In this document: in pieces, positions 1-49,235 of the stretch
Position numbering within the stretch: position 1 is the first letter of the stretch
Layout of the letters: every line of letters begins with the position of its first letter
Source: Acidobacteriota bacterium
GTDB taxonomy: Bacteria > Acidobacteriota > Terriglobia > Terriglobales > Acidobacteriaceae
Reading direction: 5' to 3'
Assembly (NCBI GenBank): GCA_003225495.1
Contig: QIAJ01000130.1
Location: forward strand, 1 to 49,235
Length of the DNA stretch: 49,235 nt
Notes under the pieces: model-generated
Seen by the model: the letters and a program-made list of their open reading frames with translations, nothing else
Told to the model about the DNA's origin: nothing
Database searches by the model: none
Translations under genes and position numbers: made by a program

Positions 1-492
1 CCAATCCTGTTGCTGGAACAAAACCGTGCGCAGTGGGATCGGTTACTGATTCGTCGTGGACTCGCGGCGCTGGAGCGCGCAGCCAGACTCGGAAGAGCGC
101 GAGGTCCCTATGCGGTGCAGGGCGCCATCGCTGCTTGTCATGCCCGGGCGCGAATTGCCGAAGAAACGGATTGGACACGCATCGTGGAGCTTTACGATGA
201 ACTCGCGCAACTGGTCCCATCGCCTGTTATCGAACTGAATCGCGCAGTTGCGGTGGGGATGGCACTGGGGCCGGCGGCGGGGCTTGAACTGGTCGATGCG
301 ATTACGTCCGAACCGCCGCTTGCGAACTACCACCTGTTGCCGAGCGTGCGCGGGGATTTTCTAAAAAAACTTGGCCGATTTGGAGAGGCGCGGACAGAAT
401 TCGAACGGGCTGCGCAATTGACGCAAAATGCGCGCGAACGAGAATTGTTGCTCGCACGCGCGAGAGGCTTACCAGAGACGCCTCAGAATTAA
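1..492 (+). CDS. ECF RNA polymerase sigma factor, C-terminal part (5' end outside window)
   Basis: The open frame runs in from the left edge and ends at the TAA at 490-492. The visible 163 residues are the alpha-helical, TPR-like C-terminal extension typical of long ECF sigma factors of the ECF41/ECF42-like (DUF6596) kind: key stretches are LLEQNRAQWD, GPYAVQGAIAACHA, DWTRIVELYDEL, PVIELNRAVAV and a final FGEARTEFERAAQLT repeat. In that family the extension follows sigma regions 2 and 4, which lie outside the window, and it modulates activity without a classical anti-sigma factor. The gene converges on the anti-sigma gene at 502-1284, with only 9 bases between the stops. The family call is firm; the regulon is unknown. 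Confidence 0.85.
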   Translation, partial: PILLLEQNRAQWDRLLIRRGLAALERAARLGRARGPYAVQGAIAACHARARIAEETDWTRIVELYDELAQLVPSPVIELNRAVAVGMALGPAAGLELVDAITSEPPLANYHLLPSVRGDFLKKLGRFGEARTEFERAAQLTQNARERELLLARARGLPETPQN

Positions 493-501
493 GTGCCGAG
501 C

Positions 502-1284
502 CTATTCGCCTATCCCGACTAAAACTGGTGTTCCCCGTGGTACCTCGTGCGAACCGGTTTCCGGTTCAAGGGTCACAGCGAAATTCTTTGCTGCGACTCC
601 TTCCGGTAATGGAGGATTCACAACTGTCGCGTTGCCGTGCGCGTCCGGCTTGAACAATCCGGCGGCAATGGGAGCACCGCCATTAGCGGGGACAAGCCAG
701 AGTTCGTACACCTTCTCCGGAGGAAGCTGAGGCAGGCTGCTAGCGAGGAAGATGAGACTGCGATTGCGGCGCTGGTAGATGGCCTTGCCGCGCGGTTGAG
801 GCTTGTCTCCCTTGGCGACCATTTCGATTTTCAGTGCGTCCGGGTCGAGCAACGTTTTCAGGATTTCTTTGGCTTCCTGAAGTTGACCTTGCTGACTCAC
901 AATTTGCGAATGGAGCAATACCACATCACGTTGCAGAGACGAATTCTGACGCAGGAGTCCAACGCTTAGAAGAATCATCGCCGCCGCAGCGGCCCATCCG
1001 AGCATTCCCCACCACGTGCCTGAGCGGGCAGGCGAGGGAATCGGTTTCGGAAGGTGTGGCTCGGTGGCAATTGCCGACAGCAAGCGCTGCTTAGCTCGTG
1101 CAGGTGGCTTCGGTCCGGCCGTGCTCATGGCAAGCAGACTCAAATCTCCGCGCAGCGAGTCAAGCTCTCGGCGGCAGGAAGGACACTCCGCCAGATGTTT
1201 TTCGAGCGCTATGCGCTCGTCGCCCGACAGCGAGCCGAGCGCGTGCAGCGCCAGATCATCAGCGAATTGTTCGTGCACGTTCAT
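502..1284 (-). CDS. Membrane anti-sigma factor, RskA-like with zinc-finger anti-sigma domain
   Basis: A 260-residue protein. Residues 1-45 form a zinc-binding anti-sigma domain with the HxxxCxxC pattern (H30, C34, C37) that would clamp the partner sigma factor in the cytoplasm. A single membrane segment lies at about 91-111 (AAAAAMILLSVGLL). A coiled-coil-like stretch (about 112-145) leads to an extracytoplasmic RskA-type domain (about 150-255) with YELWLVPANGGAP and a GxxxVPRGTPVLVG end. The start ATG (1282-1284) overlaps the stop of the upstream sigma gene as ATGA, so the two are translationally coupled, as is usual for sigma/anti-sigma pairs. Release of the sigma factor probably needs regulated proteolysis or a redox change; the signal cannot be seen. 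Confidence 0.93.
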   Translation of the reverse strand: MNVHEQFADDLALHALGSLSGDERIALEKHLAECPSCRRELDSLRGDLSLLAMSTAGPKPPARAKQRLLSAIATEPHLPKPIPSPARSGTWWGMLGWAAAAAMILLSVGLLRQNSSLQRDVVLLHSQIVSQQGQLQEAKEILKTLLDPDALKIEMVAKGDKPQPRGKAIYQRRNRSLIFLASSLPQLPPEKVYELWLVPANGGAPIAAGLFKPDAHGNATVVNPPLPEGVAAKNFAVTLEPETGSHEVPRGTPVLVGIGE

Positions 1285-1829
1285 GCGGCCAACACTTTTC
1301 TCAACAAAAGCAGCCCGGTGCGAATCCGGGTCTTAACAGTGCCCAGGGGATCACCGGTTTTCTGCGCGATCTCCTTATGACACAGTCCTTCGAAATAGGC
1401 CATCTCGAGCGCAGACCGCTGCGGCGGGGGCATCGCTTGCAGTGCTCCCCGGACTTTCTCCATGGCCCGCGAACGCTCCGCCTCGGAAGCCATGTCAGGC
1501 TCGACGGAAACAACTACATCCTGGATATTTTCCTGCGGCCGGCGGCGGCGGAGCGTATCGATCGCGCGATTGCGAGCAATTACCGCCAGCCATGATGCCA
1601 TGTTGCCACGTCTGATATCGAAGGCTGCCGGGTTGCGCCAGAGCTGCATGAAGATATCCTGCAACACGTCCTCGGCTGTGCCCGTATCCTGCAAAACGCG
1701 CAAAGCGACCGCGTACACAATGGACGAAAAGCGGTCATAGAGCGCCGCCATGGCGTTCTCGTCGCCCGACCGGATCGCCGTCACCAGCGCCAAGTCGGAC
1801 GTGTTCGTGTTGGGCTCAGCGCTCGCCAC
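1281..1829 (-). CDS. ECF sigma factor (SigK-like)
   Basis: A 182-residue group 4 sigma factor. Region 2 (about residues 28-95) holds LYDRFSSIVYAVALRVL, DTGTAEDVLQDIF and the promoter-melting part ASWLAVIARNRAIDTLRRRR. Region 4 (about 125-178) holds AMPPPQRSALEMAYFEG followed by the helix-turn-helix KEIAQKTGDPLGTVKTRIR. The start is GTG at 1829, the first start codon after an in-frame stop; an AAGGA lies somewhat far upstream. The stop overlaps the anti-sigma start, so the pair forms an operon and the sigma factor should be held inactive by the product of 502-1284. Such pairs usually autoregulate, but I could not define the promoter in the 206 bases upstream. Confidence 0.94.
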   Translation of the reverse strand: MASAEPNTNTSDLALVTAIRSGDENAMAALYDRFSSIVYAVALRVLQDTGTAEDVLQDIFMQLWRNPAAFDIRRGNMASWLAVIARNRAIDTLRRRRPQENIQDVVVSVEPDMASEAERSRAMEKVRGALQAMPPPQRSALEMAYFEGLCHKEIAQKTGDPLGTVKTRIRTGLLLLRKVLAA

Positions 1830-2035
1830 GCCGGATTCTTGGTCCTTCTGAGGTACGTCTCAAGATGAGCATTGGATTGCCGCGAAACACTGCTCGCGCA
1901 GAGGATTTTGGGGCGACAAAAACATATCAGCTTCGGTTGCGGCGGGGCAAGCAACCGGAATTTCCGGGCGATAACAGGACAAATTTCTGAACGAAAGTGG
2001 AAAACACGATTCAATTCGGGCAGCATAGGCAGAAC

Positions 2036-2365
2036 ATGATGACCATTATCCTTCTGACCCTCTCGAATATTTTCATGACGTTTGCCTGGTATGGGCATCT
2101 GAAATATCGCAGCGCGCCGATCTTCAAGGTGATCGTGGTCAGCTGGCTCATTGCTTTCGCCGAGTACTGCTTTCAAGTTCCGGCCAACCGTATCGGTTCA
2201 TATGAATTCACGACCGCTCAACTGAAGACAATCCAAGAAGCGATCACTCTTGTCGTCTTCTCGGTCTTTTCAGTTTTGTACCTGAAAGAAGATCTCCGGT
2301 GGAACTACTTTCTGGGATTCGCCATGATGGTAGGGGCAGTTTTCGTTATCTTCAAGAAGTGGTGA
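2036..2365 (+). CDS. DUF486 family small membrane protein
   Basis: A 109-residue protein with about four membrane helices, matching the DUF486 family of small DMT-like membrane proteins. Characteristic stretches are SNIFMTFAWYGHLK near the N-terminus, SWLIAFAEYCFQVPANRIG in the middle and FLGFAMMVGAVFVIFKKW at the end. The frame is open further upstream to a GTG at 1997, but family members start at the MMTIILLTLSN stretch, so ATG 2036 (or 2039) is preferred. The function of the family is not established; small DMT proteins can be transporters. It stands alone, divergent from the sigma operon. Confidence 0.9.
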   Translation: MMTIILLTLSNIFMTFAWYGHLKYRSAPIFKVIVVSWLIAFAEYCFQVPANRIGSYEFTTAQLKTIQEAITLVVFSVFSVLYLKEDLRWNYFLGFAMMVGAVFVIFKKW

Positions 2366-2374
2366 TTGGCAAGG

Positions 2375-2414
2375 ATACGATCGTGCGCTGACTGATTTTA
2401 TTGGGTGATCGTAT
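2375..2414. repeat. Inverted repeat downstream of the DUF486 gene
   Basis: ATACGATC at 2375-2382 is exactly repeated in reverse as GATCGTAT at 2407-2414, with a 24-base loop, starting 9 bases after the stop of the DUF486 gene. It is not followed by a strong T run. It may act as an RNA stabilising hairpin or a weak terminator, or be chance. Confidence 0.3.
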
Positions 2415-2608
2415 AAGACTTGGGGACCTTTCCGCCAAGGACTGCCTAGCCTCTGTTGCGGCTGCTACTGAAGGCCTCAAACCGACGCTGGTTTCCTTTG
2501 ACAGGTTTGCTCAGGAGCGCAGTGCTTTTCTTGCGCAGCTGGTGGATAATCGTCGAAATGCATGCGGAGGCAGTTAGATTCGGTGCTCGTCCTTCCAGGT
2601 TCGGTTTG

Positions 2609-2788
2609 ATGAGTGATGCACACTACACCATAAAGTGTGAAGCATGTCTTGTATGTTATCGGGTGCACTATGACCCGGACGCGGAGGGATCAGTTACGCA
2701 TTGGAGCCTGGTGGCTCAGGAAGTCATTACAGCTCGCCATCCGGATCACAAAGATAACGTCGTCCTCAGCCGGTTAGAAATGTTTTAG
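2609..2788 (+). CDS. Hypothetical 59-residue protein with a CxxC motif
   Basis: A small open frame starting at ATG 2609 with MSDAHYTIKCEACLVCYRV. The pair CEACLVC could bind a metal or form a disulphide; the rest is polar with no membrane segment or signal peptide. The frame is open upstream to 2456, but that part looks like arginine/leucine-rich non-coding translation. There is no good ribosome binding site. I do not recognise the family; the gene may not be real. Confidence 0.35.
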   Translation: MSDAHYTIKCEACLVCYRVHYDPDAEGSVTHWSLVAQEVITARHPDHKDNVVLSRLEMF

Positions 2789-2851
2789 ACTGACAAAAGG
2801 TAATCACTCGGTCCGTCTCGATAAAAGAGATTTACCATTTCAACTAGCACC

Positions 2852-3556
2852 CTACAGAGGCGACAATTCGTCCTCCTTCTCCTCCCTTTTCCCAGTAACG
2901 AGTCTCCTCTCCAGAAATTCTCTTGCCAGATCCTTGCCTCCGATACCGAACGCAATCGCCAGTCCGAACATAACCGCTCCAAACGCAATACCGAAAGCGA
3001 TTAGCATCGTCTGTTCCGCAACTCCCAAAACCTCGAACACCATCGACAACGAAAAGATACTGTTGATGACTCTGATGGAAATACTCAACAGTCGTGATGA
3101 ACGAAGGTTAGCATTAACCGCTGCCAGAAGCACCGCGCGGGAGAAAAAACTCGCTGCCAATAATCCCAGGAAGAGAATGACCAGGGACACAAACAGCCGA
3201 GGCAGGAAGAGAAAGAATCGCGAGACATATTCCTGCAAACCCACGATCCCGAGTACGCTTACACCCAGAAGAATGAAGCCGACCCACGCCACCCAAAAAA
3301 TAAAGCGGCTCAACAATTCCGTCGAGGACGGTAATGCCGCCTGTTTCAACAGTTGCGTTGCGCCTGAGTTCTCGGAGAGCTTGGAAAACCTCGTGAGCCG
3401 AAGGATGCTGCGCACTAGTACCTTGAATAGATAGGCCAGCACCCAACCTACAAACGCAATGATTAACATTACGATCATACGGGGAAGGTAGTGCGCAAAG
3501 CCTCGGGCCAGCTCCTGCGAGGCCTGCGTCAGTTCGGCAACAATGATTTCCCGCAT
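2852..3556 (-). CDS. Mechanosensitive-channel-like membrane protein (conserved TM helix, no MscS beta domain)
   Basis: A 234-residue membrane protein with about five hydrophobic segments. Its last helix, with GVMFGLAIAFGIGGKD-like spacing (here AFGAVMFGLAIAFGIGGKD) followed by LAREFLE, matches the glycine-rich pore-lining helix of the TM_helix/MscS group. The protein stops there, after a charged tail (KREEKEDELSPL), so the cytoplasmic beta domain of true MscS channels is absent. It follows the glycosyltransferase gene by only 7 bases on the same strand, so the two are probably co-transcribed. A role in osmotic adaptation is inferred from this neighbour and from the channel-like helix; channel activity is not shown. 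Confidence 0.82.
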   Translation of the reverse strand: MREIIVAELTQASQELARGFAHYLPRMIVMLIIAFVGWVLAYLFKVLVRSILRLTRFSKLSENSGATQLLKQAALPSSTELLSRFIFWVAWVGFILLGVSVLGIVGLQEYVSRFFLFLPRLFVSLVILFLGLLAASFFSRAVLLAAVNANLRSSRLLSISIRVINSIFSLSMVFEVLGVAEQTMLIAFGIAFGAVMFGLAIAFGIGGKDLAREFLERRLVTGKREEKEDELSPL

Positions 3557-3563
3557 TGGCGTC

Positions 3564-4832
3564 TCACTTTCTATCAGCCCAGACTTCGAGCAGATACGGC
3601 TTCAGTCGTTCGAACTCGCCGCACAGAGATTCCACACTTTTCTCGATGTCTTCTCCGGAACGCTCCCGATTTTCCAGCAAGAAGGTCAACGCTCTTCCAC
3701 GAAATAGAGGAACGAGAGCCTGAACAATATGGTCGCGACTGATGACGGACTTGTGATGTGAAGCTGCAAATTCAAATACCGTCTTGGCCCACACATCCGC
3801 TGGGTAATTGAAATCATTAACATCCAGAGAGGCGATTCTTTGCAGTTCGGAAAGCGTTGAAGGCGACAGGATGGATCGGAAAATAGGTTCCAGTTCCGCG
3901 ACGCCCGTGGCAAACATCTCCTTGAGTCGCTTACGATCTACGCGGGCCGGTTCGAGCACAACTTCGGATTGAGCGCCGATCGTGGGTACAGGTTCAGAGC
4001 CCGCAATCGCACTCCAAATTGGAAAATTGTTGTCCAGAGACGAGAACAGCACGCCGACTGTTTGACGCATGGCTGCAAGTAAGTCGCGAGCCCCCCGATT
4101 TGGCTGCGCCTTGGTTCCCAGGAAAGCCTGGCAACCCCGGTATTTGCCGGCCATGGCAGTGATGGTGAGGCATATTTCTGCTCCTGTTCTGCTCCAGTCG
4201 TTATTCCAGATCTCGTTGGCCAGGAAGTCTGTGGCCAAGCGGCCTGAGATAGCGAATTCCGACGCGTAAGGCTCAAGGATTCTACGACCATAGATTGCGC
4301 GCGTCATGGGGTAAAGCAGATTTCGCATGAGCGCGCCATCGAACTTCTGCCTGCGATAAATCGGCGAAACCATATCGAAGTTGTCGTTGTAGACAGGACG
4401 AACAAGGCGCTGGAGCCAGTCCGGTTCTATAGTTGTCGAATCGGGTGAAACCACGACACAGGCCTTTGCGCGCAGGAGGTCGGCAGCCGCGAGTATCGTC
4501 CGCAGCGCAGCTCCCGGCTCTGGACTGGGCGCATACTGAGTGCTGACGGAGTGTAGAGTGCGCAATGCATAGACCTTGGACGCGTTCCATACATCATCGA
4601 TAGAGGCGCTGGTTACACGTTCCGGAGTACCGTCTACCGATCCACCATCTGCATTAATGATCACGACCCGTTCGCGGGGAAAGCACTTGAGAATTCCAGC
4701 CTGAATGGTCCGGATGACTGGCTCGATGGTCTTAGCGTTGTTATGGGTCGGTAGACCGACGAGGATGTCTACTTCGCCTACGTTGATGAGTTGGCGAAGA
4801 AAATCATCTGTCAGTAGCGTCTCTTCCGCCAA
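3564..4832 (-). CDS. GT-A glycosyltransferase, glucosylglycerate/GpgS-like (GT2/GT81 type)
   Basis: A 422-residue cytoplasmic glycosyltransferase without signal peptide. The N-terminal nucleotide-sugar fold shows VDILVGLPTHNNAKTI and VVIINADGGSVDGTPE. The middle part, RNLLYPMTRAIYGRRILEP, YASEFAISGRLA and TGAEICLTITAM, follows the order seen in glucosyl-3-phosphoglycerate synthases and glucosyl- or mannosylglycerate synthases (R-rich acceptor loop, then GEYA-like and GxxxE segments). A glycerate-type osmolyte product is therefore likely but unproven. The start is TTG 4832, preceded by GGGAG at good spacing. It lies 56 bases downstream of the trehalose synthase gene and 7 bases upstream of the channel-like gene, on the same strand. 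Confidence 0.82.
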   Translation of the reverse strand: MAEETLLTDDFLRQLINVGEVDILVGLPTHNNAKTIEPVIRTIQAGILKCFPRERVVIINADGGSVDGTPERVTSASIDDVWNASKVYALRTLHSVSTQYAPSPEPGAALRTILAAADLLRAKACVVVSPDSTTIEPDWLQRLVRPVYNDNFDMVSPIYRRQKFDGALMRNLLYPMTRAIYGRRILEPYASEFAISGRLATDFLANEIWNNDWSRTGAEICLTITAMAGKYRGCQAFLGTKAQPNRGARDLLAAMRQTVGVLFSSLDNNFPIWSAIAGSEPVPTIGAQSEVVLEPARVDRKRLKEMFATGVAELEPIFRSILSPSTLSELQRIASLDVNDFNYPADVWAKTVFEFAASHHKSVISRDHIVQALVPLFRGRALTFLLENRERSGEDIEKSVESLCGEFERLKPYLLEVWADRK

Positions 4833-4888
4833 TTCAATCTCCCATCGATGATAGAAAGCTATGAGTGACAGTACGCGTATCCGTCACT

Positions 4889-6529
4889 TCAGATCCGTCG
4901 CAGCCGGAACCAGTAAAACTGGTAAGGGCCCATGGTTAGAAGGTAAGGCAGATCACCGACGCGAGGGAAGACATTCTTGCCAAACATCTCAATCAGAATG
5001 TTTCCCTTGTAGCGTCGCAGATCCAGTTCAACCGCTTGCGCTGCGCTGGAGAGATTGTTCACGATTAAGAACGTCTCCTTACCCAACTGCCGGACATAAA
5101 CCAGTATTCGGTGATTCGCCGGGTGAAGAAATTCGATCGACCCCGAACCGAACACCGCACTTGAACGGCGGATTTGAATGAGGTGTTTCATCCAGGAGAG
5201 CAGCGAATGCTCGGTGCGCTTCTGGGACAACACGTTCACCGCCTGATAGCCATACACGGGGTTGAGAATCGGGGGCGAGTAAAGGCGTTCTGGATCAGCT
5301 ATAGAAAAGCCGCCATTCCAGCCGCCGCTCCACTGCATCGGCGTTCGTACTCCATTACGATCTCCGAGGTAGATGTTGTCGCCCATGCCGATCTCATCTC
5401 CGTAATAGATGATAGGAGTGCCGGGCAGCGACATCAGCATGCCGTTCATTAATTCGATTCGCCTGCGATCATTATCGAGCAGGGGCGCCAGGCGCCGCCG
5501 GATGCCAAGGTTCAAACGCATCGTCTTGTCGCGAGCATAAATGTCATACATGTAATCGCGTTCGATATCAGTGACCATTTCCAGCGTCAATTCGTCATGG
5601 TTGCGAAGAAACAGGCACCACTGGCAGGACGCGGGGATCTCTGGCGTCTGTTGCATGATTTCTGTGATCGGCTTGCGGTCTTCTAACCGAAGGCCCATAA
5701 ACATCCGCGGCATCAACGGAAAATGAAAAGCCATGTGGAATTCATCCCCGTTGCCGAAGTAGGGACGAAGATCGGCGGGCCACTGGTTTGCTTCCGCCAG
5801 CAGCATTGCTCCTGGGAATTGTTCATCCACCTTCTTGCGCAGTTCACGGATCACTTCGTGCGTTTCTGGCAGGTTCTCGCATGATGTCCCGTCCCGCTCA
5901 ATCAGGTAAGGGACAGCATCCAGCCGAAACCCGTCGACGCCGAGTTCCAGCCAGAACTTCATGACATTCCACATCTCCTCACGAACCGCGGGATTGTCGT
6001 AATTCAGGTCCGGCTGATGACTGAAGAAGCGGTGCCAGTAATACGATTTGGAAATTGGATCCCAAGCCCAGTTCGACATCTCGGTGTCGATGAAAATAAT
6101 TCGCGTGCCACGATACTTTGTATCGGTGTCGGCCCAAACATACCAACCACGTTTTGGATTGTCTTGAGAACTTCGGGACTCCAGGAACCAGGGATGTTGA
6201 TCGGAAGTATGGTTCGCCACCAGTTCAACAATCACCCGGATGCCACGGTCATGGGCACTCTCAAGGAAGATCTTGAAGTCTTCCAGAGTTCCGTAGTTCG
6301 GATGAATCGATCTGTAATCGGAGATGTCGTAGCCGTCGTCCCGCAGGGGAGAGGGAAAAAACGGCATCAGCCAGATTGCACTGACGCCCAGTTCTTGAAC
6401 GTAGTCCAGCCTTTGAGCGAGGCCCTGAAAGTCGCCGATCCCGTCGCCATTGCTGTCATTAAAAGTGCGGACATGGATCTGATAGATGATCGCGTCCTTG
6501 TACCAACCCGATTGGCGCTCCAATGGCAA
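4889..6529 (-). CDS. treS: Trehalose synthase / maltose alpha-D-glucosyltransferase (GH13)
   Basis: A 546-residue enzyme that interconverts maltose and trehalose by intramolecular transglucosylation. It starts with the family signature WYKDAIIYQIHVRTF. GH13 regions are in order: VELVANHTS (N106-H107), GFRLDAVPYL with nucleophile D204, LLAEANQWP with acid/base E246, and FLRNHDEL with D312. PGTPIIYYGDEIGMGDN and DRNGVRTPMQW are also typical of TreS. The length is near that of TreS without a fused maltokinase. The start is an unusual TTG at 6529, supported by AAGGAG 5 bases upstream. It is divergent from malQ (150 bases between them), and with the debranching enzyme it links glycogen-derived maltodextrin to trehalose. 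Confidence 0.92.
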   Translation of the reverse strand: MPLERQSGWYKDAIIYQIHVRTFNDSNGDGIGDFQGLAQRLDYVQELGVSAIWLMPFFPSPLRDDGYDISDYRSIHPNYGTLEDFKIFLESAHDRGIRVIVELVANHTSDQHPWFLESRSSQDNPKRGWYVWADTDTKYRGTRIIFIDTEMSNWAWDPISKSYYWHRFFSHQPDLNYDNPAVREEMWNVMKFWLELGVDGFRLDAVPYLIERDGTSCENLPETHEVIRELRKKVDEQFPGAMLLAEANQWPADLRPYFGNGDEFHMAFHFPLMPRMFMGLRLEDRKPITEIMQQTPEIPASCQWCLFLRNHDELTLEMVTDIERDYMYDIYARDKTMRLNLGIRRRLAPLLDNDRRRIELMNGMLMSLPGTPIIYYGDEIGMGDNIYLGDRNGVRTPMQWSGGWNGGFSIADPERLYSPPILNPVYGYQAVNVLSQKRTEHSLLSWMKHLIQIRRSSAVFGSGSIEFLHPANHRILVYVRQLGKETFLIVNNLSSAAQAVELDLRRYKGNILIEMFGKNVFPRVGDLPYLLTMGPYQFYWFRLRRI

Positions 6530-6679
6530 ACGTGCTCCTTCCGAACTCAGCGGGTGCCGGCGTCAATAGAATAACAACGCGGACTGCAATCCGCCTTCAG
6601 GTGACAAATTCGAATCCTCGGTGCCACCACGAAGGATCTAATCTTGCCTGAACCTTGTTGGGTGCGTATCGTAACCACA

Positions 6680-8203
6680 ATGAAATTCCCGCGATCCAGC
6701 GGAATCCTGCTCCACATTACGTCCCTACCGAGCAGGCATGGCGTGGGCGACCTCGGCCCACGCGCCTACGAATTCGCCGACTTTCTTGCGTCCGCGGGGC
6801 AGAAGTTGTGGCAGGTCCTGCCCCTGAATCCCACCGGGTACGCGGACTCTCCTTATCAGTGCTTTTCGGCCTTCGCCGGAAATCATCTCCTGCTCAGCTT
6901 TGAGCGCCTGCAGGAAGCGGGCATACTCCAGCCGACCGATCTCGCCACCGCGCCCTTTTCCGAAGACTCCGTTGACTACGCCTCTGTCATCTCCTTTAAA
7001 ACTCGAGTTCTGCGTCGCGCAGCGCAAGTGTTTTTTGCAGATGCCTCGCACGCCGATCGCGCCTCCTTCGAGCGCTTCTGTGAAAACTGCAGTTCGTGGC
7101 TCGACGACTACGCGCTCTTCATGGCCTGCAAAGATGTCCATCCGGACAACACCTGGGCTACTTGGGACCCCCCGATTCGCCGCCGCGATCCCCTAGCAAT
7201 CCAGGAATGGATCGCGAAACTCGCGCCTGGGATACAGGCGCACAAGTACTGGCAGTTTGAGTTCTTTCGACAGTGGGAACATCTCAAGGCCTACTGCCAG
7301 AAGCGCGACATTAGCATCATGGGGGATATCCCGATCTATGTCGCTCACGATAGCTCCGATGTCTGGGCTCATTCGGACTTGTTTCAGCTCAACGACCGCG
7401 GCCTTCCGACCGTGGTGTCCGGAGTTCCCCCCGACTACTTCAGTGCTACGGGCCAGCTGTGGGGAAATCCCATTTATCGTTGGGACACACTTGCCGCGGA
7501 TGGCTATAGATGGTGGATCGAGCGTCTCCGGGCGTCTCTGAAACTATTCGACCTGGTTCGCCTCGATCACTTCCGCGGATTCGAAGCCTACTGGGAGATA
7601 CCCGCCGGCGATACAACCGCCGCCAACGGCCATTGGATGAAAGGTCCCGGCGAAGAGTTTCTCTCTGCTCTACAGAATGCCGTTGGAGAACTCCCGATCG
7701 TTGCCGAAAATCTTGGTGTGATCACTCCGGCAGTGGAAAAACTGCGCCGGCAATTTGGACTTCCCGGCATGAGCTTGTTGCAGTTTGCATTTGGCACTGA
7801 TCCTCAAGGCCCGTCATTTCGTCCGCATAACTACAGCCGCGATCTCGTGGCTTACACCGGCGGCCACGATAACGACACCACCGTAGGTTGGTGGTTGAGT
7901 TCCGGCGATACTGACAGCACGCGTACGCCTGAAGATGTCCGAAAGGAGCACGAGTTCGCTCGCGCCTACCTCGACTTGCGAAAAGACAGCGACATCAACT
8001 GGGTCATGATCCGCGCCGTGCTATCGTCCGTTGCCGATGTGGCTATTGTCCCTCTCCAAGATGTACTAGGCCTCGGTGGCGACGCGCGGATGAATCTTCC
8101 CGGCACAACAAAGGGCAATTGGAAGTGGCGATGCCGCAGCGGGGTTCTGACAGATGCCTTGGCCACGAAGCTTCGATCCCTCACTACCATATATGACCGC
8201 TAG
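6680..8203 (+). CDS. malQ: 4-alpha-glucanotransferase (GH77, amylomaltase)
   Basis: A 507-residue GH77 enzyme that transfers alpha-1,4-glucan segments between maltodextrins and releases glucose. The N-terminus RSSGILLHITSLPSRHGVGD is the family hallmark. Other landmarks are DIPIYVAHDSSDVWAH, GVPPDYFSATGQLWGNPIY, LVRLDHFRG with nucleophile D296, VAENLG with acid/base E343 and GGHDNDT with D397. ATG 6680 is chosen because it places the hallmark at residue 4; a TTG at 6644 would add 12 residues with no family match. The debranching enzyme gene follows on the same strand after 172 bases. It acts in the cytoplasm on products of glycogen breakdown. Confidence 0.95.
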   Translation: MKFPRSSGILLHITSLPSRHGVGDLGPRAYEFADFLASAGQKLWQVLPLNPTGYADSPYQCFSAFAGNHLLLSFERLQEAGILQPTDLATAPFSEDSVDYASVISFKTRVLRRAAQVFFADASHADRASFERFCENCSSWLDDYALFMACKDVHPDNTWATWDPPIRRRDPLAIQEWIAKLAPGIQAHKYWQFEFFRQWEHLKAYCQKRDISIMGDIPIYVAHDSSDVWAHSDLFQLNDRGLPTVVSGVPPDYFSATGQLWGNPIYRWDTLAADGYRWWIERLRASLKLFDLVRLDHFRGFEAYWEIPAGDTTAANGHWMKGPGEEFLSALQNAVGELPIVAENLGVITPAVEKLRRQFGLPGMSLLQFAFGTDPQGPSFRPHNYSRDLVAYTGGHDNDTTVGWWLSSGDTDSTRTPEDVRKEHEFARAYLDLRKDSDINWVMIRAVLSSVADVAIVPLQDVLGLGGDARMNLPGTTKGNWKWRCRSGVLTDALATKLRSLTTIYDR

Positions 8204-8375
8204 CGCTCCATGGATCACACTTTTGGGCAGGGAACAGGTTGTTGTTCAGGAGATGTGGCTGGAGCACATCGATGCCATCATGCTTCCTCCAAACCAGAGC
8301 AGCAAGGCGCCGCGTGATAGGGTTTTTATCGACTGCTCGGTCCCTTAGCAGCTAACGGAATAACAAGGAACTGTT

Positions 8376-10370
8376 GTGATTCAGTTCAAACAGGAAGTGT
8401 GCGGCGATCTGGAAATAGCTCTCCGTCGGGAATGGTTGGAAACCAATGGACTCGGCGGCTTCGCGTCCTCGACAATTATTGGACTTAACACTCGCCGATA
8501 TCACGGTTTGCTCGTGGCGGCCATGAAACCTCCTGTTGGCCGGCTGGTCATGCTCTCCAAGTTGGAAGAAACTCTCTTCATTGACGGACAGTCGTTTGAT
8601 CTTGCCGCCAATCGTTATCCCGGCGCGATCCACCCGCAGGGCTTTCGTTATCTGAAACAATTTCGGCTCGACCCATTTCCCATATTCACGTATGAAGTTA
8701 AGGGAATTGAGATTGAGAAGACGGTGCTCATGGTCCACGGCGAGAACAGCACCGTGGTTCAGTATGAGCTAAAAAAGATTAACCATCCCGAATCCCCAAA
8801 CCATCTTGCTTTGGAGGTCCGACCGCTGATCGCCTTCCGCGACTATCACAGTACGACTCATGAGAACGGAGCGATCCGTACCGCCATCGACGAGAAACCG
8901 GGGCTGGCAAGCATTACTCCTTATGAGGGGCTACCTTCGCTGCACCTCGCTCACAATGCCGCCGAGCTAAATCAAACGGGCGATTGGTACCGTAATTTTG
9001 AATACGATGCCGAACGCGAACGTGGGCTGGATTTCTCAGAAGACCTCTTTAATCCGTTTGTTCTGCGATTCGACTTGCATTTCGGCCGGCAAGCGTCGGT
9101 AATCGCTTCCACCGAAAAACGTGAGGTTGCGAACGCCACCGAATACCGTCATGCCGCAATTACACGGCGCCGGAGTGCAGTTGCTTCGTCGCCAGTATCG
9201 GACAGTTTTGCCGAGAAACTGGCTGCTTCGGCCGAACAGTACATCGTCTCCCGCGGAGATGGGAAGACCGTCATCGCCGGCTACCACTGGTTCAGCGATT
9301 GGGGTCGCGACACGATGATCGCCTTGCCCGGGTTGACCCTACTCACCGGCAAACATGAGTTGGCGCGCAGCATTCTCCGCACATTTGCAAAAAGCGTGAA
9401 TCAGGGCATGCTGCCGAATCGGTTCCCCGACGGAAGCGAGGCTCCGGAATACAGCACGGTTGACGCCACGCTTTGGTTCTTTGAGGCCGCTCGCGCATTC
9501 CTGGAATACTCCGGCGACGTGGATTTTGTACGCGCCGAACTCTATCCCGTGTTCGCCGACATCATTGACTGGCACACGCGTGGCACACGCTATGCGATCA
9601 AAGTTGATTCGAACGGCTTGCTGACATCGGGCGAACTGGACGTGCAACTTACATGGATGGATGCCAAAGTCGGCGACTGGGTCGTCACGCCCCGTCGCGG
9701 TAAGCCGGTGGAGATTCAAGCGCTCTGGTACAACGCTCTCTGCGTCATGCAGGACCTGGCTGGCAGGTTTGGAGACGAGGCCGATCAGAAGCGCTATCGC
9801 GGGATCGCAATCGTCGCCAGTTGCAGTTTCAATCGCCTTTTCTGGAACGAGAAGGATGCTTGTCTGTACGACGTGGTGAACGAGGGCTCGCCCGATACTG
9901 CCATCCGGCCCAATCAGATCTTTGCTGTCAGCCTTGTCCATAGCATGCTGTCGCCAGACCGGGCGAAGAGCGTAGTCGCAAAAGTTGAGAAACACCTGCT
10001 GACGCCGTATGGTCTCCGCAGTCTCGCCCCGAGCGATCCGCAATATCGCGGGCGCTACATCGGCGGACCCGCCGAGCGCGATAGCGCATATCACCAGGGA
10101 GCAGTGTGGCCATGGCTGATCGGGCCCTTTATCACTGCATACGTTAAGGTCAATGGGGGCAGAGAACCAGCACGAGCACAGTCAGGTGAGTGGCTGAAAC
10201 CGCTGCACGATCACCTTTCTGATGGCGGGCTAGGGCATATCTCGGAGATCTTTGATGGCGATGCGCCCCATCGTCCTCGCGGATGCATCGCACAGGCCTG
10301 GAGCGTGGCGGAAGTGCTGCGCGCGTATGTGGAGGACGTGAAGGGGCTCAGGCCCAATGTAGTAAAGTAG
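8376..10370 (+). CDS. Glycogen debranching enzyme (amylo-alpha-1,6-glucosidase type, GDE_N + GDE_C)
   Basis: A 664-residue protein. Residues about 15-260 form the GDE_N domain with REWLETNGLGGFASSTIIG and NTRRYHGLLVA. The (alpha/alpha)6 GDE_C catalytic domain follows from about 275, with GYHWFSDWGRDTMIALPGL (about 303-321), LTWMDAKVGDWVVTPR (about 424-439) and AYHQGAVWPWLIGPF (about 570-584); acidic residues in these motifs are the likely catalytic ones. It removes alpha-1,6 branches of glycogen or limit dextrin, supplying linear chains to MalQ. The start is GTG 8376 with AAGGAA at 8365-8370 as ribosome binding site. Confidence 0.94.
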   Translation: MIQFKQEVCGDLEIALRREWLETNGLGGFASSTIIGLNTRRYHGLLVAAMKPPVGRLVMLSKLEETLFIDGQSFDLAANRYPGAIHPQGFRYLKQFRLDPFPIFTYEVKGIEIEKTVLMVHGENSTVVQYELKKINHPESPNHLALEVRPLIAFRDYHSTTHENGAIRTAIDEKPGLASITPYEGLPSLHLAHNAAELNQTGDWYRNFEYDAERERGLDFSEDLFNPFVLRFDLHFGRQASVIASTEKREVANATEYRHAAITRRRSAVASSPVSDSFAEKLAASAEQYIVSRGDGKTVIAGYHWFSDWGRDTMIALPGLTLLTGKHELARSILRTFAKSVNQGMLPNRFPDGSEAPEYSTVDATLWFFEAARAFLEYSGDVDFVRAELYPVFADIIDWHTRGTRYAIKVDSNGLLTSGELDVQLTWMDAKVGDWVVTPRRGKPVEIQALWYNALCVMQDLAGRFGDEADQKRYRGIAIVASCSFNRLFWNEKDACLYDVVNEGSPDTAIRPNQIFAVSLVHSMLSPDRAKSVVAKVEKHLLTPYGLRSLAPSDPQYRGRYIGGPAERDSAYHQGAVWPWLIGPFITAYVKVNGGREPARAQSGEWLKPLHDHLSDGGLGHISEIFDGDAPHRPRGCIAQAWSVAEVLRAYVEDVKGLRPNVVK

Positions 10371-10477
10371 CTCTTGCCGCGTCTAGCAAAGGCGCTAATG
10401 ACTGCCGAAATGGGTAGCCACGCTACCGGAAATCCTGATCACCTGCTTTAGGGCGTAGGCGAATGTCTTGGTCAGGA

Positions 10478-11146
10478 TCAAACATCTTTGCCGTAGACGG
10501 GGATGACAGCGCCGTTCACATCTATCCCGGCTTCGCCGGCGAGCCACACGACCAGGCTCGCGATATTGGCGGGCTTCACCCACTTGCTTACGTCGGCATT
10601 CGGAATCGCCCTGCGGTTCGCAGGTGTGTCGATCGTGCCGGGCAAAATGACGTTGGCTGTTATTCCGGCATCCTTGTTCTCGGCAGCCACCGTTCTGATG
10701 AGCGAAACCAGTGCAGCCTTGGAAGCGCTGTATGCGCCAACGCCCGGACCAGGATCCATCGCTGCCCGACTGCCGATAGCGACAATGCGGCCGTTTCCCG
10801 TCTTGCGCATCCCCGGTATCACGGCTCGAAGAAGATAAAACGACATCTTGCGAAACGTAGCGCCGTCCGTGTCAGCGATGGATTCCCCCCCAGTGAATGC
10901 GCCGACAGTATGGGCCAGGACATCGATGCGTCCAAATCTCGCGATAACCTGATCGAGCAGACCTTTGGCGCCTTCAGGAGTTGAAATGTCAGCCGCTATT
11001 GCTGCAAAAGCTGCGCTCTTGAAAACCGAGGATTGAATTTTTCGAGAGGTGCCGACGACCGTTGCCCCGGCATCGAGAAAGGCCTGCGTCACGAATAGTC
11101 CGAGGCCGCCGTTGGCTCCCGTAACGAGTACCGTCTTACCCTTCAT
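10478..11146 (-). CDS. SDR family NAD(P)-dependent oxidoreductase
   Basis: A 222-residue classical short-chain dehydrogenase/reductase. The cofactor site VTGANGGLGLFV is at residues about 8-19 and the catalytic Tyr/Lys pair is in GAYSASKAA, preceded by IVAIGSRAA carrying the serine. The family NNAG position is AHTVGAF here, a moderate deviation. The start ATG 11146 is preceded by AGGAG at 8 bases; the frame is open 9 codons further up without such a site. The substrate cannot be read from the sequence. It converges with the debranching gene and stands about 190 bases from the next gene on its strand. Confidence 0.9.
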   Translation of the reverse strand: MKGKTVLVTGANGGLGLFVTQAFLDAGATVVGTSRKIQSSVFKSAAFAAIAADISTPEGAKGLLDQVIARFGRIDVLAHTVGAFTGGESIADTDGATFRKMSFYLLRAVIPGMRKTGNGRIVAIGSRAAMDPGPGVGAYSASKAALVSLIRTVAAENKDAGITANVILPGTIDTPANRRAIPNADVSKWVKPANIASLVVWLAGEAGIDVNGAVIPVYGKDV

Positions 11147-11334
11147 TTCCAATTCTCCTATTCGCTTAGGCAATCAGATGTCGATTCTCCAGGAAAGTTA
11201 CGACGGGCCTCTACTGAATTTGCGCTATGTCAACCGTGCAAAACAATCGTGGTTCTAATCTGGAAAATGCTGCAGCTCATGTTCGAGATGCCAGGACTGT
11301 TGTTTTTCAGGGCGAATGCCGTCAGTAGCGGCGG

Positions 11335-12108
11335 TCACGAATGCAGCTTGGAAGTCGGTTTCGATGTGATGGTTCGAGCTACCACCCATGCGGCAGACGC
11401 AATCGCCCATGAAATGAAAAATGCCGTCCATGGCAGCCGCGTCTTCGGTGCGGCCGCAATTGCAGGTATCCATACGAGAAGAGTAAATAGGCTGATCATG
11501 CCTGCTTCCGCGTAGGCGGCCATCCGGGGCAATATCGAGAACAGCACACCGAGACCACTGGCCATCTGTCCGACGCCGGTAAGGTAGGCCCAGCCGCCGC
11601 GGTAGGGAAGCCACGCTGGTACCAATGCTGTAGTCTCTTTTACATAAACGATATGTGAGAGTCCGATCGGTAAAAGAGAAACAGCGAACAGGATCCGTGC
11701 CAGGCGAACGCCATTCTCGCCTGCGACGAATGACTCCTTTTGCATCCCCGCCAGTCTGGCAAACAAGACCCAGCCTCCGGTCAGCAGAACAGCAATTTCA
11801 CCAACGCCGAGCCAAACTGCTTCCATCTTCGGCGCTACCACGAGCGCAGGCACTTTCAACAGGAGCCAGACGATGAGATAAGGAAACAGGATGCGAGCCG
11901 CCCACGCTGCCGTTGGTGCGAAAAGCAATCCGATTCCTCCCAGCAGCATGATGACGCCGGAAGCATAGGCGAGAGCCGTCCGGCCTGGGATCCAGGGAGC
12001 GACAGGCTGCCACACCATCGCGAAATCGCCATAGATCAGCGCCAGAACGCCGAGGCCGATCATTCCAATGGCAAAAAGTGTCAATGCAGGTTGCTGGCTT
12101 CGGGTCAT
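11335..12108 (-). CDS. DoxX-like integral membrane protein
   Basis: A 257-residue membrane protein with about seven hydrophobic segments and an internal duplication: both halves contain a proline/glycine-rich loop (PWIPGRTALAYASGVIMLLGG in the first half; PAWLPYRGGWAYLTGVGQMASG in the second) followed by a helix, the pattern of DoxX/DoxD-like proteins. ATG 12108 is used; a TTG three codons upstream is possible. Function is not established for this subgroup; some members are tied to oxidative or thiol stress. It seems monocistronic. Confidence 0.82.
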   Translation of the reverse strand: MTRSQQPALTLFAIGMIGLGVLALIYGDFAMVWQPVAPWIPGRTALAYASGVIMLLGGIGLLFAPTAAWAARILFPYLIVWLLLKVPALVVAPKMEAVWLGVGEIAVLLTGGWVLFARLAGMQKESFVAGENGVRLARILFAVSLLPIGLSHIVYVKETTALVPAWLPYRGGWAYLTGVGQMASGLGVLFSILPRMAAYAEAGMISLFTLLVWIPAIAAAPKTRLPWTAFFISWAIASAAWVVARTITSKPTSKLHS

Positions 12109-12185
12109 TGGGTTCAAACCCTATTGAAAAGCCAGATGCATGTCAATCGATCAGCAGCGACCTCGCAGTTGGAATCTCCCGCACA

Positions 12186-13683
12186 TCAGGTTTTTGCCAG
12201 CATCTCTTTTGCCGGTTCGTAGCCTCTGGCGGCAGCCTTTTGCATCCACGTTCGCGCTGCCTCAAGATCTTTCGAAACACCGTAGCCGTGGTAATACATC
12301 ATGCCGAGATCCCACTGCGCCGCCGGGACACCCTCGGCAGCGGCTTTGCGAAACCAGGTAGCTGCTTGATTGAAGTCGCGGGTTACGCCTTTTCCGTCAA
12401 AGTAAAGACGACCGACCATCCACTCCGCCACCGCAGATCCCTGGTCGGTCGCCTTGCGATACCAATACATCGCTTCGCCGTAACTTTGGGTTGTGCCTTG
12501 CCCGTCGCGATACATGGTGCCGAGATTCACTTGTGCTTGGCGGTTTCCATTTTCCGCCGCTGTTTTCATCCAGTGCATCGCTTCGGCGTAGTCAAGCGGG
12601 ACGCCTTTCGATTGGAGATAAGCATTCCCGAGATAAACCTGCGCCGTTAACCACTCTGAACGTGCGCCGGTGGTTGCCATATCCACGCCATGCTGGTACC
12701 ACTTTTCTGCCTCGCGATTGTCCGCGGGGACGCCGATACCGCCTGCATACATGTCCCCGATTCGGAAATTGGCAGCGACTATGGCTCCAGCTTCGGAGCG
12801 AAGATCACTCCATTGGCCCGGCAGATCCTTATTTCGCATGGATGCGGTTTTCATGTACCAGCGCAACGCCTCGGTGGGATTCTGGTACACGCCGATACCA
12901 TGTTCGTTCATTCTGGCAACGTTGTACGTCCCCCAAGCCGAGCCCATCTCAGCGGCCTTGAGGTAGTGCATATAAGCTTCGCTTGAACTCGGGTCGCCGA
13001 CCAAACCGGTTTCCGAGAGCTGACCCAGATAGTCCTCAGCATAGGCATCGCCCTGCCGTGCGGCTGCCTGAAGGTAGTGCAACCCATTCGCGCGATCGGG
13101 CGCGGTATTCAAACCACTGGTCAGCATCACGCCCAGTTCACATTGGGCTCGAGCGTTGCCTTGACGCGCGGCTTTCTCTAACCACACTCGCGACGCAGCG
13201 GGATCGCGCGGCACCCCTCGACCGTCGAACAGAGCTTCGGCAAATTTCGTCTGCGCTTCTGCGTTGCCCATTTCGGCAGCTTTGCGATAGAGCTGGGCCG
13301 CTTTCGTCTCGCTTCGTGAGGCGCCAGCCCGGTACTTGTCAGCCTGCGAAAGTAGTTCCTTCGTGTCAATATGAGCTGGCGTGCGGACTGTATTCGTCGG
13401 GTGGTGGGGGTGCTCAACGGCAACGTGTGGAGTCAGTCCTACTGATCGCGCCTCGATCCGAATGCGGGAATGACGAATCTGGCGAATAAGGCTATCGTTC
13501 GCTCCCGAGTTTCGAAGTTTGTCCTCCAGACCGCGAGTCAACTCGAAATCAACTCCATATTGTTTTATCAACGCAGCCATACGTGCATTCGGCACGGCGG
13601 ACGTGAGACCGTGTTCGACATCGGCGACCGAGAGTGGTTTGGGAGAATAGCAATATGCCAAGGACTACCATTGGTGTACGCAT
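12186..13683 (-). CDS. Secreted Sel1-repeat protein, signal peptide out of frame (frameshift near 13640)
   Basis: The main frame (12186-13661) encodes eight or more Sel1-like repeats of the pattern AxxWxxKAAxxGxxxAQxxLGxMYxxGxGV, which act as protein-protein scaffolds. It has no signal peptide and would need a weak TTG start. Four bases after the stop of the upstream gene lies a much better start, ATG 13683, with GGAG 8 bases before it. It encodes MRTPMVVLGILLFSQ, a clear signal peptide, but in the neighbouring frame. Joining the frames near the CCCAAA run (13638-13643) would give KPLSVADVEHGL directly after the signal, the usual mature N-terminus of such proteins as I recall them. Removing one base gives a 498-residue protein. 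I read it as one gene with a sequencing error or recent lesion. Confidence 0.85.
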
Positions 13684-13687
13684 TCTC

Positions 13688-15724
13688 TTATCTCCGGCTC
13701 GCTATGATATCTCTTTCCGCTTGCATCGCCCGGCGGGCGCGTTCGAGACGAGTTCTGGCAGCATTGCTGTTTTTGTCGACCTGAGATGCGCGCTTGTAGT
13801 TAGCGATCGCTGCCGAGTAGTTACCCTTATCCAATTGCCGGTTCGCCGACTCGATATAACTTTGTGCAACCCGAGTTGTTGACCCTCGGGTCTCATGCGG
13901 AGCACTGGAGTTGCGGCGCGTCCATGTCGATGTCGGAACTCGTGACAACGCCGCGATACGGGGCGCGCTGGCCGACTTGGACGTCACTCGCGCTGTTGCT
14001 GCGCGAGACGAACGTTCCAGCGTTGGCGTTCGTCGTGCTGGCCTCGAGCTTGGTCGGGGAATCCTCGCCGCCTCTGTGACACGCAAACTCCGGCTCGGCC
14101 GCGGCAATGATCGGGGAGCCATTTCTTCATCTGTATCTCTAGCCGGCACGGATGTTCTTTCGACTCCATGCTCTAAGGGCATCGGTTGCGGCGTGACAGT
14201 AGACTCCATCTGTGTCACCGCGCGAGCCGGAACCAACTGACCTTCCATCGCTACGCCCTGCTGTATCTGCGCAGCCATCTCATCAAAGGACTGCGCCGTC
14301 GCTGCCGCCGGCTGTCGCATCATGAAAAATCGCTGCGGCCGCGTGCTGCTGATCATCGTAGGAGGGTTCGCCGCACGATTGGTCGCTGAAAGCGTTTCGC
14401 GCGTAGGGACAATCGGCAGATTGCCGGTGATGAGGCGCGCATCGCGAAAAGCACGGCCGCTAACGCCCTTTGCCCCAGAATGCTTTGTACCGAAGCGATC
14501 ACTGGAAAGCGCCGAGATGGCTTTTCGGAGACGTTCGTCCGAACCAGCGAGTTCTACATTCGAGAAAAGTTCATCGTTGCGCAACGGAGCGACGCCGTCT
14601 TTGCCGCGACCGATGTGCGGGCTGCCTGTGTCGGTAACCTGGGCTGTATCCAATTGCGAACCAGTTGGTCCATACCAGGGATAGAAGGAATCTCCGGGAC
14701 CGATCGGCAGCCAGCCGACGGATCCGAATCCGACGGAATTTCCCCGGCGCCCGCCTAGTCCGAAGAATGAGACATAGGCCGGCGCCCAGTCGGGCCGATC
14801 GTTGCCTTCGCTTTCCACCCGTCCCGGCCACCACACCCATGATTTTCCATAAAGAAACCAGCGTCCGTAGTGGTAAGGCGTCCAACCCCATGGTTCATGT
14901 GAAACCCATGTCCAGCGCCAGTAAGGTTCCCAGACCCAGCGGCCCGCGCGATAGGGCGACCAATTGCTGGCGACAGTTGGCGCCCACACCCGGCCATACT
15001 CCGGGACGGTCACCCATCGTCCTGATGTATCAAGGTCTTCGCTTCCAACGTAATACCGGTTCGTATAATTCCACGATTGAGCGTTACGGATTACGGCGTC
15101 ACGTGCATCGTTCCAGGAATCCCAACTGTCCATCGAAGGCGCGCCACCCAGTACGTTTCCCGCGTAATCCGTGGTACCGCGGACCGTCTCGGCTTCACCC
15201 ATCTCCACACGGGTGGTGCCCTGGGGAGTAGAGATCTCCGCCGAGCCGGACCGCACGATCACTTGAGTATCAAAACCACTTACCTCGATACGATAGACGC
15301 CCTCCTTCGACGTGGGACGTATGGCGGCATTCGGTGTGTCGATTTCAACTTCTCCCTGGGATTCCCTGAAGATGGAGTAGTATGCGTTTCCTTGTCCGAT
15401 CTGAACCTGAATCTGCGAGCGCCCGGTCTGGGTTGACTGCAGGGTCGTGATCTTCGCATGTGCATTCTCACTGAGGCGAAGGATGTTCGCGTGATCGAGT
15501 TGGAGTTCAGTACGGGAACTTTTTCCGGTGGAGATCCTGTCACCATTAACCAGGGGTTGATTCAAGGCTGCGGCCGACCAGTCGCCGGTATCCCCGCGCT
15601 GCGCTGATACCTCTCCCTGAAGCACGCTGACGCGCGCGGCACCGGGAAGAAAATTACCTTGCGCGCTGGAAAGAACGGACAGAAATCCGAACGAGAAGAC
15701 GGACACCAAAGCGTTGCGATTCAT
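13688..15724 (-). CDS. FecR domain / DUF6600 secreted protein with C-terminal TPR-like segment
   Basis: A 678-residue exported protein. A signal peptide (about 1-23, VSVFSFGFLSVLSSAQG) is followed by a FecR-type domain (about 35-180; GARVSVLQGEVSAQ-like start, NGDRISTGKSSRTELQL). Then comes a tryptophan-rich DUF6600-type segment (about 205-310; YGRVWAP, WRWTWVSHEPWGWTPYHYGR, WVWWPG). A basic, Ser/Arg/Pro-rich linker leads to a TPR-like end (SANRQLDKGNYSAAIANYKR). ATG 15724 is chosen because it begins the signal peptide and has AGGTGG before it. The Sel1 gene follows after 4 bases, so they are co-transcribed and possibly work together in the envelope. No role in iron uptake is implied: no sigma factor or TonB receptor is adjacent. 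Confidence 0.88.
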   Translation of the reverse strand: MNRNALVSVFSFGFLSVLSSAQGNFLPGAARVSVLQGEVSAQRGDTGDWSAAALNQPLVNGDRISTGKSSRTELQLDHANILRLSENAHAKITTLQSTQTGRSQIQVQIGQGNAYYSIFRESQGEVEIDTPNAAIRPTSKEGVYRIEVSGFDTQVIVRSGSAEISTPQGTTRVEMGEAETVRGTTDYAGNVLGGAPSMDSWDSWNDARDAVIRNAQSWNYTNRYYVGSEDLDTSGRWVTVPEYGRVWAPTVASNWSPYRAGRWVWEPYWRWTWVSHEPWGWTPYHYGRWFLYGKSWVWWPGRVESEGNDRPDWAPAYVSFFGLGGRRGNSVGFGSVGWLPIGPGDSFYPWYGPTGSQLDTAQVTDTGSPHIGRGKDGVAPLRNDELFSNVELAGSDERLRKAISALSSDRFGTKHSGAKGVSGRAFRDARLITGNLPIVPTRETLSATNRAANPPTMISSTRPQRFFMMRQPAAATAQSFDEMAAQIQQGVAMEGQLVPARAVTQMESTVTPQPMPLEHGVERTSVPARDTDEEMAPRSLPRPSRSLRVTEAARIPRPSSRPARRTPTLERSSRAATARVTSKSASAPRIAALSRVPTSTWTRRNSSAPHETRGSTTRVAQSYIESANRQLDKGNYSAAIANYKRASQVDKNSNAARTRLERARRAMQAERDIIASRR

Positions 15725-16083
15725 GCCCACCTGACCGGGAAAATCAGCTGCTACAGAGGGAGTCTTGAGGGAGTGGGACTGCAGTTGCCTTGCCACATGT
15801 GCGACTCCGCCGGCCCTGCAACTCCTTTACTTCCAAAAGTGGGTCCGGCCGCTAACGGGCGCGGGTGTGCAGACTGGCCGACTTCGGCCATCAGTGGTGG
15901 TTTTCAACCACTCGGGGAACTCCAGGAAAGATCGGGCACATAGCTCTGAAATGCCCACCAGGCACGCGTTGCCGCAGACAATCGTGGCGACTGCAGTAGG
16001 TGGCGACAATCAATTCGTCGCGCACGCTGCTATCGATTCTTTGGCGAAGTCGTCTACATGTTCGAGTGTCAAGACGCCAACCT
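15725..16083. other. Divergent intergenic region with two adjacent hairpins
   Basis: This 359-base gap separates the FecR operon from the secreted LamG-like gene, so it must hold both promoters. I see no gene in it. Two hairpins stand side by side: TGGCCGA (15877-15883) pairs with TCGGCCA (15886-15892), and GTGGTT (15899-15904) pairs with AACCAC (15908-15913). No confident -35/-10 pair could be picked. Confidence 0.4.
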
Positions 16084-17235
16084 ATGCTTCGACATCCCGC
16101 GATTTGTGTGTTTATTGTTGCTTTTCTGATTCCGTCTGCAGCGTATTCTCAGACCGGGCAGTCGATCTCTGTTCCTCCGGACTCTCCGCGATGGGATCTG
16201 CAAGAGGCCAAGGTGACCGAATATCAGGGCCGCAAGTGCCTGTTGCTGGATGGAGCCGCTGCGGTGCTGAAAGATTTTGAAATGCGCGACGGCGTAATCG
16301 ATGTGGACATCGCAACCCCAGCGAAACGCGGCTTCTTCGGGATTCAGTTTCGAGTCGCCAACGACGGGGCGAATGCCGAGTGGGTCTATTTGCGTCAGCA
16401 TAAGTCCCGTCTACCGGACGCGATGCAATACACGCCCGTCCTCAACACCGGCGCGAACTGGCAAATTTACAACGGGCCGGGCTTTACGGGCGCGGTGGAT
16501 ATCCCGAAAGATGAGTGGTTCCACCTGCGACTGGAAGTAGTGGGCGCACAGGCCAAACTCTATGTCAAAGACATGGACAAGCCTGCGCTCGCGATGAACG
16601 ATTTGAAGAGTGGAGTGCAAAAAGGTGAGGTGGCGCTGTATGTCTTGACGGGCGCAACCTATTTTTCTAATTTCGAAGCGACAATCACGCCCGATGCGCC
16701 CTGGGAGCGGCATCTGCCGCCGATGCCACCCGGAACTTTGACGAAGTGGAAGGTTTCTCCAGTTTACGACGCCCTGGCCCGGAATCTCGAACAGCCGCTT
16801 TCGAAATCGGAAAGCAGTGCCATGAAGTGGCAGGATGTGGAAGCGGAGGCACCGGGTTTTGTAGTCCTTTATCGTTATTACCAGGCCCCACATTTGAACG
16901 TCACATTCGCCACTGACTTTTCGAAGCGTCTGGATCCGCAGCCGGGAACGAAGGTTGTGTACGCGCAGACCGCGATCAAATCGGACCGCGACCAGATGAA
17001 GAAACTCTATCTCGGCTACAGCGACGAAGTCAGTGTATTCCTGAATGGACAGATACTCTTCCGCGGCCGAAGCGCCCAGAACTTTCGCGACCCGGGATTT
17101 CTAGGCATCGTAAACGCGGAGAATGACGCCGTGTACTTGCCACTGAAGAAGGGAAGTAATGACCTGACGCTGGCAGTCAGCGAACTCGGCGGAGGCTGGG
17201 GATTTATCGGACGGCTGGTAGACATGGAAAAGTGA
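16084..17235 (+). CDS. Secreted LamG/concanavalin-like beta-sandwich protein
   Basis: A 383-residue protein with a signal peptide (about 1-22, ICVFIVAFLIPSAAYSQ). Residues about 45-205 look like a concanavalin A/LamG-type sandwich of the kind found in DUF1080-like proteins: DGVIDVDIATPAKRGFFGIQFRV, NGPGFTGAVDIPKDEWFHLRLEV and AKLYVKDMDKPAL. A second beta-rich region (about 255-380) includes SDEVSVFLNGQILFRGR and a terminal GGGWGFIGRLVD, resembling a carbohydrate-binding module. No catalytic residues are recognised. It probably binds glycans at the cell surface or periplasm. ATG 16084 is the start that opens the signal peptide; the frame is open upstream to 16000. Confidence 0.75.
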   Translation: MLRHPAICVFIVAFLIPSAAYSQTGQSISVPPDSPRWDLQEAKVTEYQGRKCLLLDGAAAVLKDFEMRDGVIDVDIATPAKRGFFGIQFRVANDGANAEWVYLRQHKSRLPDAMQYTPVLNTGANWQIYNGPGFTGAVDIPKDEWFHLRLEVVGAQAKLYVKDMDKPALAMNDLKSGVQKGEVALYVLTGATYFSNFEATITPDAPWERHLPPMPPGTLTKWKVSPVYDALARNLEQPLSKSESSAMKWQDVEAEAPGFVVLYRYYQAPHLNVTFATDFSKRLDPQPGTKVVYAQTAIKSDRDQMKKLYLGYSDEVSVFLNGQILFRGRSAQNFRDPGFLGIVNAENDAVYLPLKKGSNDLTLAVSELGGGWGFIGRLVDMEK

Positions 17236-17274
17236 GCGGGTGACTCCGCCCGCCAGAAATCGGGCATGCGAATC

Positions 17275-18378
17275 TCATTTATTCTTCGCTTCGTGTTCGC
17301 GTTGTAAAATCATGCGATCAAAGGCGTGTGGCAAGCTCTCGCGCGCTGAATACGGTCCGGGCTTGTAGGCGCGCGATTTGACTCCTGCCTGCGATAGTTC
17401 TGAGATGCGCCAATCTTCTTTGTTTGTCAGGTCCCAGAACGCCACGGCGTCATCGGCCCGAAAGTCCGGCTTTGCCATCTGGCTGGGATGGAAGTGCCAT
17501 TCGCAAATGATCTCCGTGCGGTCCACTGCGCGCGGCCAGAGGGTGTGAGTCATCATGTAGTCGGGATGCAAACTCAGAAAAAGATTTGGGAAAATCGAAT
17601 AGTAGTGCACTTCGTTTCGCTGCGACTTGCTGAGGCCGGGCAGATAGTCGCGACACAGCTTGCCGTCGAGACTCATGGTTTCCACGCCCGCTTTGAATCC
17701 CATCGATCCGCCAATGTAGGCCCGGTGAGGATCGCAGTTCTCCCCGCTTAGATAGTCGGTCAACCGGTTCAGTGTGGGATGTAGAACCGGGCAATGCAAG
17801 CACTCGTTGTAATTCTGTACGATGAATTTCCAGTTCGCAGGCACGTCATAGCTGCGGCGTTGGTGGAAGCGCAGTTCCTGCATCGTCCAATCAGCGAATT
17901 TTTGCGTCAGGTCTTCCAACTGGGCGGAGAGCGGCGACGCGTGGGGATCGAGACAGATGAAAAGATGCCCGTCCCACGAATCGCACTGGACCGGGTTCAG
18001 AGGATAATCTTCGCGCGGAAGGTTCTCCATGTGTGGCGCACCTATGAGCCTGCCGTCGAGGCCGTAAGTCCAGCCGTGATAAGGGCACTGGATACGTCCA
18101 GGGAACTTGCCTTCCGCAACCGTGCAAATACGCGTGCCGCGGTGGCGGCAAACGTTGTAAAACGCACGAACTGATCCGTTCTGGTCGCGGTTGACGATGA
18201 TGCTTTCGTTGGCAATCTGGCGAATGAAGAAATCGCCCGGAGCAGGAATTTGATCGGCGCGGCCCGCGCAGAACCAACTTTGACAGAAGAAGCGTTCCAG
18301 TTCCTCCGCAAAGATCGCTGGGTCAGTGTAGTAGCGGCCAGGAAGAGTCTCGCCGATGCTGTGTGACTGGGTCGGCAT
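17275..18378 (-). CDS. Rieske non-heme iron oxygenase, alpha subunit (ring-hydroxylating / quaternary-amine type)
   Basis: A 367-residue oxygenase. The Rieske [2Fe-2S] ligands are C77-x-H79 (CRHRG) and C98-x-x-H101 (CPYHGW). The catalytic domain has the mononuclear iron motif in NYNECLHCPVLHP (E192, H195, H200); a later Asp, for example in FWDLTNKEDW, would complete the 2-His-1-carboxylate triad. Length and the VQNYNECLHC segment fit ring-hydroxylating and choline/carnitine monooxygenase-like alpha subunits. No reductase or ferredoxin partner is adjacent, so electrons must come from elsewhere. It lies 60 bases downstream of the ThuA-like gene on the same strand. The substrate cannot be assigned. 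Confidence 0.9.
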   Translation of the reverse strand: MPTQSHSIGETLPGRYYTDPAIFAEELERFFCQSWFCAGRADQIPAPGDFFIRQIANESIIVNRDQNGSVRAFYNVCRHRGTRICTVAEGKFPGRIQCPYHGWTYGLDGRLIGAPHMENLPREDYPLNPVQCDSWDGHLFICLDPHASPLSAQLEDLTQKFADWTMQELRFHQRRSYDVPANWKFIVQNYNECLHCPVLHPTLNRLTDYLSGENCDPHRAYIGGSMGFKAGVETMSLDGKLCRDYLPGLSKSQRNEVHYYSIFPNLFLSLHPDYMMTHTLWPRAVDRTEIICEWHFHPSQMAKPDFRADDAVAFWDLTNKEDWRISELSQAGVKSRAYKPGPYSARESLPHAFDRMILQREHEAKNK

Positions 18379-18438
18379 GAAATGCTGTCCAGCGGAATTG
18401 TACTATTGGTTGGCGGGGCCGGTTTTGATCTGGGACTC

Positions 18439-19284
18439 TTATCGTCGTGCATGAGGAGCCGTACTGCCTTCCGTCATGCCCAGCACCCACTTGATTGCTT
18501 CAAAATACATCTTGCGAATGTCGGGATCGCTCCAGGCCTCCTGAGTGTGGCCGAGGGTCGAATAGAAAACGCGCCCTTTGCCGTACATTTTGTCCCAGGC
18601 AACCGCGAAATCGTGGTCAGCTCTGTGGACGCGAGGGTTCGCGTAGTTGAGTTTCGTCGCATCAAGACTAAGCAGGACGTTGACTTTGTCGCGCGACCAT
18701 TCCTTGGCCTGGTAGATTTCGTCGTATTTAACGAACGCCTTCGGAAAGTGCCGAACCGCTGGGAAGGCCGGGTCTTCATTGATGATTGGAGCGTTGAATG
18801 TGGACCAGGGATGCTGGTCAAACCATCCGCCGATCATCTGGGAGTATTCCGGCCATTTGTAGTTGGTGTCGAGGGCGGCGTGGACTCCCACGAAACCCTT
18901 GCCGTCGTCTTTGATGAACGACAGCATGTCTTTCTTCTGGCTGTCGTCCAGGTCGAGCTCGCCGGTGGTGCTTACAAACACCAGCGCATCGAAGTAATCG
19001 AGATTCTTAGCATTCTTCTCCAGCGGCTTCTTGGTAAGAAGTTCGGTGTCGGTGCGCAGGGTGACATCCCACAGACCGCTGTCGCGGCCCATGTTGTAGA
19101 TGGCAGCCATCGCATCCGGAATAGAATCGTGCTCCCACCCCTTGGTTTGACTGATCACGAGAACATGCTTGAGATGAATTTCATGAGCGTGCGGTGGCGG
19201 GGCGACTGAAGGATCGACGGCGGCGTCCTGAGCAAGAGTGAAACTCCCGAGAACGAGCAGTAAAGCGATTTGAGTGTGGCGCAA
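18439..19284 (-). CDS. Secreted ThuA-like domain protein (glutamine-amidotransferase fold)
   Basis: A 281-residue protein with a signal peptide (about 1-19, ALLLVLGSFTLAQ) and one ThuA-like domain (about 38-275). Landmarks are KHVLVISQTKGWEHDSI, LDYFDALVFVSTTGELDL, GKGFVGVHAALDTNYKWPEY, GGWFDQHPW and GKGRVFYSTLGHTQEAW with FEAIKWVLG. ThuA proteins are linked to trehalose or other sugar metabolism and in soil bacteria often occur as secreted proteins near oxidoreductases; the reaction is unknown. The start is TTG 19284 with AGAGGA before it. The Rieske gene follows after 60 bases. Confidence 0.88.
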   Translation of the reverse strand: MRHTQIALLLVLGSFTLAQDAAVDPSVAPPPHAHEIHLKHVLVISQTKGWEHDSIPDAMAAIYNMGRDSGLWDVTLRTDTELLTKKPLEKNAKNLDYFDALVFVSTTGELDLDDSQKKDMLSFIKDDGKGFVGVHAALDTNYKWPEYSQMIGGWFDQHPWSTFNAPIINEDPAFPAVRHFPKAFVKYDEIYQAKEWSRDKVNVLLSLDATKLNYANPRVHRADHDFAVAWDKMYGKGRVFYSTLGHTQEAWSDPDIRKMYFEAIKWVLGMTEGSTAPHARR

Positions 19285-19344
19285 GCGTATTCCTCTTCGC
19301 AGGAGATGCCAGCGGCGATAAAGGTAACACAGCCTACGGATTTG

Positions 19345-19380
19345 TTTTCCACCGCTTTAACTTTTTCCACCGCTTTAACT
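19345..19380. repeat. Perfect 18-bp tandem duplication
   Basis: The unit TTTTCCACCGCTTTAACT occurs twice without a gap, at 19345-19362 and 19363-19380, 60 bases upstream of the ThuA-like start. It may be a slippage product or a doubled protein-binding site. Confidence 0.9.
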
Positions 19381-19533
19381 ATGGTTCAACGTCTGGCTCA
19401 CAATCCGTTGGTCGGAGAAAGCAGCCGCGCGTCCCACATATCCGCAAAGTACACAGATGAATCGGTTACTGACGGTTCTCGATCGTTTGCGACTGTACGG
19501 ACGTAACCTTGGCCGATATATCCGCCGGTTCTA

Positions 19534-19563
19534 CGATATCTCGTGGAGCTTCCCGAGATATCG
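19534..19563. promoter_or_regulatory. Perfect inverted repeat, possible operator or RNA hairpin
   Basis: CGATATCTCG (19534-19543) is mirrored exactly by CGAGATATCG (19554-19563), with a 10-base spacer. It ends 3 bases before ATG 19567 and 54 bases before ATG 19618. Arms of 10 bp centred 20 bp apart suit a dimeric repressor binding two major grooves; as RNA it would mask the region before ATG 19567. Confidence 0.55.
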
Positions 19564-19617
19564 ACCATGACTACGTTTTCACAACATACATTGGAACTCT
19601 TGCCCCGAATTTCAAGT

Positions 19618-21048
19618 ATGCGTTCAGGATTCCGCGCCATCACAGTAGCCACGCTCTTGGCTATCGGGTGCGGGACCGTTAATGCGGTAGGCCAAGGCAC
19701 GCAACGTCATAGCTGTTTCCCTGCGAATAAATACACGGCAACTTTGGAGCTCAGTGGCCCATCCGACACGGGTCTTGTACGCGCTTATGAAGAGACAGCA
19801 GCGCGGTTGCTCACACACAAAAAGTACGATGAACTCGATTGTTTAGCGGAGCGCTTTCGATCCAAGAAGGAGCAACTTCCAGAAGGGATATGGAAGCTGG
19901 ATGTCATTTATTCCGGTCTGGCTTCGCCAGTCATATCTCCAGTGCATGCTACCGAGGAAGACTGGAAACTCTACCTGAGAGAGCTCCGTAAGTGGCCTTT
20001 AGCGAGACCCAAATCAATCACAGCTCGAGTCGCGCTGGCTGAGGCAATGACCAGCTATGCATGGTATGCGCGCGGCAACGGAATGGGCAATACCGTCAGC
20101 GCCAGCGGGTGGAAGCTGTTCGGCGAGTATATGGCTGAGGCGAAAAGAATATTGGACGCCGCTTCGGACTTGCCCGTGAAATGTCCGGAGTGGTATGCCG
20201 TGATGCAAGACATCGCGCTCGCGCAGGGCTGGAGTGATGATGACCGGCGAGCATTGTTTGATCAAGCGGTTAAGTTCGAGCCTGAGTACTATCAGTATTA
20301 TCGAGGCTACGCCACAACGATTCTCCCCAAATGGGGCGGAGAAGTTGGAGCAGCGGCCAAATTTCTCCAAGAGGCGTCCGACCGTGTTGGCGGCGATTCC
20401 GGCGACATTCTTTATTTCCAGACGGCAGCACGGATGACCTGCGGATGCAACGAAGATCAGGAGTTAGGATTTTCGTGGCCGCGAATCCAACGCGGGTTTG
20501 AAGCCCTCAAGAAGCGACACGGGACTTCCTTCGAGGCTTTTAATCTACTAGCTCGCGCGGCCATCAAGAATCGGGAAGCCATGGTAGCCGACCGACTCTT
20601 TGCCCGAATCGGTGATCAATGGAGTGAGGAAGTATGGCAGTCGCGGCAACGCTTTGAATCGTCGCGGAAATGGGCGTCGCAATGGTCGCCCTCAGTAACG
20701 CCGCTCTCGAAGACCGAAAGTGATGATGGAAATACCAAGTACGACAGCGATGTAACTTTTAGAACCGCATGGAAAGAACGAATCGCAGTCTGGACGCAAA
20801 AATGTCTAAGAGAGAATCATGGCGATGCGAAGCAGTTCGACCTGTATCTTGGCTTCACGCCGAACGGTACATTGAAACAGACCTTTGCCACGAACTCTGA
20901 CGAACCTGCTGCTTGTGTATTGAGAGAGCTCTCGGAGCGTAAAGCGGATAAGCTGCCGTTGATCGAGGCATCACCCGATCATCCGCCGCGCGGAATCAGA
21001 CTCGAGATTGATCCTGCGGATTTCACTTCAGTAGCCTCGAAGAAGTAA
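19618..21048 (+). CDS. Secreted alpha-helical repeat protein, DUF4034-like
   Basis: A 476-residue protein when started at ATG 19618, which opens a signal peptide (about 1-22, AITVATLLAIGCGTVNA). An ATG at 19567 would add 17 residues ahead of it and cannot be excluded. The body is alpha-helical and resembles DUF4034 proteins: ARLLTHKKYDELDCLAERFR, WPLARPKSITARVALAEAM, YAWYARGNGMGNTVS and RALFDQAVKFEPEYYQYYRGYA, with TPR-like spacing up to about residue 330. The C-terminal third has no match I recognise; LGFTPNGTLKQTFATNSDEPAACVL recalls a TonB-C-like exchange domain, but weakly. It is monocistronic. Confidence 0.72.
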   Translation: MRSGFRAITVATLLAIGCGTVNAVGQGTQRHSCFPANKYTATLELSGPSDTGLVRAYEETAARLLTHKKYDELDCLAERFRSKKEQLPEGIWKLDVIYSGLASPVISPVHATEEDWKLYLRELRKWPLARPKSITARVALAEAMTSYAWYARGNGMGNTVSASGWKLFGEYMAEAKRILDAASDLPVKCPEWYAVMQDIALAQGWSDDDRRALFDQAVKFEPEYYQYYRGYATTILPKWGGEVGAAAKFLQEASDRVGGDSGDILYFQTAARMTCGCNEDQELGFSWPRIQRGFEALKKRHGTSFEAFNLLARAAIKNREAMVADRLFARIGDQWSEEVWQSRQRFESSRKWASQWSPSVTPLSKTESDDGNTKYDSDVTFRTAWKERIAVWTQKCLRENHGDAKQFDLYLGFTPNGTLKQTFATNSDEPAACVLRELSERKADKLPLIEASPDHPPRGIRLEIDPADFTSVASKK

Positions 21049-21086
21049 AGTCGCTTCGCTTCTGGTAATCTCGCCTGGCGCCGCTT

Positions 21087-21434
21087 TCAGTGTCCCGTGT
21101 TCTCGCCGGTGGGTGGACCGAAGCCCCAACGCTCGCGCATGGCTTGCCGGAATTTTTCTCTCTCCTCAGGCGTCATGTTCCCACAGCGCCCTTCCATACG
21201 ACGACGGAAGTTAGAGCGGCCGTGACCGCGCAATCCAAGTCCGCCGAAGAGGATCCGGCACAGAGCCAGCAATGCAAGCGCTTGCCAGAAAGTGATCAGG
21301 CGCCAGCCGAAAAGCGGCGGCAGCACCCAATTCCAAAGTTGCCGCACCAGTTCGCCGCCGATGCCGATAAATAGCAGCATCCCCAGGATCGCCAGTGGCG
21401 CGATGACAATCATTTTCTTCCATTTTCTTGTCAT
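21087..21434 (-). CDS. Small membrane protein coupled to an ECF sigma factor
   Basis: A 115-residue protein with two hydrophobic segments (about 9-30, IVIAPLAILGMLLFIGIGG, and 45-64, ITFWQALALLALCRILFGG). A soluble tail rich in Arg/Gly/Glu follows (MTPEEREKFRQAMRERWG). ATG 21434 is chosen because AGGA sits about 7 bases upstream; a GTG at 21449 overlaps the sigma stop. The gene lies immediately downstream of the sigma gene. There is no zinc-finger anti-sigma domain, but the charged tail could contact the sigma factor. Function unknown; a regulatory partner is an inference from position only. Confidence 0.72.
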   Translation of the reverse strand: MTRKWKKMIVIAPLAILGMLLFIGIGGELVRQLWNWVLPPLFGWRLITFWQALALLALCRILFGGLGLRGHGRSNFRRRMEGRCGNMTPEEREKFRQAMRERWGFGPPTGENTGH

Positions 21435-21445
21435 GTTTAAGTTCC

Positions 21446-22048
21446 TCACGCTTTCATGAATTCGTCGTAGATGCTTTGCAATCGCTCGCGCAGATGCAGC
21501 ACCGCATAGCGTTTGCGGGAGAGCAGCGTATTCACGCTGACGCCGGTCTCTGCGGCCATTTCCTTGAAACTGCGTCCTTCCAATTCGTGAGCGACAAACA
21601 CTTCGCGCTGCTCTTCCGGCAACTCTTCGAGCGCCAACTCGAGTTCATCAAGAAGCACGTTGCGAGCATAAAGAGCTTCCGGCCCGGCCTCGGGCGAAGG
21701 TAACAGGTCTTCGAAACGCAGGAATTGGTCCGCATCATCATCGTTCGGGGCGGCGGCATCGCTGAAACTCTCCGGCTTCTTCTTGCGAAAAAGATCGGTG
21801 ATGCGATTGCGTGCCACGCGAAACAGCCAGCCCGTGACGTGTTCGATCGGCATCAGCAGGCGGTTCGCTTCCAACAGTTCATAGAAAACGTCCTGCAGAA
21901 TGTCTTCAGCATCGCGAGGATCGGGCACACGCCGGCGAATGAAGTTGCGCAACCGGGACTGCTCCCGCTTGACCACGTCGGAGATCCGCTGGTCCTGTTC
22001 GAGTGCCATCCGCTCGGCTATCCAGACCACGCTTGCCGTGTCCTTCAC
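21446..22048 (-). CDS. ECF sigma factor (RpoE-like)
   Basis: A 200-residue sigma factor. Region 2 includes FIRRRVPDPRDAEDILQDVFYEL and VTGWLFRVARNRITDLFRKK; after an acidic linker (NDDDADQF), region 4 has ALEELPEEQREVFVAHELEG and the helix-turn-helix FKEMAAETGVSVNTLLSRKR. The frame starts at GTG 22048; ATG 22009 (MALEQDQRISD) is equally plausible and would shorten it by 13 residues. The next gene on the strand encodes a small membrane protein rather than a recognisable anti-sigma factor. It is divergent from the kinase gene. Confidence 0.92.
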   Translation of the reverse strand: MKDTASVVWIAERMALEQDQRISDVVKREQSRLRNFIRRRVPDPRDAEDILQDVFYELLEANRLLMPIEHVTGWLFRVARNRITDLFRKKKPESFSDAAAPNDDDADQFLRFEDLLPSPEAGPEALYARNVLLDELELALEELPEEQREVFVAHELEGRSFKEMAAETGVSVNTLLSRKRYAVLHLRERLQSIYDEFMKA

Positions 22049-22205
22049 CTACACTTGTAGACGAATGAGGGCTGCCGATATTGTAGGGTTGCTGAGTAGC
22101 CACGAACGGATAGCCCGGGTTAGGGCCTCATAAGGGCTAACTTAGGCAAGAGGGGCTAGCGGTTGACCCTGCCATTTTCTCGGTGATAACTTCCGGTTTG
22201 CCGAA

Positions 22206-22211
22206 TATAAT
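22206..22211 (+). promoter_or_regulatory. Possible -10 element for the kinase gene
   Basis: TATAAT at 22206-22211 is a perfect sigma-70 -10 hexamer ending 11 bases before ATG 22223. No good -35 sits 16-18 bases upstream, and the transcript would be nearly leaderless. TTGACC at 22163-22168 is too far from it but could pair with TAACTT at 22186-22191. Confidence 0.3.
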
Positions 22212-22222
22212 GACGCGCACGG

Positions 22223-24937
22223 ATGGCCCTCACCTCTGGTACCAGACTCGGACCCTACGAAATTCAATCACCGCTCGGAGCTGGTGGCATGGGCGAGGTG
22301 TATCGCGCGCTGGATACACGGCTCCAACGCGTCGTCGCCGTGAAGATTCTTCCCTCTAACCTTTCTGAAGACCTGAGGCCAAGGAGCGATTCGACCACGA
22401 AGCACGCACCATCTCCTCCTTGAACCATCCCAACATCTGTACTCTCCACGATGTGGGCCACCAGGATGGAGTCGACTATCTGGTGATGGAATACCTGGAA
22501 GGAGAGACTCTTGCCAGCCGCTTGGACAGGGGAGCCCTTACACCTGATCAAGTGTTGAAGTGTGGAATTGAGATTTGCGCAGGGCTCGAAATGGCTCATC
22601 GAAGAGGCGTGGTCCATCGCGCGCGATCTGAAGCCGGGCAACATCATGCTGACCCAGACTGGCGTCAAACTGATGGACTTTGGTCTGGCAAAGTCTTTGA
22701 CTGCGAGTGCGTCCTCTAGTTCAAGTTTGACCGTGACTCTGTCCAGCCCCGTCGCAAATTCGCCGCTCACCGAAAAGGGAATGATTGTCGGAACGTTTCA
22801 ATACATGTCGCCGGAGCAAGTACAGGGAAAAGAAGTGGACGGACGGAGTGACATTTTTTCATTGGGCGCGGTGCTATACGAAATGGTGACAGGAAAGCGA
22901 GCTTTCGAAGGGAAGAGCCAATTGAGCGTGGCGGCTTCGATCCTCGAAAATGAACCGGCGCCTATTCGTTCCGTGAAGCCAATGACATCACCGGTATTGG
23001 ATCACGCGATCGTCTGCTGCCTGGCCAAGAACCCGGAGGACCGCTGGCAAACTGCCCGTGACCTTGCGTTCGAATTGACATGGACCTCCGGATTGGGGGC
23101 ACAGACTGGGATTTTCACACCTGCGGGCCAACGGAAGGCAGGTCCACGATGGCTTGCCTGGAGCGTTGCGGCCTTGCTGGGCGTCACTGTTGTGCTGACC
23201 ACGTTCTTGTTTCGGGGCAAGAGGCCACCGGTGACCACGCCAGTACGATTCGACATCCAACTGCCTGCAGGCAGTCTCACCTTCATGCTGTCACCCGACG
23301 GTCGCCAACTGGCTTTTCTGGCGCCAGGTCCGGATGGGCGCAACCTTGTTTGGATTCGCGCACTTGATTCACTGGAGCCGCATCCGCTGCGCGGCACGGA
23401 AAATATCCTTGTCCCAACCTTTTGGTCCCCGGATAGCCGGTTCATCGCATTTCAATCGGGAAGCAAGCTAAAGAAGATTGAAATTTCGGGCGGCCCTCCG
23501 CAAGAGATATGCGATACCTTCACCACGGTCATCGGCGGCGCCTGGAATCGAAACGGCACAATCATTTTCGGCACCGTGGGAAATGGCATTATGCAAGTTC
23601 CGGTTGCAGGCGGCGTCGCCGCTTTGCTTACGAGCACGGAGGGGCGCAATGAAGTTCACACGTTTCCGTCTTTCCTGCCGGACGGGAGGCATTTTCTTTA
23701 TCTGAGAGCACCCGAGAATCCGGGTATTTATCTCGGGTCACTCGATGTTAAGCCCGAACAACAGAGCTCCAGGCGAATACTCGCTACATCGCAGATGGCG
23801 GTCTATGTGGCGTCCGCGGACCCCAAGATGGGACGCGTGCTTTTCCTTCGGGAGGGCACATTGCTGGCCCAGGCATTCGATGAGAGGAGCCTACAACCGG
23901 AAGGCGATCCGATCCCGGTTGCCGAACGGGTCGGGAGCTTTCACCTTTCCGGATTCTTTTCCGTGTCGCCAAGCGGCGTCGTAGCCTACAGTGCTGGCCC
24001 AACGGCGCGTTGGCTTTCGCAACTCAACTGGTTTGACCGGCAGGGCAAACAGTTGGGCCACGCGGAGCAGCCTGGAACCTCTTCATACACCGATTTTGCA
24101 TTGTCGCCCGATGGAAAACGCCTGGCCGTGTCGAAAATCGACCCGAGGGCAGGCGGTGAAACGGGCATTTGGCTTCTTGATTTGCTTCGGGGTGTGAGCA
24201 CCCGCTTCACATTTGATCTGGCCCCGGATTCCGCGCCGGTCTGGTCATCGGACGGCAGCCGAGTGGCCTTTGCTGCAGTCCGCTCTGGCGGGAACGGGAT
24301 TTATCAGAAGACTACCAGTGGCGCCGGAAAAGAACAGGCGCTGGTCAGTGTGACTGGCGACCAAAAGTTCCCGGACGATTGGTCGCGCAACGGGCGCTTC
24401 CTGCTCTACACTCAGCAGGATCCTCAAACCCATTCCGATTTATGGGTCTTGCCTCTGGCACTTGATGGGACACCGTCTGGCACAGCCACACCTTTTGCAA
24501 ATATGGCGTTCAGCGAGGAACAAGGCAGGTTTTCTCCCGACACACGCTGGATCGCTTATGCTTCGGACGAGTCCGGCAGATCCGAAATCTATATTCAACC
24601 TTTCCCGGCGCCCCCGAACGGCGGCAGCAAGATTCCGATCTCCCGCGATGGTGGTAGCCAGCCCCGATGGCGGCGGGATGGCAAGGAGTTGTTCTATTCT
24701 TCCCTCGATGGAAAACTGATGGCTGTGGACGTTTCCGGGGGACCAATATTCAAGGCCAGCGTTCCTAAAACCTTGTTCCAAGTACCTGTAGCTCAGATCG
24801 GCCACAATGAAGGCGGCTTGCAGATTCTCGGTTGGGACGTTGCTCCCGATGGCAAGCGGTTCCTTATTGACACGGCGACAACATCTTCCGAATCCGTCAC
24901 AGTAGTGCTAAACCGGACCGCGGATTTGAAGAAATAA
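22223..24937 (+). CDS. Ser/Thr protein kinase with C-terminal PD40 (WD40-like) propeller, interrupted by two frameshifts
   Basis: Read across two indels, this is a kinase of about 903 residues. The N-lobe has GAGGMGEVY (glycine loop) and VAVKIL (ATP lysine). The activation region has DFGLAKS and the APE-like MSPEQVQG. A membrane helix follows ([18 protein letters not shown]), then a PD40 propeller with [13 protein letters not shown] and similar blades to the end. The frame breaks twice: near 22372 one C seems to be missing (GACCTGAGG where GAC-CCT-GAG would give DPEAKERF), and at 22621-22624 an extra GCGC interrupts HRDLKPGN. The two changes (-1 and +4) restore the frame. Uninterrupted frames are 22223-22423, about 22373-22719 and 22562-24937. 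It is either an active gene with sequence errors or a pseudogene. Confidence 0.88.
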
Positions 24938-25044
24938 AGCTCGGCGGGAGCAAATCGTGATCGACGCTAAACGGTAGGGCTCTGGCCTCCCATTGTGGAC
25001 AGATGACGAGCTGCCCGGAAGTATTCTTAGTTGCGCGTATGGGG

Positions 25045-25836
25045 TTAGGCTCCTACTCTCCGGATCAGCGACGCGTGGCCCATCCTCGGGTCTTCTGCAA
25101 GGGCGGGCGGTGATACGGTGGGCCGCCGAGTTTCAGGCTTCTTGTATGCCTTTGCGAACATCACCCGGCACACCCAGAAGATCGTCAGGATGACGATGAT
25201 CAGTACCGGCACTTCCGGAAGATGTGTTTTGCGAACTGCGTCCGTGAACAACCTGGCGCGTAATCCAGTTCGCCGCAGCACTGGATCGCTGGACATTCCC
25301 AGGAAGAAGGAGCCAGCGGCGATGAAGAGAGCAATGCACATTCGCCACAGATGGCGCACGAGTCGTTGTGCGCCAGCGACGCCGCCGCGAATGAGCATGC
25401 GAATGTCTCCGGCGGCAGCAAGTACAGCCACTATCCCAAAGGCAAAATAGGGTGCGACGAAACCGTCGGCTTGTGCTCCGTCGGTGTTATGCGCGGCTCG
25501 CCACCCCAGGATCAGGCTGCCTATTCCTGCTGCCAATCCCAACAGCAGCAAACCAAACTCGAGTTGCCCCGTTTCTTTCTCCTTGCGCGTCACCGTCAAC
25601 CACGCCGTTGCAACCAGGTAGAACGTGAAGGCGCCGGCAATAACATTAGGCGGCTGCGATTTCGTTAATGCCACATACGCACCGGCTGCGGCCATAGTCA
25701 TCATTGATATGACAAATGCGACGCCCGCTTTCCGATGCAGACGAGACCCCTTGCGAACAAGCAAGGCGGCTGATCCGGAAAGAACTCCGACGATCCCCCC
25801 ACAGATATGAACAATGAGAATGGGTGAGTATGTCAT
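25045..25836 (-). CDS. DUF2306-like integral membrane protein
   Basis: A 263-residue membrane protein with about seven helices. The N-terminus places a histidine in a helix (IVHICGGIVGVLSGSAAL) followed by KGSRLHRKAGVAFVISM, the pattern of DUF2306/heme-handling-like membrane proteins; HLWRMCIALFIAAGSFFLG occurs in a later helix. Function is not established. ATG 25836 has AGGAG 9 bases upstream. It is last in the probable GntR-regulated operon, 57 bases after the DUF4386 gene. Confidence 0.8.
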   Translation of the reverse strand: MTYSPILIVHICGGIVGVLSGSAALLVRKGSRLHRKAGVAFVISMMTMAAAGAYVALTKSQPPNVIAGAFTFYLVATAWLTVTRKEKETGQLEFGLLLLGLAAGIGSLILGWRAAHNTDGAQADGFVAPYFAFGIVAVLAAAGDIRMLIRGGVAGAQRLVRHLWRMCIALFIAAGSFFLGMSSDPVLRRTGLRARLFTDAVRKTHLPEVPVLIIVILTIFWVCRVMFAKAYKKPETRRPTVSPPALAEDPRMGHASLIRRVGA

Positions 25837-25893
25837 CCGACTGCTCCTATTTGTTGCCCAATGAGCGGCATCCCGTATGAAGGTGGCCTCGCA

Positions 25894-26634
25894 CTAGGAT
25901 TCGTATACAACCATCAGCCTGGCTTGTTCCTTCCATCGTTGTTCGTTCACGCCGACCACGAGCAGCCATAGGATCAGCGCGGCTGCGCCGAGCAGGCCCA
26001 GGATTGCGACATAGGGAAACAGACGGTATCCGAGCGGCTGATTCAGGAAGGTCAGCCAACCTAAACCTCCAAGTACTGACAACACTCCCAGGATGCGAGG
26101 CAGGAAGGTTGACTTGAGAATGAGGTATCCCGTTAAGAGTGCGTAGAACCCAAAAAATACCAAGGCGATCGCGGCGCCATGGTCATTCACCTTGAGAAAG
26201 AGAAGCGCTAGCGACTGTAACTGTTCCCGGCTAAAGACATTCAGGTAGTGCGCGCCTCCCAGGACGAACAGAGGAGCAATGTAAAAGAGGCGGCTAAGTG
26301 TCTTGATAATGCAACCAGCAAGTCCCAAGAACGCCGCCATCAAAGAGATGCTCCTGCCCGCCGGCTTCAGCAGATCATAAAAGAGAGCTGTGATGGCGAT
26401 CTGGCAGGCCATCTCGATGAGGTAGACTGTGAAACCCAACTCAAACAAGCTCTTGTGGGTCAGGATGTTGGTCGCGGTAGCTGCGGCGTCGCCGTCTACA
26501 ACAAGAGTGCGGCTAACGAAGCCTTGCGCGAATATCCCTGTCAGTATCGTGACGAGATAAAGCGCACCGGCAATTCTTGCCTTGAGTCGCGGCGACGCTT
26601 CACTCGGACGGTAAGTTGCAACAGCTGTACTCAT
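25894..26634 (-). CDS. DUF4386 domain integral membrane protein
   Basis: A 246-residue protein with about six helices. The N-terminal part RIAGALYLVTILTGIFAQGFV followed by the ILTHKSLFELGFTVYLIE segment is the usual beginning of DUF4386 proteins; FYDLLKPAGRSISLMAAFLGL and LFYIAPLFVLGG continue the match. ATG 26634 is set by AAGGAG at good spacing. The frame stays open upstream into the permease gene, but that is only an antisense-like extension. It follows the ABC permease by 35 bases. Role unknown; membership in the operon suggests an envelope or antibiotic-stress function. Confidence 0.85.
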   Translation of the reverse strand: MSTAVATYRPSEASPRLKARIAGALYLVTILTGIFAQGFVSRTLVVDGDAAATATNILTHKSLFELGFTVYLIEMACQIAITALFYDLLKPAGRSISLMAAFLGLAGCIIKTLSRLFYIAPLFVLGGAHYLNVFSREQLQSLALLFLKVNDHGAAIALVFFGFYALLTGYLILKSTFLPRILGVLSVLGGLGWLTFLNQPLGYRLFPYVAILGLLGAAALILWLLVVGVNEQRWKEQARLMVVYES

Positions 26635-26669
26635 ACTTGTTTCTCCTTCCCGAAAATTTCTCCGGAGAA

Positions 26670-27584
26670 TCAGATCGGTCCCTGATAACGTCGCAGCCGG
26701 ACCGCCGCAGCAAGAAATATCGCGGCAACGGCGAAGCCGATCCAGAGGCCCGGGCTGGTCAGGAAAATACCTGGCGTGATGTGCGTCATGGGGCCGGTCG
26801 GGAACATGTTTCCTGGCGTTGGCGTGTTGCCGATCAAGCGCGATCCCACCAGTTCGGCGAAATGCCAGGTGTGAAAAACAATTTGCTCCACGCCGGCAAT
26901 CGCAATTAGCGGCAATGCGGCCCATAGAAACGTCGCGCGGCGCGCCCATCCCGATACCAGAAGCAGCCAGCAATAGACTGGAAAGGGCCAGAGTGCGTGG
27001 GCCGTCACAAGGTGATAAAGAGTCACCATCGCCATCCGGAAGAAGGACAGCTGTGCCCAGAATGCTGTCACGCTCTGCCCCCTCACCAGCAGGACAGCGC
27101 TGCTCACGAGCAACATAATCCATTGCACGGCGACGATGACCGCACACACCAGTAACGGCAGAACCACAAGCGGGATGCTCGCCTTCGCAAGCACTGTGGT
27201 GACATCGGAAACCGGCAGCGACTTCCAGAACAGGATGCTGCGATCGCGACGTTCGCCGTGCAGGGCGTCGAGACAATAGAAGACACTCACGAGAATAGTG
27301 GTGAGCATCATCAGACCGGCCGCCAGGTCATATGGTGTTGCGATCTCATCGCCGCCGTGCGCCGAGTGGAGCCTCAGCGCACTCTCCCAGATACCAAGAA
27401 TGGCACTGACAGAGAAAGCGAACAGAACTACGCCGGCGACGGCCAGGGGCGCGATATAGATGAAACGGTTCTCCCAAAGTTCGCGGCGGATCGACCAGTA
27501 CAGGGGCCGAGTCGCGGACACATTCTCAGCTGTGATTCGATGCGCTTCGAAATCGTGAGGCATGGCGTTCGACGGAGTATTCAT
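26670..27584 (-). CDS. ABC-2 type transporter permease
   Basis: A 304-residue permease with six or more helices. A cytoplasmic N-terminus (IRRELWENRFIYIAPL) precedes the first helix; LHGERRDRSILFWKSLPVSD between helices 2 and 3 is the conserved coupling segment of ABC-2 exporters of the Ytr/Bcr kind. Its start ATG overlaps the stop of the ATPase gene by 4 bases (27581-27584), so the subunits are made together. The complex probably exports a lipid, peptide or drug; substrate not visible. Confidence 0.9.
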   Translation of the reverse strand: MNTPSNAMPHDFEAHRITAENVSATRPLYWSIRRELWENRFIYIAPLAVAGVVLFAFSVSAILGIWESALRLHSAHGGDEIATPYDLAAGLMMLTTILVSVFYCLDALHGERRDRSILFWKSLPVSDVTTVLAKASIPLVVLPLLVCAVIVAVQWIMLLVSSAVLLVRGQSVTAFWAQLSFFRMAMVTLYHLVTAHALWPFPVYCWLLLVSGWARRATFLWAALPLIAIAGVEQIVFHTWHFAELVGSRLIGNTPTPGNMFPTGPMTHITPGIFLTSPGLWIGFAVAAIFLAAAVRLRRYQGPI

Positions 27585-28468
27585 ATAGCCGCTCCCTGGG
27601 CCGCGCTGTTTTGATTTGACATCACGGCAACGAACACGTCGGCGATGCTGGGTGTGTGCACCTCGCCCAGCGCCGCCAGTTGCTGCCGATCGATATGACT
27701 GAGCTTGAGATCAAACAACAGGATGCTGCGGCCGAACCCTTGACGTTCATACATCGGCTTGAGCGCGCGTGCTGTAGCGACATGCTCGGGACGCACCATT
27801 ACTTCGATGTAGCGCGACTCGACTTCTTCCATGCTGCAATTGAATACGATGCGGCCCCGGTTGATGAACATGAGATCGGTGAGCACGTGCTGGATCTCTT
27901 CCACTTGGTGTGTCGCCACCACGATAGTGCGGTTGCGATCGAAATAATCGTTGAGAAGAGAATCGTAGAACTGCTTGCGGTACAGGATGTCCAGGCCAAG
28001 CGTCGGCTCGTCGAGGACCAGCAATCTCGCGTCGATCGCCATGATGAGAGCGAGGTGCAGTTGGGTGACCATGCCCTTCGATAGTTCACGGACTTTTCGG
28101 TTACGCCCGATCGTGGTCCTGGCAAGAAAAGCTTCCGCTTTGCCGCGATCGAATCTCGGATGCACGCCGGCAACGTAGTCGAGCAATTGCGAAACGCGCG
28201 CCCAGCGCGGAAGCACGGCCACATCGGAAATGAAGCAGACATCGCGCATGAGCTGATCGCGCTCCATCCAGGGATCGCGCCCGAGCACCCTCAGTTCTCC
28301 CTCGTAAGGCGTAAGGCCGAGAATTGCGTTGAGCGCGGTGGTCTTACCAGCGCCGTTGGGACCGATGAGTCCAAGAATGCGGCCCTCTTCGACGCGCAGA
28401 TCGACCCCGTCCAACGCGATGGTTGTACCGAAAGCCTTCCGCAAGCCGCGTGCTTCTATGCAAGCCAT
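27581..28468 (-). CDS. ABC transporter ATP-binding protein
   Basis: A 295-residue ATPase. Walker A is GPNGAGKTT (about 36-44), the signature motif is a variant LSKGM, and Walker B is LLVLDEPTLGLD, followed by the switch histidine in VATHQ. A C-terminal regulatory part of about 90 residues follows. The start ATG 28468 lies 4 bases after the GntR stop; upstream in-frame codons belong to the GntR gene region. With the permease encoded next, it forms an ABC-2 exporter under the GntR regulator, the arrangement of ytr-type operons. Confidence 0.93.
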   Translation of the reverse strand: MACIEARGLRKAFGTTIALDGVDLRVEEGRILGLIGPNGAGKTTALNAILGLTPYEGELRVLGRDPWMERDQLMRDVCFISDVAVLPRWARVSQLLDYVAGVHPRFDRGKAEAFLARTTIGRNRKVRELSKGMVTQLHLALIMAIDARLLVLDEPTLGLDILYRKQFYDSLLNDYFDRNRTIVVATHQVEEIQHVLTDLMFINRGRIVFNCSMEEVESRYIEVMVRPEHVATARALKPMYERQGFGRSILLFDLKLSHIDRQQLAALGEVHTPSIADVFVAVMSNQNSAAQGAAI

Positions 28469-28472
28469 GGCT

Positions 28473-28910
28473 TCATCGTTCCTCCTCTTTCGTTTTAGAT
28501 TTCGGCGCGGCGGGTTTCGAGGACGCGTCATCCGCAGACGACTTGCTGTTGGCCCCGTTCAGGAGCTCTTCCGCTTTCAGACCGAGCCGCTGAATGATTG
28601 CGTGAATGCGAGGCCACTCTTCGCCGAGAAATTTCTGCCGTTCGCCTTGCAGCAACGTGCTGCGTGCTCCCGCATTGATAAACATGCCGAGACCTCGTCT
28701 GGACTCGACCAGTCCCTCGTCTACTAATTGCTGATAGCCCTTCAGGACCGTGAGCGGGTTGACCCGATATTCAGCCGCAACATTGCGCACGGAGGGCAGG
28801 GGATCGCCTTCCTTGAGCACGCCATCGAGAATCATCGCGACGACCCGGTCGCGAAGCTGGCGGTAAATCGGCTGAGTGTCGTTCCATTCACGGTCCATTG
28901 GGTTTTCCAT
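28473..28910 (-). CDS. GntR family transcriptional regulator (YtrA subfamily)
   Basis: A 145-residue regulator. The winged helix (about residues 10-80) reads PIYRQLRDRVVAMILDGVL, then LPSVRNVAAEYRVNPLTVLKGYQQLVDEGLV and RRGLGMFI. A short C-terminal tail instead of a large ligand domain marks the YtrA subgroup, which typically represses its own ABC-transporter operon. The tail is Ser/Ala/Lys-rich (KPAAPKSKTKEEER). ATG 28910 begins the family match; an imperfect palindrome sits directly before it. It is followed by the ATPase gene after 4 bases. Confidence 0.92.
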   Translation of the reverse strand: MENPMDREWNDTQPIYRQLRDRVVAMILDGVLKEGDPLPSVRNVAAEYRVNPLTVLKGYQQLVDEGLVESRRGLGMFINAGARSTLLQGERQKFLGEEWPRIHAIIQRLGLKAEELLNGANSKSSADDASSKPAAPKSKTKEEER

Positions 28911-28922
28911 GTAAACGTTAAC
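28911..28922. promoter_or_regulatory. Imperfect palindrome before the GntR gene
   Basis: GTAAACGTTAAC at 28911-28922 is a palindrome with one mismatched pair, ending at the GntR start codon. It could be an autoregulatory GntR operator, but its position over the start and its short length make this tentative. Confidence 0.3.
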
Positions 28923-28938
28923 AAGGATCGGGCATCGG

Positions 28939-29508
28939 TCAATTGATCCGGTGCAGGTCGAAGTGCGCGTGGATCGGCTTGTCATTCATCATGAACGTCC
29001 AATCCTCGGTGTGATGGTTGGCGTCGATGATGTTGAACACCGAATGGTGCATGTGCTGCGCTGTGCTCCCGCTGATGTCCTTCAGTTCGAACTCGACCTT
29101 CTTGCCGTCGGGCGACATCGTGCCGGTCATACGCGGCCGGTTTCCCGCGTCGCAATAGTGAATCAACGTGAGCTGTTCGCCGTCCACGTAAAGCATGGTG
29201 ACGGGATGGTCGTACTTGGTTGCGTCCAACGGCGTTCCCGATTCCTGTAATTCGTGGACCAGCGTATGCCCCCTGGAGGTCACGCGCATCGAGACATGGA
29301 GCGGCTTGCCGTTTGACATCTCCGGTACTTCGGGGACGTTGACGGGACCTTCCCACTCTCCCGCCAAGGTTTTCATGGTTGTGAAGGACTTCTGTGCCTC
29401 CGAGGGCACAGCAGCCACAGAGGACTTTTGCGCGTCGGACTGGGCGAAAGCCGCAGTTCCAAACGACATCAGACCAACGAGGCACAGCGTAATACGAAGG
29501 GATCTCAT
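28939..29508 (-). CDS. Secreted protein, probable beta-barrel DUF1579/lipocalin-like fold
   Basis: A 189-residue protein with a signal peptide (about 1-22, CLVGLMSFGTAAFAQ). The mature part, starting at LAGEWEGPVNVPEV, alternates strands in a calycin-like way: VTSRGHTLVHELQE, VTMLYVDGEQLTLIHYCDAGNR, KKVEFELKDISG and DWTFMMNDKPIHAHFDL. That LAGEWEG start and the LTLIHYC segment resemble DUF1579-type or lipocalin-like proteins. ATG 29508 has AAGGAG 8 bases upstream. It is the first gene of the probable operon (28 bases to the GntR gene), behind the TGTAGT/ACTACA operator. Confidence 0.8.
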   Translation of the reverse strand: MRSLRITLCLVGLMSFGTAAFAQSDAQKSSVAAVPSEAQKSFTTMKTLAGEWEGPVNVPEVPEMSNGKPLHVSMRVTSRGHTLVHELQESGTPLDATKYDHPVTMLYVDGEQLTLIHYCDAGNRPRMTGTMSPDGKKVEFELKDISGSTAQHMHHSVFNIIDANHHTEDWTFMMNDKPIHAHFDLHRIN

Positions 29509-29570
29509 GGTTGATTCTCCTTAAGCTTGTTCATTGCGGTGCGAGTGATCAGGTCGCGGCCAATCTCTAG

Positions 29571-29598
29571 TGATGTAGTTAACTACAACACTACATCA
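29571..29598. promoter_or_regulatory. BlaI/MecI/CopY-like operator (TGTAGT/ACTACA half-sites)
   Basis: The 14-bp stretch at 29574-29587 is a perfect palindrome made of TGTAGTT and AACTACA. A further ACTACA half-site at 29590-29595 gives a second, larger inverted repeat: TGATGTAGT (29571-29579) and ACTACATCA (29590-29598). It lies 63-90 bases upstream of the secreted-protein start, in the expected promoter region. TGTAGT/ACTACA-type dyads are bound by BlaI/MecI/CopY repressors. No such repressor gene is in the window, so the regulator is inferred. Confidence 0.6.
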
Positions 29599-29773
29599 AA
29601 TGCAAGCTTTTATTTCGAGATCTTCTTCCTAGCGGGGTGACATTGCTTATCTATTGTGAAAACAAAGGATTACAAAGTCTTTTCAAAGAAAAACTGTATT
29701 GAAGGGTGCGGTAGAAGGTTGAATATGCAGGTGCAGTTGGGGTAACTCGATCCCTTACCGAGGGGGCGGAGGG

Positions 29774-30559
29774 CTAAATCGATTTCACCGGAATCGCCAC
29801 AATATCGTCCACCAGCCCGACTTCCTTCTGTACAAAAGGCTCGGCATAGGTGACGCCACCCAGCATTCCGTAAAAACGCGCCATGGATTCGACGCGCGCG
29901 CGAATTTCGGTCTGCGCCGGGAAGATGCCACTGCCCGCCTGCTGGTCGCTGAACTGGGACTTGTAGGCCATCAGCGACGCCAAGCGCCCCTCGAACTGGT
30001 CGGTAATGTCCACCACAAATGTTGGACGCACATCGTGATACAGACTTGCGTAGATGATCTTGAAGGGGCGATGTGGCCCCACGCCCTCGGGCGCCAGAAC
30101 GCCGGACGAATAGAATGAAGGACTCTCCCCCACGACCGGCGGAGCATGTTTGATATCGAGCTTCGCCAGTCCGGCAAGAAAGCACGCTTCGTATCCCAGC
30201 ACCGACGCGGTGTAGTGATCGGGATGACGTCCTTGCCAGTAGGGAAGAATCAAGACTTTCGGCCGCTGCTGGCGAATTACGCGCGCGACCTTTAGCCGGT
30301 TCTCCCAGGTATTCTCCACGCGGCCGTCGGGAATGTCGAGCGCAGCGCGCCATGAGACTTTCAGAATCCGCGCAGCGTCGGAAGCTTCGCGCGCACGATC
30401 TTCGGCAGAGCCACGCGTGCCCATTTCGCCCTGCGTAAGATCGAGGATGCCGGTGCGATATCCACGCTCGGCCATCTTGAGCAGAGTGCCGCCACAGGTT
30501 TGCTCAACATCGTCACGGTGCGCAGCGAGGGCGAGAATGTCGAGAGTGGCAGAATCCAT
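29774..30559 (-). CDS. bshB1: PIG-L deacetylase, BshB1-like (bacillithiol biosynthesis)
   Basis: A 261-residue zinc-dependent N-acetylhexosamine deacetylase. The metal motif AHRDDVE (family AHPDDVE) is followed by QTCGGTLLKM; GEMGTRGSAEDRAREASDAARIL is the BshB1-type follow-up, and GRHPDHYTAS carries the third metal ligand. In bacillithiol synthesis it would remove the acetyl group from GlcNAc-malate. AHR instead of AHP is a small deviation. Start options are ATG 30559 and GTG 30583; neither has a good ribosome binding site. The other bsh genes are not in this window, so the precise substrate stays inferred. Confidence 0.82.
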   Translation of the reverse strand: MDSATLDILALAAHRDDVEQTCGGTLLKMAERGYRTGILDLTQGEMGTRGSAEDRAREASDAARILKVSWRAALDIPDGRVENTWENRLKVARVIRQQRPKVLILPYWQGRHPDHYTASVLGYEACFLAGLAKLDIKHAPPVVGESPSFYSSGVLAPEGVGPHRPFKIIYASLYHDVRPTFVVDITDQFEGRLASLMAYKSQFSDQQAGSGIFPAQTEIRARVESMARFYGMLGGVTYAEPFVQKEVGLVDDIVAIPVKSI

Positions 30560-30702
30560 GAGGAGTGATGTATCGTTCGTCACTTGTTGTTAGTCGCTTG
30601 GCAAGTCTATCCGATTCGGAAGCCATGCTGCATTGAATCGAGAACCGTCTCGCAGCGCAGCGATATCTGCAAAGTACGGTCAGCAAGCACACTGTCGTTT
30701 CG

Positions 30703-30716
30703 CGCTCAGGATGACA
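30703..30716 (-). repeat. Dispersed element TGTCATCCTGAGCG, copy 1
   Basis: The 14-base core is on the minus strand between the ABC permease and deacetylase genes. An identical core occurs at 42360-42373 on the plus strand. Identity over 14 bases in two intergenic gaps of one window suggests an interspersed repeat. Confidence 0.5.
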
Positions 30717-30727
30717 GTTCTTAGAGA

Positions 30728-31543
30728 CTAACGTCCGCTCTTGCTCTTCCTATTCGCAAGAGCAAAGGCCAGTCCGAACATGAACAGTGTGAAGAGGAGC
30801 AGTGTCATGATCGAAGCGGACAGGGTAAACGGGTGGGTTGCATCCGGGTACATGAGTGTGCGCAGCGCCTCTACACCGTAAGTGAGCGGATTGACTAGCA
30901 TCACCGCCTGAATCCATTTCGAAGCTTTGTTGAAAGGGAAGAGCGCGCCCGAGAGCAACCACATCGGTATCAGAAACAGGTTGATGATGGCGTGAAAGGA
31001 CTGGGTCGAATCCATAGGCCATGCGATGGCAAAGCCGAGTGCGGTCAGCGCAAACGAGACCAGGAAAACGGTTAGTACAACCAGTCCGAATGATCCGAGT
31101 GTCAGGTGAACTCCGACGAGTGGGGCAAATACCAGAAAGATCAGTCCTTGAATGGCGGCCAGAGTGGTCCCACCCAGCACTTTTCCGAGGACAATCGCCG
31201 AACGTGGCACCGGCGCGACCAGCACCGATAACAGAAAGCCTTCGTTGCGATCTTCTATTACCGACATCATAGTGAAGATCGAGGTGAACAAGATGATCAT
31301 CACCATTGCGCCCGGGAAAAAATAATCGAGATAGTGCTGCTGCCCGGCCGACTCGCCGGATCGAAATGAAGTCCCAAAGCCGGAGCCAATCACGATCCAG
31401 AAAAGCAGCGGAGAGAGGATCACTCCCGCGACTCTAGCTCGCTGCCGGTAAAAGCGCACGACTTCGCGCCACCAGAGCGTGAACGCAGGCAGCATCACGC
31501 CAACTGACTGAGCATAAGGACTCGGGATGGGCGCGCTAGCCAT
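30728..31543 (-). CDS. ABC-2 type transporter permease of the ctaA-cyoE cluster
   Basis: A 271-residue permease with six helices of the ABC-2/DrrB type: WWREVVRFYRQRARVAGVILSP at the N-terminus, DYFFPGAMVMIILFTSIFTMMSVIEDRNEGFLLSVLVAPVPRS as the central conserved part and PLTYGVEALRTLMYP near the end. It starts 3 bases after the ATPase stop, so the two form one exporter. Because it follows heme A biosynthesis genes, a role in cytochrome oxidase assembly or in exporting a cofactor or metal for it is inferred, not shown. Confidence 0.92.
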   Translation of the reverse strand: MASAPIPSPYAQSVGVMLPAFTLWWREVVRFYRQRARVAGVILSPLLFWIVIGSGFGTSFRSGESAGQQHYLDYFFPGAMVMIILFTSIFTMMSVIEDRNEGFLLSVLVAPVPRSAIVLGKVLGGTTLAAIQGLIFLVFAPLVGVHLTLGSFGLVVLTVFLVSFALTALGFAIAWPMDSTQSFHAIINLFLIPMWLLSGALFPFNKASKWIQAVMLVNPLTYGVEALRTLMYPDATHPFTLSASIMTLLLFTLFMFGLAFALANRKSKSGR

Positions 31544-31546
31544 CTC

Positions 31547-32557
31547 TCAGTATTTCCTCTTGCCTTTCTGTGGCATGGGTTCTTCGTTCCAGAACTTGTG
31601 TCCCGTACGGTGAATGAACACATCTTCGAGTGTCGGTTTGCTCACGCTTAGCGCCTGGATCTCGCCCGGAAATGCTTCGACGACGTCGGGTACGAAGCGG
31701 TGGCCGTTCTCAATTTCCAAACGGACATGCGTGCCCATTGCGATCGCGTCAATATGGAACATGTTGCGGATGCGCCCGGCAAGCTCTTCCGGTTCGTGCG
31801 CCTCAAGTAGAACAACATCGCCGCCGATCTCTCGCGTCAATTCGGCCGGGGTTCCCAAAGCGACGAGTTTGCCTTCGTTTAAGATTGCGAGCCGGTCGCA
31901 GCGTTCGGCCTCTTCCATCAGATGAGTCGTAACGATTACCGACACACGTTCCTGATCGCGCAAGATCTGGAGATACTGCCACAAGTCGCGCCGTGCACCG
32001 GGATCCAAGCCGGTTGTAGGTTCGTCGAGCAAAAGAACTTCGGGATGGTGCAATAATCCCTTCGCCAGTTCAATGCGCCGCTGCATTCCGCCCGAGAAAG
32101 TCTCGACCCGGTCACGGGCGCGATCCTGCAAGCCGACGCGCGTCAGAATTTCTTTGATGCGCTGTTTTAGCGCGGCACCGCGGAGTCCATAGAGATGACC
32201 CTGATGCCAGAGATTCTCGTATGTCGTGAGTTTTTGATCAACACTCTGCGCCTGAAATACGACGCCGATATGCCGCCGCAGGGCAGCTGGTTCGCGAACT
32301 ACATCCAGCCCCGCAATCTGGGCAGTTCCTGCACTCGGTACCATAAGCGTGGAAAGAATCCGGAAAAGAGTGGTTTTCCCGCTTCCGTTGGGACCAAGGA
32401 GCCCGAACAGTTCTGCCGGGCGCACTTCAAACGAAACTCCGTTGAGGGCAGTTCGATCCTGATACCGGTGGATCAGGTCACGAACCGAAATGATCGCTTC
32501 AATCCGGTTCGTATGAAGTTCCGGAGGCGATTCCACGGCGCTCAATTTCGGGGTCAC
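31547..32557 (-). CDS. ABC transporter ATP-binding protein (DrrA-like) of the ctaA-cyoE cluster
   Basis: A 336-residue ATPase. Walker A GPNGSGKTT is at about 55-63, the signature is FSGGMQRR, Walker B is LLLDEPTTGLDPGARRD, and the switch histidine is in VTTHLMEEAE. The C-terminal part, ending SVSKPTLEDVFIHRTG, is the DrrA-type regulatory domain. The start GTG 32557 lies 3 bases after the cyoE stop, so translation is coupled. It works with the permease at 30728-31543. Confidence 0.93.
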   Translation of the reverse strand: MTPKLSAVESPPELHTNRIEAIISVRDLIHRYQDRTALNGVSFEVRPAELFGLLGPNGSGKTTLFRILSTLMVPSAGTAQIAGLDVVREPAALRRHIGVVFQAQSVDQKLTTYENLWHQGHLYGLRGAALKQRIKEILTRVGLQDRARDRVETFSGGMQRRIELAKGLLHHPEVLLLDEPTTGLDPGARRDLWQYLQILRDQERVSVIVTTHLMEEAERCDRLAILNEGKLVALGTPAELTREIGGDVVLLEAHEPEELAGRIRNMFHIDAIAMGTHVRLEIENGHRFVPDVVEAFPGEIQALSVSKPTLEDVFIHRTGHKFWNEEPMPQKGKRKY

Positions 32558-32560
32558 AGG

Positions 32561-33493
32561 CTATTTTACGCCGTTGATCATCATCAGGGCGAACAGGAGC
32601 GGCAAGTAAATAATGCTGGCACGAAGGAGTTGTCGGGCGCGCTGCTTCGATGGTGGAGCACTCATCGGCAGACCAAGCTGCGCCAGCCGGGCTCCAAAGT
32701 AGCAGTAAGCAATGCCCATCACAATCGCACCGATAGCGTAGGTAGTTCCCGACATTCCCAAGAATGTGGGAGCCAGGCTCACTGGAATCAATCCCAAAGA
32801 GTAAAGCAGGATGCGCCGTCCTGTGCCGCGACCATCCTGCTCGATGGCGGGAAGCATGCGGATGTTTCCAGCCGCGTAGTCATCCCGGTAGAGCCATGCA
32901 ATGGAGTAAAAATGTGGAAACTGCCAAAAGAAGACGATGGCAAACATGACGAGCGCGCCCCACTCCAGACGACCGCGGGCGGCTACCCATCCGAGCACGC
33001 CCGGCATCGCGCCCGGAATAGCTCCCACAAAGGTGCAGATGGGATGCACGCGTTTCAAGGGCGTGTACGCCGCCAGATAAACGAATGCGGTCGCCAGCGC
33101 GAGCAGTCCGGTTAATGCATTGGCCGCCATCGCAAGATAAAAGGCGCCGCCGACAGTGAGCAGTACACCGGCAATCGTCCCATGCAACAGGCTCATCCTG
33201 CCCGACGGCAGTGGGCGATCAGCAGTCCGGCGCATGCGAGCGTCGACGTCGTATTCCATGACTTCGTTCAGAGCGGCTGTTCCGGCGGAAACGAGACCGA
33301 CTCCGAGGAGGGCGTGCAGCAGACTCCATGACAGCGAAGAGACGCCATTCTTGAGCGCACCGAAGTAGAAGCCGCACCAGGCGGTCATGACGATAAGAGT
33401 CGTGACCCGCATTTTGGTGAGTTCGGTGTAATCATGCAACCAGGTTTGAATGCGACTACGCGGAATCGGGGACATGTGAACGGCGACGCTCAT
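32561..33493 (-). CDS. cyoE: Heme o synthase (protoheme IX farnesyltransferase)
   Basis: A 310-residue UbiA-family membrane prenyltransferase that adds a farnesyl group to heme b, giving heme o. The motif NEVMEYDVDARMRRTADRPLP is the prenyl-diphosphate-binding aspartate segment of CyoE/CtaB; YTPLKRVHPICTFVGAIPGAMPGVLGW is the second conserved loop, and WQFPHFYSIAWLYRDDY the third. About eight membrane helices are seen. ATG 33493 overlaps the ctaA stop as ATGA, so the heme A pathway steps are coupled; the ABC pair follows after 3 bases. Confidence 0.96.
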   Translation of the reverse strand: MSVAVHMSPIPRSRIQTWLHDYTELTKMRVTTLIVMTAWCGFYFGALKNGVSSLSWSLLHALLGVGLVSAGTAALNEVMEYDVDARMRRTADRPLPSGRMSLLHGTIAGVLLTVGGAFYLAMAANALTGLLALATAFVYLAAYTPLKRVHPICTFVGAIPGAMPGVLGWVAARGRLEWGALVMFAIVFFWQFPHFYSIAWLYRDDYAAGNIRMLPAIEQDGRGTGRRILLYSLGLIPVSLAPTFLGMSGTTYAIGAIVMGIAYCYFGARLAQLGLPMSAPPSKQRARQLLRASIIYLPLLFALMMINGVK

Positions 33494-34440
33494 GCGGCAA
33501 CCGGCTTCTGCTCGCGTCCAGGGACTTCCTCCAGGAATGCGGAAGGAGCATGCCGCCATACCTGGATCGCTAGAATGACGGTAGTGGCTAGCAGCAAGGC
33601 TCCGATCGCGACGTGAACGACGGTTGAGATGATCATCGGCAATTCGGGCTGCGCGGCATCCTGACCCCACATCACGCGCGTGATGAAGGCAAGGAATCCG
33701 ATGCACAGCTGGGCTACCATCAGGCTCAACATGGTAATCGCGGGACGGCGCACGGCATCAATCTGCGGATAAACCGTGATGGCGCGAATCGCCGTCCACG
33801 ACAAAACGATCGCCACCACACCGGCATGCACGACGTGCGGCCACCAGCTCAATCCCTTATGACGGAACATCGCGCCCAGAATGAGCTGTGCATAGAGCAC
33901 GAAGATTGACAGTAAGGTAAGCGTAAACAGCGACGGATTTCGATGATCTATTTCACTCCGTGGTTGTTCCTGCACCCACCTGCGTCCGGTGAATACGGCG
34001 ATCGCCACCGCAATACAGAAGAATGTTTGCGCCACGGCGGCATGCGCGCTGGAGACGACGGGCGGGAGGTAAAACAAAACTGTGATGCCGCCGAGAATAC
34101 CCTGAAAGATGACAGTTCCCAGTGCGGCCACCCCGAGCAATCGCAGCCAGAGGCGTTTTTCGGCGCGCCAGGTCCACACTGCCAGAATGATCGTCAGCAC
34201 GCCCACGAACTCTGCCACCATGCGATGGCCGTGCTCATAGACGATACCGCCGACCATGTGCGGCATTTTGTACCAGGAACCGAAGCTGGTGGGCCAGTCC
34301 GGAACAGAAAGACCGGCATCATTGCTGGTCACGAGCGCTCCCGCGATGATTAACAGCAACGTAACGAAGGAAGTAAATATGGCGAAGCGGTGCAGCCCTC
34401 GATGATACGGAATGGCAATGGACTTCAGATCGGTCCCCAC
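33490..34440 (-). CDS. ctaA: Heme A synthase (COX15/CtaA)
   Basis: A 316-residue membrane protein with eight helices that oxidises heme o to heme A. Helix 1 is followed by GALVTSNDAGLSVPDWPTSFG, and YEHGHRMVAEFVG holds the first heme-ligand histidines. The second half repeats this with LSWWPHVVHAGVVAIVL and STVVHVAIGALLLAT. The start GTG 34440 is the first start codon in the frame. It heads the ctaA-cyoE-ABC operon (four genes with overlaps or 3-base gaps). Oxidase subunit genes are not in the window. Confidence 0.95.
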   Translation of the reverse strand: MGTDLKSIAIPYHRGLHRFAIFTSFVTLLLIIAGALVTSNDAGLSVPDWPTSFGSWYKMPHMVGGIVYEHGHRMVAEFVGVLTIILAVWTWRAEKRLWLRLLGVAALGTVIFQGILGGITVLFYLPPVVSSAHAAVAQTFFCIAVAIAVFTGRRWVQEQPRSEIDHRNPSLFTLTLLSIFVLYAQLILGAMFRHKGLSWWPHVVHAGVVAIVLSWTAIRAITVYPQIDAVRRPAITMLSLMVAQLCIGFLAFITRVMWGQDAAQPELPMIISTVVHVAIGALLLATTVILAIQVWRHAPSAFLEEVPGREQKPVAA

Positions 34441-34584
34441 GACAACCCCGATGGATGCGGATGTACAAGCCGCACCCGGATGAACTCACAAACAGGACAT
34501 TCTAACAGAAGGCATTGTGGTCCATTAGCGACGGGGAGTGCCCTCCGTGCGCTCCGCTAGTTGCTTGCAGGCAGCGGTACCGAA

Positions 34585-35616
34585 TCAGTTTGCTACAGGA
34601 GTTGCAGACTTTTGTGTCTCCATTGCCTCGATAACAGAGTCGGCAAATTCCGACGTTCCCGCAGTGCCACCTACGTCTCTCGTCAACTTGGTGCGGTCGC
34701 GGTATACGTGATCGAGCGCATCGCTAATTTTCTGCGCTGCTTCGTGCTCGCCTAAATGACTCAACATCAGCAAAGCGGATCTCAGCACGGCCGTGGGATT
34801 GGCCATGTTCTTACCCGCGATGTCCGGTGCTGATCCATGGACGGCCTCGAAAATAGCGCACTCATGTCCGAAGTTCGCTCCCGGCACGAGCCCAAGTCCG
34901 CCGACGAGTCCGGCGCACAGGTCAGAAACGATGTCACCGTAGAAGTTCTCCATGAGCAGAACGTCGTACTGATATGGATTCATCACCAACTGCATGCAGG
35001 TGTTGTCGACGATGTGCTCGCCATACGTAATCTCCGGATATTCCTTCGAAACATTCCGCGAGCAGCGCAGGAAGAGTCCGTCCGACAACTTCATGATGTT
35101 GGCCTTGTGGATGGAATGAATCTTTTTGCGATGATTCTTGCGTGCGTATTCAAATGCAAAACGGGAAATGCGCGTTGACGCCTTCTCCGTGATGATCTTA
35201 AGGCTCTCAACCACGCCGGGGATGACCTCATGTTCGATCCCGGAGTACAGCCCTTCGGTGTTCTCGCGGAAGATGATCAGGTCAACATTCGGATAGCGTG
35301 TGGGAATGTGCGGAAGGTTGCGGATCGGACGGAAATTCGCGAAGAGCTCAAATTTCTTTCGCAACTCCACATTGATGCTCGAAAAGCCGCCGCCAATGGG
35401 AGTTGATACGGGCCCTTTCAACCCAACTCGGGTGCGCTCAATCGATTCGGTGAGTGCTTTGGGAATGTATTCCTTGTACTTGGCAAATGCTTCGGCTCCC
35501 GCCGCGAAACTTTCCCATTCGAATTTGATACCAGTCGCTTCCAGGATACGGACCACGGCCTGCGTGACTTCAGGGCCAATCCCGTCGCCGGGAATGAGAG
35601 TAATTTTATGTGCCAT
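34585..35616 (-). CDS. NAD-type isocitrate dehydrogenase (isocitrate/isopropylmalate dehydrogenase family)
   Basis: A 343-residue decarboxylating dehydrogenase. The N-terminus ITLIPGDGIGPEVTQAVV, the substrate loop SSINVELRKKFELFANFRP and the metal/substrate motif YGDIVSDLCAGLVGGLGLVPGAN are clear. EAVHGSAPDIAGKNMANPTA is the cofactor-binding segment. The RENTEGLYSGIEHEV stretch is typical of NAD-dependent isocitrate dehydrogenases rather than LeuB. ATG 35616 begins the family match; a GTG-led extension upstream would translate the hairpin repeat at 35625-35650 and is unlikely. It follows nrdR on the same strand. Confidence 0.9.
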   Translation of the reverse strand: MAHKITLIPGDGIGPEVTQAVVRILEATGIKFEWESFAAGAEAFAKYKEYIPKALTESIERTRVGLKGPVSTPIGGGFSSINVELRKKFELFANFRPIRNLPHIPTRYPNVDLIIFRENTEGLYSGIEHEVIPGVVESLKIITEKASTRISRFAFEYARKNHRKKIHSIHKANIMKLSDGLFLRCSRNVSKEYPEITYGEHIVDNTCMQLVMNPYQYDVLLMENFYGDIVSDLCAGLVGGLGLVPGANFGHECAIFEAVHGSAPDIAGKNMANPTAVLRSALLMLSHLGEHEAAQKISDALDHVYRDRTKLTRDVGGTAGTSEFADSVIEAMETQKSATPVAN

Positions 35617-35624
35617 CTCGGTTC

Positions 35625-35650
35625 GTGTAGGGCGAACACTCTTGTCCGCC
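35625..35650. repeat. Dispersed hairpin repeat, copy A
   Basis: Lies between nrdR and the dehydrogenase gene. It begins GTGTAGGGCG and folds as GGCGAACA-CTCT-TGTCCGCC with one mismatch. Related copies stand at 40221-40245, 42906-42931 and, inverted, 42982-43009. Confidence 0.7.
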
Positions 35651-35655
35651 ACGTT

Positions 35656-36150
35656 TTAACTCTTCGCTACTGTTTTACCTTTTGGTTCCGGCACTTCTTT
35701 CGTCTTCAGCAGGTCCTTCAATTCCGCCATGAACTCCTGCACATCCTTGAAGTCGAGATAAACAGAAGCGAAGCGGACATAAGCAACTTTGTCATACCGG
35801 CGCAGGCGGCTCATGATCAACTCGCCGAGTTCACTGGTTTTGCGCTCACGCTCCGCCGACTCAATTACATAAGACTCGGCTTCATTGACGATCTGTTCAA
35901 GGCGACTGATGGGCACTGGCCTTTTTTCGCACGCGCGCATCAGGCCATTCAGAATTTTCTGGCGGTCAAAGCGTTCCCGCCGTCCGTCTTTCTTCACCAC
36001 CATGTAAGGAATTTCGTCGATGCGTTCGTAGGTAGTAAAGCGCTTCTCGCACTTCAAGCACTCGCGACGGCGGCGGATTGAGTCCGCCTCTTTGCTCTCG
36101 CGCGAATCGACAACCTTGTCATTTTCAAACCCGCAGAAGGGGCACTTCAT
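35656..36150 (-). CDS. nrdR: Transcriptional repressor NrdR
   Basis: A 164-residue repressor of ribonucleotide reductase genes. Residues 1-40 form a zinc ribbon with C3, C6, C31 and C34 (KCPFCG and ECLKCEKRFTTYER). The ATP-cone domain (about 49-139) begins VVKKDGRRERFDRQKIL. The protein senses the ATP/dATP balance and binds NrdR boxes upstream of nrd genes, none of which is in the window. Length fits the family (about 150-165). The dehydrogenase gene follows after 39 bases containing a hairpin repeat. Confidence 0.97.
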   Translation of the reverse strand: MKCPFCGFENDKVVDSRESKEADSIRRRRECLKCEKRFTTYERIDEIPYMVVKKDGRRERFDRQKILNGLMRACEKRPVPISRLEQIVNEAESYVIESAERERKTSELGELIMSRLRRYDKVAYVRFASVYLDFKDVQEFMAELKDLLKTKEVPEPKGKTVAKS

Positions 36151-36234
36151 ATGGCGCTTGGTGTTGCTCCGGAATACCAGTAATTGTAGCAGGCGAGGTG
36201 ATGCGCGTATTTGGACTTAGTCCCGAAAGCGATC

Positions 36235-37269
36235 TCAGTGAGCGCTCGCATGCTGGTGATGCGAAGAATTCCGGTAGTGCTCCGCCAAAATATCTTCGCC
36301 CCAGTCGCCGTTGAAGTCGCGCCACACGCAGTGAATGTGATTCGCATTGTTCTGAGTGTTGTCGTATTCGATCAGAAATGTGCTGCCCTGCACGCGGTAG
36401 TAGTGGCGATCCCCTTTTTCGAGACCGCCCATCCAGGCAAACTTGATGGGATCGAAACCCACATGGCGGAGTTTGTCCAGACGCTTGCGTGCCTGGGCTT
36501 GCGGCTGCGCGCTCAGATGCTCCTCGATCAACGCCATCAGCATCCCTTGCTGCTCTTTGCTGAGTCGACTGTAGGCAATGCCTTTGTCCTCCTGGATCGC
36601 AGCCTTGCGCTGGTTATTCGTCAGGATGTCGTCGGGCGCGGCAACGTTGATGACAGCATCCTTTTTCTGCGCGTCTGTCAGAGATTTCACTAGAGACCGT
36701 CCCAAATCTTCTTCGGCGCTAAGTACGCGAGTCCCCTTCATCGGCCCTTCACGTACTTCCGCGGGATTCGCGCCGAAGAATTGCGGACTGCTGCCAATCG
36801 ACTGGCCGTTCACGATCGTCCAGTTCTGCGAGCAGTGATGGCCCTCATATCGCCAGCCCCACGCACCTTTCGCGTCCGGCTCGCCGAAGAATGTAAAAAA
36901 GTACAGTTCGGGATCGCGGGTCGGCCCTTTGCCTTGTTCCAGTTCGCGCAACACATCTTCGAGCTTTCGGATCGTCTCGGCTTTCGAGTAGCCCTTTTCG
37001 CTTAGGCCCGCGTGCAACAACGCCAGCGCCGCCCGCTGTTGTGCAGGGTTCATTTCCTTGAGGGGAAGTCCTTTTCTGGAGACCGGCGTGTAGAACCAGC
37101 GAAACCGTTCTTCCGAGTTGAAGGGGAGAACCGCCTTTGACTTCTGTGCCGCATCCAAGGTGGCGAGGAACGCCCGCGTGGCATCGAGCATTGCGGACGC
37201 GGTCTGCGCCGCGCTCGCCAGGGAAGTTCCCAGCAGAATTGCTAAAGTCAGGATAAAGCGCGGCATCAT
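36235..37269 (-). CDS. Secreted DUF3500 protein
   Basis: A 344-residue protein with a signal peptide (about 1-21, ILTLAILLGTSLASA). The rest matches DUF3500: NSEERFRWFYTPVSRKGLPLKEM, AALALLHAGLSEKGYSKAETI, YFFTFFGEPDAKGAWGWRYEGHH and, near the end, FLIEYDNTQNNANHIHCVWRDFNGDWG with histidine-rich HHQHASAH. It is an uncharacterised exported family; conserved His/Asp residues suggest metal binding or hydrolase activity, which is my inference. AGGAGG lies just upstream of two adjacent ATGs (37269, 37266); either may be used. Confidence 0.88.
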   Translation of the reverse strand: MMPRFILTLAILLGTSLASAAQTASAMLDATRAFLATLDAAQKSKAVLPFNSEERFRWFYTPVSRKGLPLKEMNPAQQRAALALLHAGLSEKGYSKAETIRKLEDVLRELEQGKGPTRDPELYFFTFFGEPDAKGAWGWRYEGHHCSQNWTIVNGQSIGSSPQFFGANPAEVREGPMKGTRVLSAEEDLGRSLVKSLTDAQKKDAVINVAAPDDILTNNQRKAAIQEDKGIAYSRLSKEQQGMLMALIEEHLSAQPQAQARKRLDKLRHVGFDPIKFAWMGGLEKGDRHYYRVQGSTFLIEYDNTQNNANHIHCVWRDFNGDWGEDILAEHYRNSSHHQHASAH

Positions 37270-37320
37270 TACCTCCTGCAATTGGATTTTGGTCCACAGC
37301 TTTACGTCGAAGAGTGTAGA

Positions 37321-38382
37321 TCAAGACGCATTTGGGCGAGTTTCCGCGGGCCCGGCATCTTCCGCTTTTTCAGTCTCCTGCGAAAGTTTGCGGAGCGATA
37401 GACGCTCGCTGTGAGCGAGGAAAAGTCCCACCGGGACCACCGCCACAAACGTCACCAGCCAGAGCATGATGCCGCAGCTTGCGGCCAATTCTTTCGGGAC
37501 TGCAAAGACTTTTTCCAGCATTGCAATAGTAGCAACTTGCGATCCGCCGCCGACTCCCGGCAGCTGCACCATAGAGCCAATCATGCTTGCGCCCATGAGC
37601 ATCAGCACCTGAGAACGCTGAATATCGAGCGCTTCCACGCCGTAGGAATGGGCCACATCCTGGTAGGCCATAACGATCATGAACCACATGACGAGCGAGA
37701 GGGCCGTGAGAGCGATCAATGAAATCGGCCCGTGGATTGTATCTAAACCGCTGTGGAACTCGCGGATCCGCATTGCGATCTTCTGTCCCAAGTTTGCAGC
37801 CAGGTGAGAAAACCGGCGCTCTGCCCAGTTTGCAATTCCTTTGCCCTTCGAGTGGACTGCCAAGACACCTAACACCATTGCTAGCACTAGGGCTACTAAA
37901 ACCACACCAATTTTTTGAAAGGAACCATAAGACTCCTTCAGTTCCCGCGGGCCATTCGACAAGAAGATGGCCGTCACAAGCAGAACGGTGAAGGCGCCGA
38001 AGTCGAATATGCGCTCTACCGCCCACACTGCCATCTGAGATGAGAAGGTCAAATCGTGGCGGCGTGCGATCAGATAAGGCCGAATTAATTCTCCAGGGCG
38101 CCCTAATACCGCGAGTCCGGTGAATCCGATGATCGTGGGCGCAACCATGCTCCAGGCCGATGCTTCCGGCCGTACCGGTTTCAGAAAGATCTTCCAGCGG
38201 AAAGCCCGCACCACGTACGCCAGGTAGATCATGGCGATGCCGTGGATGATGTGAGACCAGTGTTGGGGACGAGTTTCCCAGAAGCGTGACCAGTCGAAGT
38301 TCTTCCAGGTCCGGAACTGAAGATAAACCAGCACCGCCAGCACCAGGAACACAACAGCATAGGCGAGATGTTTTCTTTTCAT
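37321..38382 (-). CDS. Lysylphosphatidylglycerol synthase TM region / flippase-like membrane protein
   Basis: A 353-residue membrane protein with about eight helices, matching the LPG_synthase_TM (UPF0104/AglD-like) family: YLAYVVRAFRWKIFLKPVRP, GFTGLAVLGRPGELIRPYLIARR and VERIFDFGAF near the start, then MVQLPGVGGGSQVATIAML near the end. The catalytic LPG synthase domain is absent, so it is likely a lipid-linked flippase or translocase-like protein. Substrate unknown. It sits between two secreted-protein genes on the same strand with no tight coupling. Confidence 0.87.
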   Translation of the reverse strand: MKRKHLAYAVVFLVLAVLVYLQFRTWKNFDWSRFWETRPQHWSHIIHGIAMIYLAYVVRAFRWKIFLKPVRPEASAWSMVAPTIIGFTGLAVLGRPGELIRPYLIARRHDLTFSSQMAVWAVERIFDFGAFTVLLVTAIFLSNGPRELKESYGSFQKIGVVLVALVLAMVLGVLAVHSKGKGIANWAERRFSHLAANLGQKIAMRIREFHSGLDTIHGPISLIALTALSLVMWFMIVMAYQDVAHSYGVEALDIQRSQVLMLMGASMIGSMVQLPGVGGGSQVATIAMLEKVFAVPKELAASCGIMLWLVTFVAVVPVGLFLAHSERLSLRKLSQETEKAEDAGPAETRPNAS

Positions 38383-38513
38383 GCAGTGCGGAAATGGAGG
38401 AATGGCGACAGCGAGCCGGGCACGTCCCCTGAATGAAGGTATATGAGGTGGCTGGAAGGGTCAACGTGGAGGGCGATGACGGAGTAGCAGGAGCTCAGCG
38501 GGCGCGATTTCAA

Positions 38514-39293
38514 TCATTGCTGCTGATCGACGTTGTTAAGTTGAGCTTTAGATCCGGAGGCGACTGCCGCCTTGCGCGCACGATTTGTTTTCGCAGCTGC
38601 GGCCTCCGCTTTCTCCTGCGCAATCTTCTTGCGGTTGTAGTCACGAACAATTTTCGCTACATACGCCCGCGTTTCCCGATAGGGCGGTATGCCGCGATAC
38701 TGTTCTACACGTAATGGTCCGGCGTTATAAGCCGCTAGCGCTTTCACCAGATCGAAGTTGTAGCGTTCCAGAAGTTGTCGAAGATAGCGGGTGCCGCCGG
38801 TCACATTGGCTTTCGGATCCAGTGGATTGGTGACGCCGAGCAGCCCCGCTGTTCCGGGCATCAGTTGCATTAAGCCTTGAGCGCCCTTGCGCGAGACGGC
38901 CCGCGAATTAAATCCGCTTTCCGCGTGGATGACGCTGTTTACCAGATCCGGGTCAAGATGGTAGGTTGCGCTGGCCGAGTTCACGACCTGATTCAGATCC
39001 AGCGGCGTATGTGAAGAAGCGGGAACCGGCTCAGGAAGTCGCGGTGGTAAGGTTAAGTCCTTTTCGAATCCTTCGATTTCGGCCGTCGGCACATCAACGA
39101 AGCTGCTCTCGTCCGCTGCCGTGAACAAGCGTGTATTCTCTCCGATTATCTGGCGCCGATCATGCCGGATGGTGAAGCCGTTGCGCAGCACCGCCAAATC
39201 AGCCGCGCGGGCCTGACCTGGGATCGCGGCGAGCGCGAAGACGCCGAAAAGGACGGCTTTCCACGCGCTACGGATTGTTTCCATTTTGCTCAT
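38514..39293 (-). CDS. Secreted lytic transglycosylase (SLT domain)
   Basis: A 259-residue protein with a signal peptide (about 1-30). The SLT domain (about 101-215) cleaves the glycan chain of peptidoglycan; the catalytic glutamate is E125 in VIHAESGFNSRAVS, followed by GAQGLMQLMPGTA and AYNAGP. A basic/alanine-rich tail (QEKAEAAAAKTNRARKAA) ends the protein. ATG 39293 is used; ATG 39284 is possible. It is followed by the flippase-like gene 131 bases on, and preceded by the HAD gene. Confidence 0.93.
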   Translation of the reverse strand: MSKMETIRSAWKAVLFGVFALAAIPGQARAADLAVLRNGFTIRHDRRQIIGENTRLFTAADESSFVDVPTAEIEGFEKDLTLPPRLPEPVPASSHTPLDLNQVVNSASATYHLDPDLVNSVIHAESGFNSRAVSRKGAQGLMQLMPGTAGLLGVTNPLDPKANVTGGTRYLRQLLERYNFDLVKALAAYNAGPLRVEQYRGIPPYRETRAYVAKIVRDYNRKKIAQEKAEAAAAKTNRARKAAVASGSKAQLNNVDQQQ

Positions 39294-39315
39294 TTCACTT
39301 TTTATCTCACTCTGT

Positions 39316-40203
39316 TCATTTCACTCTGGCCGCTGCTAAAGGCGCAATTGGAATTCCGCGCAGCATGCACTCGACAGCAGCGGCTACTCCACCCTCGGCA
39401 TTGGAACGAGTCTCGGTCCATCCGCGCCCCCGCAATTCCTCCGACGCATTCTCCATGATAAAAGGATGCCCGGCGAACGCAAGCATTTCAACGTCGTTGT
39501 AGTTATCACCAATGGCCATGACCTGCTCACGAGAAATCCCGCGATGATTTGCCCAGCGCTCCAGCGCATGGCCCTTCGAACAGTCGACATTCAGTACATC
39601 CACAATCGACAAGTCGCGTCCCGGGTACTCGGTACGCAGCACGGTAATCGGCAGTCCGCCGGACTCCAGCGCTCGTAAGGCTTGTTGCATGAGTGCGACC
39701 GGTCCGCAGAACATGGCCTGCACGGGATCAGTGGTCAGCGCATTTTCAATCGGAACCACGAACTCGATGTACTCCATATTTTTCTGCAGCCAGTGCCGGA
39801 TGCTGACTTCAAGTAGCTGAAGATGCTCGAGAACGATCGCTCCGCGACCGTTCTTATCAAAGGTAAGAACGGTTTGGCCGCGGAATTCTTGCATCATTCG
39901 GCATAGATCGCGGCAGGTTTGCTGAGGAAGCAAATCGCGATGAAAGGTCTCGCCGGACAGCGAGCGCGTAACGGCGCCATTGGAACAGATCAGCCACAGA
40001 TTGAACCCAAGTTGTTGTGCGATGGGGAGCGCGAATGCGTGACGTCTGCCCGTCACGAGAATGACTTCGATCCCTTGCGCGTGAGCCGAGCGCAGCGCCG
40101 CCAGGTCAGTGTCGGAAATTTGAAATTTCGGATTCAGCAGAGTGCCATCGATATCAACGGCAATCAGGCGGATGGAATCGGCGGCCACAAATGATTTTAA
40201 CAC
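39316..40203 (-). CDS. Cof-like HAD family hydrolase
   Basis: A 295-residue HAD phosphatase of the Cof subtype. Motif I is VDIDGTLLNP with D17 and D19; motif II is VTGRR; the lysine of motif III lies in DCSKGHALERW; motif IV is GDNYNDVEML. The cap domain sits between motifs II and III. Such enzymes dephosphorylate sugar or cofactor phosphates; the substrate is not visible. The start is GTG 40203, with a second GTG five codons later. It lies 22 bases upstream of the transglycosylase gene. Confidence 0.92.
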   Translation of the reverse strand: MLKSFVAADSIRLIAVDIDGTLLNPKFQISDTDLAALRSAHAQGIEVILVTGRRHAFALPIAQQLGFNLWLICSNGAVTRSLSGETFHRDLLPQQTCRDLCRMMQEFRGQTVLTFDKNGRGAIVLEHLQLLEVSIRHWLQKNMEYIEFVVPIENALTTDPVQAMFCGPVALMQQALRALESGGLPITVLRTEYPGRDLSIVDVLNVDCSKGHALERWANHRGISREQVMAIGDNYNDVEMLAFAGHPFIMENASEELRGRGWTETRSNAEGGVAAAVECMLRGIPIAPLAAARVK

Positions 40204-40220
40204 TCAGCGAGAGCCGTTTC

Positions 40221-40245
40221 TTGTAGGGCGGACACTCCTGTCCGA
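40221..40245. repeat. Dispersed hairpin repeat, copy B
   Basis: Lies in the gap between the divergent HAD and small secreted protein genes. It starts TTGTAGGGCG and folds as CGGACA-CTCC-TGTCCG. See copies at 35625, 42906 and 42982. Confidence 0.75.
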
Positions 40246-40305
40246 CAACTGTGAGCGCACAAGATATCTCGAGTCGTGCGACAATCGTTGCCCTTGGAGA
40301 CATCC

Positions 40306-40749
40306 ATGAAACTGCGATTCCTGTTTGCGTTTTTGGCGCTGACGCTCCTTCCCGCTACGCTACCTGCCCAGACTGCAGAAACTTCCGGCAAGCCTTTCGT
40401 GGTCGAATACTATTACAAGGCCAAATGGGGCTATGCTGACGAATTCCTTCAGCTCTTCAAGAAGAATCACTACCCGCTTCTGAAGAAGCAAGTTGAAATG
40501 GGACGCATGCTCAAGGTTTGGATGGATCAGCCCCGATACCACACGACCGAAGACGGCCGCTGGGATTACCGCGTCACCATCGTGTTCAAGAACTCAACTG
40601 TGGCGAATGAACCGTTCGACGAAGACGCGATCAAGAAGCAACTCTGGCCCGATCAGGCGACCTACCTGAAAGAAGAGCAGCGCAGGTTTGAGATACTGCT
40701 CTCGCACTGGGATCTTCCAGTCCGCACCATGGATCTGGATGGGAAGTGA
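40306..40749 (+). CDS. Small secreted protein of unknown function
   Basis: A 147-residue protein with a signal peptide (about 1-21, FAFLALTLLPATLPAQ). The mature part starts YYYKAKWGYADEFLQLFKKNHYPLLKKQVEMGRM and contains RWDYRVTIVFKNSTVA, which looks like a dimeric alpha/beta-barrel (NIPSNAP/EthD-like) fold; this is a resemblance, not a firm match. ATG 40306 has GGAG before it. It stands alone ahead of the inositol-phosphate synthase gene. Confidence 0.8.
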   Translation: MKLRFLFAFLALTLLPATLPAQTAETSGKPFVVEYYYKAKWGYADEFLQLFKKNHYPLLKKQVEMGRMLKVWMDQPRYHTTEDGRWDYRVTIVFKNSTVANEPFDEDAIKKQLWPDQATYLKEEQRRFEILLSHWDLPVRTMDLDGK

Positions 40750-40932
40750 TTGATGGGATGTGAACTGATTTCTCTCGGCGATGTTTTTCCCTTTCGCATT
40801 TGAATCGCTGAGAAGCGCAGCTTGCCACGCAATTCTCACCATATAATTCTGCAGCGTTTGCATGCGGCCTGCAAATGAGAGAACATACCTGTTTGCCTAC
40901 ATCTCTTTAAACCCATAAGGACTCATCGCAAA

Positions 40933-42318
40933 ATGCCAACTCCCCGCAAGAATGGCAGTAAGCCGTCGCGCGTCGAAGTGAAGCCGACCGCCCGGCAGCA
41001 GCAAAGCTCCGCAACGCAGCCCGCTAAGGGCAAATTGGGCGTCATGATCCCCGGCATGGGCGCCGTGGCGACCACGTTCGTGGCAGGCGTTGAAGCAGTA
41101 CGGAAGGGACTCGCCGCCCCCATAGGTTCGCTGACCCAGATGGGCACCGTGCGCCTTGGCAAGCGCACTGACGGGCGCTCTCCCAAGATCAAGGAATTCG
41201 TTTCGCTCTCGACACTTAACGATCTCGTCTTCACCGGGTGGGACATCTTCGAAGACGACATGTACGCCGCCGCGTCGAAAGCTGGCGTGCTTGAAAAAGA
41301 TCTCCTAAGCCAGGTGAAAGGACGCCTTTCCTCCATCAAGCCGATGAAGGCTGTCTTCGATCACAATTACGTTAAGAAGATCGACGGACCCAACGTGAAG
41401 AAGGGCAAGAACAAGATGGAACTGGCGGAGCAATTGCGCCAGGACATGCGCGACTTCAGGAAATCCAGCGGCGCCAACCGCCTTATCACGATATGGTGCG
41501 CTTCGACCGAAACCTTCATCGAACCGTCTGCTGCCCACCAAAGCGTCAAGGCGCTGGAAAAAGCAATGAAGGACAACGACGAGAACATCGCCCCCTCGAT
41601 GGTCTATGCGTATGCCTCTCTAAAAGAGGGAGTGCCATTCGCCAACGGAGCGCCGAACCTAACGGTCGACGTTCCCGCCATGCTGGAACTGGCACGTGAA
41701 AACGAAGTTCCCATCTGCGGCAAGGACTTCAAGACAGGTCAGACCATGATGAAGACCGTCCAGGCTCCAGCCTTCAAGGCCCGTCTCCTCGGACTGAGCG
41801 GATGGTATTCGACGAACATTCTCGGCAACCGCGACGGCGAGGTGCTCGATGATCCCGGGTCGTTTAAAACGAAAGAGGAGTCAAAGCTGGGCGCACTGGA
41901 ACATATACTGCAACCGCAACTCTATCCCGAACTCTACGGGAACATTTTTCACAAGGTTCGCATTAATTATTATCCGCCGCGCGGTGATAACAAAGAAGGT
42001 TGGGACAATATCGACATCTTCGGATGGCTCGGTTATCCGATGCAGATCAAAGTCGACTTCCTCTGTCGCGACTCGATTCTCGCGGCGCCAATCGTACTCG
42101 ACCTCGTGCTCTTCCTCGATCTGGCGCAGCGAACGCCGGAACTTCGCCGCCTGGGAATTCAGGAATGGCTGAGCTTCTACTTCAAGTCGCCGATGACTGC
42201 ACCCGGACTGTATCCCGAACACGATCTGTTCATTCAGCTGATGAAGTTGAAGAACACACTGCGCCATTTGAAAGGCGAAGAGCTGATCACGCACTTGGGG
42301 TTGGAATACTACGACTAG
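40933..42318 (+). CDS. Myo-inositol-1-phosphate synthase family protein
   Basis: A 461-residue protein converting glucose 6-phosphate to inositol 1-phosphate with NAD. After a basic, disordered start (PRKNGSKPSRVEVKPTARQQ), the NAD motif is GVMIPGMGAVATTFVAGVE. FTGWDIFEDDMYAAASKAG, ICGKDFKTGQTMMKT and LSGWYSTNILGNRDG are the conserved active-site stretches. The C-terminal part with YPMQIKVDFLCRDSILAAPIVLDL is also typical. ATG 40933 has AAGGA upstream. It would feed phosphatidylinositol or inositol osmolyte synthesis. A small inverted repeat (TTTGCA/TGCAAA at 40857-40875) lies upstream. Confidence 0.93.
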   Translation: MPTPRKNGSKPSRVEVKPTARQQQSSATQPAKGKLGVMIPGMGAVATTFVAGVEAVRKGLAAPIGSLTQMGTVRLGKRTDGRSPKIKEFVSLSTLNDLVFTGWDIFEDDMYAAASKAGVLEKDLLSQVKGRLSSIKPMKAVFDHNYVKKIDGPNVKKGKNKMELAEQLRQDMRDFRKSSGANRLITIWCASTETFIEPSAAHQSVKALEKAMKDNDENIAPSMVYAYASLKEGVPFANGAPNLTVDVPAMLELARENEVPICGKDFKTGQTMMKTVQAPAFKARLLGLSGWYSTNILGNRDGEVLDDPGSFKTKEESKLGALEHILQPQLYPELYGNIFHKVRINYYPPRGDNKEGWDNIDIFGWLGYPMQIKVDFLCRDSILAAPIVLDLVLFLDLAQRTPELRRLGIQEWLSFYFKSPMTAPGLYPEHDLFIQLMKLKNTLRHLKGEELITHLGLEYYD

Positions 42319-42359
42319 ACATTATTAGAAGCCTTAAACAACTTGGCGCCTTCAACACC

Positions 42360-42373
42360 TGTCATCCTGAGCG
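42360..42373 (+). repeat. Dispersed element TGTCATCCTGAGCG, copy 2
   Basis: Matches the core at 30703-30716 exactly, in the opposite orientation, here in the gap after the inositol-phosphate synthase gene. Confidence 0.5.
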
Positions 42374-42429
42374 GAGCAAGGCACTGTCTAGAGGCCGTGC
42401 GTGTTCGCTCGCGCTAAAATCATCGCTAG

Positions 42430-42901
42430 ATGGCAACTAATAAATCCACCCGCGGACACGGGACCGTTTACGTTCGTCTCCAGAAAAACTACTGCTTCGC
42501 CTGGTGGCAATAACAATCCCGACGGCATGCGTTTGCGTTTTACCTATGACGAGGAACGTAACTGCTACGTCTGCCGTTTCCGACTCGATAAACGTTACAC
42601 GGGCCCGCCGGGACACTGCCATGGCGGCATTATCGCGACGATACTCGACGAAGCGATGGGTAAAGTGAATAAGTTGCGGCAGGTGGTCGCGCTCACGTCG
42701 GAAATCACGATCAATTATCTGAAACCGGTTCCGCTAAACAAGCCGCTGCGCGTCGAATCCCGCGAAGTGAAAGTGAAAGGACGCCGCCACGTGAATATGG
42801 CCGAAATACTGAATCAAACTGGGGAAGTACTGGCGAGAGGCCGAGGATTATTTATTGCGATCGATCCGCATCAGATGTTCGCGAAGTTTGTCGACCGCTA
42901 A
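42430..42901 (+). CDS. PaaI-type hotdog thioesterase, frameshifted near 42503
   Basis: The main frame encodes a hotdog thioesterase: NPDGMRLRFTYDEERNCYVCRF, then the signature GPPGHCHGGIIATILDEAMG and the beta part SEITINYLKPVPLNKPLRVESREV. The expected N-terminus is in the +1 frame: ATG 42430 gives MATNKSTRGHGTVYVRLQKN, then YCFA, before running into a stop. Adding back two bases at GCCTGGTGG (as GCCTGCGGTGG) would join it into YCFACGGNNNPDG, the usual cysteine-containing entry. The repaired protein is 157 residues. Without repair the gene could only use GTG 42401 or ATG 42527. Either a sequence error or a recent lesion; thioester hydrolysis is inferred. Confidence 0.82.
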
Positions 42902-42905
42902 CTTC

Positions 42906-42931
42906 GTGTAGGACGGACACTCCTGTCCGTC
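42906..42931 (+). repeat. Dispersed hairpin repeat, copy C
   Basis: Just after the thioesterase stop. It begins GTGTAGGACG and folds perfectly as GACGGACA-CTCC-TGTCCGTC. It faces copy D in inverted orientation. Confidence 0.75.
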
Positions 42932-42981
42932 GGCTTTGCAGCTGCTCTTGCTTTTTTTGCCGAAGTAGGCATGAGTCAACA

Positions 42982-43009
42982 GCATCGGACAAGAGTGTCC
43001 GACCCACAC
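42982..43009 (-). repeat. Dispersed hairpin repeat, copy D (inverted relative to copy C)
   Basis: On the minus strand it reads GTGTGGGTCGGACACTC and so on, folding as TCGGACA-CTCT-TGTCCGA. Copies C and D are complementary over about 28 bases and could fold together across a 50-base loop between the convergent thioesterase and pdxR genes. Confidence 0.75.
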
Positions 43010-43022
43010 CACACAAACAGCA

Positions 43023-44492
43023 TCAAGCCCGTAGCAACGCCGCTAACTCTTCCACTCCGCGGCGTAGCTCACGTGGCTCGACGGCCGCAAATCCCAACAC
43101 GATTCCGTTTCCGCGCACCCGACCATAGGCATAGTGCTGAAGGGGAATGACCTCGACATCCTTTTTTGCGGCTGCGGCGGCAATGTCCTCTGCAACATTT
43201 CCTTCCGGCAACCATCCGATGGTCTGCAATCCCGCCTCGACATTTGAGATTTCCACCAGGCCATCTAACTTTTCCCGCGCACCTTTCAGCAGAACGCCCA
43301 ACCGTTCGGCATACACTTCGCGCATGCGGCGAATATGCCTCGCAAAGTGTCCTTCGCGGATGAAATCGCAGAGAACCGCCTGTCCGAGAAGCGGTGGATG
43401 ATGCGTGCTGACCGACTGCGCCGCAGCGAAAACGTCCACCATCTCAGAGGGAACAACAAGGTACCCGAGTCTCATGGCGGGAAACATGACCGCACTGAAG
43501 CTGCCGCCGAAGATGACGACTCCGGCGCGGTCCAGACCCTGAAGCGCAGGCACGGGTCGCCCGGAGTAGCGATATTCGCTGTCGTAGTCGTCTTCGAAAA
43601 TCACTACGCCGGCTTTGCGCGCCCATTCCAATAACGCCAATCGCCGCCGAAGACTCATCGTTACGCCCAGCGGAAATTGATGCGCGGGCGTGGCATACAC
43701 CAGTTTGGGACGCGGCCAGCGGCGCAGGCCACGTGCGAGGTCCAGCCCCTCGGCGTCCACCGGTACCCCACAAATCTTCGCGCCCGCCGCGTGCAGCACC
43801 GCAGCGGCTCCTGGATACCCCGGCTCTTCCATCCAAGCCTGGTCTCCCGCATTGAGAAAAAGTCGCGCGGTGCGATCAAGTCCCTCCTGCGCGCCGGAAA
43901 CGATCAGCACCTGATCGGCGGTACATTTGACTCCGCGTGAAGTGTTCAGATATTCGGCGACCGCCTCGCGTAACGGCCGATAACCCAAGGTTTCACCGCC
44001 CGCCAGTAATCGGGCCGATGCCTTGCGCAGGCGTCGTGCGGCCACCTGCGCCCATAGGGTCGTCGGAAAAAGATCCAGCGCCGCCTGGTTGGGGCGGAAT
44101 GCTTTCACGGGATGCCTGGCCCGTGAGCGAAACGGCTGCAAGCGCCGAGCGTACGCCGACAACACAATGCGGCGATGCTTCAGTCTCCCTTCCTCCCGTA
44201 GACCCCGCACTTGCAGAAGTTGCTCGGGCAGTACCGTGCTCACATAAGTTCCTGAACCCGTCCGTCCCTCGACATACCCTTCCGATATCAGCTGTTCAAA
44301 CGCCATCACGATCGTGCTGCGCGAGAGTCCGTAGGCCTCCGCAAGATCACGCGTAGCCGGCAGCCGTGCTCCCGGATGCAGCCGTCGTTCGAGGATCGCC
44401 CCCCGCAGCTGTTCATACAGCCAACGATAAAGCGAAGAACCCGCCCTAGGTGCAGGCAGACTTAGCGGCAAGGATGACGTCTGGCGTGGCAT
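43023..44492 (-). CDS. pdxR: MocR-type PLP-responsive regulator of pyridoxal phosphate synthesis
   Basis: A 489-residue MocR/PdxR protein: an N-terminal GntR winged helix (about 20-85; LPATRDLAEAYGLSRSTIVMAFEQLI) and an aminotransferase-fold domain (about 130-485). PLP-site motifs are mostly intact: ATPAHQFPLGV, FEDDYDSEYRYSG (D301-D302-Y303) and the phosphate-side RLGY. However, the segment normally reading GTFSK is GSFSA, so the Schiff-base lysine position is A334 (codon 43491-43493). It is divergent from pdxS with 124 bases between, where MocR-like sites lie, so it very likely controls pdxST. The name follows from that context. Confidence 0.9.
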   Translation of the reverse strand: MPRQTSSLPLSLPAPRAGSSLYRWLYEQLRGAILERRLHPGARLPATRDLAEAYGLSRSTIVMAFEQLISEGYVEGRTGSGTYVSTVLPEQLLQVRGLREEGRLKHRRIVLSAYARRLQPFRSRARHPVKAFRPNQAALDLFPTTLWAQVAARRLRKASARLLAGGETLGYRPLREAVAEYLNTSRGVKCTADQVLIVSGAQEGLDRTARLFLNAGDQAWMEEPGYPGAAAVLHAAGAKICGVPVDAEGLDLARGLRRWPRPKLVYATPAHQFPLGVTMSLRRRLALLEWARKAGVVIFEDDYDSEYRYSGRPVPALQGLDRAGVVIFGGSFSAVMFPAMRLGYLVVPSEMVDVFAAAQSVSTHHPPLLGQAVLCDFIREGHFARHIRRMREVYAERLGVLLKGAREKLDGLVEISNVEAGLQTIGWLPEGNVAEDIAAAAAKKDVEVIPLQHYAYGRVRGNGIVLGFAAVEPRELRRGVEELAALLRA

Positions 44493-44540
44493 AAGTGGTA
44501 TGGAAGAAACGTACTAAATGGACATATCAAGGATACCATT
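44493..44540. promoter_or_regulatory. Putative PdxR operator: repeated RTGGNNAT-like sites
   Basis: Three related sites lie between the divergent genes: AAGTGGTAT (44493-44501) and AAATGGACAT (44516-44525) in direct orientation, and AATGGTATCC on the minus strand (44540-44531). MocR regulators bind spaced direct repeats plus an inverted copy, so these are good candidates. They begin immediately upstream of the pdxR start codon, so binding would also repress pdxR. Confidence 0.5.
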
Positions 44541-44550
44541 CTCCGCCTTA

Positions 44551-44568
44551 TGATCTAGAGGTAGATCA
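44551..44568. promoter_or_regulatory. Short perfect hairpin in the pdxS leader
   Basis: TGATCTA (44551-44557) pairs with TAGATCA (44562-44568) across GAGG. It sits between the putative operator and the pdxS ribosome binding site (GAGGAG). Function unknown. Confidence 0.4.
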
Positions 44569-44616
44569 GTCCATAGTCTCTGGGACGTCCGCCGTCCCTT
44601 TCTGAGGAGAGCGTAT

Positions 44617-45537
44617 ATGTCGAAGAACAATGGCCACAGCACCAGCCCTCGCCTGAAAACAGGCCTTGCCGAAATGCTCAAAGGCGGCGTCATCATGGAC
44701 GTCACTACCGCACAACAGGCTGAAATCGCCCAGAAGGCCGGCGCTGTCGCAGTCATGGCGCTGGAACGCGTCCCGGCGCAGATTCGCGCTGAGGGCGGCG
44801 TGGCTCGCATGGCTTCGCCGAAGATCATTCGCGAAATCATGGCGACCGCCGACATCCCGGTCATGGCCAAGTGCCGCATCGGCCACTTCGCAGAGGCGCA
44901 GATCCTGCAGGAGTTGGGCGTCGATTACATCGACGAATCCGAAGTCCTCACGCCCGCCGACGAAGCCCATCACGTCGACAAGCACGCCTTCACTGTTCCC
45001 TTTGTATGTGGCGCTCGCAACCTGGGAGAAGCCCTGCGTCGGATTGCCGAAGGCGCGGCCATGATCCGTACTAAGGGCGAAGCCGGCACGGGCGACGTCG
45101 TCCACGCCGTGAAGCACATTCGCCAGATCGTACAGGAGATGAAAATTCTCACCGTACTCGGCGAAGAAGAACTCTACGCCAAAGCCAAGGAACATCAGGC
45201 TCCATACGAATTGGTAAGAATCGTCGCGCGCGACGGAAAGCTGCCGGTTCCGAATTTCTCTGCTGGCGGAATAGCCACCCCGGCTGACGCATCCCTCGTG
45301 ATGCAGCTCGGCGCAGAAGCCGTATTCGTCGGTTCCGGAATCTTCATGAAAAATTCAACCGAGTTTGCTGATCCGGTCGAAGCAGAGAAGCGGGCCCGCG
45401 CCATCGTAAAGGCGGCGACGCACTTCAACGATCCTAAAGTCTTACTTGAGGTCAGCGAAGATCTGGTCGGCGCGATGAAGGGCCTGGCCATCTCAGGGCT
45501 CGACGAAGCGCACATGCTGCAGACCAGGGGTTGGTAG
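44617..45537 (+). CDS. pdxS: Pyridoxal 5'-phosphate synthase, lyase subunit
   Basis: A 306-residue TIM-barrel enzyme that builds PLP from ribose 5-phosphate, glyceraldehyde 3-phosphate and the ammonia from PdxT. D28 lies in IMDVTT, K85 in [14 protein letters not shown] and K153 in [13 protein letters not shown], matching the conserved Asp and two active-site lysines. [18 protein letters not shown] and the phosphate loop [29 protein letters not shown] are fully conserved. ATG 44617 has GAGGAG at 44604-44609. It is transcribed with pdxT. Confidence 0.98.
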
Positions 45538-45547
45538 ATCAGAAAAC

Positions 45548-45616
45548 GTCGTTGGGTCGTTAGTCGCTTGTCGTTCGGGCGATGGCCTACCTGCTACGAC
45601 CAACGACTAGGCCATC
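45548..45616. repeat. Nested inverted repeats between pdxS and pdxT
   Basis: GTCGTTGGGTCG (45548-45559) pairs with CGACCAACGAC (45597-45607) with one bulge, and GATGGCCTA (45581-45589) pairs exactly with TAGGCCATC (45608-45616). The pairings overlap in space, so alternative folds are possible. It covers most of the 90-base gap before the pdxT start. Confidence 0.6.
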
Positions 45617-45627
45617 GACTGCCGTTT

Positions 45628-46191
45628 ATGAAAATTGGAGTCCTAGCTCTGCAAGGCGATTTCGATGCCCACCGCAAGCGCCTCGAAGAACTCGGCGCGG
45701 AAGTCGTTCTCGTGAAAAAGCCCGAGCAACTCGACGACATAGCAGGACTGGTAATTCCCGGCGGCGAGTCGAGCACGTTTCTCAACCTGCTCGGCAAAGA
45801 GGGCTTCGCGAAGCTTAAAGGTTTCGTTCGCATGAAGCCGACATTCGGTACGTGCGCGGGAGCGATCTTGCTTGCGAACGAGGTTGAGAATCCGAAGCAA
45901 GTCGGACTGGGCGCGCTCGACATCACCATCCGCCGCAACGCCTACGGCCGCCAGGTGGACAGTTCGATCCGCGAAGGGCAGTTTCTTCACGATCCGATCG
46001 AGATGGTCTTCATCCGCGCGCCCAAGATCGAGCGCTTAGGGAAAGATGTAGAAGTAGTCGCCACCGAAGGCCGCGATCCCGTCATGGTTCGGAAAGGGAA
46101 CACCCTCGCGGCAACCTTTCATCCCGAACTCAGCGACGATTCTCGGATTCATCAATACTTTCTGGACCTGGTTACGAACGGCAAGCATTGA
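45628..46191 (+). CDS. pdxT: Pyridoxal 5'-phosphate synthase, glutaminase subunit
   Basis: A 187-residue class I glutaminase supplying ammonia to PdxS. The triad is C76 in FGTCAGAI, H165 and E167 in TFHPELS. The PGGESSTFLNL loop binds glutamine; LDITIRRNAYGRQVDS and FIRAPKIE are PdxT-specific. ATG 45628 is set by KIGVLALQGDFDAH at the N-terminus. The 90-base gap after pdxS carries inverted repeats that may tune the PdxT:PdxS ratio. Confidence 0.97.
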   Translation: MKIGVLALQGDFDAHRKRLEELGAEVVLVKKPEQLDDIAGLVIPGGESSTFLNLLGKEGFAKLKGFVRMKPTFGTCAGAILLANEVENPKQVGLGALDITIRRNAYGRQVDSSIREGQFLHDPIEMVFIRAPKIERLGKDVEVVATEGRDPVMVRKGNTLAATFHPELSDDSRIHQYFLDLVTNGKH

Positions 46192-46241
46192 TTCGCTTTC
46201 CTCCGTGACCCCTGTGACCTCCGCGGTAGAAGTTTCCGCCG

Positions 46242-48182
46242 CTACTTCAGCAGGAACTCCTTCACGAACATCACCATCGCGTAGAACTGAAAATCCTGAT
46301 TTTTCTTCTTCTGAAATCCGTGTCCTTCATCTTTCGCTAGCAGATACCAAACTGGCCCGCCATTTCCGCGAACTGTTTTCACCATCTGCTCGGATTCCGT
46401 CATCGGAACCCGCGGATCGTTCTTCCCCTGAATCACGAAGATCGGCTTCGTAATATTTTTTGCCTTCGTCAAAGGTGAGATGGCCGCGAGAAACTCCCGC
46501 ACTTTCGGATCGCGTTCATCGCCATATTCCACACGCCGCAGGTCTTGCCGGTATCCGGAAGTATTCTGCAAGAACGAAACCAGGTTTGAAATCCCGACGA
46601 TATCCACCGAGCAGCAGATGCGATCGTTGTAGTTGGTCGCAACCGCCAGCGTCATGAATCCGCCATAACTGCCGCCGGTAATCATCACGCGGCTGGCGTC
46701 GAGATCGGGTTGTGTAGCGATCCAGTCAAGCAGGGAGTTGATGTCCTTGTACGAGCCTTCGCGCAGCAGGCCATTATCGAGCGCCAGAAAGGTCTTGCCG
46801 TAGCCGCTCGATCCACGAACGTTGGGGTAGATCATCGCGACGCCCAGTTCGTTGACGTAATACAGGCTGCGCCCAATGAAATATGGGCGAAATTGTCCCT
46901 CTGGTCCGCCGTGAATGTTGATCATGACGGGCCGCTTGCCCGCAAACCTTGCCGGCGGGCGATAGAGAAACCCGCTGATCGAGCGATCGTCCCAACTTTT
47001 CCAGTGAATGAGATCCGGCTCGCGCACCCCTGAGACATTCGCGCCACCGGTTTCGCTCTCCGTCCAGCGATCGACCTTGCCGGTCTGCGCATCCAGCGAG
47101 TACACGTCGTCCGTGACGCTGGCTGAGTTGAAGTTAAATCCGAGATCGCGACTATTCTTGTGCCACCGTGGGCCGCTGATCACACCGTGCGGCAGTTTCG
47201 GCAATGCAACTTGCTTGCGGGTGGCTGTATCCAGCACATGCAGTACGCCATAGCCATCTTCATTGCTGACGAAAGCGATCTTTTTGCCATCGTCCGACAA
47301 ATCGAATTCGTCGACGTCCCACCGGATGTCACTAGTCAGATAGGTATGCTGCTTCGAAACCAGATCGATGTAAGCCAGGCGGTGGAATTCGCTATCCTTA
47401 TCGGTGGTGGTGTAAAAGCCCTTGCCATCCTTCGAAAACTGGCCGCCGGAATAGGAAATCTTGGTGGGGTTATCGCGCGGAGTAATGGCCGTCTTCTCGC
47501 CGCTGGCCACATCCACGAGCCACAAATAGCTCTCATTTGCAGAGACTTCTTCGAACGCGAGAATCTGCTTGCCGTCTCGCGACCAGTCGAGCGCGTCCCA
47601 GCCACCTCCCTGATTCTTCGCTACCAGGTGATCGGTCTTAGGATCGTCAGGATTCACCGCCCAAAAATCGACATCTTTGCCGGTGCGGCGCGTCGATCCA
47701 TACACGATCCATTTGCCGTCGTGATCCCAGGTCGCGCCGGTGTTCCTTGACTTGCCGTCGGTGAGCAAAGCGATATCGCCGGTCGCGACGTCAAAGCGAT
47801 AAAACTGGTAGAACTCGCCGCCGCCGACATCCTTTCGAAAGATAAAACTCTTCCCATCCCGAGGATTGAATTGCGCTCCGGTCGAAGGCTCCAGAAAAAA
47901 AGTCAGCTGGGTCCGAGCCCCGCCTGGCATTTTCACTTGGTGGATCTGGTAACTGTCGGCGAAGCGCGTCGTGATCAGCATCTCGCGCCGCACGGGATTC
48001 CAACTGGCAAGGTCCGCAGCACGAAAATTGCTATAGCGCTGCGCGCCTTCTACGACCGCCATGGGAACGGGAGGGACACTCTCGACCACTAGGTTTTCGT
48101 TGGGAGCGAAAGTATCGGGCTGCGCGAAGAGCGCAACAGCCCACAGCACGCAGACACAAGAAGAGACAAGAAGCCGTTTCAT
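46242..48182 (-). CDS. Secreted S9 family peptidase (prolyl oligopeptidase type)
   Basis: A 646-residue exported serine peptidase. After a signal peptide (about 1-21, VCVLWAVALFAQ) comes a beta-propeller (about 60-390; PRDGKSFIFRKDVGGGEFYQ, SRDGKQILAFEE, DLSDDGKKIAFVSNEDG) that restricts access to peptides. The alpha/beta-hydrolase domain follows, with the nucleophile in ITGGSYGGFM (about S502), the Asp in GKNDPRVPM and the His in DEGHGF. ATG 48182 has AAGGA upstream and opens the signal peptide. It is monocistronic. Confidence 0.94.
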   Translation of the reverse strand: MKRLLVSSCVCVLWAVALFAQPDTFAPNENLVVESVPPVPMAVVEGAQRYSNFRAADLASWNPVRREMLITTRFADSYQIHQVKMPGGARTQLTFFLEPSTGAQFNPRDGKSFIFRKDVGGGEFYQFYRFDVATGDIALLTDGKSRNTGATWDHDGKWIVYGSTRRTGKDVDFWAVNPDDPKTDHLVAKNQGGGWDALDWSRDGKQILAFEEVSANESYLWLVDVASGEKTAITPRDNPTKISYSGGQFSKDGKGFYTTTDKDSEFHRLAYIDLVSKQHTYLTSDIRWDVDEFDLSDDGKKIAFVSNEDGYGVLHVLDTATRKQVALPKLPHGVISGPRWHKNSRDLGFNFNSASVTDDVYSLDAQTGKVDRWTESETGGANVSGVREPDLIHWKSWDDRSISGFLYRPPARFAGKRPVMINIHGGPEGQFRPYFIGRSLYYVNELGVAMIYPNVRGSSGYGKTFLALDNGLLREGSYKDINSLLDWIATQPDLDASRVMITGGSYGGFMTLAVATNYNDRICCSVDIVGISNLVSFLQNTSGYRQDLRRVEYGDERDPKVREFLAAISPLTKAKNITKPIFVIQGKNDPRVPMTESEQMVKTVRGNGGPVWYLLAKDEGHGFQKKKNQDFQFYAMVMFVKEFLLK

Positions 48183-48374
48183 GCGTACATCCTTAGAGCA
48201 GAAATAAAGAGTCAGCCAAATCTTATGAGCGGGAATCAGCAAGCGTCAATGCGGCGCGCTTCTAACCAGACGAAGACAATGAGGAAGTGTAAGCAGGATT
48301 TATTTGGGAATGGGGGCGCGGACGTTCGGCGCGAAGCGTCAGTCGCTCCGCACCGTCAAATTTTTCACAGGAAT

Positions 48375-48545
48375 CTATTCATTGCTGAGGCGACGACGAA
48401 TCAGGGTCGCCAGTCCAACCAGACCGGCGCCGAGGAGGAACAGAATACTGGGCTGAGGAGCAGTTGAGGCATGTACGGAAGCAGGAGTGGCAAATGATTG
48501 CACAACCGACATCAAGATCAACATTGCGAGGCCAGAAATTCGCAC
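48375..48545 (-). CDS. 56-residue PEP-CTERM-like micro-protein
   Basis: A short frame from GTG 48545 to TAG 48375, with an excellent AAGGAG 7 bases upstream. It contains a signal peptide (ISGLAMLILMSVVQSFATPASVHA, split here as an n-region, a hydrophobic core and an AxA-like cleavage zone near residue 26). Almost at once there follows a PEP-CTERM-like tail: PQPS, a helix (ILFLLGAGLVGLATLI) and RRR. The mature peptide before the tail is only a few residues. PEP-CTERM proteins are sorted and cleaved by exosortase; none is encoded here. It lies 192 bases from the S9 gene. The tail is a clear match in form; PQPS replaces the PEP triplet. Confidence 0.7.
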   Translation of the reverse strand: MRISGLAMLILMSVVQSFATPASVHASTAPQPSILFLLGAGLVGLATLIRRRLSNE

Positions 48546-48577
48546 GGGACAACTCCTTTCGTTGTAGGTATTCGCAA

Positions 48578-48658
48578 GCGATTTTCCAATTGGGGGAGGA
48601 TTCCATCAACTGTTCAAACAAGGCGATTTTCGGGGAAAATCGCTGACATTTTTTGTCA
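48578..48658. promoter_or_regulatory. Three-copy alternative-pairing element and T-rich hairpin upstream of the micro-protein gene
   Basis: GCGATTTTC occurs at 48578-48586 and 48623-48631, and its complement GAAAATCGC at 48635-48643. The last can pair with either of the first two; the nearer pairing leaves a GGG loop. Directly after it TGACA (48644-48648) and TGTCA (48654-48658) form a second hairpin followed by TTTTT on the plus strand. The set sits about 20-100 bases upstream of the micro-protein RBS and upstream of the MFS gene, in a 260-base divergent gap. Confidence 0.55.
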
Positions 48659-48805
48659 TTTTTACGATTTCTTCCGAAGCGTAACCATAAGGCGTGTGCA
48701 GTCCTTTTCACTTTTTGGGCTGTAGTGCCGCGGCGGACGGCCCGTTTCGGTTCATCAAACCATTCCGGTATCCTGTGAGCCATTGATTACTGATCGCGCG
48801 CCAAG

Positions 48806-49235
48806 ATGGAACCTGCTCCCGAACTGGAAATCCGCAGAGTCTCGTTTGCCTCCTACCTCCGGCTACTCGGAGGGAATCGCAACTTTCGACAGCTTTGGGG
48901 CGCGCAGATCGTCAGCGAAATCGGCGACTGGTTTTACACGCTGGCCATATACAACCTGCTCCTGCAACTGACCGGGCGCGCCAGTTCGGTTGGCCTGGCT
49001 CTGGTTTTGCAAGTTCTCCCGCAGACGCTCGTCGGCCCGGCGTCGGGAGTCATCAACGATCGCCTGCGCCGTAAATACGTAATGATCGCCGCCGATTTCG
49101 GCCGCGTGCTGATCGTGCTCTGCATGCTGTTCGTGCGCTCGAAAGAAATGGTCTGGCTGGTGTATCCGCTGCTCGTGGCCGAAACTCTGCTGGCTGCGTT
49201 CTTCGAGCCGGCGCGCAGTTCGGTGATCCCAAACA
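48806..49235 (+). CDS. MFS transporter, N-terminal part (3' end outside window)
   Basis: The frame opens at ATG 48806 and runs off the right edge. The first 143 residues show a cytoplasmic start, GNRNFRQLWGAQIVSEIGDWFYTLAIYNLLLQ as helix 1 and VGLALVLQVLPQTLVGPASGVINDRLRRKYVMIAADFGR, which contains the D-R-x-x-R-type loop between helices 2 and 3 typical of MFS (DHA3-like) exporters. Four helices are visible. Substrate unknown. The RBS is weak. Confidence 0.88.
   Translation, partial: MEPAPELEIRRVSFASYLRLLGGNRNFRQLWGAQIVSEIGDWFYTLAIYNLLLQLTGRASSVGLALVLQVLPQTLVGPASGVINDRLRRKYVMIAADFGRVLIVLCMLFVRSKEMVWLVYPLLVAETLLAAFFEPARSSVIPN

Follow-up and report, generated by a model that had tools for sequence, protein, structure and literature searches.

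The window, by which we mean the whole stretch of 49,235 nucleotides that was analysed, carries a gene for a MocR-type regulator that is divergent from pdxS and pdxT, the genes for the two PLP synthase subunits, with a predicted operator between them. The features of this locus, and the codons of the regulator to which we refer below, are as follows.

43023..44492, minus strand: lysine-less MocR/PdxR regulator, 489 aa, GntR-type winged helix-turn-helix (wHTH) plus aminotransferase-like domain
43470..43472, minus strand: codon 341, Arg, equivalent to GabR Arg319 (PLP phosphate)
43491..43493, minus strand: codon 334, GCG (Ala), at the GabR Lys312 position; the plus strand reads cgc
43584..43592, minus strand: codons 301-303 (D301, D302, Y303), D301 equivalent to GabR Asp279 (pyridine nitrogen) and Y303 to Tyr281 (stacking)
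43674..43676, minus strand: codon 273, Phe, equivalent to GabR Phe250
43815..43817, minus strand: codon 226, Tyr, equivalent to GabR Tyr205 (stacking)
43872..43874, minus strand: codon 207, Arg, in the helix following the phosphate-loop residues 200-202
44494..44543, plus strand: predicted PdxR operator with three boxes
44496-44502: operator box 1, TGGTATG
44516-44525: operator box 2, AAATGGACAT, direct to box 1 (TGG to TGG 23 bp)
44533-44538: operator box 3, ATACCA, inverted
44617..45537, plus strand: pdxS, PLP synthase lyase subunit, divergent from the regulator
45625..46191, plus strand: pdxT, PLP synthase glutaminase subunit, ATG start (the open-reading-frame list starts it at a TTG, 45568)

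The N-terminus of the regulator is a GntR-type winged HTH domain (PF00392, 58.5 bits) and its C-terminus a fold-type-I aminotransferase-like (class I/II) domain (PF00155, 65.1 bits); the NCBIfam PdxR model NF052282 scores the protein at 416.6 bits, against a curated cut-off of 320. The best fold matches of its AlphaFold model (mean pLDDT 89) were GabR (4n0b, E 2.9e-39) and PdxR (7zla). The earlier note had proposed that alanine replaces the Schiff-base lysine in an otherwise preserved PLP pocket, and its coordinates, codon count and motif readings were correct, with HQFPLG and EDDYDSEYRY both found in the protein. The segment around residue 334 reads VVIFGGSFSAVMFPAMRLGYLVV, and in HMMER and MAFFT alignments Ala334 shares its column with GabR K312 (GTFSKSLLPGLR) and with the lysine of the Bacillus clausii PdxR (GAFSKSLIPSVR); these alignments confirmed both the replacement and the otherwise intact pocket. 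The codon GCG is two base changes away from AAG. An assembly or sequencing error was ruled out because independent genomes encode this alanine as GCG, GCA, GCC or GCT, and others carry Asp, Glu or Leu. Misalignment and a substitute lysine were likewise ruled out, by the alignments and by the absence of another conserved lysine.

Searches recovered relatives with about 30-87% identity to the window protein. All those with at least 66% identity are without the lysine, and all examined relatives at 62% or below keep it, with the exception of the L069 protein described below. The lysine-less set comprises 18 distinct proteins from at least 10 genera (by genus codes) of one acidobacterial family, their named records being Acidobacteriaceae, Acidobacteriales and Terriglobia MAGs. 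A protein search of 399 genomes of the class found lysine-less relatives confined to the window's family, and a degenerate-codon motif pattern with Ala, Asp or Glu, run over 396 genomes of the phylum, matched only the window and two chance places with an in-frame TGA. In a maximum-likelihood tree of 65 rows, from which column 334 was left out, the 18 proteins form a single clade (support 100/99) nested among lysine-bearing MocRs, indicating descent from these, and Lys is kept in all 47 other members. One change between Lys and non-Lys suffices on this tree, while residue 334 itself needs four changes and is Ala in 10 of the lysine-less proteins, Asp in four, Glu in three and Leu in one. Since these proteins form one clade, the lysine was therefore lost once and the site varied afterwards. 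The suggestion that a clade might share alanine as a fixed variant thus held for the clade and not for the alanine; judged from the alignment, the common trait is the loss of Lys and not the gain of Ala. Elsewhere, the MocR encoded at 4001-5395 of L069 (Rudaea cellulosilytica) reads SLANLLAPGMH, in which Asn takes the place of the lysine and His that of the phosphate arginine; this loss looks independent of, and deeper than, that of the window clade.

The contacts of GabR with PLP include Tyr205, Phe250, Asp279, Tyr281 and Arg319 (PMC6917764 Table 2). Their equivalents Y226, F273, D301, Y303 and R341 are each invariant in all 18 lysine-less proteins, although the branches of the clade sum to 3.36 changes per site, so these pocket residues stand unchanged while residue 334 takes four states. 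Pairs of clade members have dN/dS values of about 0.03-0.10, rough figures as dS is near saturation in many pairs, and in genus pairs the dN/dS of the sensor domain is mostly below that of the HTH domain; these ratios indicate that the regulator is under purifying selection. Apart from residue 334, the changes that mark the clade relative to its sister clade are Cys166 to Gly, Leu207 to Arg, Gly384 to Ala, Ala21 to Leu and Arg15 to Pro. Residue 207 is Arg in 18/18 lysine-less proteins, compared with Leu, Ile or Val in the 47 lysine-bearing ones, and it is possible that this arginine compensates for the lost lysine. As to the carboxylate contacts of GabR, the position of its Arg207, which contacts the GABA carboxylate, is Gly or Arg in the lysine-less clade and Gly in the window protein, and the position of its Arg430 is Arg in 16/17 lysine-less versus 17/47 lysine-bearing proteins. 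At the latter position (codon 453, 43134-43136), His is private to the window protein, the 16 other lysine-less proteins having Arg.

All 18 lysine-less genes stand head to head with an adjoining pdxS, and each of the 17 pdxR-pdxS intergenic regions examined contains a three-box element, in which TGGTATG is followed by AAATGG 23-24 bp on (TGG to TGG, same direction) and then by an inverted CCA box. Two direct boxes plus one inverted box make up the commonest MocR operator (PMC5320631). In leave-one-out matrix scoring, the 17 regions reached 11.6 to 49.5 bits, the next-best 450-bp tile in the window scored -1.3, and the stretches upstream of pdxS scored at most 2.6 in relatives that have no MocR there; the pattern of boxes 1 and 2 occurs in one copy in the 4.5-Mb genome. 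A sigma-70 consensus scan of the pdxR-pdxS intergenic region found no promoter. Because the operator is present in 17/17 regions and missing before pdxS where there is no MocR, it is very probable that the lysine-less protein functions as a regulator of pdxST, and the earlier proposal that pdxST remains its target is supported. In L153, the mocR-pdxS intergenic region extends over 672 bp, and what reads as a small cupin-like gene separates the operator from pdxS.

In 16 of the 18 lysine-less members, the regulator is flanked on the side away from pdxS by a thioesterase gene (PF03061). The slot between the thioesterase gene and pdxS (42401-44617 in the window) varies even inside a genus, being filled by a lysine-less PdxR, filled by a distantly related lysine-bearing MocR, or empty: in L196 and L197, which are of the same genus and lack the regulator, the thioesterase gene runs almost straight into pdxS, and in L148-L150 the slot is occupied by a lysine-bearing MocR of another branch. 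The regulator-operator unit has thus been acquired, lost or replaced while the site stayed the same. Many relatives, some of them of the same genus, have pdxST without an adjoining MocR. The sister clade, in the flanks examined, is not linked to pdxST, so a single stem branch saw both the switch of target and the disappearance of the lysine. The idea that linkage to pdxST forces the loss of Lys was ruled out, as the MocRs of L148-L151, from the same family, adjoin pdxST as in the window yet keep Lys; they lie on a separate, far branch of the tree, and the operator of L148 and L149 is similar to that of the window clade.

Both the internal-aldimine lysine (Lys312) and the pyridine-nitrogen aspartate (Asp279) of GabR are described as conserved across every MocR cluster (PMC6677901); the 18 proteins of the clade all lack the former and all have the latter, as Asp301. 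With respect to PdxR, the divergent pdxST and an operator of direct and inverted boxes were found in silico, while the Schiff-base lysine is absent. The sequence evidence therefore places the window protein among the MocRs by descent and architecture and with PdxR by model score, context and operator, as a lysine-less variant and not a standard PLP-bound PdxR. A literature search of freely accessible papers found no report of a lysine-less MocR clade. The PdxR of B. clausii (7pq9, 7zla, 7zn5, 7zpa, 7zth) likewise combines a wHTH with an aminotransferase-like domain and, together with (by literature) the PdxRs of Corynebacterium glutamicum and Listeria monocytogenes, is divergent from pdxST with direct and inverted boxes; it has the lysine, which in the window clade is replaced by Ala, Asp, Glu or Leu. 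Bacillus subtilis GabR (4n0b, 4mgr, 5t4j), the best fold match, has the same PLP cage residues as the window protein, but it requires PLP bound to Lys312, which GABA turns into an external aldimine, and its Arg207 and Arg430 are replaced by Gly and His in the window protein. The EnuR variant Lys302His, which is a MocR without its Schiff-base lysine as are the members of the window clade, has lost its PLP and represses constitutively, though it is still a dimer (PMC8739950). That change is engineered and locks the repressor, whereas in the window clade the lysine disappeared naturally and long ago, in proteins that are under selection.

Known PdxRs activate pdxST and repress their own gene when in the apo form, PLP being the anti-activator (PMC5320631). 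We consider it slightly better than an even chance that the lysine-less PdxR is a feedback regulator of pdxST with PLP, or a PLP adduct, as its non-covalent ligand. The protein would bind the three-box operator that separates its gene from pdxST and would adjust the transcription of pdxST, and its own, to the supply of vitamin B6, with PLP probably acting as an anti-activator as in its characterised counterparts. The PLP cage of two tyrosines, a Phe, the Asp at the pyridine nitrogen and the Arg at the phosphate is kept, but no internal aldimine can form without the lysine, so PLP or PLP-amine would enter as an ordinary reversible ligand. Unlike GabR or EnuR, such a regulator might do without the lysine, because the ligand of a B6 biosynthesis regulator is PLP itself, which need not be held covalently until a second effector arrives. 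We prefer this non-covalent reading because the pocket is otherwise intact and under selection. The wider proposition, that evolution produced here a B6 sensor free of the lysine, reading PLP or a PLP-amine adduct as a reversible non-covalent ligand after the internal aldimine was discarded in the lineage that became tied to pdxST, seems to us evenly poised. Weighing against non-covalent binding of PLP, EnuR Lys302His shows by analogy that loss of the lysine can abolish PLP binding, the Asp or Glu that would lie beside the aldehyde carbon in 7/18 proteins might hinder PLP, and the kept pocket residues could serve the stability of the fold or the dimer.

The main rival, which builds on the EnuR Lys302His protein being without PLP and locked as a repressor, is a regulator that is blind to PLP and permanently apo-like, acting as a constitutive activator of pdxST (or a controller at a fixed level) and as an autorepressor, with feedback lost or moved elsewhere. 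It would also fit the apo form being the activator in PdxR (PMC5320631), the drift of residue 334 among Ala, Asp, Glu and Leu, and the many relatives, even within the genus, that run pdxST without an adjoining MocR. A blind sensor, however, would be expected to lose its pocket first, and here five PLP contacts are unchanged across 18 divergent proteins in a sensor domain under strong purifying selection, for which reason we regard this reading as rather unlikely. Another ligand in the pocket, be it PMP, PNP or a preformed PLP-amino acid Schiff base, for which the lysine would not be needed, we judge to be unlikely. The retention of a cage for the phosphopyridine ring without the aldimine lysine speaks for it, as do the frequent Arg at the GabR Arg430 position in the lysine-less proteins and the new Arg207 of the clade, which suggests a re-tuned domain. 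Aspartate aminotransferase in which the lysine is changed to alanine still binds both PLP and PMP, which is in line with such a ligand. On the other hand, the His of the window protein itself at the Arg430 position means that a carboxylate contact is not universal, and PdxST makes PLP directly, so that PLP is the natural end product to sense.

The absence of the Schiff-base lysine and the patchy occurrence of the regulator within a genus could also reflect decay, selection having been relaxed once the regulator became unimportant. This explanation is disfavoured by the low dN/dS and by the operator, which is kept at all 17 loci; full-length frames without internal stops and the spread of the clade over its many genera also go against it, and we consider it highly improbable. 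Another lysine could in principle have moved in and allowed covalent binding of PLP to continue through a different residue. The check for such a substitute, which the earlier note had named as a way to overturn its reading, was run, and no lysine position is kept in at least 15 of the 18 lysine-less proteins; continued covalent binding is accordingly very doubtful.

The lysine-less clade sets apart two roles of the MocR PLP lysine, the capture of the cofactor and the exchange of aldimines with an effector. A clade that has dropped the lysine and kept the cage, and that has lysine-bearing sisters, makes it testable whether aldimine chemistry is needed for sensing PLP or only for sensing amines through PLP. 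Furthermore, proteins without the best-known residue of the family can still pass the curated NCBIfam PdxR model.

The lysine-bearing acidobacterial sister MocRs (L009, L035, L087, L168 and others) are 55-62% identical and have the same pocket, but they keep Lys and have no pdxS near, and most lie beside a different set of small genes (read by eye). Small genes that appear DoxX-like and AhpD-like by eye recur alongside the sister MocRs of L036, L087, L090, L099, L103 and L168, and may represent an unstudied regulon of these MocRs.

Follow-up and report, generated by a model that had tools for sequence, protein, structure and literature searches.

The stretch of DNA considered here, called the window below, comprises 49,235 nucleotides of contig QIAJ01000130.1 from an Acidobacteriota bacterium, and near one of its ends it carries a 56-codon frame on the minus strand which lies between two larger genes and behind a conserved upstream region. 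The following features are needed for the analysis of this frame.

45568-46191, plus strand: pdxT-like gene, convergent (we take the name pdxT to apply)
46242-48188, minus strand: S9 prolyl-oligopeptidase-family gene, downstream of the small gene
48375-48545, minus strand: small PEP-CTERM gene, 56 aa, with GTG start at 48545-48543 and TAG stop at 48377-48375
48378-48446, minus strand: sorting tail, consisting of the transmembrane helix ILFLLGAGLVGLATLI and RRRLSNE (from PF07589, the alignment and an AlphaFold2 helix at residues 32-55)
48447-48458, minus strand: PQPS, a variant of the PEP motif (from the sequence)
48459-48488, minus strand: mature segment TPASVHASTA, 10 residues (from the alignment of homologues)
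48489-48545, minus strand: predicted signal peptide MRISGLAMLILMSVVQSFA, residues 1-19, ending in SFA (composition and A19 fit)
48553-48559, minus strand: ribosome-binding site AAAGGAG, 7 nt before the start (from the sequence)
48574-48589, minus strand: sigma-54-type -24/-12 promoter TTGGAAAATCGCTTGC (GG-N10-GC; from the upstream alignment)
48613-48618, minus strand: TTTGAA, a conserved block lying upstream of the -24 site (from the upstream alignment of homologues)
48696-48711, minus strand: activator-site-like palindrome GTGAAAAGGACTGCAC, with one mismatch to GTGCA-N6-TGCAC (from the upstream alignment)
48806-49235, plus strand: divergent gene for an MFS transporter, truncated at the end of the window; a conserved neighbour

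The product of 48375-48545, MRISGLAMLILMSVVQSFATPASVHASTAPQPSILFLLGAGLVGLATLIRRRLSNE, consists in order of the predicted signal peptide, the mature segment of 10 residues, the PQPS motif, a single transmembrane helix and RRR. The A19 column is invariant in two alignments, and signal peptidase I presumably cuts after this residue, as predicted from the -3/-1 rule. The mature segment is 10 residues long in 17 of 18 homologues from the genus and usually contains one central R, H or K, while parts of the helix and the RR pair are invariant among the aligned homologues.

On comparative sequence grounds, the 56-codon frame is a real gene under purifying selection. Homologues that align with 48 or more of the 56 residues (E <= 5.7e-8) are present in 18 of the 24 genomes of the genus, that of the window included, and 17 of these 18 are 54-56 aa long (one of 54, three of 55, thirteen of 56 and a single one of 62). 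The start codon is GTG in 15 of them, TTG in two and ATG in one, and AAGGAG precedes the start in 15. In the coding frame pN is lower than pS in all 153 homologue pairs (mean pS 0.613, pN 0.249); four of the other five frames give this result in 0-81 of 153 pairs, and one reverse frame also gives it in 153 of 153, though with pS and pN closer together (0.536 vs 0.289), which is taken as a shadow of the coding frame. Identity at codon positions 1, 2 and 3 is 0.67, 0.82 and 0.44 among the 18 homologues, and the plus strand of exactly 48375-48545 has no open reading, since it contains stops in the window. Constraint is strongest in the tail (pS 0.64, pN 0.15) and weakest in the mature segment (pN 0.38), so the sequence of that segment may carry little information. 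A sequence-only reading of this DNA had proposed that the frame is a real gene made up of a signal peptide and a sorting tail alone, had looked to relatives for a conserved length and ribosome-binding site, and had staked the proposal on the existence of same-length homologues and of coding constraint. The homologues in 18 of 24 genomes, their near-constant length, the ribosome-binding site kept in 15 of 18 and the 153 concordant pairs all bear the proposal out, and expression of the gene is graded as probable.

The tail was compared with two PEP-CTERM profiles. The window copy scores 21.8 bits against PF07589 (cut-off 20.7), and all 18 members of homologue set A3 match this model at E <= 1, which is an E-value criterion rather than a bit cut-off. 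Against TIGR02595 the window copy scores 15.9 bits and thus falls 0.1 bit short of the cut-off of 16; of five further copies from the genus, two are above it (22.0 and 19.0), two are below it (14.8 each) and one is absent from the matches at E <= 0.1. The window motif is PQP and not the canonical PEP. Strict PEP is found in 14 of the 18 genus copies, most of which keep PEPG, and the other four have PQP, PQP, PDP and PEA; outside the genus all three small copies have PES, so that strict PEP is found in none of them.

The upstream DNA provides the best evidence that the gene belongs to the exosortase pathway, namely cis elements which the gene has in common with other PEP-CTERM genes and which the sequence-only reading did not mention. 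When 18 upstream regions are aligned, conserved islands stand inside diverged DNA, and two of these islands are interpretable, as the palindrome and the sigma-54-type promoter. GTGCA-N6-TGCAC occurs in all 18 loci, without mismatch in 11 and with one mismatch in 7, and ends 144-169 nt before the start, while the GG-N10-GC promoter usually lies 28-47 nt before it. Under fixed criteria all 18 loci have the palindrome and 16 have a strict sigma-54 site (all but G005 and G007), compared with 0 and 0 of 131 control ORFs from the same contigs; because the 18 loci are related and the control starts were set mechanically, these counts represent footprinting and not an independent sample. The three copies from outside the genus have the palindrome with one mismatch and, judged by eye, GG-N10-GC.

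Other PEP-CTERM genes provide the independent test. A query lacking the tail retrieved 30 long ones, and the same palindrome lies within 260 nt ahead of 17 of them; eight of the 38 matches in that search were left out for want of a locus. A second set of PEP-CTERM genes, whose starts are uncertain, has it in 10 of 26 rows, that is, in 9 of 25 genes since L074 and L023 are one gene, and several of these have a -24/-12 site 58-81 nt downstream of the palindrome. The long PEP-CTERM gene on C113 of the window's own genome is preceded by it only when two mismatches are allowed. Genome-wide, the palindrome and promoter together occur 64 times, in all 24 genomes, against 7 times for the reversed pattern. 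Loci could be read for 30 of the 64 (L138-L167), and among these 4 precede a PEP-CTERM gene in the loci as printed and 8 precede a regulator gene which we take to be Rrf2-like, while other places precede a membrane protein of ~150 aa with one helix; the pair stands before these two kinds of gene in many genomes of the genus. The Rrf2-like gene and the gene for the ~150-aa protein indicate that the regulon extends beyond PEP-CTERM proteins. The conserved sigma-54 promoter and palindrome, common to the small gene and to unrelated long PEP-CTERM genes, are new here.

The neighbourhood of the gene is also conserved. A tblastn comparison finds the pdxT-like gene as a neighbour in convergent orientation in 17 of 18 loci, and the S9 peptidase gene is at the same place in the window, G010 and G098. 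Of 397 genomes sampled from the order, 18 have a match at E <= 1e-12, and 14 of these belong to the genus; full-length matches outside the genus are found in G037 and G108, which represent one other genus, and in G098, which represents a second, while G191 has a partial match within a longer frame. The small gene and a divergent MFS gene stand together in three genera; in G037, G108 and G098 pdxT is on another contig. A separate search for loci in named genomes returned seven loci in which essentially the tail alone is matched (residues 15-53 of the query at most) and which have no upstream palindrome.

Six genomes of the genus have no full-length match (G006, G012, G017, G019, G021 and G023), and G012, in which no pdxT was found, is left out of the comparison of neighbourhoods. 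G021 retains a decayed-looking copy with HEP and RGR, from which both the palindrome and the -24 site are absent; G017 has lost the frame but still has a palindrome as far from the MFS gene as expected; and G006 has almost no space between its MFS and pdxT-like genes. At least 5 of the 24 genomes have an exosortase but either no small gene or a decayed one, so this gene is dispensable. In several genomes a long PEP-CTERM gene stands beside the small gene or replaces it between the MFS and pdxT-like genes (L057 in G020, L062 in G016, L065 in G005 and L197 in G017), with the palindrome ahead of it in G020, G016 and G017; no pdxT was seen in G016.

The machinery required by a PEP-CTERM protein is present. 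The window's own genome has two exosortase genes, and at least one is found in 23 of the 24 genomes of the genus, the exception being a genome that is 76% complete. The main exosortase of G014 scores 439.8 against the XrtD model (cut-off 400) and adjoins genes that resemble the XrtA/PEP-CTERM type of exopolysaccharide-export genes, for the most part with scores under the cut-offs of the respective models. The palindrome is absent from the exosortase/exopolysaccharide locus of G014 and G000, and a scan of 22 exosortase loci gave a single match, with one mismatch. NtrC-type activators are present in the own genome, and none of its 52 matches to TIGR02915 reaches the cut-off (best 424 vs 502.6 bits), so control by PrsR in the sense of that model is rejected. 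A sigma-54 activator without a receiver domain is divergent from the XrtD-like exosortase gene (L205:9202-12184, L207:599-3537).

The conservation described above could in principle be produced by something other than a PEP-CTERM gene. A DNA or RNA element regulating the neighbouring genes, with no protein made, might be suggested by the conserved upstream DNA, but the three codon positions differ as they do in coding DNA, and the start codon and ribosome-binding site are kept, so that a pure element of this kind is rejected as extremely unlikely. The frame might instead be what is left of a longer PEP-CTERM protein, an option raised in the sequence-only reading and brought to mind by its extreme shortness and by the long PEP-CTERM genes just downstream in G005, G016 and G020. 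Purifying selection (pN below pS throughout) and a length, frame and promoter conserved over three genera oppose this, and real decay looks different, as the G021 copy illustrates; a remnant is therefore rejected as very unlikely. Given the shared promoter and palindrome and the exosortase in 23 of 24 genomes, the small gene looks like a member of a PEP-CTERM regulon. It is unlikely, too, that the product is a small membrane protein which serves the transporter encoded by the divergent MFS gene and that its likeness to PEP-CTERM proteins is fortuitous. An MFS gene does lie divergently beside the small gene in 14 of the 17 genus loci that could be assessed (none in G004, G007 and G011; the G001 locus ends 211 nt upstream) and in all three loci outside the genus, and the two genomes without an MFS gene near pdxT, G019 and G023, also have no small gene there. 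However, the MFS gene is present in G006, G017 and G021 although none of these has an intact small gene; 13 of 14 loci have no -24/-12 site on the MFS side; and both the PF07589 match and the cis elements that PEP-CTERM genes also have speak for a link with the exosortase system.

The near-constant length in relatives, together with promoter signals common with larger surface proteins, thus argues for a real gene whose product is probably a minimal exosortase substrate or partner. The preferred reading, to which a probability of about one half is assigned, is that of a lineage-specific minimal PEP-CTERM protein, a co-regulated exosortase substrate which presents a peptide of ~10-13 residues. 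The sigma-54 RNA polymerase, with an activator bound at the palindrome, would transcribe the small gene and the long PEP-CTERM genes together. Sec would export the 56-aa chain, signal peptidase I would cut it after A19, and the C-terminal helix would anchor the remaining ~37 residues in the inner membrane, with RRR on the inner side. The exosortase would then act at the PEP-like motif and hand the peptide of ~10-13 residues to the envelope, where its destination would probably be the exopolysaccharide layer. It is more speculative, and rather unlikely, that this twice-cut peptide of 10-13 residues with its central basic residue serves, anchored or released, as a signal or an envelope building block and not as a carrier of a domain.

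The main counter-evidence to the substrate reading is the relaxation of the motif, and because of it a pseudo-substrate or pathway regulator stays a serious rival, if a somewhat doubtful one. Such a protein would remain in the inner membrane with one or two helices and occupy the exosortase through its tail, and would in this way time or buffer the sorting of the long substrates, which are made from the same kind of promoter. The sequence-only reading had named a decoy or regulator and a minimal surface peptide as options, and the relaxed motif lends the decoy some weight. Strict PEP is kept in 30 of 30 long PEP-CTERM relatives but in 14 of 21 small proteins (Fisher p = 0.001; p = 0.016 for 14 of 18 in the genus alone), whereas the RR of the small proteins and some stretches of their helix do not vary. 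Both p values are inflated by the kinship of the sequences, about four changes being involved, so that the test overstates their independence. An AlphaFold2 model places two helices at residues 3-25 and 32-55, but this model is weak (pLDDT 73, pTM 0.36). Co-regulation with the substrates is what a buffer would need. On the other side, the G037 copy, with KPESG, reaches 21.4 bits on TIGR02595 (cut-off 16), so that a relaxed motif need not mean lost recognition and may still be read, and PEPG is retained by most copies in the genus.

The small protein agrees in its general plan with the PEP-CTERM proteins described in the portions of Haft et al. (2006; PMC1569441) drawn on here: it has a predicted signal peptide, a PEP-like motif, a transmembrane helix and a basic C-terminus, it is encoded by a single gene behind a long intergenic region with a sigma-54 motif and a putative upstream activator site, and its genome has an exosortase linked to exopolysaccharide. 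It differs from them in having only ~10 mature residues and no domain, and in its relaxed motif. In the same portions, 99 of 167 proteobacterial PEP-CTERM genes are reported to be preceded by sigma-54 sites with an activator motif ending in TTTACA, an arrangement reported for Proteobacteria only; the upstream element here is the GTGCA-N6-TGCAC palindrome, whereas their motif 1 is a 17-nt sequence with the TTTACA end. The PrsK/PrsR pair described there (TIGR02916/TIGR02915) resembles the present case in that NtrC-type activators occur in the own genome, and differs in that none of these exceeds the TIGR02915 cut-off. According to the part of the report considered (PMC9850573), a -24/-12 promoter has been mapped for pepA of Aquincola tertiaricarbonis and its transcription depends on RpoN. 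The likeness is that of a PEP-CTERM gene with such a promoter; PepA is a larger protein with a demonstrated role in flocculation, unlike the small protein, and the NCBIfam PepA model matches the latter in the tail only (18.9 bits vs a cut-off of 80). A response regulator is tied to PEP-CTERM targets in Desulfovibrio in the portion of a further study used here (PMC3333781). No description of a protein reduced to the two sorting signals was found in the portions of the PEP-CTERM and exosortase literature on small proteins that were covered.

A conserved gene can thus consist entirely of sorting signals, and gene finders with length cut-offs may miss such genes. The arrangement of palindrome and sigma-54 site suggests a regulon linked to exosortase which differs from the one that Haft et al. 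(2006) described in Proteobacteria. A nearly bare natural substrate, with ~37 residues left after signal peptidase, could be synthesised and followed by mass spectrometry. To our knowledge exosortase chemistry is poorly characterised, the exact cut and the acceptor being open.

A strong 12-bp hairpin without a T run lies ~20 nt past the stop of the small gene, at 48327-48355 (fold of 48290-48374, -22.7 kcal/mol).
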